Below the pieces are notes generated by a model, which was not told the DNA's origin, searched no databases, and saw nothing but the letters and a program-made list of their open reading frames with translations. The position numbers and the translations under genes are program-made. A DNA stretch of 52,762 nucleotides, from contig SHLP01000011.1 in NCBI GenBank assembly GCA_004283055.1, positions 1 to 52,762 of the forward strand, written 5' to 3'. This stretch comes from Deltaproteobacteria bacterium (GTDB lineage Bacteria > Myxococcota_A > Polyangia > Polyangiales > Houyiibacteriaceae). This document shows positions 1-52,762 of the stretch, in pieces; the first letter of the stretch is position 1, and the number at the start of each line of letters is the position of its first letter.

Positions 1-128
1 CACCCGCGGCAGCACAAGCCGCACGTCGACACCCGAACCCACCTTCCCCCAAACGGAAGGCGGCAGCGCGGGACCAACCACCCGCCGAAGGCGTCCGGAC
101 GGGCGGTGTAACTAAACCACAGCGCCAC

Positions 129-1415
129 TCAAAGCAGCATGCTGAGCGGGGATTCCGCGATTCGCTTGAACTCGGCCATGAACTTCGCGCCGGTGGCACC
201 GTCGATGAGTCGATGGTCGCAGCTCAGCGTGAAGCGCATTCGTCGGCCGGGCACGACGGCGCCGTCCGCGACGACCGGCTCGTGACGGATCGTCCCAACG
301 GCGAGGATCGCGCCTTCAGGTGGATTGATGACCGCCGTGAACGCTTCGATGCCGAACATCCCGAGATTTGAAATCGAAAAGGTTCCGTTGCTCATGTCTT
401 CGGGTTGAAGCTTTTTGTCTCGGGCACGCTCGGCCAAGTCGCGAACCTCTTCAGAGATTTGCGCGATGCCTTTTCGATCTGCGTCTCGCACGACGGGAGT
501 CATCAGGCCGTCCTCGACGGCAACGGCGACCGAAATGTCGACGACCTGATGATAGTGGATTTCTTTGCCCATCCACGACGCATTGACCTCGGGAACCCGG
601 CGGAGAGCAACAGCCGCGGCTTTGATGATCAGGTCGTTGAGCGACACCCTCTTGCCAACGGCCTCGAGCTCGGCGTTCATGCCTTTGCGGGCGTCCGACA
701 GCGGCGCAATGTCGACGTCGATGCTGAGGTAGTAGTGTGGTGCGGTCTGCATCGACTCGGTGAGTCGTCGGGCAATCGTACGTCGCATGCTGCTGGCCTT
801 GACGACCCGAGGAGGCAAGCGCTCTGCGGAGCTCGAAAACGAAATCGCCGCTCCCTCTTCGTAGGAATCGAGATCGCGCTTGATGATCCGCCCGCGAGGC
901 CCGCTTCCCTGCACGGTGCGAAGGTCGATGCTGCGCTCCCGTGCCAAACGGCGAACGAGCGGAGAAGACAGTACGCGGCCGCCAGGCTCGGTCGTTGGCG
1001 CGGACTCCCTCACGGACGCTGGCGCTGGCGCCGACACTTGCGCTGACTCTGGCGCTGACTCTGACTCTGGCGCTGACTCTGACTCTGGCGCTGACACCGG
1101 CGCTGACGCCGACTCCGGCGCTGGCTTCGACGCCGCCCCCGCCTCTACCTCCGCGATCAGCCCGCTGACGTCTTCTCCGGCCTTCCCGATGATCGCCACG
1201 GGGACGTCCGGCTCCAGCGTCTCGCCTTCTGCCACCAAGATTTTCAACAAGACGCCGCGGTCAAACGACCTGAACTCCATGGTCGCCTTGTCGGTTTCGA
1301 CCTCCGCCAGAAGATCATCTACCTCGACCTTCTCGCCTTCTTTTTTTATCCAGGCGACCAGGGTTCCTTCTTCCATGGTCGGCGAGAGCTTGGGAAGTCC
1401 GATGATCTTGGCCAT
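129..1415 (-). CDS. pdhC: Pyruvate dehydrogenase E2, dihydrolipoamide acetyltransferase
   Basis: E2 core of the pyruvate dehydrogenase complex, which moves the acetyl group from lipoamide to CoA in the cytoplasm. The 428-residue product has one N-terminal lipoyl domain (residues 1-80) with the lipoylation site in VETDKATMEF (Lys43). A Ser/Ala/Pro/Glu-rich linker follows (about 95-145), built of SESAPE-type repeats. Next is a peripheral subunit-binding domain (SPLVRRLARE...GRIIKRDL, about 150-185) and the catalytic domain ending in SCDHRLIDGATGAKF, which carries the active-site His and Asp. It is the last gene of the minus-strand pdhA-pdhB-pdhC set, 3 nt after pdhB. No E3 gene (lpd) lies in the window. 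A branched-chain 2-oxoacid E2 is the main alternative, but the E1 neighbours look pyruvate-type. Confidence 0.93.
   Translation of the reverse strand: MAKIIGLPKLSPTMEEGTLVAWIKKEGEKVEVDDLLAEVETDKATMEFRSFDRGVLLKILVAEGETLEPDVPVAIIGKAGEDVSGLIAEVEAGAASKPAPESASAPVSAPESESAPESESAPESAQVSAPAPASVRESAPTTEPGGRVLSSPLVRRLARERSIDLRTVQGSGPRGRIIKRDLDSYEEGAAISFSSSAERLPPRVVKASSMRRTIARRLTESMQTAPHYYLSIDVDIAPLSDARKGMNAELEAVGKRVSLNDLIIKAAAVALRRVPEVNASWMGKEIHYHQVVDISVAVAVEDGLMTPVVRDADRKGIAQISEEVRDLAERARDKKLQPEDMSNGTFSISNLGMFGIEAFTAVINPPEGAILAVGTIRHEPVVADGAVVPGRRMRFTLSCDHRLIDGATGAKFMAEFKRIAESPLSMLL
1039..1130 (-). repeat. Short tandem repeat encoding the E2 flexible linker
   Basis: Two exact 18-bp units (plus-strand GGCGCTGACTCTGACTCT) lie at 1051-1068 and 1069-1086, with degenerate partial units on both sides. 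On the coding strand they give SESAPE repeats in the pdhC linker. The unit keeps frame, so copy-number change would alter linker length without breaking the gene. Such linkers let the lipoyl domain swing between active sites. Confidence 0.8.
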
Positions 1416-1418
1416 TGC

Positions 1419-2405
1419 TCAGCTCGCGTATGCGACGCGCTTCACCGCGTCAATCACACGCTCCTCGGTGGGAAGAACCTTGTCCTCTAGATTCAATGCA
1501 TAGGGCATGGGCACGTCGAGCCCGGTCACCCGTTCGAGCGGGGCGTCGAGGTAGTCGAAGGCTTCGCGCTGCAGCCGATCGACGATCTCGGCGCCCGGCC
1601 CTCCGTAGGGCCAGTGCTCATGCACCACGACGCAGCGATTGGTTTTCTTGACGCTCTCGACCATCAGGCCAGTGTCCAGAGGCCGCAAGGTCCGCGGGTC
1701 GACGACCTCGCAGTCGATGCCTTCGGCAGAGAGCTTCTCCGCCGCGGCCAAGACCGTGTAGTAGGGGCGACCCCAGGTCACGATCGTGCAGTCCTCTCCC
1801 GGCCTGACCAAGCGGCTCTCCCCAATCGGAATCAGCTCCTCCACCCCTTCGTCCGGCACCTCGCCCTTGACCCCATAAAGCGTTTCGCCTTCGAGGAAGA
1901 TGACCGGATTGTTGCTGCGAATGGCGCTCTTGAGGAGGCCCTTCGCATCACGCGGCGTGCTCGGTTGAATGACGTACAGGCCCGGGATGTTCGTATAGAA
2001 GGGCGCACAGCTGTGACTGTGCTGCGCCGCGACCTGCTTGGCAGCTCCGTTGGGCCCACGAAACACGATCGGCACCTGGATGGCGCCCGCGCTCATCTGG
2101 TGCACTTTGGCCGCGTTGCTGATGATTTGATCGAAGGCAACGAAAGAGAAGTTCCAGGTCATGAACTCGATGATCGGTCGGAGACCTGCCATCGCAGCGC
2201 CGATTCCTACGCCTGCAAAGCCTGCTTCCGCGATGGGTGTGTCGACGACGCGCCGCTCGCCAAACTCGTCGAGAAGACCTTCGGAGACCTTGTAGGCGCC
2301 CTGGTAGTGACCCACCTCTTCGCCCATCAAGAACACGCGCTCATCGCGCTCCATTTCCTCGAGCATCGCCTCCCGAAGAGCTTCTCGATAGCGGAGCTGC
2401 CTCAT
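1419..2405 (-). CDS. pdhB: Pyruvate dehydrogenase E1 component, beta subunit
   Basis: Beta subunit of the alpha2beta2 thiamine-diphosphate E1 that decarboxylates pyruvate and acetylates the E2 lipoyl group. The 328 residues are the usual length. An N-terminal transketolase-type pyrimidine-binding half contains FLMGEEVGHYQGAYKVSEGL and the conserved TPIAEAGFAGVGIGAA and EFMTWNFSFVAFDQI stretches. The C-terminal transketolase domain starts near residue 200 (TIVTWGRPYYTVLAAAEKL). The ATG overlaps the pdhA stop in an ATGA junction (2402-2405), implying translational coupling, and pdhC follows after 3 nt. The paired alpha/beta form differs from the single-chain AceE E1 of enterics. Confidence 0.94.
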   Translation of the reverse strand: MRQLRYREALREAMLEEMERDERVFLMGEEVGHYQGAYKVSEGLLDEFGERRVVDTPIAEAGFAGVGIGAAMAGLRPIIEFMTWNFSFVAFDQIISNAAKVHQMSAGAIQVPIVFRGPNGAAKQVAAQHSHSCAPFYTNIPGLYVIQPSTPRDAKGLLKSAIRSNNPVIFLEGETLYGVKGEVPDEGVEELIPIGESRLVRPGEDCTIVTWGRPYYTVLAAAEKLSAEGIDCEVVDPRTLRPLDTGLMVESVKKTNRCVVVHEHWPYGGPGAEIVDRLQREAFDYLDAPLERVTGLDVPMPYALNLEDKVLPTEERVIDAVKRVAYAS

Positions 2406-3370
2406 GACTCGCCCTCGGGCGCCATCACGGTACTCATCATGAGGTCTTCGCGCGCAGGCTCGGATTCTTCCGCGAATTGCACCGCGGCATCGATCTCTTC
2501 GTCGACTTCGAGGTCGATGTCGTCGAGCGCACTCTCCTGCACTCCGAGCCCGATGAGCTTTTCTCGAACGACGGTAATCGGATCTTGCTGCTTGCGTTGT
2601 TCGAGCTCGGTCGTGGTTCGATATTTCGCGGGATCGCTCATCGAATGTCCGCGAAACCGGTACGTCAGGACCTCGATGAAGGTCGGACCGCCGCCGCTGC
2701 GAGCTCGGTCTACGGCTTCACCGATTCGGGCCTGCACGACTTCTACGTCGTGACCGTCGAAGCGGTCTCCTACCATTCCGTAACCTTTCGCTTTGATCGA
2801 AAGATCCTTGAGCGGGCTAGTTCGTTCGAGCGGCGTGCCCATCGCGTATTGATTGTTCTCACAAATGAACACGACAGGGAGCTTCCAGAGTCCAGCCAGG
2901 CTCATCGCCTCGTGAAAGCCACCGATGTTGATCGAGCCATCGCCGAAAAAGCAAACAGTGACGCTGTCTTCACCAGCGTATTTGGACTTGAATGCCGTAC
3001 CCGCGGCAAGGGCCAAGTGGCCCCCGACGATCGCCCAACCACCGAGAAAGCCGCGCTCCACATCGAAGAAGTGCATCGACCCGCCAAAGCCTCTCGAGCA
3101 GCCGGTATCTTTGCCAAAGAGCTCTGCCATGCCGGCCTTCGCGGACATCCCACGCGCCAGCGCAATCCCATGGTCGCGATAGGTTTGAAAGATGTAATCG
3201 CCTTCAGTGAGGACTTCGGTTGCAGCGACCGCGATGGCCTCTTGGCCGATGTACAAATGAAGAAAGCCGCCGATCTTTCCTTTGGCGTAGTTGCGCGCAG
3301 CTTCTTCCTCGAAGCGCCGCATCACCATCATCATTCGATACTGTCGGAGAAGGTCGTCTTTGTTCTGCAA
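2402..3370 (-). CDS. pdhA: Pyruvate dehydrogenase E1 component, alpha subunit
   Basis: Alpha subunit of E1, carrying the thiamine-diphosphate site. Visible features are LLRQYRMMMVMRRFEEEA at the N-terminus, the GGSMHFFD and GDGSINIGGFHEA motifs (ThDP/Mg binding, GDG...N), NNQYAMGT, and the phosphorylation-loop-like YRFRGHSMSDPAKYR. The frame stays open upstream to a GTG at 3595, but that extension would nearly abut the divergent GGDEF gene. I chose the TTG at 3370, the first start just before the conserved helix, giving 322 residues; an ATG a few codons later is also possible. Some of the extension (QEKLQFFGWLQGEVALD) looks protein-like, so a longer form cannot be excluded. First gene of the pdhABC set. 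The call is firm and the start is not. Confidence 0.88.
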   Translation of the reverse strand: MQNKDDLLRQYRMMMVMRRFEEEAARNYAKGKIGGFLHLYIGQEAIAVAATEVLTEGDYIFQTYRDHGIALARGMSAKAGMAELFGKDTGCSRGFGGSMHFFDVERGFLGGWAIVGGHLALAAGTAFKSKYAGEDSVTVCFFGDGSINIGGFHEAMSLAGLWKLPVVFICENNQYAMGTPLERTSPLKDLSIKAKGYGMVGDRFDGHDVEVVQARIGEAVDRARSGGGPTFIEVLTYRFRGHSMSDPAKYRTTTELEQRKQQDPITVVREKLIGLGVQESALDDIDLEVDEEIDAAVQFAEESEPAREDLMMSTVMAPEGES

Positions 3371-3489
3371 TCGAAACCCCGGAGCAGAGTCTAGTGCAAC
3401 CTCGCCCTGTAGCCATCCGAAGAACTGAAGTTTTTCCTGGTATTCGTAGGATCTGCGCAGTTCTGAGTCTCGAAAAGGGGGGCACCGAG

Positions 3490-4578
3490 TTGGCTTATCG
3501 TGGCCGCACTGCTTACGATTTAATCGTGCGGATTCACACCTTGAGAGGGGGAAAACTCGAGGATTCCGTTCTCGGAGCATCGAGCTCGCGGGCACGGCCC
3601 GTCATGCGTGTGCTCGAGGAAGGTCTCGCGGCGGCTTCTCTCGCGGTTCGCGCGAACGCCGGCGCACTCTACGTCGGGCAGACGGCCGAGTCGCTTCGCT
3701 GCGTCGCGGCTTTCGGGCCGGGCGCCAAGCTGTTGCTCGAGCGTGAGACCCCTCTCGATTCGGCGCTGTCCAAACGCGCCCTTCGAAGGCGAACTGCGTT
3801 TGTCATCTCATCTCACTCGGCGGACCCACAGTTTCTCCGCTCATCGCACGAGACCCGGGTTGCATTGTTGGCGCCCTTGCACGACGGCTCTCGATCCATC
3901 GGAGTCCTGCAGCTAGTGAATCCGAGGTCGCCGGCGCGTTTCACCGCCCGTGACCGAAAGGTGGTCGCAGGTCTGGCGAGCTACATCACGACTACGCTCA
4001 TCCAAACATCGTCCCTTCGGAGGCAGGCAGGGCTTGCGGCACACGATCCGCTCACCGGTCTTCGCAACGTGAGGCGGCTCGGCAGCGAGCTCAGCAAGGC
4101 CGTGAGCTCGGCGCGAAGAGGCGAGCGCGACATGGCGATCATGTTCGTAGACGTCGACCATCTGAAGCGGGTGAACAGCAAGTTTGGGCACGCGGCGGGG
4201 AGCGAAGCGCTCAAACGAACGGGCAAAGCGCTGGATGAAGCCGCCGCCGGCGTTGGCGCCGTGTTTCGGTTCGGCGGCGACGAGTTCATCGTAGTTCAGA
4301 AGCGGGCTTCCAAAGAAAGCGCCCGCGCGTTGGCGAACCACCTGCGCAGTCACGTCGCGGCGAGCACGGCGGGCTCGATGCGGCCTGGTGAAACGCTTCC
4401 ATCCATCACTGTTTCGGTCGGAGTCGCAATGCTCAACGGCCTTCGCCATTTGAACGGTCAGCCCGCAAGCGACCTCAAGGAACGTCTGATGACGGCAGCG
4501 GACCGGGCGCTATTCCGGGCCAAGGCTGCAGGCCGCAACCGCGTCGTTCTGGCAACGAGCCGGGATGACCGGCTCTGA
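3490..4578 (+). CDS. GAF-GGDEF protein, probable diguanylate cyclase
   Basis: Probable cytoplasmic diguanylate cyclase making c-di-GMP from GTP. An N-terminal GAF-like sensor (MRVLEEGLAAASLAVRANAGALYVGQ... to ...LIQTSSLRRQ) precedes a complete GGDEF domain with DPLTGLRNVRRL, the metal/nucleotide segment MFVDVDHLKRVNSKFGHAAG and the active site RFGGDEFIVV. No RxxD inhibitory site sits just before GGDEF, where AGVGAVFRF is found instead, so product inhibition through the classical I-site is not expected. The start is uncertain: the TTG at 3490 follows a GGGGGG tract at about the right distance, and GTG 3526, TTG 3541 and ATG 3604 are also in frame. It is divergent from pdhA. The input signal is unknown. 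Confidence 0.85.
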   Translation: MAYRGRTAYDLIVRIHTLRGGKLEDSVLGASSSRARPVMRVLEEGLAAASLAVRANAGALYVGQTAESLRCVAAFGPGAKLLLERETPLDSALSKRALRRRTAFVISSHSADPQFLRSSHETRVALLAPLHDGSRSIGVLQLVNPRSPARFTARDRKVVAGLASYITTTLIQTSSLRRQAGLAAHDPLTGLRNVRRLGSELSKAVSSARRGERDMAIMFVDVDHLKRVNSKFGHAAGSEALKRTGKALDEAAAGVGAVFRFGGDEFIVVQKRASKESARALANHLRSHVAASTAGSMRPGETLPSITVSVGVAMLNGLRHLNGQPASDLKERLMTAADRALFRAKAAGRNRVVLATSRDDRL

Positions 4579-4587
4579 AACCGCCGA

Positions 4588-7392
4588 CTAGGCGACTACC
4601 GAGAGATATTTCTCGGTGTTCGATTCGACGCGCGCTCGGACGAGCGCCGGATCTTGTTCGACGAACTTCTCGTCGGGTGTGACCTTGAAAAGCGGTTGGC
4701 CCTTGGAGACGATCGTACCGTTGGTGTCGACTAGGATCTTGTCTACGGTGCCGGCAAAAGGCGCATAGACTTTGTTGAACATCTTCATGACTTCCACGAT
4801 GTAGAGTGGGTCGCCGATCTCGAAGTGTTGCCCCTCTTCGACGAAATGAGGCATGCCGGGTGCCTCTTGCGCATAGTACATGCCGCCGCTCACGGCGACG
4901 ATCTCGTCGGCCTTGTTGACGGGCGGTGGCACGAGGACTTTCTTCATCTTCGCCTGGTGTTCGCGATCGAAGAGCCGCTCGGGGATGTCGATCGTCAGGT
5001 CGTCCTTCACGTGCAGGTCGAAGAAACCTACCTTGTGTCCGATCAAGGGGAGCAGGCTGTAGAGCTCCATGCCGAGCTGGAAGCCGAGGTGCGCTTCCCG
5101 TACATGCTGCCATTGCTTGGCGTCGAAGCCTTTCGGGGCCTTCTTTGCCTTGAGAGCGACGTCGAGCTCGGGCCAACCCTCGATGCCCAGGCGCTCCTGG
5201 GCGGTCGCGTAGAACGCAGCACCGTCCCGAAGAACGGCTTCGTCCTGCTCCCAAATCCGGTGGGCAGCAGGCAAGTCCACCCCGGCGTCCATGTAAAGCA
5301 GATAGTAGGTGTCGGCGAGAACCTGCACCGGGTTCTTCAACCAAGTCACGCGGCCGCTCTCGACCTCGAAGCTGCTCTTGTTGGCGCTGAGCCAAGCCGA
5401 AAACAGATGTGGCTGGCGCAAGATGCGGCCCATCGGACGTCCCAGCAGGGTCTTCTTCAGAATGCAGAGATCATTGGTCGCCTTTGCAGCAGCCGGATCA
5501 GCCGAGGCCGCGTCGAGGTACTGACCGGCGAGCCGGTCGTAGGCGTAGTCGGGGTCGATTTCATTGGCCTCGTTCAAGAGCTCGCCAACCAGCGTGAGGT
5601 AGGGGACCACGAATCGAGTCGTTGGCTTGGCGTCGACACCGTTCGCGAGGAACCAGTGCACGAGCCCATAGTGGAACTGCAGGTTCGTCTGAAGGTCGGG
5701 GCCTCGGAGCACCGTGCGGCGAAGCACTTCGCGCAGCCGTTCGTAGCTGTCGCGGCGGTCGTCGCCGGTCGTCACCAGAAGTGCGATGTTACTGTCGTAC
5801 GCGCCGGCGAGACGGTAGCGCATGAAAAGATTGGTGTCGGGATTCTTGAAAGAAATGCCCTGGTCGTCGCGAACCTCGCCCTCGATGGGATCCGACCAAG
5901 ACATGATCTCGCCGCCCGCGTGCGGGGATAGCGATTGATCGGTCGCATTGAGTCGCGCTTCCACCGCGGCCGCGTCGCGCTGAATCCGCGTGGGACGAGG
6001 AAGCCTGGCCTTGTGTTTGGCGAGCAAGGCCATGGCCTCTACGATCGAATGCACATCGAAAAAATCGTCCGGGTCTTCGGGATTGGTGAAGCGAAGCGCG
6101 TAGCAGAGCTCGGAAACCCGATGCTCGACCTGAATGCGCGTGTTCACCTCCATGAAGTAGTGGCGCGGCCCGTCGACGATGCACTCGAAGGTCGAGGCCG
6201 AATCGAGCTTCACCGCCTCGCCGAAACGCTCGGCTTGTTCCTCCATGCGCCTGAGAATTTCGAGATCTTGTTCAATCGCGCTGGCCTTCATTTCGTTGCC
6301 AGCGGCCCGTTCCCGCTCCACCGCGGCGGCGAGGGTCTCCTGAGTGATCGAAACTTCCAGAAGCTTCTGCTCGTGCATTTGAAGAGAACAGTCGCGTCCT
6401 CCGAGAGAAATCGTCCATTCACCGTTGCCGAGAAGCTGGATTTCGTTGTGGCGCGTCGTCTCGATGTTGAGCTCGACGAGAATGTTCTTGTTGTCGCCGA
6501 CCCCGAGCGCCTTCACCTCGCTCAGGATTTCTCGAACCATGGCCGGCGCCTGCTCGGCGCGGTCGACGATGCGTTGCCCTTTGCCACCGCCACCACCGAT
6601 TGCTTTGAGACGAACTCGGCTGCCCGGATTCTGCTGGAGAATGCTCGCGACCTCGATTTTCATCTGCTCAGCCAGCTCATCGACCGTGTAGAGGTCGATA
6701 TGAGCGTCGTAGGCAGCCCCCAGGAGAGCGTCGGCCAGGGCCTCGAGATCGACCGCGTCGTTGCTGAGCTCCGGCACATCGAGGCCGTGCTTTTTGGCCA
6801 GCTTGGCAAGTGCCTGACGGTCGGGGTGGTTCTTGAGAACGAGCCGCGCGGTAGCGTTGTTGGTGCCAGGGGTCACGCTGACGTCGACGCGCTCCGCGGT
6901 GCGCTTCGCCTCGTCCTTGAAGCCCGCCGCTTGAACCGTGTACGAGCAAGGACCCGCGAAGCGAAGCCCGGCCTCTTCGATGGACCGGACGAACTCTTCG
7001 TCCTCTGCCATGAAGCCGTAGCCCGCAAAAATGTAGCCGTACCCGTTGACCTTCGCGATCTCGATGATTTGCTGAATGCGCTCCGCTCGCTCTTCCTTGC
7101 TCGCGCCCGTGTAGTCGGACACCGAGTGAACGCGTGACGGATCCAAGCGACGAAGCTCGGGGGCCAGCGCGCGCGGGTAAACGATGGAGTCTTTTTCCGA
7201 GAGTAGGATTCCCACCCGGGTCATCCCCATTTCCTCGAAAATGTCGAGCGCCTCGCGCCGGATTGGACCCCGGCAAACGATGAGGACACTCATATCCTCG
7301 CAGTCGAATGAACGTACCCATTGGGAGTCGGATCGTCCGAGGCGGCGGTCCCGATGAATGAGCGGGTTGTGCATGTAGCTGTTGGACGACAT
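4588..7392 (-). CDS. Acyl-CoA carboxylase: atypical biotin carboxylase fused to biotin carrier domain
   Basis: Predicted to carboxylate biotin with ATP and bicarbonate and to carry the carboxybiotin, working with the carboxyltransferase encoded just upstream. The 934 residues contain an ATP-grasp biotin carboxylase with GYGFMAEDEEFV, the glycine loop KAIGGGGGKGQRIV, GGRDCSLQMHEQKLLE and EVNTRIQVEHRVSE. A long segment of about 400 residues resembles no domain I can name. A biotinyl domain at the end has EVMKM with the biotinylation site Lys870. Compared with usual biotin carboxylases there is an extra stretch of roughly 60-70 residues between TPGTNN and the glycine loop (DRQALAKLAKKHG...ELAEQMKIEVAS). 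Start and upstream stop share one base (TGATG), so the two genes are coupled. Met34 (MSVLIVCRGPI) is an alternative start. The acyl substrate is unknown. Confidence 0.85.
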   Translation of the reverse strand: MSSNSYMHNPLIHRDRRLGRSDSQWVRSFDCEDMSVLIVCRGPIRREALDIFEEMGMTRVGILLSEKDSIVYPRALAPELRRLDPSRVHSVSDYTGASKEERAERIQQIIEIAKVNGYGYIFAGYGFMAEDEEFVRSIEEAGLRFAGPCSYTVQAAGFKDEAKRTAERVDVSVTPGTNNATARLVLKNHPDRQALAKLAKKHGLDVPELSNDAVDLEALADALLGAAYDAHIDLYTVDELAEQMKIEVASILQQNPGSRVRLKAIGGGGGKGQRIVDRAEQAPAMVREILSEVKALGVGDNKNILVELNIETTRHNEIQLLGNGEWTISLGGRDCSLQMHEQKLLEVSITQETLAAAVERERAAGNEMKASAIEQDLEILRRMEEQAERFGEAVKLDSASTFECIVDGPRHYFMEVNTRIQVEHRVSELCYALRFTNPEDPDDFFDVHSIVEAMALLAKHKARLPRPTRIQRDAAAVEARLNATDQSLSPHAGGEIMSWSDPIEGEVRDDQGISFKNPDTNLFMRYRLAGAYDSNIALLVTTGDDRRDSYERLREVLRRTVLRGPDLQTNLQFHYGLVHWFLANGVDAKPTTRFVVPYLTLVGELLNEANEIDPDYAYDRLAGQYLDAASADPAAAKATNDLCILKKTLLGRPMGRILRQPHLFSAWLSANKSSFEVESGRVTWLKNPVQVLADTYYLLYMDAGVDLPAAHRIWEQDEAVLRDGAAFYATAQERLGIEGWPELDVALKAKKAPKGFDAKQWQHVREAHLGFQLGMELYSLLPLIGHKVGFFDLHVKDDLTIDIPERLFDREHQAKMKKVLVPPPVNKADEIVAVSGGMYYAQEAPGMPHFVEEGQHFEIGDPLYIVEVMKMFNKVYAPFAGTVDKILVDTNGTIVSKGQPLFKVTPDEKFVEQDPALVRARVESNTEKYLSVVA

Positions 7393-9095
7393 CAGTGGAA
7401 CTCACGCTGAACCGCCTGTAGCGGCTCTGGGGTGTAATGTGACAGGTAGAAGTCGAGGTTTTTCGCGAGCGCCGCCCGAACGTCGGTCGGTGGCACAATC
7501 TCCGAGATCGAACCAAGGCTCAATGCTTCCTTCGGGTTCATCAACTCTCTCTCGTACCGCGCGCTGAAGGCCGCGTCCTGCGCCTTGACCCATTCGGCGA
7601 CCTCCGCTTCGGCATCCTCTTTGCTGGCACCGGCGCCCAGCGCTTCTTGGAGACGGACCTTTGCTTTGCTGCGCATCTCGCGCATTTCGCTTTTGTAAAC
7701 GAACTCCCTGCCTGCAGGACCCATGACCGCGACGCGCGTCGTCGGGAGCGCCATGACGTGGTCGGCCCCGGTCGCGTAGCAGTTGAAGGCCGCGTATGCG
7801 CCGCCGAAGGCGTTCCTGATGATGAGCAGAAGACGCGGCGTCCGCAGATCGATGATGGAGTCGAGCATCGCCCGCCCTGCTTGAACGATTCCGCGACTTT
7901 CTTGGTCACGACCCGGCAAAAATCCGGTGGTGTCCTCCATGAAGATCACCGGGATGTTGTAAAGGTTGCAGAAGCGAATGAATCGCGAGTTCTTGTACGC
8001 CGCGTCGACGTCGATCTGCCCGGAGGCAACGGCGCTGTTGTTGCAAACGAAGCCAACGACATGCCCGCCGAGACGGCCGAACGCAGTGAGCGTATTGCGC
8101 GCTCGCTGCGGTTGAAGCTCGAAGTAGTCGCCGTGGTCACAGATTTGCTGAAGGATGATGCTCACGTCGATCGGCGTGTTGAAGGCGGTCGGCGAGTTGA
8201 ACGCCTTGCGGAGCAGCGTGTCGATCTCGCCCGTCGGCCGGTCGACTGGGTCCGAGGTTTCCTGATATGGGGCCAATTCATGATTGTTTCCAGGGAGATA
8301 GCTCAAGAGGCGACGCGCCGTTCGCAGGGCGCCAACCTCGTCGCGCACGGTGAGGTCCGAGACCCCGCTCTGCCCGTGAACGCCAGGGCCTCCGAGCTCG
8401 TCGGCGGTTACATCTTCGCCGAGCACCGACTTGACCACACCCGGACCGGTCAGTCCGAAGAAAGTGTTGGCGGGCTGAATCATGAAGCTGCCCTGCCGTG
8501 GAAGGTACGACCCGCCGCCAGCGTTGTACCCGAACATGCACATGATGCTTGGGACCAACCCGCTGATCTTGCGAAGGGCGGTGAAGGCCTCGGCGTAGCC
8601 GTCCAACCCGCCGATACCTGCGGGCACGAACGCGCCTGCGCTGTCGTTCATTCCGACCAGCGGCATCCCCTGACGGCCCGCCAAGCGAATCACGTTGGCA
8701 AGCTTGGTGCCGTTGGTCGCGTCCATGGAGCCGGCGCGAACAGTGAAATCATGGCCGTAGACGGCGACCTCGCGGCCACCGATTTGCACGATGGCGGTCA
8801 CGATCGACGCGCCGTCCAGATTCGGCCCCCAGTTTTGGTAGAGGACGGTCGGCTCGGTGCCTGGGTCCCGGAGCACGTCGAGGCGCTCCCAAACCGTCAT
8901 GCGGCGCTTGGCATGCTGCCGCCCGATCTGAACCGGACCGGCCGCGGTTCGCGGGCGCGCACGAAGCAACTCCCCTTCCCGAACCGCTTGGTCGTAGGGT
9001 CCACCTGAGTCGGCTGAAGGGGTGGATGTGTCGGTCTCGAAATCCACTTCAAATGGATTACGAATGCTCGGCGTCACAGGGTCCTTATTGGGCAT
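7392..9095 (-). CDS. Acyl-CoA carboxylase carboxyltransferase subunit (PccB/AccD-like)
   Basis: Transfers CO2 from carboxybiotin to an acyl-CoA (acetyl-, propionyl- or longer). The 567-residue protein has two crotonase-like halves typical of single-chain carboxyltransferases. The N-terminal half has [21 protein letters not shown] and [18 protein letters not shown]. The C-terminal half has [21 protein letters not shown]-like [34 protein letters not shown] and [12 protein letters not shown]. The DPGT/LDG region near residue 75-95 fits the family's N-terminal start. It is first in a two-gene unit with the biotin carboxylase. Substrate cannot be read with confidence. No methylmalonyl-CoA mutase is present, although a methylmalonyl-CoA-epimerase-like VOC gene lies 18 kb away. 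Confidence 0.88.
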
Positions 9096-9248
9096 AACTA
9101 CATCCGCCTACATCAGTTGGCGCCCAGGCCACGGGCTTCTCAACGAACGGCCTTGTACGGGTTTTAGGGTCGAAATGCCAGTGAACACCCCCCAGGCGTG
9201 CAGACGCGGATGGCGCGGGTCCAGAAATCCGCGAAAATGCAGGACTTC

Positions 9249-10058
9249 ATGGGCGTCCACACCGACATTCAACGCGCCTTGGATGCCGCTGAGCGAGCGG
9301 CGCTGCGGGCCGGCGAGCTGGTGATGGAGGGTTGGCGGACCGGCACCGAGATCGCGCGGAAGGGGCGCTTCGACCTGCTCACCAAGTACGACCTCGAGAG
9401 CGAGCGTCTGATCCGGGGGGTGCTGTCTAAGGAGTTCCCAGATCATCGAATCGTCGGCGAGGAAGGAGCCGAAACCGGTGAGGGCGACTTGGTCTGGTAC
9501 GTCGACCCGATCGACGGCACGACCAACTATGCGCACGGGCATTTTTTCTTCGCGATGTCGATCGCCTTGTACCGAGGTCGAGAAGGGTTGGTCGGCCTGG
9601 TGCATGCGCCGGCCCTTGGAACCACCTGGAAAGCAGCAAAGGGAATGGGCGCGTTTCGCAACTCGAAACCCTGCTCGGTGTCGACCCGCGCGCAGCTGGA
9701 GGAAGCAGTGTGCGCAACCGGCTTTCCCTACGACCGCGGATCCAACGGCGACGACAACCTCGCTGAGCTTGCTCTCTTCTTACGGCGCGCCAGAGGGATT
9801 CGGCGCTGCGGCGCTGCGGCGGTCGACCTTTGCCTGGTCGCGGACGGAACGTACGACGTCTACTGGGAGAAGGGGCTCAGCGCCTGGGACCTTTGTGCAG
9901 GAGCGCTGATCGTGAAGGAAGCGGGCGGGCAGCTGTCGACGTACGAAGGTGAGCAGGCAGACCCGCGCACCGGCAAGCTGGTCGCTTCCAACGGGCTGCT
10001 TCATCAAGCCGTCCTCCGCACGATTGGTGAGGCACGTCACAATCTCATACCCGACTAG
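9249..10058 (+). CDS. suhB: Inositol monophosphatase family protein
   Basis: Mg-dependent phosphatase of the inositol monophosphatase/SuhB superfamily, acting on myo-inositol phosphates or similar sugar phosphates. Key motifs are all present: GEEGAETG (metal-binding Glu), DPIDGTTNYAHG (metal-binding Asp pair) and the C-terminal WDLCAGALIVKEAGG. The length of 269 residues equals E. coli SuhB when started at ATG 9249, which has AGGA five bases upstream. Longer in-frame starts exist (GTG 9198, ATG 9210). It lies divergent from the carboxylase operon and 38 nt before the hybrid kinase. In enterics SuhB also binds the rRNA antitermination complex, but nothing here shows that role. Confidence 0.9.
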   Translation: MGVHTDIQRALDAAERAALRAGELVMEGWRTGTEIARKGRFDLLTKYDLESERLIRGVLSKEFPDHRIVGEEGAETGEGDLVWYVDPIDGTTNYAHGHFFFAMSIALYRGREGLVGLVHAPALGTTWKAAKGMGAFRNSKPCSVSTRAQLEEAVCATGFPYDRGSNGDDNLAELALFLRRARGIRRCGAAAVDLCLVADGTYDVYWEKGLSAWDLCAGALIVKEAGGQLSTYEGEQADPRTGKLVASNGLLHQAVLRTIGEARHNLIPD

Positions 10059-10096
10059 TCGTGAATCGGGCCGGTTCGGCCGGTAGACTGAAGGGG

Positions 10097-12244
10097 ATGG
10101 GGAACGAAGCGGAGGTGGAGCGGGCCTGGGAGCCCAGCTCTGCGTGCTCGGCGGAAACGCGCGCGGCCCTCATGCCGCTGAGCGCCGAGGAGCGTCGCGT
10201 CATCATGAGCTCGCTCGGCCGACGATACCTGGCGACGATGCTGATCTGCGCGGGGATCGCCTACGAAGGGTTGGCGATCGGCCACTGGACGAGCGGCGCG
10301 AATCAAACAGAGCTCAAGCTGATGACGATCTACGGGCTCGCCGGAATCGCCATGCTCGCGCTCGGATGGCGCGCCCATCACCAGCCGCCGCGGCTCGACT
10401 GGTCGTTGCACATCGGCGGCTCAGCCTTCTTGGTCGTCACTGCGACGGCCACCTTGGCCTACGCACTGGGCGGTGACCCCTCCGACTTCTACGTGTACCT
10501 GCTGATTCAGCTGGCAGCCGGAGCACTCATACACGACTGGCGTTGGCTCGTCGCGATCATGGTTGCCGGGTACCTCGGCTGGGGAATCACTTCGCTCTGG
10601 GTGCAAGACGTCAACTGGGTGAGAAGCATCGGATACCTGTTCGGCTTCTCGGTCATCACCACGGGAATCCACCGTGTGAGAAGCCGAGCACTGATTGAAA
10701 TGGAAGAGCTCAGGCTCGCGGCGGAGCGCGCGTCCAGCGCGAAAACAGATTTGCTGGCGACCGTGAGCCACGAAATTCGCACACCGATGAACGGCGTCCT
10801 GGGTCTCAGCGCGCTGTTGCTCGATACCGATCTGGACGCAAAGCAAACGAAGATGATCTCCGCCGTTCGCGAGTCCGCGGACGCCCTAGTCGGAATCGTC
10901 GACGAAATTCTGGACTTCTCGCTGCTCCAAAAGGGCCAGGTCGAGCTCGAGAGCGCGCCGTTCGAGTTGCGGGGCCTCGTCGAGGGTGTCGTCGATCTGA
11001 TGCAACCACGCGCCGACGCCAAGGGTATTCGACTCGAAGCGGAAATGCCGGGGCTCACGAACAAGCGCTTCTTGGGAGACAGCGGCCGGATTCGCCAAGT
11101 GCTTCTGAACTTGGTGAGCAATGCGATCAAGTTCACCGATTCCGGTTCGGTGCGCATCGTGGCCGAAGTCGCGGACCGGTCGGGAAAGGCGCGAATTCGC
11201 CTCTCGGTGCACGACACGGGCGCTGGCATTCCCAAAGATCTGCTCGATGGAATTTTCACCCGCTATCGGCGGGGCAGCGGGGGCTCGAAGCGAGGCACGG
11301 CAGGCAGCGGTCTGGGCTTGGCCATCAGCAAACGGCTGGTCGAGCTCATGGGCGGAGAGCTTGGTGTCAGCAGCACCGTCAACGAGGGAACGTCTTTTTG
11401 GGCGGAGCTCGATCTCGGACTGGGCCAGGACACCACCTTACGCGTGATCGAAACGGACGGTCTCAGCCAAGCAGTGATATGCGAAGGTGCGCTGGTGCTG
11501 GTCGCCGAGGACGACCCCACCAACCGCATGGTGACCGAAGCGCTTCTGAAGAAGCTGTCGTGCGAAGTGGACATCGCGACCAACGGTCGGGAGGCACTCG
11601 AGAAAGCGAAAGCCACCGACTACGACATCGTGTTCATGGATTGCCGTATGCCGCTCATCGACGGCTTCCAGGCCACAAAGCGAATTCGGCTGTTGCCGGG
11701 CAAAGCCGAGCTTCCCATCGTCGGGCTGAGCGCGAGCGTTGCCGAAGAAGACAGAGCCCGCTGCCTCGATGCCGGCATGAACGACCTGGTCTGTAAGCCT
11801 GTCCGAACGTCGATGCTCGCCAAGGCCTTGGAACGATGGGGGCCGCAGTCGGTCGATCGGCCCGCGAGGTCGTTGTCCACTCTACCACCGCCGCCTGCCC
11901 TAGACCTGGCGATGGTACGACAGCTCGTCTCGCTCGACGGGAAAGATGACGAGTTCATCGAGGACGTTCTGATGGGCTACGTCGATCAGCTCCGGGCCTC
12001 CGTGACGCAGATGAGAGACGCGTTCGACCAAGGCGACATGGAGGCTGCGCGCCTCACCGCCCACACCGTCAAGGGAGCGAGCAAGCAGATCGGCGCAGTC
12101 CGCATGGGAGAGCTTCTGGGCGGAATCGAGAGTGAAACGGGCATCGATTCCGCACGAAATCTCCTCGAGGTCGTCGAACAGGAGGTCCCGCGCGTCCAAG
12201 AAGCGATCCAAGGACTTCTGAGTCGACCTCGCCGCGCAGGCTAG
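10097..12244 (+). CDS. Membrane hybrid sensor histidine kinase with receiver and HPt domains
   Basis: Phosphorelay kinase in the inner membrane. From ATG 10097 (715 residues) it has an N-terminal block of about six hydrophobic segments (residues 40-190) with no large periplasmic domain. It then has HisKA with SHEIRTPMNGVLG (His225), a HATPase domain with NLVSNAIKF, DTGAGIPKDL and GSGLGLAISKRLVELMGG, a receiver with FMDCRMPLIDG (Asp515) and CKPVR, and a C-terminal HPt domain with TAHTVKGASKQIG (His656). All four relay sites are intact, so a His-Asp-His relay ending in an unlinked receiver is expected. A longer GTG start at 10061 is possible. The lone receiver at 17727 is a candidate partner only by proximity. 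Confidence 0.92.
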   Translation: MGNEAEVERAWEPSSACSAETRAALMPLSAEERRVIMSSLGRRYLATMLICAGIAYEGLAIGHWTSGANQTELKLMTIYGLAGIAMLALGWRAHHQPPRLDWSLHIGGSAFLVVTATATLAYALGGDPSDFYVYLLIQLAAGALIHDWRWLVAIMVAGYLGWGITSLWVQDVNWVRSIGYLFGFSVITTGIHRVRSRALIEMEELRLAAERASSAKTDLLATVSHEIRTPMNGVLGLSALLLDTDLDAKQTKMISAVRESADALVGIVDEILDFSLLQKGQVELESAPFELRGLVEGVVDLMQPRADAKGIRLEAEMPGLTNKRFLGDSGRIRQVLLNLVSNAIKFTDSGSVRIVAEVADRSGKARIRLSVHDTGAGIPKDLLDGIFTRYRRGSGGSKRGTAGSGLGLAISKRLVELMGGELGVSSTVNEGTSFWAELDLGLGQDTTLRVIETDGLSQAVICEGALVLVAEDDPTNRMVTEALLKKLSCEVDIATNGREALEKAKATDYDIVFMDCRMPLIDGFQATKRIRLLPGKAELPIVGLSASVAEEDRARCLDAGMNDLVCKPVRTSMLAKALERWGPQSVDRPARSLSTLPPPPALDLAMVRQLVSLDGKDDEFIEDVLMGYVDQLRASVTQMRDAFDQGDMEAARLTAHTVKGASKQIGAVRMGELLGGIESETGIDSARNLLEVVEQEVPRVQEAIQGLLSRPRRAG

Positions 12245-12274
12245 GTTCTTGCCACAGCGTGCGACTACGCGCGA

Positions 12275-14764
<2,490 letters not shown>

Positions 14765-14831
14765 CTAACGCAAGGACTGATCCAGCCTCTAAGCCATTGA
14801 TCTGACAAATGAATTTCTGGGTCCGAGAAGC

Positions 14832-15650
14832 TCAGTCCCCGAGCACTCGCCGGCGGGTCAATCGGACCGAAAGCAGGGTGCACGGAACGAGAAAAAGAGC
14901 CGTCGACAGGACTAGGCCGAGCAGGTGTGACCCCGGATGACCGAGCACCAAGAGACCGCGCGCGCACTCGGCGAGTTGGTAGACGGGATTGACCTGCATC
15001 AGCGCCTGCAAGGCGGGGCTCTGCGGCTCGATCGGAAAGAACGTGTTGCTGACCAAGCTCACGGGCCAGCCGATTAGGAAGACCGGATAGTTCATGTGAT
15101 CGATCGCCGGAACGATCGCGGTGAAGATCAGGGCAAAGGACGCAAACGCGCAGCCCGCAATGAAACCCAGAAACGGAAGGACTAAGAGAAACCCGAGTTT
15201 CACGTCGACGAGGCCGAGCAGATCGAAGATCGCAATGACTAAGGATACGACGGAGATGTTCACCATCCCACGAACGGCTCCCCAGAGAATCTCGCCCCAG
15301 ACTACGCTGGGCAACTCGACCTGCGTTGCAAGGATGCCATCCCAGGTCTTCTGATAGAACATGCGCACGTACGCCGAGTAGAGTGCTTCGTAGTACGGGG
15401 TGCCGAAACCGGTGTAGGCGATGAGGCCGGGCGCGACGTACGTCGCGTAGTTGATCATCGTCCCGCGGTAGTTGAGATCTTCGATGAAGCCGCCGAATCC
15501 AACGCCGAACGCCACGAAGAAGATCACCGGCTCCATGGCAGGCGGAATTACGGCGGTACGCCAGTTCCGCAGAAAAACCATCGCGTTCCTGCGAAACACG
15601 GCCCAGGAGCGCCAGTTCACAACCGCCGTGAGGCTGCCGAGGGCGCTCAT
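14832..15650 (-). CDS. ABC-2 type transporter permease (NodJ/DrrB-like)
   Basis: Inner-membrane subunit of an ABC-2 exporter. The 272 residues hold about six hydrophobic helices: FFVAFGVGFGGF, ISVVSLVIAIFDLLGLV, FLLVLPFLGFIAGCAFASFAL and the C-terminal LLGLVLSTALFLVPCTLLSV. The layout of a cytosolic N-terminus (VVNWRSWAVFRRNAMVFLRNW), a short periplasmic loop and the NPVYQLAECARGLL element before the last helices is typical of NodJ-type permeases. It is coupled to the ATPase gene by an ATGA overlap at 15647-15650. Substrate is unknown; drugs, polyketides or surface polysaccharide are family possibilities. Confidence 0.88.
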   Translation of the reverse strand: MSALGSLTAVVNWRSWAVFRRNAMVFLRNWRTAVIPPAMEPVIFFVAFGVGFGGFIEDLNYRGTMINYATYVAPGLIAYTGFGTPYYEALYSAYVRMFYQKTWDGILATQVELPSVVWGEILWGAVRGMVNISVVSLVIAIFDLLGLVDVKLGFLLVLPFLGFIAGCAFASFALIFTAIVPAIDHMNYPVFLIGWPVSLVSNTFFPIEPQSPALQALMQVNPVYQLAECARGLLVLGHPGSHLLGLVLSTALFLVPCTLLSVRLTRRRVLGD

Positions 15651-16570
15651 CCAGACCGCCCATTGCGTCGCGCCAGCGCGATGAAGAGATCGTCGAGGTT
15701 GGGTGGGCGCACCTGCCAGACGGCATCGCCGAATCGAGCCGTGAGCGCAGCCAAATCTTCTTTGCTGACCGGGACGCGAAGCTCTCCGAGCACCGTCGCC
15801 ACCTGCTCTGCGCCTCGGGCTCGCAGCCAGGAGGCGATCGCTTCGCGCGCCGGCTCTGCGCGAGGCACGATGATGACGTGGTCCCCTAGCACGCTGTCGA
15901 TGACGTGATGCGGCTCGCCATGGACGAGGTTGCGACCCTCGTGAATCACCAACAGCTCGTCGCTCAGGCGTTCGGCTTCGTCCATGTAGTGCGTCGTCAG
16001 CACGATTGCCAAGCCCTCTGCGCGCATTCCATCGATCAGCTCCCAGACGTCGAGGCGGGCGCTAGGGTCGAGACCGGTCGTCGGTTCGTCGAGGAACAAG
16101 ACGCTGGGCCGATGTACGATCGAACGGGCAATCAGAAGTCGCCGAACGTATCCCCCCGAGAGCACGTGCGGTGAGGCGTCCGCGTACGGGGCGAGGTCGA
16201 AGCGGTCGAGCAGCTCGGCGACGCGGCCTGCCAGGTCTTCCACCCTCGGTCGAAAATAGCTCGCATAGATGAAGAGGTTCTGCGCAACCGTGAAGTCGTA
16301 GTCGAGCGAATCGTCCTGCGTGCTCACGCCGATCATGCGCTTCGCATTTTCCCGGTGCTCCGAAAAGCGCTTCCCGTCGTAGTAGATCGTGCCCTCGTCG
16401 GGCGGGACGAAGCCATAGAGCATTCGCAGGGTGGTCGTCTTGCCGGCTCCGTTGGGACCCAGAAGGCCGAGGACCGTGCCGCGGCGACAGCTCAGATCGA
16501 GATGGTCGACGACCACGCGGTCGCCGTAGCTCTTGGTTAGCTTGCGCGCTTCGAGAATTGCTGTCGTCAT
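15647..16570 (-). CDS. ABC transporter ATP-binding protein (NodI/DrrA-like)
   Basis: Cytoplasmic ATPase of the exporter formed with the overlapping permease gene. The 307 residues contain Walker A GLLGPNGAGKTTTLRML, a Q-loop region, signature LSGGYVRRLLIARSIV, Walker B VLFLDEPTTGLDPSARLD and the H-loop TTHYMDEAERL. A C-terminal extension of about 90 residues (ending ...NLDDLFIALARRNGRSG) is the regulatory tail seen in DrrA/NodI-type subunits. The first signature residues LSGGY differ slightly from the usual LSGGQ. The gene is divergent from the small PEGA-like protein gene at 16668. Confidence 0.92.
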   Translation of the reverse strand: MTTAILEARKLTKSYGDRVVVDHLDLSCRRGTVLGLLGPNGAGKTTTLRMLYGFVPPDEGTIYYDGKRFSEHRENAKRMIGVSTQDDSLDYDFTVAQNLFIYASYFRPRVEDLAGRVAELLDRFDLAPYADASPHVLSGGYVRRLLIARSIVHRPSVLFLDEPTTGLDPSARLDVWELIDGMRAEGLAIVLTTHYMDEAERLSDELLVIHEGRNLVHGEPHHVIDSVLGDHVIIVPRAEPAREAIASWLRARGAEQVATVLGELRVPVSKEDLAALTARFGDAVWQVRPPNLDDLFIALARRNGRSG

Positions 16571-16667
16571 GCGGAATCCGACCCAGAACGTGACGGGGCC
16601 CGGCCAAGCATCCTACAATGGGAACCGGATCGCGCACGGCACAATTCCGTGGCGGGACACAGCAGAA

Positions 16668-17093
16668 ATGGCGAAGCCGAGCAACGAAGACAACACGACT
16701 CCGCTCAATAGCGTTGGGCGGGTCCTCGACAGCCGCTGGATGATGGCGTTCGCCGTACTCTCCGTTCTGGTGGCGATCGCCTGGGCGCTCCTGGAAAGCG
16801 ACCCACGCGAGCGGCCTATCGCCGCCCCGGAGTCGACGGAGCCCATGTCCACCGTCGAGCTTCTGGGCGTGCCGCCCGGGGCTGAGATTCTTCTCGACGG
16901 GAGAAAGATTGAAAACAGCTTGTTCGGGGTCACTCCGGGCACGCGACATGCGTTGGAGGTCAGCGATGCACAGGGACGAACCTGGCGCCAAGTATTCCTC
17001 GCCAAGGGTTCGCTCTCTCTCATCGTCGAGCTTCGAACACAGTTCATCGAAGTCGAGGTTTCACCTAAGGGCGCGTCGAAGAAGTCGGACTGA
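16668..17093 (+). CDS. Membrane-anchored protein with PEGA-like domain
   Basis: Function unknown. Starting at ATG 16668 gives 141 residues; the open frame runs further upstream but would overlap the divergent ABC gene. A cytosolic N-terminus is followed by one transmembrane helix (WMMAFAVLSVLVAIAWALLE, about 24-43). An exported part then resembles a PEGA domain: STVELLGVPPGAEILLDGRKIE...VTPGTRHALEVSD. PEGA domains are short beta-sandwich units found on surface and kinase-linked proteins in delta-proteobacteria. The last 29 bases overlap the end of the convergent lipoprotein gene. Confidence 0.7.
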   Translation: MAKPSNEDNTTPLNSVGRVLDSRWMMAFAVLSVLVAIAWALLESDPRERPIAAPESTEPMSTVELLGVPPGAEILLDGRKIENSLFGVTPGTRHALEVSDAQGRTWRQVFLAKGSLSLIVELRTQFIEVEVSPKGASKKSD

Positions 17094-17649
17094 CCTCGTA
17101 GCCACGAAGCTGGGCGGACACAGTCAGCGCGCGATCGCTGAGGTTGGAGCGCATGGTCGACTCGACCAATACCGGACCGACGCTCGCGCAGTACACCGTC
17201 TGCACCTCGAGCTCGAGCTTGCCGCCGGTTTCGGACACCAGAACGCAATCGTCGAATGTGCCCGCGCGGGTCTCGACGCGCATTCCCGTCGAAACCAAAC
17301 GAGCCGTTCGGCCGCCACGGCCCGCCCAGGTCGCGCCTTCTTCGAGCGGCGCGCGCAAGACCCATTCATCTGCTGACGGTACGCGAATCCCTTGGCTGAG
17401 CACTTCGTAGCGAAGCAGCGTCTGCCCGGTACGCACCTCGGCAAACCGTCCGTCGAACGATTCGACTCGTGTGATTGCCAAGGTCGTCGAAGCCTCGCCC
17501 GTATCGACGTCGTAGGACCAGGCGTTGCCGGTCTGCAAAGGGTAAAGGTCCCCGACTTCGATGCTTCGCGTCGACGCCGTGCGCATCGTCGAGGCGCAGG
17601 CCGCCACCAGAAGAGCAGCGGAAGCGCCAAGACGGAAGACGGAGGCCAT
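17065..17649 (-). CDS. Putative lipoprotein of unknown function
   Basis: Starting at ATG 17649 gives 194 residues with a lipoprotein signal: a positively charged start, the hydrophobic run LGASAALLVAAC and lipobox LVAAC. An in-frame start 13 codons earlier would place extra residues before the signal and is less likely. The mature part (YPLQTGNAWSYDVDTGEASTTLAITRVESFDGRFAEVRTG...) is beta-rich and similar in style to outer-membrane or periplasmic single-domain lipoproteins that open with a LYPLxxGNxWsY motif. I do not recognise a catalytic site. It is divergent from the receiver gene at 17727. Confidence 0.7.
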   Translation of the reverse strand: MASVFRLGASAALLVAACASTMRTASTRSIEVGDLYPLQTGNAWSYDVDTGEASTTLAITRVESFDGRFAEVRTGQTLLRYEVLSQGIRVPSADEWVLRAPLEEGATWAGRGGRTARLVSTGMRVETRAGTFDDCVLVSETGGKLELEVQTVYCASVGPVLVESTMRSNLSDRALTVSAQLRGYEVSPTSSTRP

Positions 17650-17726
17650 ACAGGTGAGCGTAGCACCTGCAATGTAGGCAGTGCGCACATCTTCGCGATG
17701 GGCGGCCGGACTGTTAGGATGGATGC

Positions 17727-18116
17727 GTGGCTCGCAAGACGATGATCCTCGTTCTCGACGACGACCCTTCGGTGCGGCACATGCTGCAGGTCTTGCTGGA
17801 GCAAGATGGGCATAAGGTCGTCACGGCAGGGGACGTTCGCTCGGCGCTCGCACAGTGTGCCGTGCAGTTGCCGGACTTGATGGTGGTCGACCTGATGCTG
17901 CCCATCGAAGACGGTGAGATGTTCCTGCGTGAGTTTCGCCGTCGCTGGAGACAGAGTGAGGTCCCCGTCGTTCTGCTGAGCGCCAGCACCGCGCGAAACG
18001 ACATCGCGCGCCGTCTGGAAGTCGAAGCAACCCTAGCAAAGCCGTTTTTCGCGGAGGACCTGCGCGAGCTGGTGGCTTCGCTGACCGAGGAGCGCGATTC
18101 GGTAGCCGCCAGCTGA
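17727..18116 (+). CDS. Single-domain response regulator (CheY-like)
   Basis: Stand-alone receiver of 129 residues with no output domain. It shows the acidic pocket DDD, the phosphorylation site in MVVDLMLPIEDG, the conserved Ser in VVLLSAS and the Lys in LAKPF. It begins with GTG. It would act by protein-protein contact or as a phosphotransfer intermediate. The nearby hybrid kinase with an HPt domain and the MCP-like protein are possible upstream partners, but no CheA or CheW gene is in the window and the link is only an inference. The downstream SDR gene follows in the same direction after 44 nt. Confidence 0.88.
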   Translation: MARKTMILVLDDDPSVRHMLQVLLEQDGHKVVTAGDVRSALAQCAVQLPDLMVVDLMLPIEDGEMFLREFRRRWRQSEVPVVLLSASTARNDIARRLEVEATLAKPFFAEDLRELVASLTEERDSVAAS

Positions 18117-18160
18117 ACGTCGCATCGTCCGATCTCGCCCCGCATGGTATGAGGCGCGGG

Positions 18161-18991
18161 ATGGACCAGCTGTACGTGGATGGGTTGTTCTCTGACGAAG
18201 TCGTTCTGATCACCGGCGGTGGAACCGGCATCGGCCGCGTTGCGGCGACGGAAATGGGCCTCCTCGGCGCCAAGATCGCGATCTGCGGGAGGCGCCCGGA
18301 CCCCTTGCAGAACGCCGTTTCCGACCTCGAATCCAAAGGAATCGAGGCGTTTGGCGCGCCCTGCGACATCCGCGAGCCGGAGGCGATTGCCTCCTATGTC
18401 GACGCAGTCCTCGAACGCTTCGGTCACATCGACGTCCTGATCAACAACGCCGGCGGTCAGTTTCCGACCACTGCTGAAACGCTGTCCCCAAAAGGGTTCG
18501 CTGCGGTCGTTCGCAACAACTTGATTGGGACCTGGGCCATGACGCACGCCGTCGCCAACAAAGCGATGATCCCCCGGAAGCGAGGACGAATCGTCAATGT
18601 GATCGCGCAAATCATTCGCGGCTTTCCGGGCATGGTGCACACCGGAGCGGCGCGCGCGGGCGTGGACAACATGACGAAGACACTTGCGGTCGAATGGGCG
18701 CTCCACGGAATTCGAGTCAACGCAGTCGCACCGGGAGTGATCGTCACCAGTGGAACGAAGCAGTACCCGCCGGCGCTCCTCGATACCGCGGAAAAGTCGA
18801 ACCCTTTGAAGCGGCTCGGCACCGCGGAAGAAGTGTCTCACCTCATCACCTATCTGGCATCGAGGTACGCAGATTTCGTCGCGGGTCAGACCTTCTACAT
18901 CGACGGAGGGGCGAGCATCTGGGGGGACCAGTGGTTTCTCCCCGAAGACGTGCCGAAGTCCCCGCCCTACCCCGTGCCCAAACGCGGCTAG
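18161..18991 (+). CDS. SDR oxidoreductase of the 2,4-dienoyl-/trans-2-enoyl-CoA reductase type
   Basis: NAD(P)H-dependent short-chain reductase, probably acting on an enoyl- or dienoyl-CoA in fatty acid metabolism. Rossmann motif TGGGTGIG, CDIREPEA, NNAGGQFPTTAETL and the segment VHTGAARAGVDNMTKTLAVEWA closely match the peroxisomal PECR/DECR family. In that family the classical YxxxK Tyr is absent, as it is here. The C-terminus FVAGQTFYIDGG is typical of SDRs. ATG 18161 has GAGG six bases upstream; ATG 18149 is an alternative that adds four residues. The stop overlaps the convergent tatC stop by 4 bases. Confidence 0.85.
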   Translation: MDQLYVDGLFSDEVVLITGGGTGIGRVAATEMGLLGAKIAICGRRPDPLQNAVSDLESKGIEAFGAPCDIREPEAIASYVDAVLERFGHIDVLINNAGGQFPTTAETLSPKGFAAVVRNNLIGTWAMTHAVANKAMIPRKRGRIVNVIAQIIRGFPGMVHTGAARAGVDNMTKTLAVEWALHGIRVNAVAPGVIVTSGTKQYPPALLDTAEKSNPLKRLGTAEEVSHLITYLASRYADFVAGQTFYIDGGASIWGDQWFLPEDVPKSPPYPVPKRG

Positions 18992-19788
18992 GCCCTGGGC
19001 TTCTTTTGGAAGATGCTGATCAGATACGCGCAGCCCACACCTACGAAATAGAGCAGAACGAGCGGAATCAGCATCATCACCATCGTGTAGACATCTTGCG
19101 GCGTCAGAAGCATCGAGATGAATGCCGCGCAGACGATCCACCAGCGAGAAAATCTGAGGAGCTGCTGCCAGGTCACGATGCCTGCGCCGGCCAGAAAGGT
19201 CACGATCACCGGTACTTCGAAGACGATGCCAAAGGCAAGGAGCATCCGACGGAAGAACGGCATGTAGTCCTTGACGAAGAGCGTCGCGACGAGGGTCTCA
19301 TCACTGAAGCCGAGCAAGACGGTAAACGCCTCCGGGAAGACGAGCATGTAGCCGAAGATCGCTCCTCCCGTGAAACAGAGCGTCGATGCGATGATGAACG
19401 GAACCGCCAGCGCTTTTTCTTTCTTGTACAGCCCCGGCGCGATGAACATCCAGAGCTGCCAAAAGATCCACGGGGATGCGAGGAGCACCCCGGCGATGAG
19501 TGAGTTCTTCATGTACATCATGAAGGCGTCGGCAGGCCCAGCGAATCGAAGCACGGCCTCGCCCGGCAGATTCAGCTTCTCCCAGGCGGGCTGAAGCGGC
19601 GCGATCAGGAAGTCCTTGATCTCCTTCTTGAAGATCCAACCAACGGCTACGGCTGGAATCAAACCGAGGATAGCCCGCAGCAAGCGAGACCGTAGCTCGT
19701 TGAGATGCTGAAAGAAGGTCATCTCCTGATCGTGCTCAGGGATGCTCTCCCGCTCGGGCCCCGGAATTTGGATCTCCGCGCTCGTCAT
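18988..19788 (-). CDS. tatC: Twin-arginine translocase subunit TatC
   Basis: Receptor and core channel subunit of the Tat export system for folded proteins, with six transmembrane helices. The 266 residues show the conserved cytosolic N-terminal motif FFQHLNELRSRLL, the periplasmic APLQPAWEKL/F-type segment, FIAPGLYKKEK with the conserved Glu, and FGIVFEVPVIVTFLAGAGIV in the fourth helix region. It is coupled by ATGA overlap (19785-19788) to the tatA/B-type gene before it. No second small Tat gene is adjacent, so any separate TatA must be elsewhere. Confidence 0.96.
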   Translation of the reverse strand: MTSAEIQIPGPERESIPEHDQEMTFFQHLNELRSRLLRAILGLIPAVAVGWIFKKEIKDFLIAPLQPAWEKLNLPGEAVLRFAGPADAFMMYMKNSLIAGVLLASPWIFWQLWMFIAPGLYKKEKALAVPFIIASTLCFTGGAIFGYMLVFPEAFTVLLGFSDETLVATLFVKDYMPFFRRMLLAFGIVFEVPVIVTFLAGAGIVTWQQLLRFSRWWIVCAAFISMLLTPQDVYTMVMMLIPLVLLYFVGVGCAYLISIFQKKPRA

Positions 19789-20159
19789 GAACGCTTTGCC
19801 TCGGCCGGTACGCTCGCGTCCTCAGCTGGCTCCGCCTCTTCGCCGAGCGCAGCGGCTGGTGGGGGCGGAGGAACTCGGCTCGGCGCTTGGCTCGTTGCCG
19901 GTTTGGGCGACTCGTCCGTCTGTTCGGGAACGGGAACCGGGCGCGCTCTGGGCGGTCGGACCGGAGGCGCACGAAACGGGTCACCTTCCCGCATGAGCTC
20001 GTCGAGCCCAATCGCATCTTTGAACTCTCGGCTCGCATTGCGCACCTGACGAAGGCCCTTTCCCACCGTCCGCATGAACGTGGGCAGCCTATCGGGCCCT
20101 ACGGCCAGTAGGACAATCACGAGGAAGAAGGCTAGCTCCGTCGGGCCGATGCCAAACAT
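19785..20159 (-). CDS. tatB: Tat translocase subunit TatB (TatA/B family)
   Basis: Small Tat subunit with one N-terminal membrane helix followed by an amphipathic helix. MFGIGPTELAFFLVIVLLAVGPDRLPTFMRTVGKGLRQVR shows the conserved Glu8, the hinge Gly-Pro and the basic amphipathic helix. The MFGIG start, GPDRLP hinge and length of 124 residues fit TatB better than TatA, whose hinge usually carries Phe-Gly. The C-terminal 60 residues are Pro/Ala-rich and disordered. TAGGAG just upstream of the ATG serves as ribosome binding site. It sits directly before tatC with a 4-base overlap. Confidence 0.9.
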   Translation of the reverse strand: MFGIGPTELAFFLVIVLLAVGPDRLPTFMRTVGKGLRQVRNASREFKDAIGLDELMREGDPFRAPPVRPPRARPVPVPEQTDESPKPATSQAPSRVPPPPPAAALGEEAEPAEDASVPAEAKRS

Positions 20160-20250
20160 GCGCTCCTAAGATGAATCCTTGCCCCCCCGGAAGGCAAACA
20201 GATGCAAGCCGCCGGTGCTCTGAAGCGTCGCCGGCCCGTGCTCGCTCGGG

Positions 20251-21780
20251 TCACGACTCCAATCGTATTTGGCGGAGCCGATCGACCGCCCGATGCATGA
20301 TTCGGACCCGATTTTCGTAGTCTCGCGTCAGCTCCTGAATGCGGGTCGCCGCCACCAAGGTCTGTTCGGAGCTGTCCGAGTGCTTCCGATGAGACTGGTG
20401 GAGCTGCTGAACCATGTCCGAGATGTTTTCGATGGAGCCGCTCATCTGGCGGCCGCCTTCGGCCTGCTCCTGGCTGCTTCGCTCCATCTGCTGCGTGATG
20501 AGACGCATGTTGTCGGCGCTTTTCATGATCAGCTCGGACCCTCGCGCCTGTTCGGCCGTGGCGGCGGCGATCTGCTGGACGGTCTCTGCGATGCGTCCGA
20601 TTGCATCGGTCACCTGCCTGGAGCCTCTGGCCTGTTCGACCGTCGCCTGCGCAATCCCACGCACCATCGTGGTCGACTGCTTGGAAGACTCGAGGATCTT
20701 CTTGAGTGCGCGTTCCGCCTCGACGCTCACCGTCACGCCTCGGTCGACTGTGCTGGCGCCCCGCTCGACGGCTGCGATCGCGTTCTTGGTCTCTTCCTGA
20801 ATCGTCTTGATCAGCTCGGCGATCTCTTTGGTGGACGCCCCGGCGCGCTCGGCGAGGTCCTTGATCTCGTCTGCAACGACCGCGAATCCCTTGCCGTGCT
20901 CACCGGCCTGCGCGGCGATGATCGCAGCGTTGAGCGCGAGCAAATTGGTTTGCTCCGCCACGTCGTCGATCACGTTGAGAATGTCCCCAATCGCCTCGAT
21001 TCGGTCGCCTAGATTGGCGATCGTGCTCACCGCCTCGAGGGACGAAGACTTGATCCGATTGATCTCGTCGGTGATTTTGAGGATGGATTCAGCGCCGGTT
21101 TCCGCGTCGGTCGCAACCTCGGCCGAGAGGCGCGCCGTCTCATTGGCGTTCGACTGCACTTGGTCGATCGAAACATCCATTTCGTTCATCGAAGACGAAG
21201 TCTCGTCCGCGGTCTGCGCCAGGGCATCCACGTTCCGCGCGACTTCCTTGATGCTGTAGGTCATCTCCTCGATCGACGAAGCCGTCTCTCGAACACTCGA
21301 GCCTAGATTGCCCATGTTCTCGGCAACCTCGTGATTCGTCGCGTTCATTTGTAGGATGCTCGAGGCGCTCTCTTCGGTACACGAAGACAGCGCTTCGACC
21401 CGGTCGCTGATCGACTGCAACGAGATCGCCATCGACTTGATCGACCGCGCGGTTTCCTCGACCGCTACCAGTTGCTCACCAAGACCGGTCGAGAGCTCCT
21501 TGACATTTTCGCCAATGATTCCCTCGATCTCTTCGATTTCGCGATGGACCGTGCGAATCTGTGCGTCGACGGCCTCGACCTCGATCGAGGGGGGCAGGCC
21601 CGCCACGATCATTCCGAGTCCCACCAATCCAAGAACCGCGGCGGCCACGCCGGCGATCGAGGCTGCATACGGACCGGCCAGCACACCCGAGGCCACCCCA
21701 ACAGGGCCGACGACGAACGCGAGCGCAAAGCACATGAAGCCCGGCACTAGATAGCGACTCTTGGCGATAGCCCGAAACAT
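20251..21780 (-). CDS. Methyl-accepting chemotaxis protein without a periplasmic sensor domain
   Basis: Signalling protein of 509 residues with two closely spaced N-terminal hydrophobic helices (residues 10-62) and essentially no periplasmic loop, then a long coiled-coil cytosolic domain. The hairpin tip reads [39 protein letters not shown]. In canonical tips the same stretch is AAIEAARAGE, so the Glu and Arg that contact neighbouring trimers and CheA/CheW are Ile and Gln here. It probably senses a cytoplasmic or membrane state, or serves a non-flagellar Che system such as gliding or pili. Cognate che genes are not in the window. GGGGGG lies just before the ATG. Confidence 0.9.
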
Positions 21781-21841
21781 AACCCCCCGTTACCGACATT
21801 CAGAGTATCGAACCGGAGGAGTGACCGGCAAGTTCCCCAGC

Positions 21842-21867
21842 CCAGGCCTGGACTGGACTGGACTGAA
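21842..21867. repeat. CTGGA pentamer repeat next to a 10-bp palindrome
   Basis: Between the MCP start and the end of the SCP2-like gene there is a perfect palindrome, CCAGGCCTGG (21842-21851). It runs into three CTGGA units (21848-21862) and one variant, CTGAA. It could be a protein-binding site or simple-sequence slippage; nothing further can be said. Confidence 0.5.
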
Positions 21868-21882
21868 CTAGGGATCGTCCGT

Positions 21883-22518
21883 TCAGAGGGGATTGGTCAG
21901 GAGCTGCATCGCGATCTGAAGCGCAAGGGAGTAATCCCCTTCCATCTTGAGCTTGCCGCCGAGGAAAAGCTCCTGCGCCGTAAGCTCTCCCCGCTGAACC
22001 AGCTCCAGATCTGAAAACAGCAGCTCCGTGGTGAACCCAGGCTCGACGGGCGGCTCGAGCACGTTGAAGCCCAGGCGGACCTCGATGTCGCCAAGCTCTG
22101 GTACGCCGCGAAGCGTGACGTGACAGGTGAGGGGCTTCCCCGCGAGCGCGTCCTCGAACCGCTTGGAAGCCGTCTGAGCGGCCCCGACGGCAACCTCGTC
22201 GTCGTCCAAAGCCCCGGATTTGGCGGCCTCACCCAGAAGCAGGCTCGCCGCCTGACCCGGAAGCGCCGCAGCGATCTTGATGGGAACGCCCTCGGCCGGC
22301 GCACCTCCCGCGCTCAGCGCCCCCTCTTTCGCCGAGAGCACGACCGGCGGCTCCTCGTCGATTTGAAGGCTCGCGGCGCCAGTCACCCCCCGCACGTCAT
22401 CGAGGATGCGCTGCGCCCGCTCATCCCCGCTCTCCGCGCGGCTTTGAAGTACGTTTACCCCCCGGTCGAACAGCTTGGGAAAGCTCTCCCGAAGGAACTC
22501 GATGGCTGAAGTCGTCAT
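21883..22518 (-). CDS. SCP2-like sterol/lipid-binding domain protein
   Basis: The 211-residue protein ends in a segment typical of SCP2 folds: ELLFSDLELVQRGELTAQELFLGGKLKMEGDYSLALQIAMQLL. The GGKLKxxGD core and the hydrophobic last helix match the end of the domain. SCP2 proteins bind fatty acyl-CoA or other lipids in a hydrophobic tunnel. The N-terminal half (residues 1-100) is charged and Ala-rich and is not recognised. No signal peptide is seen, so it is likely cytoplasmic. It lies upstream of the MCP gene, same strand, with about 100 bp between. Confidence 0.65.
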   Translation of the reverse strand: MTTSAIEFLRESFPKLFDRGVNVLQSRAESGDERAQRILDDVRGVTGAASLQIDEEPPVVLSAKEGALSAGGAPAEGVPIKIAAALPGQAASLLLGEAAKSGALDDDEVAVGAAQTASKRFEDALAGKPLTCHVTLRGVPELGDIEVRLGFNVLEPPVEPGFTTELLFSDLELVQRGELTAQELFLGGKLKMEGDYSLALQIAMQLLTNPL

Positions 22519-22590
22519 GCGGCGCGGAGCATAGCGAACGATCGCATCACCTCAAGCTGGCGGAATCTCCCAGAATCGGCCACCCTCTCG

Positions 22591-25323
22591 ATGATGTCGG
22601 ATGAGGAGCACCGGCCCACTCTATTGATGGTGGGCCAGGGCGAGCCGATGCAGACCGCGTTGGGGGAAGCGCTTCGGCGCCACGGGATCTCCGTAGCTGC
22701 GTCTGCAACGGCAGAGCTCGAACAAGCGGTTCGCGTCTACGCGCCGGACATGGTCGTACTCATTGGCGATGCGGCTATCCGCGGAGGCGAGAACGTCGTG
22801 AGGCGCATGGCAGAGAATCGGGCAACCGACGTACTCCCCGTTGCGCTCGTCTCGAACGACGCTGTGCTCAAAGACGAAGCGCGCGACTTCCGATCGGGCG
22901 CCGTGGCGGTGGTCGCACGGGGCGCGGGCGCGGACAGCATCGCGCGTCAGCTGGTGGAGCTCGCCGACGAAGTTCCACGCCGGCCGGGCTTCATCGCGGG
23001 CCCCTTGGACGAGGGCAATCTCCATGAGCTGCTCGATCTCATCCGCGACGAAACCAAGACGGGCATTCTGAGCGTTCGGTCTGCGAACGGCGTGCTCGAG
23101 GGCATGCCTCTCGTCATCGACACCGAGCGCCGGTCCGAGGAGCACACCGAGCGCATCGTCGACCGCTTGCGCAGTGCCGTCGACGGCGTTGAACCCCTCG
23201 AGTACGAGTTCCACGAGACCAGCGGCGGGCGTCTCTCGATCTTGCCCTCTGCTGCTCCGCCGCAAAACGTAGACTTGAAGGCCCTGTATGGCTCGCGTGT
23301 GGTCGTACTGGATACGAACGAGCTTCGCGCGGAAAAGCTGGCAACGCTTCTCAGCTCGCGGGGCGTTCAAATCGCCGCTGCGGACTTCTCGACTGCGGTG
23401 ATTCCGCGGATTCGAGAGGTCGATCCGCAGGTCGTGGTGCTGGACTCTAGCGCTGTCGGAGGCCACGGCGTCGAATTCGTGCGCGCCATGCGGAAGGACC
23501 CTCAGCTGCGCTGGGCCTCGATGCTGGTCGTGCGTTGGGAAGACTTCTGGCCGACGTCCGAGTCCGATGCGGAGCCCGACCTGGCCGAGCTCGCGGGCCG
23601 GCTGCTTCCGATGATCGATCAAGACGCCGAGCAGGCGCGGCGAACGGAAAACGAAGTCGATTTCGACACCAGGCTCGAGCTGATTGGGCCCGGTCGCCTG
23701 CTCCGCGCGCTCGGCTCCGTTCCCGGGGTTCGACGCGTGTCGATCAGCGGGAGCAGACGGAACATCGACGTGGAGATCGCCGACAACTCGATCGTGGGCG
23801 CCTACGCCACCCTCGATGAGGGTACGAAGCAAACCCTGCAGGGCATCCCGGCTCTACTGGCGCTCTGGGGTCTGAACAGCGGCCGAGTATCGGTGCGTGA
23901 GCAGGACCTACCCTCCGTTGCGAACATCATGATGCCGGTCGACGAGGCGCTCGGTGTGATTTCCCATCAGCTCGGCTTCGCCGACGGAGAAGCTCGGGTC
24001 GAAGTCGACGCCGCGACGATCCCGCCCGGCGTGCCCGATGCCGATGAGCATGCGACCGAGCCCCCAGGGTCGGGGGCAGCTCAGAAGTTCGAGGAGCCGA
24101 AGACGATGGCGCCCGCGCGCTTTGCGCATCTGCAAGCAGGGGTTGGTGGAGCTTCGGCCGATGCGTTTCCCGATGAGGATACCCCAACCAACAAGATGGG
24201 GCGCGCGCTCGGTCGCGTAGAGACCAGGCAACGTACCGTTCCTGTGGCCCGAGGCGTGCAGGAGCGGCATGACCCCCACCGGCACACCGACCATGCGCAT
24301 TCGCGGCCGCGAACGCCAAAGGCGACCGAAGTCGGCCTAGCGCCCGTGTTCGAGATGCTGCCGCAGGAAGTGCTCGAAGAGCAAAGGACGCTTCCCGCGC
24401 CACTCAAGCCGACACCGCCGCCGCCGCCGGCCGAGCACCACCGACCCGCGGGCGGGCCCTCGATCGAGTCCGAGCCCGAGCTAGCCCGAACGCTCGAAGG
24501 CGCGACGATGCTCGCGCCGGGGCCTGCTCCCCGCGGGCTGCCTGCTTCCATCCAAGCGTTGCTGCTGACAGCCGTGGTCGCTGGGGTGGGCGTCCTTGGC
24601 TGGCAGGTTTGGATGCGCAGCGGCTCCTCGGACGCGCTGGAGCCGACGGAAACTGCATCGAGCGCCGAGGCCGGCCGACAAGGCCCCATCACGGGACCGC
24701 TCAACTCAGGCCAGGCGTTCGAGGAGACCGAGCCCGAAAACGAAGAAGTGGCGATGGAGTTCGAGGAGGCTGAGCTCATCGACGAGGCCCGGCCCGGCGA
24801 AAGGAAGGCCGCCAAACCCAAGTACGAACCACGAGCCGCGAAAAAAGCCCCTGTAAAAGCAGTGCGCAAGGCCAAGATGCAGCCCGAGGCGACGACGCCG
24901 GCGGAGGCAGCAACGGTCAACACGAGGGTCCCGACCCAGAATCTGCCGCGCGATCCGGCGAAAGCGTCGGACGTGCTCGTCCATCGCGCGATGCCCATGA
25001 TCCGGGGCGGCCGGCTGGCCTTGGCCGAAGCCACCCTGGATCGCGCCTGGGAGCTCGACCCGAAGAACCCGCAGGCGATGGCGGGTTACGCGGCGCTCTT
25101 CATCGCGAAGAAGGACCCCGGGCGAGCGACCAAATGGGCCAAAAAAGCCGTCCGAAAGCGTCCGCGGCGCGCGGCGTACCATGTCCTGTACGGCGATGCG
25201 CTGCGATTGGAGGACGACGACGACGCAGCCCGCAAGGCTTGGCGAAAAGCGCTGGCGGTCGACCCCAACAACCGGGCTGCCAAAGCCCGTCTTGCCGAGA
25301 CCGGCAGGCGCGTCGCCAATTAG
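22591..25323 (+). CDS. Large protein with two pseudo-receiver domains, one membrane helix and C-terminal TPRs
   Basis: Function unknown; 910 residues. Residues 8-125 and about 235-345 have receiver-like folds (TLLMVGQGEPMQTALGEAL... and RVVVLDTNELRAEKLATLL...). The first has VVLIGDAAIRG where the phospho-Asp motif should be and lacks the Lys. The second has VVVLDSSAVGG without the usual MPG and Lys. Residues 350-475 carry a further globular part, followed by a Pro/Glu-rich region. A single helix follows (IQALLLTAVVAGVGVLGWQVW, about 650-675), then a Glu-rich and Lys-rich linker. TPR-like repeats close the protein (RGGRLALAEATLDRAWELDPKNPQAMAGYAALF..., about 795-905). With no N-terminal signal, the receivers should be cytoplasmic and the TPRs periplasmic. 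It may connect a signalling input to an envelope assembly. Confidence 0.75.
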   Translation: MMSDEEHRPTLLMVGQGEPMQTALGEALRRHGISVAASATAELEQAVRVYAPDMVVLIGDAAIRGGENVVRRMAENRATDVLPVALVSNDAVLKDEARDFRSGAVAVVARGAGADSIARQLVELADEVPRRPGFIAGPLDEGNLHELLDLIRDETKTGILSVRSANGVLEGMPLVIDTERRSEEHTERIVDRLRSAVDGVEPLEYEFHETSGGRLSILPSAAPPQNVDLKALYGSRVVVLDTNELRAEKLATLLSSRGVQIAAADFSTAVIPRIREVDPQVVVLDSSAVGGHGVEFVRAMRKDPQLRWASMLVVRWEDFWPTSESDAEPDLAELAGRLLPMIDQDAEQARRTENEVDFDTRLELIGPGRLLRALGSVPGVRRVSISGSRRNIDVEIADNSIVGAYATLDEGTKQTLQGIPALLALWGLNSGRVSVREQDLPSVANIMMPVDEALGVISHQLGFADGEARVEVDAATIPPGVPDADEHATEPPGSGAAQKFEEPKTMAPARFAHLQAGVGGASADAFPDEDTPTNKMGRALGRVETRQRTVPVARGVQERHDPHRHTDHAHSRPRTPKATEVGLAPVFEMLPQEVLEEQRTLPAPLKPTPPPPPAEHHRPAGGPSIESEPELARTLEGATMLAPGPAPRGLPASIQALLLTAVVAGVGVLGWQVWMRSGSSDALEPTETASSAEAGRQGPITGPLNSGQAFEETEPENEEVAMEFEEAELIDEARPGERKAAKPKYEPRAAKKAPVKAVRKAKMQPEATTPAEAATVNTRVPTQNLPRDPAKASDVLVHRAMPMIRGGRLALAEATLDRAWELDPKNPQAMAGYAALFIAKKDPGRATKWAKKAVRKRPRRAAYHVLYGDALRLEDDDDAARKAWRKALAVDPNNRAAKARLAETGRRVAN

Positions 25324-25359
25324 TTGCCCCGCATCGAGCCTGGGGCCTAGCGTCAGGCC

Positions 25360-25869
25360 ATGGTGAGACGATTTTGCTGGCTGGCCGCGCTGATTGGGAT
25401 CGGTGGCTGCTTGATACAGAACTTGAGCCCGGAAACCCGGATGCGTGATTCGGTGATCGAGCTCAACGAAGGCGCCCGCTGGGGCCGAATGGATGTTGCT
25501 AGCGGGCACGTCGCGCCGGGGTTCCAGACCCAGTACAAGCTCTCGCACATGCGATGGGGCCGTGACATCCAAATCGCGGATACCGAGATACTCGGCATGA
25601 ATCCCGACACTGACGATGAAGGCCAAGGCGCCTTCTCACGGGTCGCCGTGCGTTGGTACGACGAGAGCACGATGGTCTTGGCCAACACCGTGATCAGGCA
25701 GACCTGGCAGAAGCACAAGCAAACCTTCGTGCTCACCAACGAATCGATCGAGAGCGGGCACCCGGGCCTTTTGGTGATCCCCGAAGCTCAGCAGCCGACG
25801 CAAGCGGCTACGCCGCCAGAGCAGTACGATTCCTTCGACGACGACTCACAGTGGAGCAGCGTCTACTGA
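25360..25869 (+). CDS. Putative small lipoprotein
   Basis: The 169-residue product starts MVRRFCWLAALIGIGGC, a short lipoprotein signal with lipobox IGGC (Cys17), followed by LIQNLSPETRMRDSVIELNEGARWGRMDVAS. The mature part is mixed alpha/beta with an acidic Asp-rich tail (YDSFDDDSQWSSVY). I do not recognise a family. It follows the pseudo-receiver/TPR gene by 36 nt on the same strand, so the two may be co-transcribed and act together in the envelope. It ends one base before the convergent trpS. Confidence 0.7.
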   Translation: MVRRFCWLAALIGIGGCLIQNLSPETRMRDSVIELNEGARWGRMDVASGHVAPGFQTQYKLSHMRWGRDIQIADTEILGMNPDTDDEGQGAFSRVAVRWYDESTMVLANTVIRQTWQKHKQTFVLTNESIESGHPGLLVIPEAQQPTQAATPPEQYDSFDDDSQWSSVY

Positions 25870-25870
25870 C

Positions 25871-26833
25871 TCAGTCGATGCCGACCGCGCGTCGGACCCG
25901 CTGAATGGTCGCATGTGCGATCTCGCGCGCTTTGTCGGCCCCGGAATGGAGCAGGGCGTCGAGCTGAGCTTCATCGGCTCGGATCGCTAGATACGCCTCT
26001 CGCTTGGGGCCGATCTCGGCGTCGACGGCCTCGAAGAGCGCTTCTTTGGCATGGCCCCAGCCGTAGCCGCCCGCTTCGAGCTTGCGCTTCATCTCGGGAG
26101 CCTCACCGGGAGCGATTAGGGCGTACAGCTGATAGACCGTCGAGCCCTCGGCCGGCTTTGGGTCCTCGAGGGACTCCGAGCTGGTCTTGATCCCCATGAT
26201 GACCTTTCGCAGCTTCTTCGACGGCTCGAAGAGGGGGATCCCGTTGCCCTTGCTCTTGCTCATCTTTTCGCCGTCGGTGCCCGGCACGAGCGGGGCCTCG
26301 CCGATCAGAGCCTCCGGGACGACTAGAGTGCCGTCGCCATAGCTGTGATTGAGCCGCGTAGCGACGTCGCGCGTGAGCTCGAGGTGTTGTTTCTGATCCT
26401 TGCCGATAGGGACGACGTCGGTGTCGTAGAGCAGGATGTCAGCCGCCATGAGCACCGGGTAGTTGAAGATGCCGGCGTTGGGCGACTCCCCGCGCGCCAC
26501 GACATCCTTGAACGCGTGACCCCGCTCGAGCTGACCCGTCGCGATCAGGCAGCTCAAGACCCAAGCCAGCTCGAACACCTCGGGCACGTCGGACTGCCGG
26601 TAGAGCAAGGTGCGCTCGGGGTCTAGCCCGCAGGCGAGCCAGGTCGCCGCTACGTCGCGAATGTAGCCACGCAGCGCCTCCGCATCGCGGACGGTGGTGA
26701 GGGCGTGGTAGTCGGCGATGAAGTAGAGCGTCCTGTAATGGTCGACCAGCGAGAGGGCAGGACGAATCGCGCCCAAGTAGTTACCCAAGTGCGGAAGGTG
26801 CGTAGGCTTGATTCCGGTGAGAGAGGTCTTCAC
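25871..26833 (-). CDS. trpS: Tryptophanyl-tRNA synthetase
   Basis: Class I aminoacyl-tRNA synthetase charging tRNA-Trp. The HIGH-type motif appears as [12 protein letters not shown] at the N-terminus and the KMSKS motif as [10 protein letters not shown]. Other family blocks are [38 protein letters not shown] and [19 protein letters not shown] start it at GTG 26833 ([12 protein letters not shown]), giving 320 residues, because homologues begin at this point; a longer frame to 26920 adds 29 unrelated residues. It is divergent from the VOC gene at 26905. Confidence 0.95.
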
Positions 26834-26904
26834 GGGGCGAGAGACTGTCCCATGTGGACTTGGGCGGCAACCGGGGTATCTTCGACCGCCGAGAGAGAGG
26901 AAGC

Positions 26905-27396
26905 ATGACAAGTCGTCCATTCAAGGTCTTGGGAATCCAACAGGTCGCCGTCGGCGCGCCCGACAAGAGCGCGCTACGCCGGCTTTGGGTCGACACCCTA
27001 GGCCTCACCGCACACGGGAACTTCAAGAGCGAGAAAGAGAACGTCGACGAGGACATCGTGACGATGGGTGCCGGTCCGTTCACGGTCGAGGTCGACTTGA
27101 TGCAGCCCATCGACCCGGACAAGAAGCCCCGAGTCGACACGCCGCCCCTGAACCACATTGGCCTTTGGGTGGACGACATCGATGCTGCGGTGCAGTGGCT
27201 GGGTGATCAAGGCGTGCGATTCACGCCCGGAGGGGTTCGCCCCGGCGCCGCGGGCCATCGGGTCTGCTTCATTCATCCGAAGGGCAACGAAGGCGCGCCC
27301 ATCGGCGGAGAAGGCGTGCTGATCGAGCTCGTCGAGGCGCCGGACGAGGTGCGCGAGGCGTTCGAGCAGGTCAGTCGGGCTTCCAAGCAAGCCTGA
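26905..27396 (+). CDS. VOC family protein, methylmalonyl-CoA epimerase-like
   Basis: Vicinal oxygen chelate fold with two beta-alpha-beta-beta-beta modules in 163 residues. The second module, [17 protein letters not shown]...[10 protein letters not shown], closely follows methylmalonyl-CoA epimerases, including the metal-binding His and Glu. In the first module the usual His of IDHIGIAV-type starts is Gln (GIQQVAVGA), so one metal ligand is changed. This could alter metal choice or point to a different substrate. ATG 26905 follows GAGAGAGGAAG, a clear ribosome binding site. It ends 26 bases inside the end of the convergent HerA-type ATPase gene. Confidence 0.72.
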
Positions 27397-29707
27397 GCTC
27401 CGAAACCCGAAGGTCCGATTTCCTCGGGCGAACGATCACCTCTTCGAGCTCGGGCTCTTCCCGTTCCATCTCGGCGTCGAGGTCGCGAACCTTGTCTTCG
27501 GCCTCGGCCTCGAGCTCGCGGAGATCGTCTTGGAGCTCCCGCAGATCCTCTTCGGCGCGACTCACGTCTTCACGCTCGCGCGCAACGCGACCTGCTCCTC
27601 GCGCCGCGGTCGTGGCACGACCCATGCCGCGGCTTCCAAAGATGGCGCCCAAAACGGTGGCGCCCATCGAAATCCCAGTCTGCAGCTTCTGCTGGTCGTA
27701 CTGGCTCTTCTCGCGGGCAACTTTGTCTTCCGCCCGGCCGATGCGTGCCTCCATGCTCTTGATCTTCTTGGCGAACCGCTTGCGAAGTTTTTCGGCGGCC
27801 TCATCTCGTTTTTCGCGCCGTGCAAGCTGCAGCCGCGCCGCGAACTCCGCTTTGGTTTCCCCGGGTTTCGACCGGAGCTTGAGGCGCTTGTTGCGCCACA
27901 GCGTCTTGGGGCGGCTCTGATAAAGGTGGTCTTTGAGCTGCTTGGCGTAGCTGCGGAACCGAGCCTTCCCGACCGAGCCGGAGGGAGGTGGGACGAATTC
28001 GGCTTCGTCAGGCGGCCCGTGGTCGGGGTCGAGGGAGTCCGCATCGAGGATCTCGACCGACTCCCAAGGCGAGTCCTCGTCGAGCGGTGCAAGAGCCAAG
28101 AACTCCTCCCACTCGTCCAGACCCTGTGACGCCCGAACATAGTGCAAATCGACGGATGCCAGCAGGTGCGGACGGTACGTGCCCGGCGCGTCGCTCAGAA
28201 ATGCCTCGTCGATGCCGGCTGCAACGACGGGTCGAGACTTCTTCGTCGCGGCTGCGCCTCGCCTAGGCTTGGCCGACCGATCCGCCGAAGAGGCCGACCG
28301 GTCGTCGCCAGGACTCAAACGCTTGATCTGCTTGCGCGTGAGCGGCCCGCGAAGGTACGACATGGCCCAGCGCGTGTGGAACAAGATGTCCTTCTCATCG
28401 TGTGCGTTGTGCAACAAGAAGACACGGCTGCGAAGCCCGGCCAACAAGCGCTCGATCGCGCCACGGTCGAGCGAGCTTCCTGAAGACGACGATGCGGCCT
28501 CCAGTCCGTCGACGACGCGCGCTACGTCGCGCTCGGTTTGGAGGCGGCCGAGAAACCAGGTCCCGCAGTTGGAAAGGGCTTTGTAGTCGAGGTCGACCGG
28601 ATTCTGGGTCGCCAGAACGATGCCGAACCCGTATGCCCGCGCCTGTTTGAGCAAAGTGAGCAACGGCCTCTTCGACGGCGGCTCCGAGACGGGCGGAAGA
28701 AACCCAAAGACTTCATCCATGTAAAGGAGCGCTCGCAGGCTGGAGGTGCCGGACTGACGCCGCACCCAGGACACGACTCGATTGAGCAGTGTGCTGACGA
28801 AGAACATGCGCTCGGGCTCGCTCAAGTGCGCAATGGAGAGAATCGTGATTCGCGGCTTGCCATCCTCGGTCCAGAGCAGCCGCTGGACGTCGAGAGGCTC
28901 GCCGTCCAGCCAGGTCGAGAAGCCGGGAGACGCCAACAGCCCGTTCATCTGCATGGCGAGCTTCTGTCGCTCAGACGCTGGGTAGAAGGTCTCCAAATCC
29001 ATGACGCCGATCCGATCGAATGGAGGCTCGGAAATCCCGCGAACGAGATCCCCGAGCTGCAGCGACTCCCCGTTCGACCAGGCGTGCGACAGCAGATTCG
29101 AGAGCAAGATGTGCTCCTTGCTGTTCACCGGGTCGGGGTCGATTCCGAGAAGCGCGAGCAGCCCGGAGACGGCACCCATGATTTGGTCGCGCTGCTCGTC
29201 GTCGTCCGCGTCTTCGCCGGGGGGATCAAACGACTCCAAGACGCGAAGCCCGCGACCCGCAGAGCTGCCCGGCGTGTAAATCGAGATGTCGACCGCGTCG
29301 CGAAAGCGCGCGATTCGCGCACCGTCCTGCCCCCACTTGGACAAGCCTTCGCGCCAGAGGCTGGCCACCGCTGCAGCGTGCTCGGTCACCGTGCGTCCTT
29401 TTCGCTCGGCTTCCGCCGGGTCGATCCAGGGCTCGAAGTCGCTCGGACGAAGCTCGGGAAACGTCAGCGCCAGGTTTCCGAGGTCGCCCTTGGGGTCGAT
29501 GCAAAGAGCCGGTATCCCGTCGATTGCGGCTTCTTCGAGGAGCGAGAGGCAGAGCCCGGTCTTTCCGCTGCCGGTCATCCCCACACAGACTGCGTGCGTG
29601 GTGAGGTCTTTCGAATCGTAGAGAACGGGGACTTCGTTTGGCTCGCCGCCGTCGGGATCGAGCTCTCTACCTAGATAGAGCTTGCCGAGCTTTTCGAAGT
29701 CGATCAC
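27371..29707 (-). CDS. HerA-type ATPase with C-terminal coiled coil
   Basis: Large P-loop ATPase of 778 residues from a GTG at 29707, whose GTGA overlaps the stop of the TPR lipoprotein gene. The reading frame continues upstream of that GTG, but without similarity to the family. Walker A is [10 protein letters not shown] (about 42-51), followed by [13 protein letters not shown]. Walker B is [13 protein letters not shown], and a sensor segment follows: [33 protein letters not shown]. These are typical of the HerA/VirB4-like group of proteins that extrude DNA or remodel complexes. The C-terminal 300 residues are unrelated: a charged linker, a basic coiled coil ([32 protein letters not shown]...), a short Gly/Ala-rich stretch and another acidic coiled coil. 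Substrate unknown. Confidence 0.8.
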
Positions 29708-31821
29708 TCGGTCAGGCCTCCCAAACGCTTCTCTTCGAGCAGCAGCTTCCGTGCCATCTCGAACTCGAAGAAGCTGACCATGTTCGTCTCGAGCACTCGT
29801 TGGAGCTGCTGCCGCGAAGCCGGTTCGTCTCCTTCGATGAAGAGTCGCGTTGCCTCGTAGTAAAGCGCTTCGGTACGCTCTCCCAAGCTCGACGCGACGC
29901 TCAGCAGGTCTTGGTAGTCGAGCTCGCTGGCGCCGAAGCTCGCGAGCTTCCCCCACCAACTGGAGCTCGTCCCGAGGCTCCGCAGAAGCTCACGGTGCTC
30001 GTCGACGGGCGGCATGCCGGCGCGCGCCGTGATGAACTGAATCCAGAGCGTGAAGTATACCTTCCACTCGGGAGCGAGGTTGAGGTGGAGCTGAGACCTC
30101 CGCCAGACCGAGGACGCGAGCTCGAAATCGACCGGGGCCGAGACGAGGTGGGCGAGGATACCGGCGTAGACATCACGCCACTGCGGCGCAAACGTCATCG
30201 CACTTTCGAAGGCAACGACGGCTTCTTGGTGACGACCCAGCTGATCGAGCAGCACCCCACGCCGCATTTCGACGATCGCGCCGGTGGGCCCTTCGACCTG
30301 GTCACGGGCCTCCGTCCAGGCCTCGAGCGCGGCGCTGTACTGGGACTTCATGTCGCCGCTCTTGCCCTGAGCACGGGAGGTGTTGCCCAGGTTTTCCAAA
30401 ATCTCGGCCCGGCGAACGTCGTCCGCAAGCGTGTCCGAAGGGCTGAGGGCAAACGCTCTTCCGAATCGCTTCTCCGCTTCCGCAGGACGGCCGGTTCGCT
30501 CGAGCAGGAGCCCGAGCTGCATCAGGGCATCGATGTTCTCGTCCACCTGGAGGCTCTTTTCGAAGCGTCGCTGCGCTTCGTCCGCATGACCGGCATTCAT
30601 CTCCAGCATGCCGATCAGGAATTCGAGCTGATTGGGTGCGATCGGAGGCGTAGAGTCCGGCCAACGCTCTTGTCGCTCGGCCAAGATCGTCTCCGCGCCC
30701 CGGGCGAGCGAGCTGGAACGTTCGGGATGCGGGTCGCTGAGCCGGCTCTCGATGAATTCGTCGAGCTGGCCCAGCGCTTCGTCGTAAAGCTCGATCATCT
30801 CCGGTGCGAGCCCGATCGCAATGACGTACCAGGCGGTCGCATCCGCGAATCGCTCTGAATCTGCGGCGACTCGGGCCATGCACGTGGGGAAACGGTAGTC
30901 GTTTGGGAAACGAACGAGCGCAGACTGGCAGAGACCGGCCGCGACGTCCGGCCGCGCTACCCGGTAGCCCTCGACCAGCTCGAACGTCGCCGCCGCGCCC
31001 TCCTCGTCTGCGCCTCGCGCGGCCCGCATGAGGTCGAGCAGGCGAATTTGGAGCTCGCCGGCCTGACCCATCGAGTCGACTTTGGAGACGGCCGAGTCGA
31101 TGTCGCCGTGCGACAGATAGACCGCGGCGACGTTTAGCGGGGCAAGCCTGAGCTGACGCTCGCCCCCGATGCCAAGCCGTTGACGTGCTTCGACGGACTC
31201 CCCAGCGACCGCATCGCGCCCGGCGACGTGCAGGTCAGCGAGCGTGTCGAGGACCTCAGGCGCAGGCGTCAGCTCGGCGTGGTCGGTCCAGACGGAAATG
31301 AGGCCGGCGTACTGTTCGGAAACGGTATCGAGGCTCGAGCGCGCGTCACGTCCCCAGGCCGCGATCTCGTCGTAGCGCTTGCGGTAGATCTCGTTACCGG
31401 TCGAACGCTCGAGAAGTAAGTTGGCGGCGAGCACGTATCCCTCATCTCCAAGTCGGCCTCCTCGCTCGGTGATGTAATTGGCGATCGGTTCGACCTGCTT
31501 CGGAAGGACCGCGGATGCGTAGTCGGACGGCGCCAAGAACGAAGTCAGGCGGCTCATCTCGAGCACGACGCCCTCGTAGTCGCCGACGTCTGCCAGGCTC
31601 TGCGCCTGAGAGAGAACCGAGGCGATGAGACGATCACGCAGCTCGGTACGCTCGGCGTTGTCGAGGGACATCATCAGAAAGCGCCGCGCCTCGTCGGGAT
31701 ACTCGGCGCCGGGAATCGGCTCTACGCCTTTGGCCCGGGCGCTCCCACGGGTCGAGCTCGAGTGTGCGCAGGCCACGCTGAGGCTCAGCAAGCCTAGAAT
31801 GAAAAGGAAGCGGATCCTCAT
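29704..31821 (-). CDS. TPR-repeat lipoprotein
   Basis: Secreted lipoprotein of 705 residues. The signal MRIRFLFILGLLSLSVACAHSS has lipobox SVAC at Cys18. The body is almost all helical. Recognisable TPR-like units are in the second half (EFLIGMLEMNAGHADEAQRRFEKSLQV, NIDALMQLGLLLERTGRPAEAEKRFGRAF, RGVLLDQLGRHQEAVVAFESAMTF). TPR lipoproteins typically act as scaffolds at the outer membrane. The stop overlaps the GTG of the HerA-type ATPase by 4 bases, so the two are made together even though one is an envelope protein and the other is probably cytoplasmic. Confidence 0.82.
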   Translation of the reverse strand: MRIRFLFILGLLSLSVACAHSSSTRGSARAKGVEPIPGAEYPDEARRFLMMSLDNAERTELRDRLIASVLSQAQSLADVGDYEGVVLEMSRLTSFLAPSDYASAVLPKQVEPIANYITERGGRLGDEGYVLAANLLLERSTGNEIYRKRYDEIAAWGRDARSSLDTVSEQYAGLISVWTDHAELTPAPEVLDTLADLHVAGRDAVAGESVEARQRLGIGGERQLRLAPLNVAAVYLSHGDIDSAVSKVDSMGQAGELQIRLLDLMRAARGADEEGAAATFELVEGYRVARPDVAAGLCQSALVRFPNDYRFPTCMARVAADSERFADATAWYVIAIGLAPEMIELYDEALGQLDEFIESRLSDPHPERSSSLARGAETILAERQERWPDSTPPIAPNQLEFLIGMLEMNAGHADEAQRRFEKSLQVDENIDALMQLGLLLERTGRPAEAEKRFGRAFALSPSDTLADDVRRAEILENLGNTSRAQGKSGDMKSQYSAALEAWTEARDQVEGPTGAIVEMRRGVLLDQLGRHQEAVVAFESAMTFAPQWRDVYAGILAHLVSAPVDFELASSVWRRSQLHLNLAPEWKVYFTLWIQFITARAGMPPVDEHRELLRSLGTSSSWWGKLASFGASELDYQDLLSVASSLGERTEALYYEATRLFIEGDEPASRQQLQRVLETNMVSFFEFEMARKLLLEEKRLGGLTE

Positions 31822-31911
31822 GCTGCTTTGGCGCTATAGCAGGGTGGGACCAACAGGGAAGGCTCATATCTTGGCCATCCGTCGCTGGTACGTGTCAGGC
31901 TGCGCGTTGTC

Positions 31912-32748
31912 TTGGGCCGATATCTGAAAGCTTTCTTCGTCGCTCTGGCGTTCCCGGCCCTGATGCATCTGTTCTTGGCCCTTGGGGGGTTTCTCCAGCT
32001 TCGAAGCAGCTCGGCATCTTGGGGCGAGGCGATCAACGTCGCAGGAGACTCGCCGCTCAACCTCGCCCTCGTCCAAGCAGCCGCCACCGGGGTGCTCTTC
32101 ATCGTTGCCTTTCCGCACCGCCGGCGGGAGGGCGGGCTACTCGAATCCGTCGAAGTACGGCCGCTCGTCGGCGGGATTGTCGCCCTCTGTTTCCTCGCCG
32201 GGGCGTTCATGCAGCTGCCGCTGGCAGAGGTCGGAAACCTCGTTCAGGAAGTCTGGCCACTGAGCTTCGACGAGCTGGCGCGCCGCTACCGGATGGTGAA
32301 TCCGAGCACCTGGTGGGCCGGCATGTCCATTTCGGTTGCGCTCGTGATCGTCGCCCCGGTGACTGAGGAGCTCCTGTTTCGGGGCTGGCTGCTTCAGGAT
32401 TTGAAGGAGCCGTACGGCGATGCGCCCGCATTGATCTGGAGCTCCTTGCTCTTTGGCCTGGTTCACGCCGGAGGGGGTGTGTCCGCGATCGTCTACGGCA
32501 CGTTAGGGGGGCTGGTGCTCGGAGCGGTCGCGCTACGAACGAAGTCCACCTTGTCGAGCATTGCGATGCACGCCGGCGTAAACGCCCTACCCTTGCTGCT
32601 CCCCGCGAGCCTGCTTCGGGTCGACGGCTTCAACACCTTGAGCCAGGAGGTCGAGCACATCAGCGGATGGCTCGTTCTATTGGCGCTTGCTGGCGCTGGA
32701 GCAGCCCTCTCGATCGTTTGGCGGGGGACGAGCGAACCGAGCGGCTGA
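31912..32748 (+). CDS. CPBP family intramembrane metalloprotease
   Basis: Membrane protein of 278 residues with about eight hydrophobic helices. It carries the three motifs of the CPBP/Abi family: EELLFRGWL (EExxxR, about 152-160), FGLVHA and HAGVNA. These hold the zinc-site Glu and His residues of Rce1/CAAX-type proteases. The frame opens with TTG at 31912; no better start is in frame. Bacterial members are linked to bacteriocin self-immunity, signal peptide clearance or prenylated-protein processing, and none can be chosen here. It ends 11 nt before the convergent rel gene. Confidence 0.88.
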   Translation: MGRYLKAFFVALAFPALMHLFLALGGFLQLRSSSASWGEAINVAGDSPLNLALVQAAATGVLFIVAFPHRRREGGLLESVEVRPLVGGIVALCFLAGAFMQLPLAEVGNLVQEVWPLSFDELARRYRMVNPSTWWAGMSISVALVIVAPVTEELLFRGWLLQDLKEPYGDAPALIWSSLLFGLVHAGGGVSAIVYGTLGGLVLGAVALRTKSTLSSIAMHAGVNALPLLLPASLLRVDGFNTLSQEVEHISGWLVLLALAGAGAALSIVWRGTSEPSG

Positions 32749-32759
32749 GCGCTTCGCTG

Positions 32760-34904
32760 TTAGACTCGCTCGACGTCGAGGACGCCCTTGACCTTTGCGA
32801 CGCCGCGCATGATCTCGCGCAGACGGTCGATGTCGCCGACCCTGAAGTGAAACATGTTTTCCGCTCGGCCGTCCTTGGACAGGCACGACGCCTCACTGAT
32901 GCTGACGCCGTTGGTCGAGAACACCGACGAGACCGATGCGAGGATTCCTGCGCGATCGTCGGTCATGACACGAAGAGACACCGGCAGGTCCACCTCGACG
33001 TGATCCGCCCAGCTCACCTGAACCCGACGCTCGGAGTCGAGCTCGAGGACTCGCGGGCAGCCCCTCCGGTGCACCGAAACCCCGCGTCCACGTGTGATCC
33101 AGCCCGTGACGGGATCGCCCGGAACGGGATTGCAGCACTGGGCGAAGCGCACGAGCATGTTATCCATGCCCTGGATGCGGATTCCTGACCCCTCGACGTC
33201 GCCCGAAACCCGCTGAACCGCGCGCTCGAGGAACCCCGGTCGGAGACTGTCGCGCTCGCCGTCCTCGCTCGGCATCACCTCTTGCATCACCATGGGAAGC
33301 GCAAGCTTGCCGATGCCGATTCGGGCGTAGAGGTCCTCTTCGGAACCCGCATGGAATCGCGAGAGCACCTCCTTGGCTCGCTTGCTCTTGAGAAAACGCG
33401 AGAGCGACATCTTGTTCTTTCGCATCTCTTTTTCGAGAAGCTCCTTGCCGAGCTTGACCGCGTGCTTGCGCTCCTCCGCCCGCAGGTAGAGGCGAATGCG
33501 CGAGCGGGCGCGGCTGGTGATCACGAACTCCAACCAGTCCTTGCTCGGGTGGTGGTTCTTACTCGTCAGGATCTCGATGACATCGCCGTTTTGAAGCTTG
33601 TGCCGCAGTGGAACGATGGCGCCGTTGACGCGGGCGCCCGAGCAGCGGTGCCCGACTTCGGAGTGGACCGCATAGGCGAAATCCACTGGCGTCGCACCGC
33701 GCGGGAAGGTCATCACATCCCCCTTCGGCGTGAATACGTACACATCCTCCGGGAACAGGTCGACCTTGACGCTCTCGTAGAACTCCTCGGGATCGACCAC
33801 TTCCTTCTGGAACTCCATCAGTTGGCGAAGCCAAACGAAACGCGCGGCGTCCTTTGGATCGATACCGCCACCGTGTTCCTTGTACTGCCAGTGGGCGGCA
33901 ATGCCGTAGTCGGCCGTCCGATGCATTTCGTGGGTGCGAATTTGGATTTCGACGCGCCGATTTCCCGGTCCGATGACTGTCGTGTGCAGCGACTGGTACA
34001 TGTTCGACTTGGGGAGCGCGATGTAGTCTTTGAAACGGCCTGGCACGGGCGTCCACTCCGAGTGGATGACCCCAAGAGTCGCGTAGCAGTCGGCGACGCT
34101 CTCGGTAATGACCCGGAACGCGACGAAATCGTGCACCTGCTCGAAGCCGATACCGCTCGACTTCATCTTGCGGTGCAGCGAGTAGAGGTGCTTACGGCGG
34201 CCGCTGACCTTCACGGAGAACCCGCGATTGAGCAACATCTTGTTGAGCTTCGTGGTGACCTCGCCCATGTAGCTGTCGGTGTTCTTTGCGACGGTCCGAA
34301 CCTGCTCATCGAGGACCGAGTAGGCTTCGGGCTCGAGATACTTGAAGCTCAAATCTTCGAGCTCGGCCTTGAGCCACTGGATGCCGAGGCGGCCCGCAAG
34401 CGGCGCGTAGATCTCGATCGTTTCCCGAGCGATACGTTCCTGCGCGGGCGTCGACATGTGCTCGAGCGTTCGCATGTTGTCGAGGCGGTCGGCGAGCTTG
34501 ACCAAGAGGACGCGAATGTCTCGCGCCATCGCGACGAGCATCTTGCGGAAGCTCTCCGCTTGGCGATCCTCGCGCGAGGCAAAGTTGACCTTTCCGAGCT
34601 TGGTCACCCCGTCGACCAGGAACGCTACCTCGTCGCCAAACACGGTCTTCACTTCGGGGAGACCGACTTCGCAATCCTCGACGACGTCGTGCAGCAGCGC
34701 GGCGCAAACGCTCGACGCATCGAGGCGCATGTCGGCGATGATGTCCGCCACCGAAACTGGATGGATGAAGTATTCGTCGCCTGACTTCCGCGTCTGCCCG
34801 TCGTGCATGCGGGACGCATAGACGTACGCTTTGTTGATCAGATCGGTATCCGCTCGGGGATGGTATCCCTTCACCTTTTCAAGAATATTGGTAAGGCGGA
34901 CCAT
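32760..34904 (-). CDS. rel: Bifunctional (p)ppGpp synthetase/hydrolase Rel/SpoT
   Basis: Stringent-response enzyme of 714 residues making and degrading (p)ppGpp. The N-terminal HD hydrolase is intact, with His48 and the HDVVED motif (His72, Asp73, Glu76, Asp77). The synthetase domain shows GRRKHLYSLHRKM, HDFVAFRVI and GRFKDYIALPKSNMYQSLHTTVIGP. The regulatory half has a TGS domain (VYVFTPKGDVMTFPRGATPVDFAYAVHSEVG), the helical region, a Cys/His-containing QCCNPVPGDPVTG segment and a C-terminal ACT domain. As the HD residues are all present it should be bifunctional like SpoT, not synthetase-only like RelA. A strong promoter lies directly upstream. Confidence 0.95.
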   Translation of the reverse strand: MVRLTNILEKVKGYHPRADTDLINKAYVYASRMHDGQTRKSGDEYFIHPVSVADIIADMRLDASSVCAALLHDVVEDCEVGLPEVKTVFGDEVAFLVDGVTKLGKVNFASREDRQAESFRKMLVAMARDIRVLLVKLADRLDNMRTLEHMSTPAQERIARETIEIYAPLAGRLGIQWLKAELEDLSFKYLEPEAYSVLDEQVRTVAKNTDSYMGEVTTKLNKMLLNRGFSVKVSGRRKHLYSLHRKMKSSGIGFEQVHDFVAFRVITESVADCYATLGVIHSEWTPVPGRFKDYIALPKSNMYQSLHTTVIGPGNRRVEIQIRTHEMHRTADYGIAAHWQYKEHGGGIDPKDAARFVWLRQLMEFQKEVVDPEEFYESVKVDLFPEDVYVFTPKGDVMTFPRGATPVDFAYAVHSEVGHRCSGARVNGAIVPLRHKLQNGDVIEILTSKNHHPSKDWLEFVITSRARSRIRLYLRAEERKHAVKLGKELLEKEMRKNKMSLSRFLKSKRAKEVLSRFHAGSEEDLYARIGIGKLALPMVMQEVMPSEDGERDSLRPGFLERAVQRVSGDVEGSGIRIQGMDNMLVRFAQCCNPVPGDPVTGWITRGRGVSVHRRGCPRVLELDSERRVQVSWADHVEVDLPVSLRVMTDDRAGILASVSSVFSTNGVSISEASCLSKDGRAENMFHFRVGDIDRLREIMRGVAKVKGVLDVERV

Positions 34905-34929
34905 GATCGGGCACTAACAGGCGAACCTC

Positions 34930-34958
34930 AATTTAACACCGTCTCCAATTGGTGCCAA
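34930..34958 (-). promoter_or_regulatory. Sigma-70-type promoter for rel
   Basis: Reading the minus strand, TTGGCA (34958-34953) and TAAATT (34935-34930) are separated by exactly 17 bp. Both hexamers match the consensus at five of six or four of six positions. Transcription would start near 34923, leaving a leader of about 18 nt before the rel ATG at 34904. No Shine-Dalgarno sequence is visible in that leader. This is one of the few AT-rich spots in the region. Confidence 0.7.
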
Positions 34959-34998
34959 GGTTGTGGCGGTTCTGCGCGTTGGGGTTGGGTGGCGTGGC

Positions 34999-35394
34999 AT
35001 GTCGGGCTTGAGAACAAACATAGGGCCATCGTCCACCAGGCGAAGGATCGCGACTCTCGTCGCCCTCGTTGGGCTGCTGGTGGTTGGGAATCACTTGGCG
35101 AGCATCTGGCCTCGGGATGTCGAAGTCGCCTACACGATCGACACCGATGTGACCGGGATCGACGTGGACTACGTTCAGGGGGGAGACGCGGTCGCTAGCG
35201 TTAGATTCACTCGGCCGCCTGCGAAGAGCGCCGTCCTTCGGCACACGGTACGGCTCCAGCCAGGCGAGTATCAGGCGCGGATCGTCGTCTATTCGTCCGA
35301 CGGCTCCGGGGTCGAGCACCAGAGGAGACTTCAGGTCCCGGCGGCCGGTGAGAGCCGATTCAACCTCAAGAAGACCGCTAAACGTTCGGAATGA
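34999..35394 (+). CDS. Small single-span membrane protein of unknown function
   Basis: From ATG 34999 the product is 131 residues. It has a basic cytosolic N-terminus, one membrane helix (IATLVALVGLLVVGNHLASIW, about 17-37) and an exported beta-rich domain (DVEVAYTIDTDVTGIDVDYVQGGDAVASVRF...). A GTG 12 codons earlier (34963) is in frame but sits only 5 bp downstream of the -35 of the divergent rel promoter. No known family is recognised. Its stop overlaps the start of the glycosyltransferase gene (ATGA, 35391-35394), so it probably works with that enzyme or is at least co-translated. Confidence 0.7.
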   Translation: MSGLRTNIGPSSTRRRIATLVALVGLLVVGNHLASIWPRDVEVAYTIDTDVTGIDVDYVQGGDAVASVRFTRPPAKSAVLRHTVRLQPGEYQARIVVYSSDGSGVEHQRRLQVPAAGESRFNLKKTAKRSE

Positions 35395-38000
35395 CGGGAA
35401 AGAGCAAGACCCTAATCCGCCTGCTCACGGCGCTCTCGGCGACGCTGGCCTTGCTGCTTTGGATGGCCAATCGCGAGCCCTTCGCGTTTGGGCCGCTCTG
35501 GGGTGCGCTGATCGCAACCGCGTCCTCCGTCGCCTGGGTGGCCTGGCTCGTTCCTGCGACACCGGGGGAGGTCGTCCCGTGGCGCGAGACGCCCCTCGGC
35601 CGAGAGCCGGGGGAGCTTTTCTCGCCGGTGCTTTCGATCGCGCTCGCGCTGGCGGCGCTGGTGCTGGGCGCGGCGATCGGAGGATACGAACATCTGCCGA
35701 TCGCCATCGTCGCTGCCCTTCTTTTCCTGGTGCCTGCGAGCCTTCGGCGTCCCGGTCTCTTCGTGATGGTCGCGGTCTGCGCGCTCTACCTCCCGCTGCT
35801 GGGCACGACCGGTCTTTGGGACCCCTGGGAGACGCACTACGGAGAAGTCGCGCGCGAGATCCTCGCCCGCAACGACTGGATTAGCCTCTGGTGGGCGCAG
35901 GACAAGTGGTTCTGGTCGAAACCGGTCCTCCTCTTCTGGATGGAAGCCCTGAGCATGGGCTTTGTGGGGGTGGATTTCATGCCGGACGCCAATCCGGCGA
36001 ACCCGGAGTGGGCGCTCCGTTTGCCCGCCGTCTCGATGAGCTTGGCCGCACTGGCGGCGATCTACGCGACGGTTCGGCGAAGCTTCGGTCCGCGCGCCGG
36101 CATCCTCGCCGCCCTGACAACAGCGGCCATGCCGCAGTTTTTCTTCATTTCGCATCAAGCGATCACCGACCTGCCCCTAGTCGCCGCCATCACGATTGCA
36201 GCCTGCTGCATGCTCGTCGCCATCGACGAGGATTCCCCCCGCGAAGCGAAAGCGCTCCAAATCGGTCCTTGGAAGGTGTCCCTCCAGCACCTGCTGTTAT
36301 TCGGGGTCTTCGTACTCGTACTTCCGCAGGCGACGTATCTGATTTCCCGGAACATCTCCTGGTTGGACGGACACGGGCTCGTCGCCCACGCCGACCGATT
36401 CCTCTACGGTTCGGCCGGCAACGCGGACGTGCCTGGCAACCCGATCCCACGCGACCAGGCTCCAGCTTTTCATGGGCTTTTGGCCCAACCGTTCGTGCAA
36501 GGCGCCCTTTGGCTGGCGCTGCTCGCGGTGCTGGCAGCCATCCTTCGCAAAGAACGGCGGGTCCGCCCGCTGTTGATGTATGCCTTCTACCTCTTCACCG
36601 CGATCGCCTTCATGGCCAAGGGCCTTCTCGGGATCGCCGTTCCAGGAGCGATCGCGCTGTTCTACCTGGCCGCCTCTCGGCGTTGGTCACTGCTCGGCAG
36701 CGGCGACCTTCGCATCGCGAGCGGCGCGCTGATCGTGACCACCGTGAGCATGCCCTGGTACCTGGCGATGTACGTTCGGCACGGCGCGGCCTTCACCAAT
36801 CGGCTCTTGATCCACGACCACATCAATCGACTTGCAAGCGGCGTGCACGGCGACACGGGCACGATCGCGTACTTCCTCGGCCAGCTGGGCTACGCGACCT
36901 TCCCCTGGATCGCTTGGATCCCGCCGGCGCTGATCGTGGGCCTGTGGATGCGCTCGCAGTCAGAGCGCGATGCACGGAGCGAAACCCTGCTCTTCGTGGC
37001 CATGTGGCTTCTTTCTTCGTTCGTCCTTTTCAGTGCGATGGTCACCAAGTTTCACCACTACATTCTGCCTACGCTCGTGCCCGCAGGGATTCTGGTCGGG
37101 ATCGCGGGAGCACAGTGCTGGGGCCCGAGCAGGCCAAGGGCGACCCTCCTCGCGGCGGTCGCCGCGTTTTGCCTGATTCTCGGCCTTGCGTGGCTCGTGG
37201 GAGATCCTCGGGGCGTCATTCCCGCCGACGCGATGCACCCGGAGGATTGGGTGCTCCAGCAGGCGACGCCCCTACGAGCCGCTGCTGTGCTCGCGCTCGG
37301 CGCCGCGCTCGCTGCTTTCGCGCGCTCGCAGATCGCGCAGGCCGAAACCGAGTTGCTCCCTTCACGCTGGGGCACCGCCCTCGGCGTCGGCTTCGTGCTC
37401 GGGACCTGTCTCCTTGCGTTCGTCGGACGTGACCTGAGCTGGTCGACCTCGGCGAGGCCGCAGGGGCACGAGCGACTCGTTCATTTGTTCGTCTACAATT
37501 ACGATCGGCTGTGGCCGGAGCACCTCGACTATCGCGCCATCCTCACCGGCTTCGCCCTCGCCGCCGGCGTGACGAGCGCCGCGTCGGCCTTTCGCGCGTG
37601 GCGTCCGGTGGCAACCCGCGCTTTTTTCACGGTGTCGGTCTTGTTCTGCGCCTGGGGATTGAACGTCTACATGGTCGACCTCTCCGACCACTGGGGGATT
37701 CGCAACCTCGCCCAGCGCTACTACGAGCTTCGGGAGGGCCCCGACGAGCCGCTTCTTGCGTGGCAGATGAACTGGAAGGGAGAAAACTTCTACACCGGAA
37801 ACCGCGTGTACGTCTTCGCTGAGACCGACAACAAGCGGATTCGCGAATGGCTCGAAGAGAACGAGGGGCGGACCGCCTATGTCGTCCTCGAGCACAAGCG
37901 GCTCGGCAGGTTTCGGAAGTTGGTTAGCGACAGCGAGGTGCAGGAGCTGACGACCAAGAGGGACTCGAACAAGTTTCTCCTGATCGAGCTTGAGATCTGA
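35391..38000 (+). CDS. Family 39 glycosyltransferase (ArnT/PMT-like), integral membrane
   Basis: GT-C type membrane glycosyltransferase of 869 residues with many hydrophobic helices. It probably transfers a sugar from a polyprenyl-phosphate donor to lipid or protein on the periplasmic side. The first large loop has GLWDPWETHYGEVAREILARNDWI, with the acidic catalytic region expected in ArnT/PMT enzymes, then WFWSKPVLLFWMEALS. The segment FYLFTAIAFMAKGLLGIAVPGAIALFYL and the re-entrant periplasmic NRLLIHDHINRLASGVHGDTG fit the family. The C-terminal soluble domain carries NFYTGNRVYVFAETDNKRIREWL. It is larger than ArnT (about 550 residues) because of two N-terminal helices and the C-terminal region. 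Acceptor unknown. Confidence 0.87.
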   Translation: MTGKSKTLIRLLTALSATLALLLWMANREPFAFGPLWGALIATASSVAWVAWLVPATPGEVVPWRETPLGREPGELFSPVLSIALALAALVLGAAIGGYEHLPIAIVAALLFLVPASLRRPGLFVMVAVCALYLPLLGTTGLWDPWETHYGEVAREILARNDWISLWWAQDKWFWSKPVLLFWMEALSMGFVGVDFMPDANPANPEWALRLPAVSMSLAALAAIYATVRRSFGPRAGILAALTTAAMPQFFFISHQAITDLPLVAAITIAACCMLVAIDEDSPREAKALQIGPWKVSLQHLLLFGVFVLVLPQATYLISRNISWLDGHGLVAHADRFLYGSAGNADVPGNPIPRDQAPAFHGLLAQPFVQGALWLALLAVLAAILRKERRVRPLLMYAFYLFTAIAFMAKGLLGIAVPGAIALFYLAASRRWSLLGSGDLRIASGALIVTTVSMPWYLAMYVRHGAAFTNRLLIHDHINRLASGVHGDTGTIAYFLGQLGYATFPWIAWIPPALIVGLWMRSQSERDARSETLLFVAMWLLSSFVLFSAMVTKFHHYILPTLVPAGILVGIAGAQCWGPSRPRATLLAAVAAFCLILGLAWLVGDPRGVIPADAMHPEDWVLQQATPLRAAAVLALGAALAAFARSQIAQAETELLPSRWGTALGVGFVLGTCLLAFVGRDLSWSTSARPQGHERLVHLFVYNYDRLWPEHLDYRAILTGFALAAGVTSAASAFRAWRPVATRAFFTVSVLFCAWGLNVYMVDLSDHWGIRNLAQRYYELREGPDEPLLAWQMNWKGENFYTGNRVYVFAETDNKRIREWLEENEGRTAYVVLEHKRLGRFRKLVSDSEVQELTTKRDSNKFLLIELEI

Positions 38001-38036
38001 TCCCGAAAAGGGATAGAATTCGGGTTCTTGTAGGTT

Positions 38037-38081
38037 TCGGTCCTACTGAACACCAAAAACTGGACCGATTTTCAGTACTGA
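38037..38081. repeat. Interleaved inverted repeats upstream of the small winged-helix gene
   Basis: Two 7-bp inverted repeats alternate: TCGGTCC (38037-38043), TACTGAA (38044-38050), GGACCGA (38062-38068), TTCAGTA (38071-38077). The last overlaps a perfect 10-bp palindrome TCAGTACTGA (38072-38081), and TACTGA occurs twice directly. As RNA the two hairpins are mutually exclusive; as DNA it looks like an operator. It ends 17 bp before the ATG at 38099. Confidence 0.6.
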
Positions 38082-38098
38082 GCGATCCTCTGGTGCCC

Positions 38099-38359
38099 AT
38101 GGCAAATCACGACGAAAAACTAGGCTGGCGTCTGCTCGAGGCGCTGTACGAGCTCGGCCGCGCCGACACCAAGGCGGACGCGGATGTCCTGGCGACCTGG
38201 CTCGGTGTTGCAAAACCCCACGTCCAGGAGCTCATGCGCCGGCTAGACGCTCAGGGCCTGGTCGACGCGGAGCGCTGCCGGCTCTCGATGCAGGGTTTGG
38301 TGCTCGCGGTCTCGATGCACGGTGCGCAGAAGCTGTCACGCCAGTCGCGTGCCGCTTGA
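38099..38359 (+). CDS. Small winged-helix-like DNA-binding protein
   Basis: An 86-residue protein starting at ATG 38099 (a GTG two codons earlier is possible). The segment DADVLATWLGVAKPHVQELMRRLDAQGLVDAERCRLSMQGLVLAVSM reads as helix-turn-helix, recognition helix and wing, as in MarR/ArsR or DtxR-type winged helices. No ligand domain is present. The interleaved inverted repeats just upstream could be its own operator. The stop codon (38357-38359) lies inside the first unit of the TTGAC array that leads into the tRNA promoter, so the gene abuts the tRNA regulatory region. Confidence 0.65.
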   Translation: MANHDEKLGWRLLEALYELGRADTKADADVLATWLGVAKPHVQELMRRLDAQGLVDAERCRLSMQGLVLAVSMHGAQKLSRQSRAA

Positions 38360-38391
38360 CCTGCCTTGACCTGCCTTGACCTGCCTTGACA
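38355..38391 (+). repeat. Four TTGAC elements at exact 10-bp spacing
   Basis: CTTGACCTGC is repeated so that TTGAC occurs at 38356, 38366, 38376 and 38386. The last is followed by A, giving the perfect -35 hexamer TTGACA. The 10-bp period is about one helical turn, so all copies face the same side of the DNA. The stop codon of the small winged-helix gene lies in the first unit. Confidence 0.9.
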
Positions 38392-38414
38392 GGCCGGGGC
38401 CCAACCACTATTCC
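38386..38414 (+). promoter_or_regulatory. Promoter of tRNA-Leu
   Basis: TTGACA (38386-38391) is followed after exactly 17 bp by TATTCC (38409-38414), a moderate -10 element. Initiation is expected near 38421, about six bases before the mature tRNA 5' end. The discriminator after the -10 (GCGTGC) is GC-rich, the hallmark of promoters under negative stringent control by ppGpp. The upstream TTGAC array feeds directly into this -35. Confidence 0.65.
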
Positions 38415-38426
38415 GCGTGCTCTTCA

Positions 38427-38510
38427 GCGGAAGTGGCGGAATTGGCAGACGCGCATGATTCAGGTTCATGTGTCCGCAAGGACGTGGAGGTTCGAGTCCT
38501 CTCTTCCGCA
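38427..38510 (+). tRNA. tRNA-Leu (anticodon CAG)
   Basis: A complete class II tRNA of 84 nt. The acceptor stem GCGGAAG (38427-38433) pairs with CTTCCGC (38503-38509), with discriminator A510. The anticodon stem CATGA/TCATG encloses loop TTCAGGT, with anticodon CAG at 38461-38463, reading CUG. A long variable arm, GTCC-GCAA-GGAC, marks it as leucine-type. The T-arm is GGAGG-TTCGAGT-CCTCT with one G-U pair. The CCA end is not encoded (CCG follows). Its last 18 nt also form the start of the downstream 165-bp repeat unit. Confidence 0.97.
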
Positions 38511-38832
38511 CCGCGTCCTTCGTAATCGCGACTCGCGTATCTACGAGGACTCGACCTACGGTGTACTCGGCGCCCTTCGGGCGCCTGCGTACTGCGGCTG
38601 GAATTCGGCAGCTCCGTGAACTTCGTCCACTCCGCTTTGCCGTATTCCAGTCACAACCGAGTCCTCTCTTCCGCACCGCGTCCTTCGTAATCGCGACTCG
38701 CGTATCTACGAGGACTCGACCTACGGTGTACTCGGCGCCCTTCGGGCGCCTGCGTACTGCGGCTGGAATTCGGCAGCTCCGTGAACTTCGTCCACTCCGC
38801 TTTGCCGTATTCCAGTCACAACCGAGTCCTCT
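38493..38832 (+). repeat. 165-bp tandem repeat starting with the tRNA-Leu 3' end (2 copies plus 10 nt)
   Basis: Two identical 165-bp units lie at 38493-38657 and 38658-38822, followed by a truncated third start CGAGTCCTCT (38823-38832). Each unit begins with CGAGTCCTCTCTTCCGCA, the last 18 nt of the tRNA. Within each unit, GAGGACTCG (38545-38553 in copy 1) is the exact complement of CGAGTCCTC at the unit start. A GGCGCCC-TTC-GGGCGCC hairpin is flanked by GTAC on both sides. CTGGAATTCGGCA and TGCCGTATTCCAG can pair over 12 of 13 positions. The period is a multiple of three, so a frame with a duplicated 55-residue Arg-rich segment stays open across both units. I see no ribosome binding site for it. 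Confidence 0.97.
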
Positions 38833-38862
38833 TAAGCCGCGCGTGGCGGGGTGCTGGGGCTG

Positions 38863-38894
38863 CCAGCGTTTCGGCGTTGGGTCTGCATTTTTTT
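38863..38894 (+). terminator. Possible weak intrinsic terminator after the tRNA repeat
   Basis: CCAGCG and CGTTGG (38863-38868 and 38875-38880) can form a 6-bp stem with one G-U pair around a 6-nt loop. Seven T residues follow (38888-38894), but seven bases separate stem and T-run, which is longer than usual. It is the only T-run between the repeat and the pilin operon. It could end the tRNA-repeat transcript, possibly with help from Rho. Confidence 0.3.
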
Positions 38895-38981
38895 CATGGG
38901 GGGTGCAGGTTGTTTATAGCTGGACGGGGTTGGAGCGGGCTGGTTTTGTTTGATTTCAGCTACTTAGAGGAGCTTCAACTT

Positions 38982-38997
38982 CGGTACGGGAGTTGCA
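38982..38997 (+). promoter_or_regulatory. Candidate sigma-54 promoter of the minor pilin operon
   Basis: CGGTACGGGAGTTGCA matches the sigma-54 pattern TGGCACG-N4-TTGCW with exact spacing of the -24 GG (38983-38984) and -12 GC (38995-38996). Ten of twelve informative positions match. The predicted start site, about 12 nt after the GC, falls at about 39008, almost on the GTG at 39010. The first mRNA would therefore be nearly leaderless. Pilin genes in related bacteria are often sigma-54 dependent, which supports the call, but it remains a motif match. Confidence 0.5.
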
Positions 38998-39009
38998 TCT
39001 ACAGCGGAT

Positions 39010-39651
39010 GTGGTTGGAAATCGTAGAAAACGGCGCGAGGGGCTGACGCTGGTGGAGCTCATGGTCGTCCTGGCGGTCATGGGGGTGCTGGTGAGCGCTG
39101 CCCTGCCGAACATCGGCGACGGGTTCGCCGATCGGCGCGTCGCGATGGCGGCGCGGGATGTGGCATCCCTTTTTCAGCGCGCCCGGTATATGTCGATGGC
39201 CTACGGCCGCGCGCACCAGGTGCTCTACGAAAACGACGGGGGCTTCGGCCTCGCCAACGGCAACCCGTACGCGTTCGAAACCCTGCGCGGCACCAGCGGT
39301 GGCTGCGCGCTGACTAGCTTCGAGAACGCGGGAGGAACGGTGCTCGCCGACATGGACTGCGGCAACAACTGGCGCTGCGTCGATAACGTCTACCCCGACA
39401 CCTACGATTCCGATCCCGGCGATACCGATCTCATTCGGGTCGACGGGTACAACAACGCCAGGTTCTGCTACGAGGCGGGTTCCAACAACCAGGTCTTCAT
39501 CGACACGGTGCTCTTCTCGAACTGGCAGGCGAACCCCGTTCAGTCCGGCTTCGGGTTTCTGGTGTATCGGCAGGTCGACGGGAGCGTGGTCGGCGTCACC
39601 CGAAAAGTTCTCGTTCCGTCCGGGACCGGAACACCACGGATACTGCGATGA
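39010..39651 (+). CDS. Type IV pilus minor pilin, FimT/FimU/GspH-like
   Basis: Prepilin of 213 residues. A short basic leader (VGNRRKRREG) precedes the cleavage site G|LTLVELMVVLAVMGVLVSAALP, with Glu5 conserved in the mature protein; the prepilin peptidase would cut and methylate here. GFT is replaced by GLT. The following domain (ADRRVAMAARDVASLFQRARYMSMAYGRAHQV) has the FimT/GspH pattern, and Cys residues are spread through the C-terminal domain. GTG 39010 is the only usable start. First of six genes that all overlap by 1-4 bases. Confidence 0.85.
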   Translation: MVGNRRKRREGLTLVELMVVLAVMGVLVSAALPNIGDGFADRRVAMAARDVASLFQRARYMSMAYGRAHQVLYENDGGFGLANGNPYAFETLRGTSGGCALTSFENAGGTVLADMDCGNNWRCVDNVYPDTYDSDPGDTDLIRVDGYNNARFCYEAGSNNQVFIDTVLFSNWQANPVQSGFGFLVYRQVDGSVVGVTRKVLVPSGTGTPRILR

Positions 39652-40277
39652 ACCAGCTCGACAAGAACAAACACGGTTTCACTCTCGTCGAGGTCATGAT
39701 CGCCATCGGCATCATGACCGTTGGCTCGCTTGGCATTCTGGCGATGCACCAGGGCGTGAATCAGGCGAACCGGGCTGCACTCGAAATGAACACGGCCGTG
39801 GCGATCACCGAACGCTGGGTCGAGCGCGTCGAGCGGGACGCGCTTTCCTGGACGGAGCAGGGCCTCAACAGCAGCTCGTTGGCCGCGACGTACCACCTGT
39901 CGGGCCTCGCCGGCACGCCCTCGGCCACCCAATGGTTCAAACCTACGCCGCCAGTAGGAGAGTCGTACGATTTTGATTACTTCGGCAACGATCTCGTCCC
40001 CGCCAACCCGAATCCTCAGAAGTACTGCACCAACCTGCGCCTGAGCTGGCTCCGGCAGGGAAGCTCGGCTCGGGTCGACATCCGAACCTTTTGGTACCGT
40101 GAGGGATATATGCCTGGTGGCGCGACACACCCGGACTGGGTGAGCAGCGGTGCGTTTCGAGGCGCCGATTGCGAAGCCGCGACGGCAGACGGCTGGGGTC
40201 TCAACACGGCGACGCTCCCGCCGAACATCGATGTGGTGTTCGCGTCGACCGTCGTGACCTGGCTGAGGAGGGAATGA
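39648..40277 (+). CDS. pilV: Type IV pilus minor pilin, PilV-like
   Basis: Minor pilin of 209 residues with the prepilin motif HG|FTLVEVMIAIGIMTVGSLGILAMHQGVNQANRAALEMN. The LAMHQG-type turn and following polar helix are typical of PilV. The rest is a small beta domain with a Cys pair (KYCTNLRL, ADCEAA). Start overlaps the previous stop by ATGA. It is expected to join FimU, PilW and PilX at the pilus tip, primed by the PilY1-like protein encoded downstream. Confidence 0.85.
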   Translation: MNQLDKNKHGFTLVEVMIAIGIMTVGSLGILAMHQGVNQANRAALEMNTAVAITERWVERVERDALSWTEQGLNSSSLAATYHLSGLAGTPSATQWFKPTPPVGESYDFDYFGNDLVPANPNPQKYCTNLRLSWLRQGSSARVDIRTFWYREGYMPGGATHPDWVSSGAFRGADCEAATADGWGLNTATLPPNIDVVFASTVVTWLRRE

Positions 40278-41605
40278 ACGTGAAAAAGAGCGGATTCACT
40301 CTCATCGAGCTCATGGTCGCCATGGTCGTCGGCCTGACCGCGATCACTTCGGTGTACAGCCTCGGGGCGGCGATGAGCGAGCAGTTCTACCAGGAGCAGC
40401 GCACGGCGACGTCGCAAGGCTCATCGCGCGCCGCGATCATGGAGCTTCGCCGCGATATTTCGCGAGCCGGCCTCTTTGGCTCACCCAACGCCCAGCGCGA
40501 ACCGCGCTGCGAGCCCGGTAATCCGCAGCTCCCCGAGCTCGGCGGCGGCACCCTCACCATGGGCGCCTTTCAGTTCTACAGAGACACGGACCAAGCCCTG
40601 CTCGACCCCGGTGACCTCAACGGCGCCCGCGTCCGCGCGGACCGCCTTCGCATTTTGACCAGCCTCTACCTCACCGACCAACTCCTCGTCGACTCGGTGA
40701 GCCCCGAGGGTACGACCGTCATTTTGCAAACCAGCAACCAGGCGTACCGCCGCACCTTTGCCTGGGGTCAGGCGGCAGGCCCATTCACCGGCTCCGCGCC
40801 GAACTACCTGGACGGCGATCTCGGTTGGGACGCGGCCTGGGGCGGCGAGGCCGCGAGCTGGAAAGGCATCAGTCAAAAGGGCGCGCGCGCGTTCCAGACC
40901 GGCTCGGTCCTGCACATCGAGTCGCCCGGGGGCTTTCACTTCTTTCGCACCGTCTTTGACAAGGCGGACAACACCCAGAACCAAGTGCGCCTGTCGGTTG
41001 CTCCAAAGCTGCCGGTCGCCACGGCCTGTCTCCCAGGAGCCGGGGGGGGCGCGACCGTCGCTCCGCTTCAATGGGTCGAGTATGCGCTGGTCGACCCGTT
41101 CGATGCAGCCTCGGTCGGCGCCAACTTCATGGATTTCGGGGAGCTGTTCTTTTTCGATCTCGAAGGCACGAACCCCTTGATCACGTCGGACTTCGAGAAC
41201 GCCGGCGCCGAGGCGCTTCGAGAGAAACGGAACATCGTGCTGGTGCGACGCATCTTGAATCCGGCGGACGGCACCGTGAGAGCCAACACGACGCAGGTGC
41301 TCGCCGAGTTCGTCAGCAACTTCGAGGTCTCTTTCCGGGTCGACCGCAGGTCTGGGACCAATCAGCCGCCCCTCATCGAAACCGAGACGGACGGCAGCGT
41401 GATAAACGCCAACCCCGAGCAAGTCCGGTCCGTTCTCATCAGCTTGGGAATCCGCAGTCCGCTCGAAGACCCTTCGATTCCCTACTCCGGAGTGAACGCT
41501 GAGAACACCCGCTTCGAGGTGGACGAAAACGAGAGGGGCTCTGCCCGTGTGCGCCACATCCGCATCGAGGTTCCGGTGATGAGCGTGGCCAGGAGGAACC
41601 TCTGA
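40274..41605 (+). CDS. pilW: Type IV pilus minor pilin, PilW-like
   Basis: From ATG 40274 (ATGA overlap with pilV) the product is 443 residues, longer than typical PilW. The prepilin motif is SG|FTLIELMVAMVVGLTAITSVYSLGAAMSEQF, and residues after it (QEQRTATSQGSSRAAIMELRRDISRAGLFG) follow the PilW pattern of a long helix ending in an RDISRAG-like motif. The large C-terminal domain is beta-rich and carries KRNIVLVRRILNPADG and FRVDRRSGTNQ. It is the PilW member of the tip complex. Confidence 0.85.
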   Translation: MNVKKSGFTLIELMVAMVVGLTAITSVYSLGAAMSEQFYQEQRTATSQGSSRAAIMELRRDISRAGLFGSPNAQREPRCEPGNPQLPELGGGTLTMGAFQFYRDTDQALLDPGDLNGARVRADRLRILTSLYLTDQLLVDSVSPEGTTVILQTSNQAYRRTFAWGQAAGPFTGSAPNYLDGDLGWDAAWGGEAASWKGISQKGARAFQTGSVLHIESPGGFHFFRTVFDKADNTQNQVRLSVAPKLPVATACLPGAGGGATVAPLQWVEYALVDPFDAASVGANFMDFGELFFFDLEGTNPLITSDFENAGAEALREKRNIVLVRRILNPADGTVRANTTQVLAEFVSNFEVSFRVDRRSGTNQPPLIETETDGSVINANPEQVRSVLISLGIRSPLEDPSIPYSGVNAENTRFEVDENERGSARVRHIRIEVPVMSVARRNL

Positions 41606-42291
41606 TGAAGCATCCAGACAAGCAGGAAGGCGCCGTGCTTTTCGTCGTCTTGATGATCGTGATGGTCGGCACCGCGAGCGCGCTCTTTTCAGCCACGACG
41701 GTGTCGCACGAGGTGCGGGGCACCGGCTTTGCGCGCCAGCAGATGCAGACCCGATACGCAGCGCGCGCCGCCCTCATCGGCGCGATGGAGTGGTTCGACA
41801 TTTTCGGTCCCGAAGCCGTCCGCGACATCGTGCAAACCCGCGGCGCCACCGACGCCAAGCTCTTCCCCTGCACGTCGACCACCCCCATCACTTGTTACCC
41901 GGAGCCGCCGCTAGCGGGCAGCCGCCGAGCCTACCGGCTTTACGAGGAGCACTTCGACGCCCTGATCGAGCCCGACGGCAGCGGTAACTTCCAGAACCAA
42001 CCCGTCGACGCCGATGCCGTCTTCGGAGGCGGCTCCGCGTACAGCCCGGCTTTCGTGGTCGACCTCTACGACGAGCACATCGTCAACAAGCTTCCGCCCG
42101 GTGCCGCGGCCCAGGGGGGCACGAAATTCAAATACATGCGCACGACCATGACGGCTCGCGGTCGTGCGCAGGTAGGCGACGGGACCGTCGATGCCCCCGG
42201 AGGCGCCGAGGATTTGGGACGGCAATGGAACGAGACGGGCGCGGATATGCGCGCGTACATCATCAGCGGGCCATTCATTTCGGGGTCATGA
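41605..42291 (+). CDS. pilX: Type IV pilus minor pilin, PilX-like
   Basis: Protein of 228 residues whose N-terminus KQEGAVLFVVLMIVMVGTASALF lacks the FTLxE motif but has the small-hydrophobic GAxLFVxLxIxxV pattern of PilX-type pilins. The segment VSHEVRGTGFARQQMQTRYAARAALIGAMEWF is typical of PilX, with repeated Ala/Arg in the helix. The start shares one base with the PilW stop (TGATG), and the next gene overlaps its end by 4 bases. Confidence 0.75.
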   Translation: MKHPDKQEGAVLFVVLMIVMVGTASALFSATTVSHEVRGTGFARQQMQTRYAARAALIGAMEWFDIFGPEAVRDIVQTRGATDAKLFPCTSTTPITCYPEPPLAGSRRAYRLYEEHFDALIEPDGSGNFQNQPVDADAVFGGGSAYSPAFVVDLYDEHIVNKLPPGAAAQGGTKFKYMRTTMTARGRAQVGDGTVDAPGGAEDLGRQWNETGADMRAYIISGPFISGS

Positions 42292-45200
42292 TGAGATTTT
42301 GGCTACACATCACTTTGCTTGGCTTATCCGTAGCTTTTCTCGGTCCGAGCGCGAAGGTCATGGCACAGAGCCCGGACATTCGAAACATTAGGCCGCACGT
42401 CATGCTCCTGGTCGACACCTCCGGCTCCATGGAGCGCAAGCCAAACTGCATTTGCTCGACGCCGGCATGCCTGGAGTGCCTGCCCATCTGCGGCGCGGGC
42501 ACCTTCGAACAAAACCGATGGTCGGTCGTCGCACAGGCGCTCACCGGTGAGTTCACTCCGTACGAGTGCAACTCCGACGTGCGCATCGGCGGCATCTACA
42601 CCGGTGAGTACGACGAAGGCTACTTCCTTCCCCACATTCAGCTGCCTCAGGAAATCCCCAGCTACAGCGGCACACAGAGCGCGAACGGCGTGCTCGACAC
42701 CTACATCGAGCGCATCAAGTTCGGCCTGATGACCTTCGACTCGATCGGCACCCTGAACGACCGACCGCCGCTGGTGAGCCAGGCGGACTTCCTGCTCGTA
42801 CCGTTCCCTGCCGAATCCCTCGGCACCAAGGGCATGTACTCCTACGGCGACGACCGGCCGTTTTCGTTCCCAGGCGCGCTGACGACCTTCATGCTGAACA
42901 GCGGCGCACGCTCTGCAGCGGCGCCCGAAGGCGGTCTCGTAACCGTCGGCGCGGACAGCACGGCATCGATGGCCAACACGAACGCCGCGATTCAGGCGAC
43001 GGTGCTCGGTGACAGCGGGCTGAGCAAGAATCCTCTACGACCGTTCGGCGCCACCCCGACGGCCGGGCTCGTGACCGACCTTCAGTACTTCCTTCAGACC
43101 GACCCGGACATCGTGCAAAAAACGGCCGACCCAGGCCCGGGCGATCCGTTCTACGGCTGCCGTCCGCGAAGCGCCGTCCTGATCACCGACGGTTTCCCGA
43201 ACGGCGACATGCGCGGCAGCCCGGTCAACTGCCAGGACCTGGGCAATCCCGTCGGCGCAACCGGCTGTCCGTACGAAGAGGTCGCCGATACGGTTTCGGC
43301 GATGATCTCATCCGACGATTTGAACAAGTTCTACGTGATTGGCTTCGCGCTCGACGGCGACGCGGCGAAGGTCGCGGCGGTCACTGCGCTTTTGGACGAC
43401 ATCGCCGCGGTGGGCGATACGACCGAAGCCTTCCTGGTCGCCGATCGGGCCGAGCTCGTCTCCGCGCTGAGCTTCATTTTCAACGAGCAGAACGCTGGCG
43501 CGACGAGCAGAACGGCCCCGGTGCTCACCGGCGCCTCGCCGGGCCTTCTCGAGTCGGAGTTCATCTCCGGTTTCAACGCCTCTTTGGATGCAGACGACCC
43601 CTGGGACGGAGTCCTGGAGCGCAGGCGGTTTCTGTGCGTCGGCGGCTTGCCCGAACCGCAGGACGTCGAAGACAAAGACCGCTTCCACGAGGTCTTGAAC
43701 GCACAGAGCTCGGCACCGTCGGACGTCGACCCTTGGGGAGGGTCCGGCTCGAAGGTCAACTTCACCGGGGGCTTTTCGCGAAATCTCTGGACGGTTCTGC
43801 CCGACGATCCCGCCGACATCAACTCGCACCTCACCGGCGGCGGAGCGGACAAGCTCACGACCGCTAGCTTGGACCTACCCGATGTGGGCCTTGCGATCAT
43901 TGACCAACCCGTCGGCGAATTCAGCAGGGCGATCGATCCGGAATACCTCTTAGGCGTGGGCAGCACCGACACCGCGCTTCGAGACACGGTGGTCGAATGG
44001 GTCCACGGCGAATCGGGGAGCGGACGAGAAGATGAACGCCTCGGCGACATCTACCATTCGACGCCCGCCATCGTGGGACCGCTGGTCGACGACATCGATG
44101 ACAGCTCCTTCAACGACTGGCGTTTGGGCCTGGCGCATCAGCTGAGCCCTGATCCGATCGAAAGCGTGCCGAACTGGCAGCTGAGCGAGCGCCCGCGCGT
44201 GATCTACGCATCGTCGAACGATGGGGTCATCCATGCATTTCTCGCCGATGACTACCCGGCTGGGGTTTACACCTCCGGCAACAACCTCGAGGAGTTCGCC
44301 TGTGCGAGCAACAAGGATGCGGGCACCGAGCTCTGGGGGTTCATCCCGCCGATGTTCCTCGACGATCTCGACGACATGCTCGCAGGCGGCAGCAAGCAAT
44401 GGTACGGCGACGGCAGCATTCAGGTCCGCAACCTCTACGACGTCCGCTCGTTCGCCCCGGGTCAAGGAGGTGCAACCAACGTCTGGCGCACGGTCTTGTT
44501 CCTAAGCTTCCGCAACGGCGGCAACGGCATGGTGGCGCTCGACGTCACCAACCCTTGCAAGCCCGAGTTCCTCTGGCAGTTTACCCATCCCAACCTCGGC
44601 AACACGTACGGCCAGCCGACCGCAGCGCAGATCTTCGTCGAAGGAGGGGACGATGGAAGCGGCGCACCGGCTTTCCTGGCGAGGCAATCCCGCGGCGTGA
44701 TCCTGCTGCCGGGCGGACAGGGCGTAGAGAACAGCAGCTCGGTGGCGATTCCCGCCGGCCCCGCGCTCCCTCAAGACATGAATGCCGCCAACGGCGCCTC
44801 GATTACCCCGAGGGCGAATCGGCGCCAGTGGCGAGACGAGTCGACGGCTCCGGCGGAGGTCAGGCACGGCCGGATGCTCTATTTCATCGACCTCATCACG
44901 GGCACGCTGATCGAGGAGCTCGACGAGAGCACCTTCCCTGCTCCGCTCACCGGCGCGGTTTCCGTCTACCGAGGCGATACCGGCACCGTGGCGAGCGCCG
45001 CCTACACGGTGGACGCCGATGGGGTGCTCTGGCGGGTGGATCTGGCATCGGTCGAGCCGGCCGACTGGGAGGCCGAGGCGCTACACGACCTCTACTACGA
45101 TGAGGCCTCGGACGTCGCCGAGCCGACGTTCTACCCGCTTGCGCTCACGAGCGACCCATCGGGCCGTGTCGTGATCCTGACAGGGACCGGCAACATCGAC

Positions 45201-45821
45201 GTACTCGATGATTCCACAGCCATCAACAAGGTGGTTTCGGTCACCGAGCAGGTCACCTTCGACGCCTTTGGCAACGTCGACTCGCTCGAGGGCCGGCTCA
45301 ACTGGGAAATCGAGCTCGACCCGGGCGAGCAGATGACCGGACCCATCGAGCTGTTTGCCGGTCAGGTGTTCTTTGGCACGTTCAAGTCCGCGAACGGGAC
45401 CGCAATCGACGCTTGTCCGTTCGGCGGGAGCCGCATTTTCGGACTCGAGTACTTGGACGACGCGACCAGTCCCGGAACCCCGGTTCCGCTGCTCGTCGAC
45501 AGCCTGTCGAACCCGGCCTTCGTGCTCGATCAGAGCGACCTCCCCCAGCTCGAGAACGCCTTGCTCGTCGGTCTGCAGGTCGCCCAGGCGCCTGTCTGCG
45601 TCACCACGCAGGACGTTCCCATCGTCGACCCCTTCGACGGCGCCTCGGGTACACTCGCCATGCCGGTCGCGACGAGCGGTCGCGCATTCAAGCTGATGGG
45701 CCATCTCAGCGGCTCGGCTGCCGTTCCGGTGAACCAGCTGGCGATCAACATCCTCGAGGAGGCTATCCGGGCGCCCGAAGCCTTCACGGTGGTCTCGGGG
45801 ATGGCCGAAACGCTGGAATGA
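42288..45821 (+). CDS. pilY1: PilY1-like pilus tip adhesin/assembly protein
   Basis: Large secreted protein of 1177 residues from ATG 42288 (ATGA overlap with the gene before). A signal peptide, LLGLSVAFLGPSAKVMAQS, is followed at once by a VWA-like domain with MIDAS motif LLVDTSGSME (Asp43) and VLITDGFPNGD. The second half has a PilY1/PilC-type beta-propeller signature: PRVIYASSNDGVIHAFLADDYPAG, GTELWGFIPPMFLDDLDDM, MVALDVTNPCKPEFLWQFTH and YTVDADGVLWRVDLA. Six Cys lie close together near the start (residues 56-74), after the MIDAS motif. PilY1 binds minor pilins and primes or tips the pilus, and its VWA part can be mechanosensitive. Confidence 0.88.
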   Translation: MMRFWLHITLLGLSVAFLGPSAKVMAQSPDIRNIRPHVMLLVDTSGSMERKPNCICSTPACLECLPICGAGTFEQNRWSVVAQALTGEFTPYECNSDVRIGGIYTGEYDEGYFLPHIQLPQEIPSYSGTQSANGVLDTYIERIKFGLMTFDSIGTLNDRPPLVSQADFLLVPFPAESLGTKGMYSYGDDRPFSFPGALTTFMLNSGARSAAAPEGGLVTVGADSTASMANTNAAIQATVLGDSGLSKNPLRPFGATPTAGLVTDLQYFLQTDPDIVQKTADPGPGDPFYGCRPRSAVLITDGFPNGDMRGSPVNCQDLGNPVGATGCPYEEVADTVSAMISSDDLNKFYVIGFALDGDAAKVAAVTALLDDIAAVGDTTEAFLVADRAELVSALSFIFNEQNAGATSRTAPVLTGASPGLLESEFISGFNASLDADDPWDGVLERRRFLCVGGLPEPQDVEDKDRFHEVLNAQSSAPSDVDPWGGSGSKVNFTGGFSRNLWTVLPDDPADINSHLTGGGADKLTTASLDLPDVGLAIIDQPVGEFSRAIDPEYLLGVGSTDTALRDTVVEWVHGESGSGREDERLGDIYHSTPAIVGPLVDDIDDSSFNDWRLGLAHQLSPDPIESVPNWQLSERPRVIYASSNDGVIHAFLADDYPAGVYTSGNNLEEFACASNKDAGTELWGFIPPMFLDDLDDMLAGGSKQWYGDGSIQVRNLYDVRSFAPGQGGATNVWRTVLFLSFRNGGNGMVALDVTNPCKPEFLWQFTHPNLGNTYGQPTAAQIFVEGGDDGSGAPAFLARQSRGVILLPGGQGVENSSSVAIPAGPALPQDMNAANGASITPRANRRQWRDESTAPAEVRHGRMLYFIDLITGTLIEELDESTFPAPLTGAVSVYRGDTGTVASAAYTVDADGVLWRVDLASVEPADWEAEALHDLYYDEASDVAEPTFYPLALTSDPSGRVVILTGTGNIDVLDDSTAINKVVSVTEQVTFDAFGNVDSLEGRLNWEIELDPGEQMTGPIELFAGQVFFGTFKSANGTAIDACPFGGSRIFGLEYLDDATSPGTPVPLLVDSLSNPAFVLDQSDLPQLENALLVGLQVAQAPVCVTTQDVPIVDPFDGASGTLAMPVATSGRAFKLMGHLSGSAAVPVNQLAINILEEAIRAPEAFTVVSGMAETLE

Positions 45822-46399
45822 TAGGTGGCACAGTGATACGTCGTAACCCGATGCGCGGCTTACCGCTTCTCGTTCTCTCTCTGGGGCTGGCACTGCCGCT
45901 GGTGTGCACCGGCTGCAGCTCGAAACCGGCGCAAGAGGCACAGAGCAGCAGCGACGATGCGGCGAAGAAGCTGCCCGCGCCCGAATCCGCCAAGCGTGCT
46001 GCGAGCCCCCGCCGCTTCGATGCGGAGGGGCGTCTTCTCCCATCGGATGACTACGTCGCCGGCATCCGGCTTCCGCGAGGCTCCGAGCTTTCACGTGAAG
46101 ACGGGCTGCTGCACGTGTACCGAGTCCGCGCCCCGATCGAAAGGGTGCTCGCCTATATTGGGCCCATGATGGTCACGGGCAGCGTGGAGCGTCGCGGCAA
46201 GGGCGCGGTCTACAAGCGCGCGAGCGTTCGCGGCGCCGAGTTCAACCCGACCAAGGTCGATGTCTCGATTCTCGAGGTCGGGAGCAACACCACACGAGTC
46301 TCGATCATGGAGCTTCCGCCCCCGCCGCCGCGCGAGCAGGTGCCGAGCGTAGACCGGACCAAGGCAGCGGCCCGCGACGCATTCCGAACGCTCGACTAG
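45818..46399 (+). CDS. Putative lipoprotein at the end of the minor pilin operon
   Basis: From ATG 45818 (ATGA overlap with PilY1) the product is 193 residues. The segment MRGLPLLVLSLGLALPLVCTGCSS is a signal with a lipobox-like CTGC, though the -3 residue is Cys and not Leu. GTG 45833 and ATG 45851 are alternative starts. The mature part is Glu/Lys-rich at first, then a compact domain (FDAEGRLLPSDDYVAGIRLPRGSELSREDGLLHVYRVRAPIERVLAYI... VTGSVERRGKGAVYKRASV). It is not recognised. In known myxobacterial pilin clusters a cytochrome-like protein follows PilY1, but no CxxCH is present here. Tight coupling suggests a role in the tip complex. Confidence 0.68.
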   Translation: MIGGTVIRRNPMRGLPLLVLSLGLALPLVCTGCSSKPAQEAQSSSDDAAKKLPAPESAKRAASPRRFDAEGRLLPSDDYVAGIRLPRGSELSREDGLLHVYRVRAPIERVLAYIGPMMVTGSVERRGKGAVYKRASVRGAEFNPTKVDVSILEVGSNTTRVSIMELPPPPPREQVPSVDRTKAAARDAFRTLD

Positions 46400-46414
46400 C
46401 GGGCGGATCGACCA

Positions 46415-47431
46415 TCACGGCTCTCGATAGGCTGCGAACGTGCACTGAACCGTCCCTGCGGGCAGGGCGTCGGTCGCGACGATGCTCGTGGAGACACGGC
46501 CCGGATCGTCCATGCGCCCGAAGCGCTCGACCAGCCGTGCGACTCGCTGCGACCAGCCCCCGCTGCCCGGTTTCGGCACCGCAACCTGGCAGGCCACCGG
46601 ACCGTGTGGAAAGGCGGCGAGCAGTCCGGTGAATCGCCGCACGGTTGCGTCCGACACCTGTCCCTTGGGCGTGAAAAAGCGCCCAGATCGAATCAGGACG
46701 GCGCTTCCAAGTCGATCGGCAGCGAAGCCGGCAACCGAAGCTGTTTCGACGAGCTCCGTCGCGGCGCCAGGGCGTGGCTCTGGCCAGTCAGCCCGAATTC
46801 TTCCGATGAGTCTTTCACTGTCGACCAGGAGGGACTCCGCCACCCGAGCGTCGCTCGGCCGCCTGCGTGCCACCCGGTCCGCACGTTCGCGAAGCGGCAG
46901 AAGTTGCTCGTCGGTCGCGCCGAGTGCTTCTGCAAGCGCGAGGTCGAGTCGCACCCGAGTCAGCACCGCATCGAGCGTCGCCTCGCTCACGGTGGTCGAC
47001 ACGGTCAAGGCCGCAAGACGTTCCGCTTCGCGAAGCGCGACGGCGTTGGCCTCGTGACGAGAGATGTCCCGGGCAACGGAGGCAGAGGCTCGTTGGTCGC
47101 GCGCGAGTTGCTTGGCCCAACGCTCTTCCTGGACCTGAAGCTCGGCGCGGCCACGATCCAACTGCACGCGCTCGGCTTCTGCGACGGCCGCCGCAAGCCA
47201 GAGGCGCGACTCGGTTCGATGGTCGTCGGCCGTGAGCTTGTCTTCGCTCCGCTCGGCCTCGTGGGCATGGGCCGATGCCAACTCTGCCCGCACGTAGAGG
47301 TCGGGGGCATGCTCGCGCGCGAGCTCGGCTTCCGGAGTAGAGAAGAGAAGGTCGGAGGTCCGGGCTGCCTGCGACCCGGCGCAGGCCCCGATCGCAACGC
47401 AGAGCAGAAGGAGCGTCGGGCGCGTCATCAT
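46415..47431 (-). CDS. Lipoprotein with OmpA-like C-terminal region
   Basis: From ATG 47431 (ATGATG; overlaps the upstream stop) the product is 338 residues. The signal MMTRPTLLLLCVAIGACAGS has lipobox IGAC. The middle is a long Ala/Arg/Glu-rich coiled coil (HAHEAERSEDKLTADDHRTESRLWLAAAVAEAE...). The C-terminal part (residues 230-335, ELVETASVAGFAADRLGSAVLIRSGRFFTPKGQVSDATVRRFTGLLAAFP...) has the general layout of an OmpA-type domain but lacks a clear NxxLSxxRA peptidoglycan motif. That part of the call is tentative. It pairs with the coiled-coil exported protein upstream. Confidence 0.62.
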   Translation of the reverse strand: MMTRPTLLLLCVAIGACAGSQAARTSDLLFSTPEAELAREHAPDLYVRAELASAHAHEAERSEDKLTADDHRTESRLWLAAAVAEAERVQLDRGRAELQVQEERWAKQLARDQRASASVARDISRHEANAVALREAERLAALTVSTTVSEATLDAVLTRVRLDLALAEALGATDEQLLPLRERADRVARRRPSDARVAESLLVDSERLIGRIRADWPEPRPGAATELVETASVAGFAADRLGSAVLIRSGRFFTPKGQVSDATVRRFTGLLAAFPHGPVACQVAVPKPGSGGWSQRVARLVERFGRMDDPGRVSTSIVATDALPAGTVQCTFAAYREP

Positions 47432-47847
47432 GGCAGCTCTCCGCCCCGCGCCAGCGATGCGCGATCGCTCATCAGCACCTCGAGCACACGTCGCTGGGCT
47501 TTCGCGCGCTCCCGGACCGCGTTGAGGCGACGTTGGGTGATGAGGAGCTCGGCCTGAGCCCTGCGCCGAGCGAGCTGGCGGTCGGCCAAGACCAGGGCCG
47601 CATCGGCGATCCTTCGCGCCCGCGCCGCTGCGCCCGAACCCTCCGGCGAGCTCGAAGCGCGCCGCAACGCGCGACGGGCTTGCTCGAGCGCACCTTTGGC
47701 ATACTTGGCGTCGTCTCGTGTTTCGAGCTCGGCCAGCCGGTGTTCGAGCTCTGAAGCGCGCGCCTGCGGACCGACGCCCTCGGCCAGGCCGGACGGCACG
47801 GGCGGACCGACGATCAGGGCGAGCAGAAGAAAACCGGCGCACAGCAA
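47428..47847 (-). CDS. Exported coiled-coil protein (DUF4398-like)
   Basis: The longest frame begins at 47964 inside the FHA gene. A TTG at 47847, preceded by GGGG, gives a clean signal peptide (LLCAGFLLLALIVGPPVPSGLA|EG), so I use that start (139 residues). The mature part is one long helix of about 100 residues: ELEHRLAELETRDDAKYAKGALEQARRALRRA... and LVLADRQLARRRAQAELLITQRRLNAVRERAKAQRRVLEVLM. This resembles DUF4398-type envelope proteins that precede OmpA-like lipoproteins. The stop overlaps the start of the next gene. Confidence 0.6.
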   Translation of the reverse strand: MLCAGFLLLALIVGPPVPSGLAEGVGPQARASELEHRLAELETRDDAKYAKGALEQARRALRRASSSPEGSGAAARARRIADAALVLADRQLARRRAQAELLITQRRLNAVRERAKAQRRVLEVLMSDRASLARGGELP

Positions 47848-47863
47848 GCGCGCCCCGCGCGAC

Positions 47864-48514
47864 TCACTGATACGAGAAGCGGAACTCGTAATCGCAAATG
47901 CGATATACGTCGCCTTCTTCGATGCGCTTGGATTCGACGCGTTGACCTGCGAACTCGATTCCATTCGTGCTGCCCAAGTCTTTCATGAAGTACGCACCGT
48001 CATGGAACACGACCGCTGCATGCTTGCGCGAAATGTTACCATCGCGAATGGCTAGATCGGTAGTTCGCACGCCCCGCCCGATGATGAACTCGTCTTTCTC
48101 GACCGGAATCGACTCGCCGTTGAACTGAAGCATCAGGACTCGCCGACTTGCCATGTCCGACGGTCTGCGGCCGGGAAGGGGCGGCGGTACGGTCACCGCT
48201 TGAAGCGGATTGATCGCCGGCTGTACCGTCGGCCGGCGGGATGGCACCGGAGTCAACATGGGCCTCGGCCGCGCGTCGATCGAAGGAGAGGCCACCGGTG
48301 ACGCGCCTGCGAGACCGGAGCCCACGAGATCCTGAGATTCCGCACCGACGGATGTGACGGTCTGCTCGCGTGAGCGCGCGTACTCACGCATGGCCTCGTT
48401 GATCAGATAGTCGACCGAGCACTGATGCTCCTCGCTGAGGCGATCGAAGATCTCGAAGAGGTAGTCGCGGCACTGAAACGCTCGCACCGTTTTCCTGTCA
48501 CCTTGATCAGCCAT
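47864..48514 (-). CDS. RHH-like/FHA fusion protein
   Basis: Cytosolic protein of 216 residues with two recognisable parts. Residues 8-50 (KTVRAFQCRDYLFEIFDRLSEEHQCSVDYLINEAMREYAR) resemble a ribbon-helix-helix or related DNA-binding dimer. Residues about 125-215 form an FHA phosphothreonine-binding domain with EFIIGRGVRTTDLAI, GNISRKHAAVVF and DLGSTNGIEFAGQRV, which contain the conserved Gly-Arg, Ser-Arg-Lys-His and Asn-Gly residues. A Pro/Ser linker of 75 residues joins them. It may tie Ser/Thr kinase signalling to transcription or to partner binding. It lies upstream of the two envelope genes on the same strand; no kinase gene is in the window. Confidence 0.78.
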   Translation of the reverse strand: MADQGDRKTVRAFQCRDYLFEIFDRLSEEHQCSVDYLINEAMREYARSREQTVTSVGAESQDLVGSGLAGASPVASPSIDARPRPMLTPVPSRRPTVQPAINPLQAVTVPPPLPGRRPSDMASRRVLMLQFNGESIPVEKDEFIIGRGVRTTDLAIRDGNISRKHAAVVFHDGAYFMKDLGSTNGIEFAGQRVESKRIEEGDVYRICDYEFRFSYQ

Positions 48515-48536
48515 GGATTCGACTACTCACTTCTAC

Positions 48537-50090
48537 TCACTTCTTGCCACCTTGCTCACGGGTCCGAAGTGCCTTGATGGCAGCATCGGCTACTTGACCA
48601 ACCTTCTTCACGGGTGGATTGAGCTCCGACCACCCCTGCCCTGTGACTGCGTCATCGTCCGACATCAACTGCTTCATGGCGGGGATGTCAGCTTCCCCAC
48701 CTCTGCGTTCAAGATAGCGCAATGCAACCACGCGATTCCACCACCGCGGCGAATTGAGCAGAGCCATGACGGTGGATGTGGGCGGAGGTGTCATCTGGCT
48801 CATCCTCGTGGCGTAGCCCTCGAGCTCTTCGGGTTCGTATTGGATTCCCGCAGATGATGGTAATCGTTGAGAAAATGGCTCAATCGCAGATGCGCCGCCA
48901 AGGGAGAGAACCAGCTCGCCCGCACGCCAACGCAGGCGCTTGGCAAGCTTGTCCGAGGCGGTGCACGAGCTCGACGTACATCCGACGCGCTCGACGAGGG
49001 GCCAAAGCCGGGGGATCGCGTCACGGCTACGGATGTCCCCGACGCGGTCGAATGCGTAGTCGCGAACCTCGACCGGATTGCTCGAATCGAGCGCGATCGA
49101 TAGCAGGCGATTGAGGTGGGCGCGGGTTACGTGCCCCTCGAGGGCCTTGAGCGCCGTGGCTCTGCGTGCGTTGAGGCGCTCGACCCAGGCCTTGGTGTCT
49201 TCGGCTCCTGCCTTGGTATCGGCGATTGCGAGCAGCCGATTCGAAACCAGCGCCTGCTCGCCGAGGTGATGCATCGCTGGGAGCGCGCCCTGGTTGATGT
49301 AGTTCTCGCGATTGTACACGGCCAACGACGACACGCGGGCTGGGTCGACCGGCTCTCCGGAAGCTTTGAGCGACGCGCGAATCTCACCCGCGAGCCACTT
49401 CACGAAGGACGGCTTCTCCATCGCTTTTTCGATGGTCACGAGTCGGGCGCCAGCGCGCTTTCGGGTTTGTTTGTCGCCGTCTTCCCCGATGATCTCCGCG
49501 ATTTTGATCATCGCCTGCGGAGGCATCTTCTCGTGGAGCGCGTCGACTAGCATGCCTGCCGCCTCGGCGCCGAGCGCGCGTGTCACCTGCTCCGCGCTGT
49601 AGTCCCCCGCAAGGCTTCGACCCTCGAAGTCGGCGGAGTACCAGCCGACGACGGCACGGATGAGCTCATTGCGGGAGCTCTCGGGCGCATAGGGAATCAC
49701 CATGTAGGCGGCATCCTTCGCGCGCACCTGGACCGGGTCAGGCGCCGAGGCCTCGAGGTCGGGCTCGGTCGAGAGAAGCGCTTGAAGGCGAGGGATCATT
49801 CCACCGACGATCGTTTCGCTCGTCGCTCGATCCTGACGCTGCAGCTCGTCGAACGCTTTGGACAGGATTGAAAGCGCGTCGATGTCGTTGCGATCCATCT
49901 CGACGATCGCGAGCGCCGCCTCGGTTCGAAGCTCGGGGCTGTACCGATCGCTCCCAATGACCGCGCGGAGCCGGGTGGGCCCTTTGACGGTTTCTTTCCA
50001 TTGTTGGACGTCGTCGCTATCTACTTTGCAGCCCGCCAGCACGAGGCCGGCGACCGAGCAAATCACCAGGAGCTTTGTCGTCCAACCCAT
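48537..50090 (-). CDS. HEAT-repeat-like lipoprotein
   Basis: From ATG 50090 the product is 517 residues with signal MGWTTKLLVICSVAGLVLAGC and lipobox LAGC. The frame stays open further upstream, but those 52 codons precede the signal. The body is helical with HEAT-like pairs: SPELRTEAALAIVEMDRNDIDALSILSKAF, ARRATALKALEGHVTRAHLNRLLSIAL and NPVEVRDYAFDRVGDIRSRDAIPRLWPLVERVG. It should be a scaffold on the inner face of the outer membrane or on the periplasmic side of the inner membrane. It is divergent from ftsK and has its own strong promoter. Confidence 0.78.
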   Translation of the reverse strand: MGWTTKLLVICSVAGLVLAGCKVDSDDVQQWKETVKGPTRLRAVIGSDRYSPELRTEAALAIVEMDRNDIDALSILSKAFDELQRQDRATSETIVGGMIPRLQALLSTEPDLEASAPDPVQVRAKDAAYMVIPYAPESSRNELIRAVVGWYSADFEGRSLAGDYSAEQVTRALGAEAAGMLVDALHEKMPPQAMIKIAEIIGEDGDKQTRKRAGARLVTIEKAMEKPSFVKWLAGEIRASLKASGEPVDPARVSSLAVYNRENYINQGALPAMHHLGEQALVSNRLLAIADTKAGAEDTKAWVERLNARRATALKALEGHVTRAHLNRLLSIALDSSNPVEVRDYAFDRVGDIRSRDAIPRLWPLVERVGCTSSSCTASDKLAKRLRWRAGELVLSLGGASAIEPFSQRLPSSAGIQYEPEELEGYATRMSQMTPPPTSTVMALLNSPRWWNRVVALRYLERRGGEADIPAMKQLMSDDDAVTGQGWSELNPPVKKVGQVADAAIKALRTREQGGKK

Positions 50091-50133
50091 CCGACTAGCG
50101 GAATCATCCCCCCCGAGCATGCAACCCGGCAAG

Positions 50134-50161
50134 ATAATAGAGGATTCCGCCCGGCTTTCAA
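50134..50161 (-). promoter_or_regulatory. Sigma-70-type promoter for the HEAT-repeat lipoprotein gene
   Basis: On the minus strand TTGAAA (50161-50156) and TATTAT (50139-50134) are separated by 16 bp, both close to consensus. The predicted start near 50127 leaves a leader of about 37 nt to the ATG at 50090. It supports the internal ATG as the true start because the longer frame would begin upstream of this promoter. Confidence 0.7.
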
Positions 50162-50236
50162 GAAGCTCGGAGCGCCTTGATTTCTTGACCAGCGCGGCCG
50201 TGCGCGCATAGCCTGTTGATGTAGGAGACCTCGTAC

Positions 50237-52588
50237 TTGAGCGCACATGAAACCACCTCTTCAGGCGACCTGGCGGCGCCGGAGGGCAGGCGGCAGGACG
50301 TTCTTGCGATCCTTGCCCTCACGGCCACCGTCCTGCTGACTCTGTCACTCGTCTCCTATGACGCCCGAAACGGCGCGGCGAACTTGGTGGGCCCGGTCGG
50401 CCATCGATTCGCACGAGCCCTCATGCTGGCGTTCGGTCTGGTCGCTTGGATCCTGCCGCTCGAGGGGGGGCTGCTGACGTGGCGTTTGTTTCGCAGGCGA
50501 TCTGCGATGCTCGGACTCGCTACGATCGCCTCGACCCTCGTTTTGGTCGTCATGGGCGCGGCCCTCGGTCACCTGCTGATCGAGCCGCAGGCGGTTTGGG
50601 GTGCATCACCCGGAGGAGCGGTTGGGGAGCTGCTCGGAGAGGTGCTGCGTTCCTTGCTGGGCTTCTACGGCACCGTGATCATCGGCTTTGCGATTCTTGG
50701 CACGGCCGTCATTCTGCGGACCCCGTGGACGCTCGAGGAGTCGGCCCGTGCGGTCGGACGGCTCGGTCATGCCGGATGGGCGAAGGTTCGGGGAGTGTTC
50801 GGGGCGCTGCGTGAGGCCTGGGCCGAGGCCCGCGAGATCCACGACGAAGAGATCCGCGCAAGCCAGCCCCGAATCATGGGGATGCACTACGACCGCGAGG
50901 AACCGGACAGCGCTCCAGCTCCGACGATCGCAACGACCTCAGCGATTGCGAAAACGCCGAAGCCCAAGCCGAGCGGTCCCGATGGCCCGACGATCGTCGC
51001 GCCCAAAGAAACCAAGCAGAAACCGCTCGAGATCTCCACGCGCCCAAAGCGAAGCCACCGGGACTTCCAGCTGCCGCCAACCAAGCTCCTCGACGAACCG
51101 GATGCATCTGAAATCCACGTCGATGCCGAAGCGCTTCGCGAAAACGCAGAGTTGCTGACCGAGAAGCTGGCGGCCTACGGAGTCCGGGGGCGCGTCGATG
51201 AGATCCACCCTGGTCCGGTCGTGACGATGTACGAGTTCGAACCTCAGAGCGGCACCAAGGTCTCCAAAATCGCCGGGTTGGCCGATGACCTCGCGATGGC
51301 CCTGGCCGCCCAGAAAGTTCGCATCGTGGCCCCGATCGCGGGCAAGGCACGGGTTGGCTTCGAGCTTCCCAACGATCTGCGCCAGATGGTCCATCTGCGT
51401 GAAATCGTCGAGGACCGGCGCTGGGAGCTGCAGGGTGGGGCGCTTCCGATGGCGCTCGGCAAGGACATCGCCGGGCAGCCCGTTTACGTCGACCTCGCGC
51501 GGATGCCTCACCTGCTCGTTGCGGGCGCCACCGGTTCCGGCAAGAGCGTTGCGCTCAATGTGATGCTGACCTCGATCCTCGCAAAAAAGACACCGGAAGA
51601 AGTTCGCATGCTGATGATCGATCCCAAGGTCGTCGAGCTGCAGGTCTTCGATGGTATTCCGCACATGCTCCTGCCGGTCGTGACCGACATGAAGAAGGCC
51701 GCGCTTGCGCTTCGCTGGGCGGTCGACGAGATGGAGCGGCGCTACCAGGTTTTCGCCGACGCGGGCACGCGAAACATCGACACGTACAACCGCCGGGTCG
51801 ATCGCGTCCTACGTGGCGATCTCCCGCTCGAGAAGTTCATGCCGAAGCGCAAGGGCAAAGTGAGCGCCCAGGACGCGGACGGTCGCGAGATTCTCCTCGA
51901 GCCGACGGACGGAGAGGCCGCCGACGCCGAGAGCTTCGAGCCCGAAAAACTCCCGTCGGTAGTGGTCGTCGTGGACGAGTTCGCCGACCTGATGATGGTT
52001 GCAGCCAAGGACGTCGAAGCCTGTGTGGCCCGCCTCGCACAGAAAGCGAGAGCCGCCGGCATTCACGTGATCCTGGCGACGCAGCGACCCAGCGTCGACG
52101 TGATCACCGGCATGATCAAGGCGAATTTCCCGGCGAGGGTCGCGTTCAAGGTCGCACAGCGCCAAGATTCGATGACCATCCTCGGCCGCTCGGGCGCCGA
52201 GCATCTACTCGGCATGGGCGACATGCTGATGATCCCGCCCGGCTCAGGCGATCTGCACCGAGTGCATGCCGCCTACGTCAGCGAGGACGAAGTGAAGTCC
52301 GTGTGTGACTTCCTCCGCGAGCAGGGCGAGCCCGAGTACCAGGAAGAGATCCTGAAACCACGCGACGACGACGGCTTGGGCGGCGAAAGCGACGACCCCC
52401 TCTACGACAAGGCCGTCGCGGTGGTCGCGAACGCAGGATACTGCTCCATCAGCCACGTCCAGCGTCAGCTGAGCGTCGGCTACAACAAGGCGGCCAAGCT
52501 CGTCGAACAAATGGAACAGCAAGGCGTCGTCGGGCCTCCGAGCTCGAAGGCGGGCGGACGAAGAGAAGTCCTCGTCGGGCCGATGTAG
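50237..52588 (+). CDS. ftsK: DNA translocase FtsK/SpoIIIE
   Basis: Septal DNA pump that moves the chromosome terminus through the closing septum. The 783 residues start at TTG 50237, with AGGAG about 8 bases upstream. About four membrane helices (residues 22-160) lead to a Pro/Lys linker. The RecA-like motor follows, with Walker A LLVAGATGSGKSVALNVML (about 427-445), Walker B VVVVDEFADLMMV and ATQRPSVDVITGMIKANFPARVAF. The C-terminal winged-helix gamma domain (YDKAVAVVANAGYCSISHVQRQLSVGYNKAAKLVEQME) recognises KOPS-type sequences. The linker is short compared with E. coli FtsK (1329 residues), close to SpoIIIE size. It shares an intergenic region with the divergent HEAT lipoprotein. Confidence 0.95.
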   Translation: MSAHETTSSGDLAAPEGRRQDVLAILALTATVLLTLSLVSYDARNGAANLVGPVGHRFARALMLAFGLVAWILPLEGGLLTWRLFRRRSAMLGLATIASTLVLVVMGAALGHLLIEPQAVWGASPGGAVGELLGEVLRSLLGFYGTVIIGFAILGTAVILRTPWTLEESARAVGRLGHAGWAKVRGVFGALREAWAEAREIHDEEIRASQPRIMGMHYDREEPDSAPAPTIATTSAIAKTPKPKPSGPDGPTIVAPKETKQKPLEISTRPKRSHRDFQLPPTKLLDEPDASEIHVDAEALRENAELLTEKLAAYGVRGRVDEIHPGPVVTMYEFEPQSGTKVSKIAGLADDLAMALAAQKVRIVAPIAGKARVGFELPNDLRQMVHLREIVEDRRWELQGGALPMALGKDIAGQPVYVDLARMPHLLVAGATGSGKSVALNVMLTSILAKKTPEEVRMLMIDPKVVELQVFDGIPHMLLPVVTDMKKAALALRWAVDEMERRYQVFADAGTRNIDTYNRRVDRVLRGDLPLEKFMPKRKGKVSAQDADGREILLEPTDGEAADAESFEPEKLPSVVVVVDEFADLMMVAAKDVEACVARLAQKARAAGIHVILATQRPSVDVITGMIKANFPARVAFKVAQRQDSMTILGRSGAEHLLGMGDMLMIPPGSGDLHRVHAAYVSEDEVKSVCDFLREQGEPEYQEEILKPRDDDGLGGESDDPLYDKAVAVVANAGYCSISHVQRQLSVGYNKAAKLVEQMEQQGVVGPPSSKAGGRREVLVGPM

Positions 52589-52762
52589 CGCGGGCGAACC
52601 GGGGCGCGGAAAAAAGGCGCGACGCGGTACCAACGGTCAACCGTACGACCGAAGAACGGCTCGCGACGGGCGTGCTCGCGATCGGGCGCCCCGTCGCCAC
52701 GGCACCCCAAGTCGACCTACGACTAGGCGCCGGCCCAATCGCTGTGCTGCCCATCCCGAGCC

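Follow-up and report, generated by a model that had tools for sequence, protein, structure and literature searches.

A myxobacterial tRNA-Leu(CAG) gene is followed by tandem repeats of a family of short hairpin-forming DNA elements located at the T-loop of tRNA and tmRNA genes

The repeats that follow the tRNA-Leu(CAG) gene in the window (the whole 52,762-nucleotide stretch of contig SHLP01000011.1 analyzed here) are members of a family of short DNA elements, not named before, that form hairpins and occupy one set position in the T-loops of tRNA and tmRNA genes in a myxobacterial lineage. Family members either interrupt the tRNA or tmRNA gene or leave a spare copy of its tail, as in the window. 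On balance, and with some reserve, we favor an explanation in which the repeat unit is a non-coding element inserted at the T-loop, equipped with a spare tRNA tail and amplified in tandem by recombination between tails. The data are nearly all metagenome assemblies; public records of the element's core that carry names are of the same kind and are mostly labelled Myxococcales or Polyangiaceae.

The tRNA-Leu(CAG) gene lies on the forward strand, as do all features of the array, at 38427–38512 according to ARAGORN and at 38427–38510 according to Rfam (RF00005). It is intact, with C56 at base 38493, and is the sole Leu(CAG) gene found in its genome. TRF reports a period of 165, 2.1 copies and 100% identity over 38493–38832 (score 680), corresponding to two identical 165-bp units and a 10-bp stub of a third. 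Unit 1 begins within the tRNA, where the tail CGAGTCCTCTCTTCCGCA (its last 18 nt, C56–A73) occupies 38493–38510; the second copy of this tail (38658–38675) likewise starts at C56 and opens unit 2, and the third tail start is cut to CGAGTCCTCT (38823–38832). The 147 bp between tails contain no protein family, and a search at E<=0.001 found no further copies of the unit in the window's own genome. This is the arrangement described in the initial annotation, and TRF, ARAGORN and Rfam bear it out. The stub is followed by TTAAGCCGCGCG, a sequence common to the single-unit loci of genomes G002 and G005. Just 5′ of the tRNA, a 10-bp tandem repeat (CTTGACCTGC, 3.6 copies, 38355–38390) repeats a TTGAC motif that resembles a −35 box. 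The neighbors at 38093–45821 include a small winged-helix protein upstream and type IV pilus minor pilin genes and PilY1 downstream; apparently the same pilin gene lies downstream in G001 and G013.

Each unit contains a core of ~125 nt composed of a closing stem (P1) and two hairpins (A and B). In unit 1 a spacer (38511–38544), a stretch that at other loci sometimes holds a hairpin or terminator-like sequence, precedes the 5′ strand of P1 (GAGGACTCG, 38545–38553), which matches the cognate T-stem and is complementary to that half of tail copy 2 which belongs to the T-arm. Hairpin A (GTACTCGGCGCC..GGCGCCTGCGTAC) extends from 38563 to 38592 and hairpin B (CTGGAAT..AGCTCC..ATTCCAG) from 38598 to 38650; no other part of the family is as widespread as hairpin B. 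The beginning of tail copy 2 supplies the 3′ strand of P1, so that the same copy closes unit 1 and starts unit 2. Unit 2 repeats this layout with its spacer at 38676–38709, hairpin A at 38728–38757 and hairpin B at 38763–38815, and the truncated third tail start closes its P1; the match of covariance model R1 to the core of unit 2 spans 38699–38832 (138 bits).

The fold is conserved with covariation. In an alignment of 20 cores (148 columns), compensatory double changes are present in 17 of 33 core pairs, double-change cells number 53 against 14.4 ± 2.8 in shuffles, and 93.8% of cells pair; all 500 shuffles fall short on each of the five measures used. With E-values that are rough for this model and for the model R2 discussed below, R1 matches 19 of 19 genomes of the genus (E<=0.1) and 27 of 184 genomes of the order (E<=1e-6). 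The two features that define the family in R1 and R2, a covarying two-hairpin core and a right boundary at T-loop C56, are both found in the window units. A tree of the cores is poorly resolved, with labels by tRNA locus somewhat clustered. A protein-coding role was rejected: there is no Pfam match and no conserved protein, and the open 55-residue Arg-rich segment pointed out in the initial annotation is not conserved; the unit spacing of 162–168 bp among relatives breaks the frame.

A search of 97 related genomes finds diverged units in the same genus, and the tRNA-Leu(CAG) locus is common to many of its species. Copy number at this locus varies, with one unit in G002 and G005 and two in the window, in G011 (mutually differing units, each sharing about 89% identity with the window unit) and in G018 (near-identical units). 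Because of the two-unit arrays in G011 and G018, an assembly artefact, against which the initial annotation had cautioned, appears an unlikely source of the window repeats. Judging from the exact 165-bp tandem duplication and the homologous, sometimes two-unit arrays of relatives, chance can be excluded as their origin.

The initial annotation had also raised the question of whether copies sit behind other tRNAs. In related species they do: cores are located behind tRNA-Leu(CAG), Leu(AAG), Leu(TAA), Asp, Lys(CTT) and Asn, nearly always accompanied by a copy of the cognate tail. A census of the 44 tRNA genes of G018 identifies cognate tail plus core at Leu-CAG, Leu-AAG, Asp and Lys, and a census of 39 tRNA genes in the window genome, with two genes at contig ends left out, identifies them at Leu-CAG only. 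In 14 of 15 units, representing seven kinds of tRNA or tmRNA tail, the tail copy begins at T-loop position 55 or 56, mostly at C56. The Leu(TAA) locus of G003 reads CGAATCC in the tRNA and CGAGTCC in the tail copy, and the core therefore seems to bring its own end. Another genus of the same taxonomic family, g9 (G026, G032), has hairpin B with tail copies behind its tmRNA gene; in one such locus (L138:1039-2000, G026:C11) the tmRNA gene precedes a tandem array of four units, all of which end in the tmRNA tail CGATTCCCCGCGCCTCCACC.

Cores are not confined to intact tRNA genes. Orphan tails of tRNA-Met, Asn, Lys (with masked sequence upstream) and Leu(TAA) also bear them, and were probably split off by islands or decay. 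Other genera carry tens of dispersed copies, and those in G021, G029, G033 and G053 lie away from tRNAs. In G053 (L256, L258-L267, L273-L275), dispersed MITE-like repeats of ~300 bp contain the core and have inverted ends near GTAACCGTTCAGGGG, which look IS66-like by eye. A tail copy by itself is not diagnostic, because a 19/19-nt copy of the tRNA-Gln(CTG) tail of G018 (L209, G018:C45) lies ~100 bp downstream of its gene without a hairpin core; this copy is absent in G000. At L306:1350-1600 (G082:C152), tRNA-Ser(GGA) is followed by a terminator-like hairpin, an antisense-like tail copy and a hairpin related to hairpin B.

At tRNA-Leu(AAG), the filled site of G018 reads tail–165 bp–tail–CCCAATCATTTCGG (longer flank CCCAATCATTTCGGCAGC) and the empty site of G000 and G014 reads tail–CCCAATCATTTCGG (longer flank CCCAATCATTTCGGCAGC), with one base different in G014. 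A further pair consists of a filled site in G016 (tail–164 bp–tail–CCCTTTAGTT) and an empty site in G001 (tail–CTCTTTAGTT). These pairs are precise gains or deletions; empty sites may also come from deletion between tails.

The second form of the family lies within the tRNA gene itself. In two chromosomal tRNA arrays (L278:1-8500, G063:C11; L279:1600-9000, G041:C469), inserts of 67–69 nt interrupt the T-loops of Lys, Arg, Ile-TAT, Met, Val, Leu-TAA, Leu-CAA, Ser and Tyr genes, and removing them in silico from nine of the interrupted genes yields tRNAs that ARAGORN recognizes. A 120-nt tRNA gene match in one array (L279:7559-7678, reverse strand) probably contains an insert of a different kind, close to the variable loop. 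Model R2, made solely from the array inserts, matches the elements of the genus weakly (best 20.8 bits, E 0.001). Across a phylum sample of 379 genomes, in which G063 is not listed as a match, T-loop inserts matched by R2 are confined to G041, which has eight of them, including two on a second contig; its match in G082 is a single hairpin behind, not inside, a tRNA-Ser gene. A viral contig (L296, IMGVR_UViG_3300048591_001682) with 26 tRNAs, a portal gene and a Ro60-like gene carries inserts of 89–90 nt in the T-loops of tRNA-Asp and tRNA-Val (region 780–2400). They lie at T55/C56, as located by the first restoring cut found, and the spliced tRNAs are recognized by ARAGORN. Scores of 66.5 bits (E 1.7e-21) and 50.8 bits against R1, and of 43.0 and 44.5 bits against R2, make these two inserts the link that joins the tail-copy and in-T-loop forms.

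Starting from the anatomy and covariation of the core, the C56 boundary, the cognate tails, the precise filled and empty sites and the link to inserts within T-loops, we propose that each unit represents a short piece of non-coding DNA inserted at the T-loop junction (positions 54–56) of a tRNA or tmRNA gene. Folding of the core would take place in single-stranded DNA and probably involve the strand opposite the tRNA, and we infer that it is DNA rather than RNA that acts. Upstream of its core, the window insertion would carry a copy of the tail C56–A73 and a short spacer. Thanks to the spare tail the tRNA-Leu(CAG) gene, which is present once, would remain whole, and the displaced tail would end up behind the core. 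Repeated tails would then permit tandem gain, loss and homogenization through slippage or unequal exchange, which may have given the two identical units of the window. The spare tail could stem from integration and later loss of an island or from insertion of a circle already holding a tail; either would do. T-arms are classic targets of tyrosine integrases, genes for integrases often lie next to tRNA 3′ ends in these genomes, and insertion was presumably performed in trans by a site-specific recombinase.

Several observations count against this T-loop insertion model, namely that no recombinase was found beside any unit, the dispersed copies away from tRNAs and the weak R2 matches in the genus. 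Long vertical persistence with compensatory change also hints at a host function and counts against the model, in which persistence would be selfish rather than host-serving. Known mobility systems were considered as well. REP/RAYT mobilization was rejected, as RAYTs (Y1 transposases) are absent from the copy-rich genomes G016, G018, G029 and G033; a single weak R1 match (12.2 bits) lies near a RAYT. An integron attC site or cassette was likewise rejected, with an integron integrase above the cut-off in 0 of 16 genomes. Phage and plasmid collections gave ordinary tRNA-Leu similarity or no match, and a search of open-access papers dealing with rtT, with tail repeats or with inserts in the T-loops of bacterial tRNA arrays yielded no description of such elements.

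The pattern of mismatches within stems bears on which strand folds and on whether an RNA is made. Transition mismatches on the tRNA strand of 24 tRNA-type cores comprise 5 G.U and 18 C.A, of which inner hairpin A and hairpin B together contribute 0 and 15, respectively. In tRNAs from two of the same genomes the acceptor stems show 23 G.U and 2 C.A (Fisher p 9e-7 for core versus acceptor stem, with cells shared by descent); counted as distinct events, the core has 3 G.U and 11 C.A (two-sided p about 0.06). A C.A mismatch on the tRNA strand is a G.T mismatch on the opposite strand, and the C.A excess is the reverse of a true RNA pattern. This strand test is suggestive, not proof, and mutation bias could contribute to the asymmetry. 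The initial annotation had proposed an independent rtT-like system, in which read-through of the precursor and processing at the repeated tRNA 3′ ends would release a structured sense small RNA. The architecture is indeed that described for tyrT, the window unit folds strongly as RNA (−71.3 kcal/mol, z −6.2), the structure is kept with covariation and no terminator was found between tRNA and core in the window. However, a terminator-like hairpin and T-run precede the core at tRNA-Asp, at tRNA-Met and at the G026 tail, and because of the Asp and Met hairpins and the wobble asymmetry a sense small RNA like rtT is not favored. The dispersed copies and the lack of any match to a known Rfam RNA point the same way, and we regard this proposal as improbable. 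What holds from the initial interpretation is a tail-repeat system of variable copy number, unrelated in sequence to rtT and also present behind other tRNAs in relatives; the sense small RNA is not supported, and the link to T-loop insertion was not foreseen. An antisense RNA, with the bottom strand transcribed, folded and acting on the tRNA or its neighbors, would accommodate both the wobble asymmetry and the complementarity of that strand to the tRNA tail, but a simple scan of 38000–39100 found no promoter-like site and the flanks of dispersed copies are unrelated, making such an RNA very improbable.

Two further explanations concern the T-loop position itself. The 67–90-nt intervening sequences in bacterial and phage tRNA T-loops, in arrays near Ro60-like and RtcB genes, might form a new class that is excised from pre-tRNA, with the window a derived form supplying a spare tail; we entertain this tentatively. 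As an account of the window repeats, RNA-level introns removed from pre-tRNAs, perhaps with ligation by RtcB, would make them a derivative or relic lying in a duplicated piece of the tRNA 3′ end. The single insertion point in nine genes of two arrays with intact exons, the presence of an insert in tRNA-Ile(TAT) of both arrays (exon identity 96%), the retention of the T-stem around the insert in two pre-tRNA folds, RtcB on both array contigs and Ro60-like genes in or beside the G063 array and on the viral contig are all consistent with splicing. We nevertheless consider it rather unlikely for the window: stem mismatches of the genus elements do not favor sense-strand G.U, neither the window genome nor the viral contig has an RtcB match, the viral contig has a reversed copy (2158–2291, reverse strand) within another tRNA region and the insert-bearing tRNA-Met is just 74% identical to its intact Met(CAT) counterpart in the other array. 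Alternatively, the repeats could be scars of tRNA-targeting genomic islands, with the tail copies as attL and attR and the core as a shared attP arm left after island loss. A tail running from T-loop to 3′ end is a known island signature and attP measures about 250 bp (PMC4383910). Tyrosine integrases abutting tRNA 3′ ends are common in these genomes, and cores sit on orphan tRNA-Met, Asn and Leu tails. The apparent 3′ end of a tyrosine integrase gene lies, by eye, directly behind tRNA-Leu(AAG) in G014 (L071) and shares its first bases with G000 (L065) and G018 (L033); this site is likely an island hotspot. Yet the same core occurs with different tRNA types and tmRNA at a strict position, also within T-loops that have no tail copy, and units stay at about 165 bp in many species with no kb-size island ending in a core seen, so that island scars are an unlikely explanation.

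The T-loop insertion model can be set against systems with which the family shares some features. In E. coli rtT, tandem units that start with the tRNA tail lie directly behind the tRNA. The window shares units that begin with the 3′ tail of the upstream tRNA, but has no sequence match and no Rfam RtT match at gathering score or even at E<=10, in line with the initial annotation, which called the sequence unrelated; here several tRNAs and tmRNA are involved, at the T-loop insertion point, and the structure is apparently without selection on the sense strand. REP/RAYT elements and MITEs are short, non-coding, palindromic and dispersed, a likeness that extends to the multi-copy hairpin B of some genera and to the G053 core inside a MITE-like repeat, whereas the fixed T-loop address and cognate tails are particular to this family. 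Integron attC sites share with the family a covarying folded site, a suspected bottom-strand preference, a tandem array and a recombination point at the hairpin foot, but not gene cassettes. Genomic islands in tRNA and tmRNA genes have been catalogued by Islander, which rejected candidates under 2 kb (PMC4383910), and phage Ms6 has its attB in a T-loop (PMC1762012). The window units resemble such islands in their T-loop target, gene-restoring tail copy, displaced tail at the far end and tandem arrays, but measure 165 bp with neither genes nor an integrase between the tails. Group I introns interrupt the tmRNA T-loop (PMC11915505) and are, like the inserts, structured elements within the T-loop of a tRNA-like gene; the inserts, at 67–90 nt, are too short for group I catalysis, lie in tRNA genes and have no Rfam intron match. 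The rtT RNA itself is that of E. coli tyrT (Bosl and Kersten 1991, as cited in PMC4986893).

If the T-loop insertion model is true, gene-less elements of ~150 bp exploit the T-loops of tRNA and tmRNA genes as phages do, with a spare tail keeping the gene intact, while their relatives interrupt tRNA genes outright. The insert-bearing tRNAs of the arrays would then either undergo splicing by a pathway that has not been described in bacteria or be dead. The model would also suggest how tRNA-tail tandem repeats such as rtT may have arisen.
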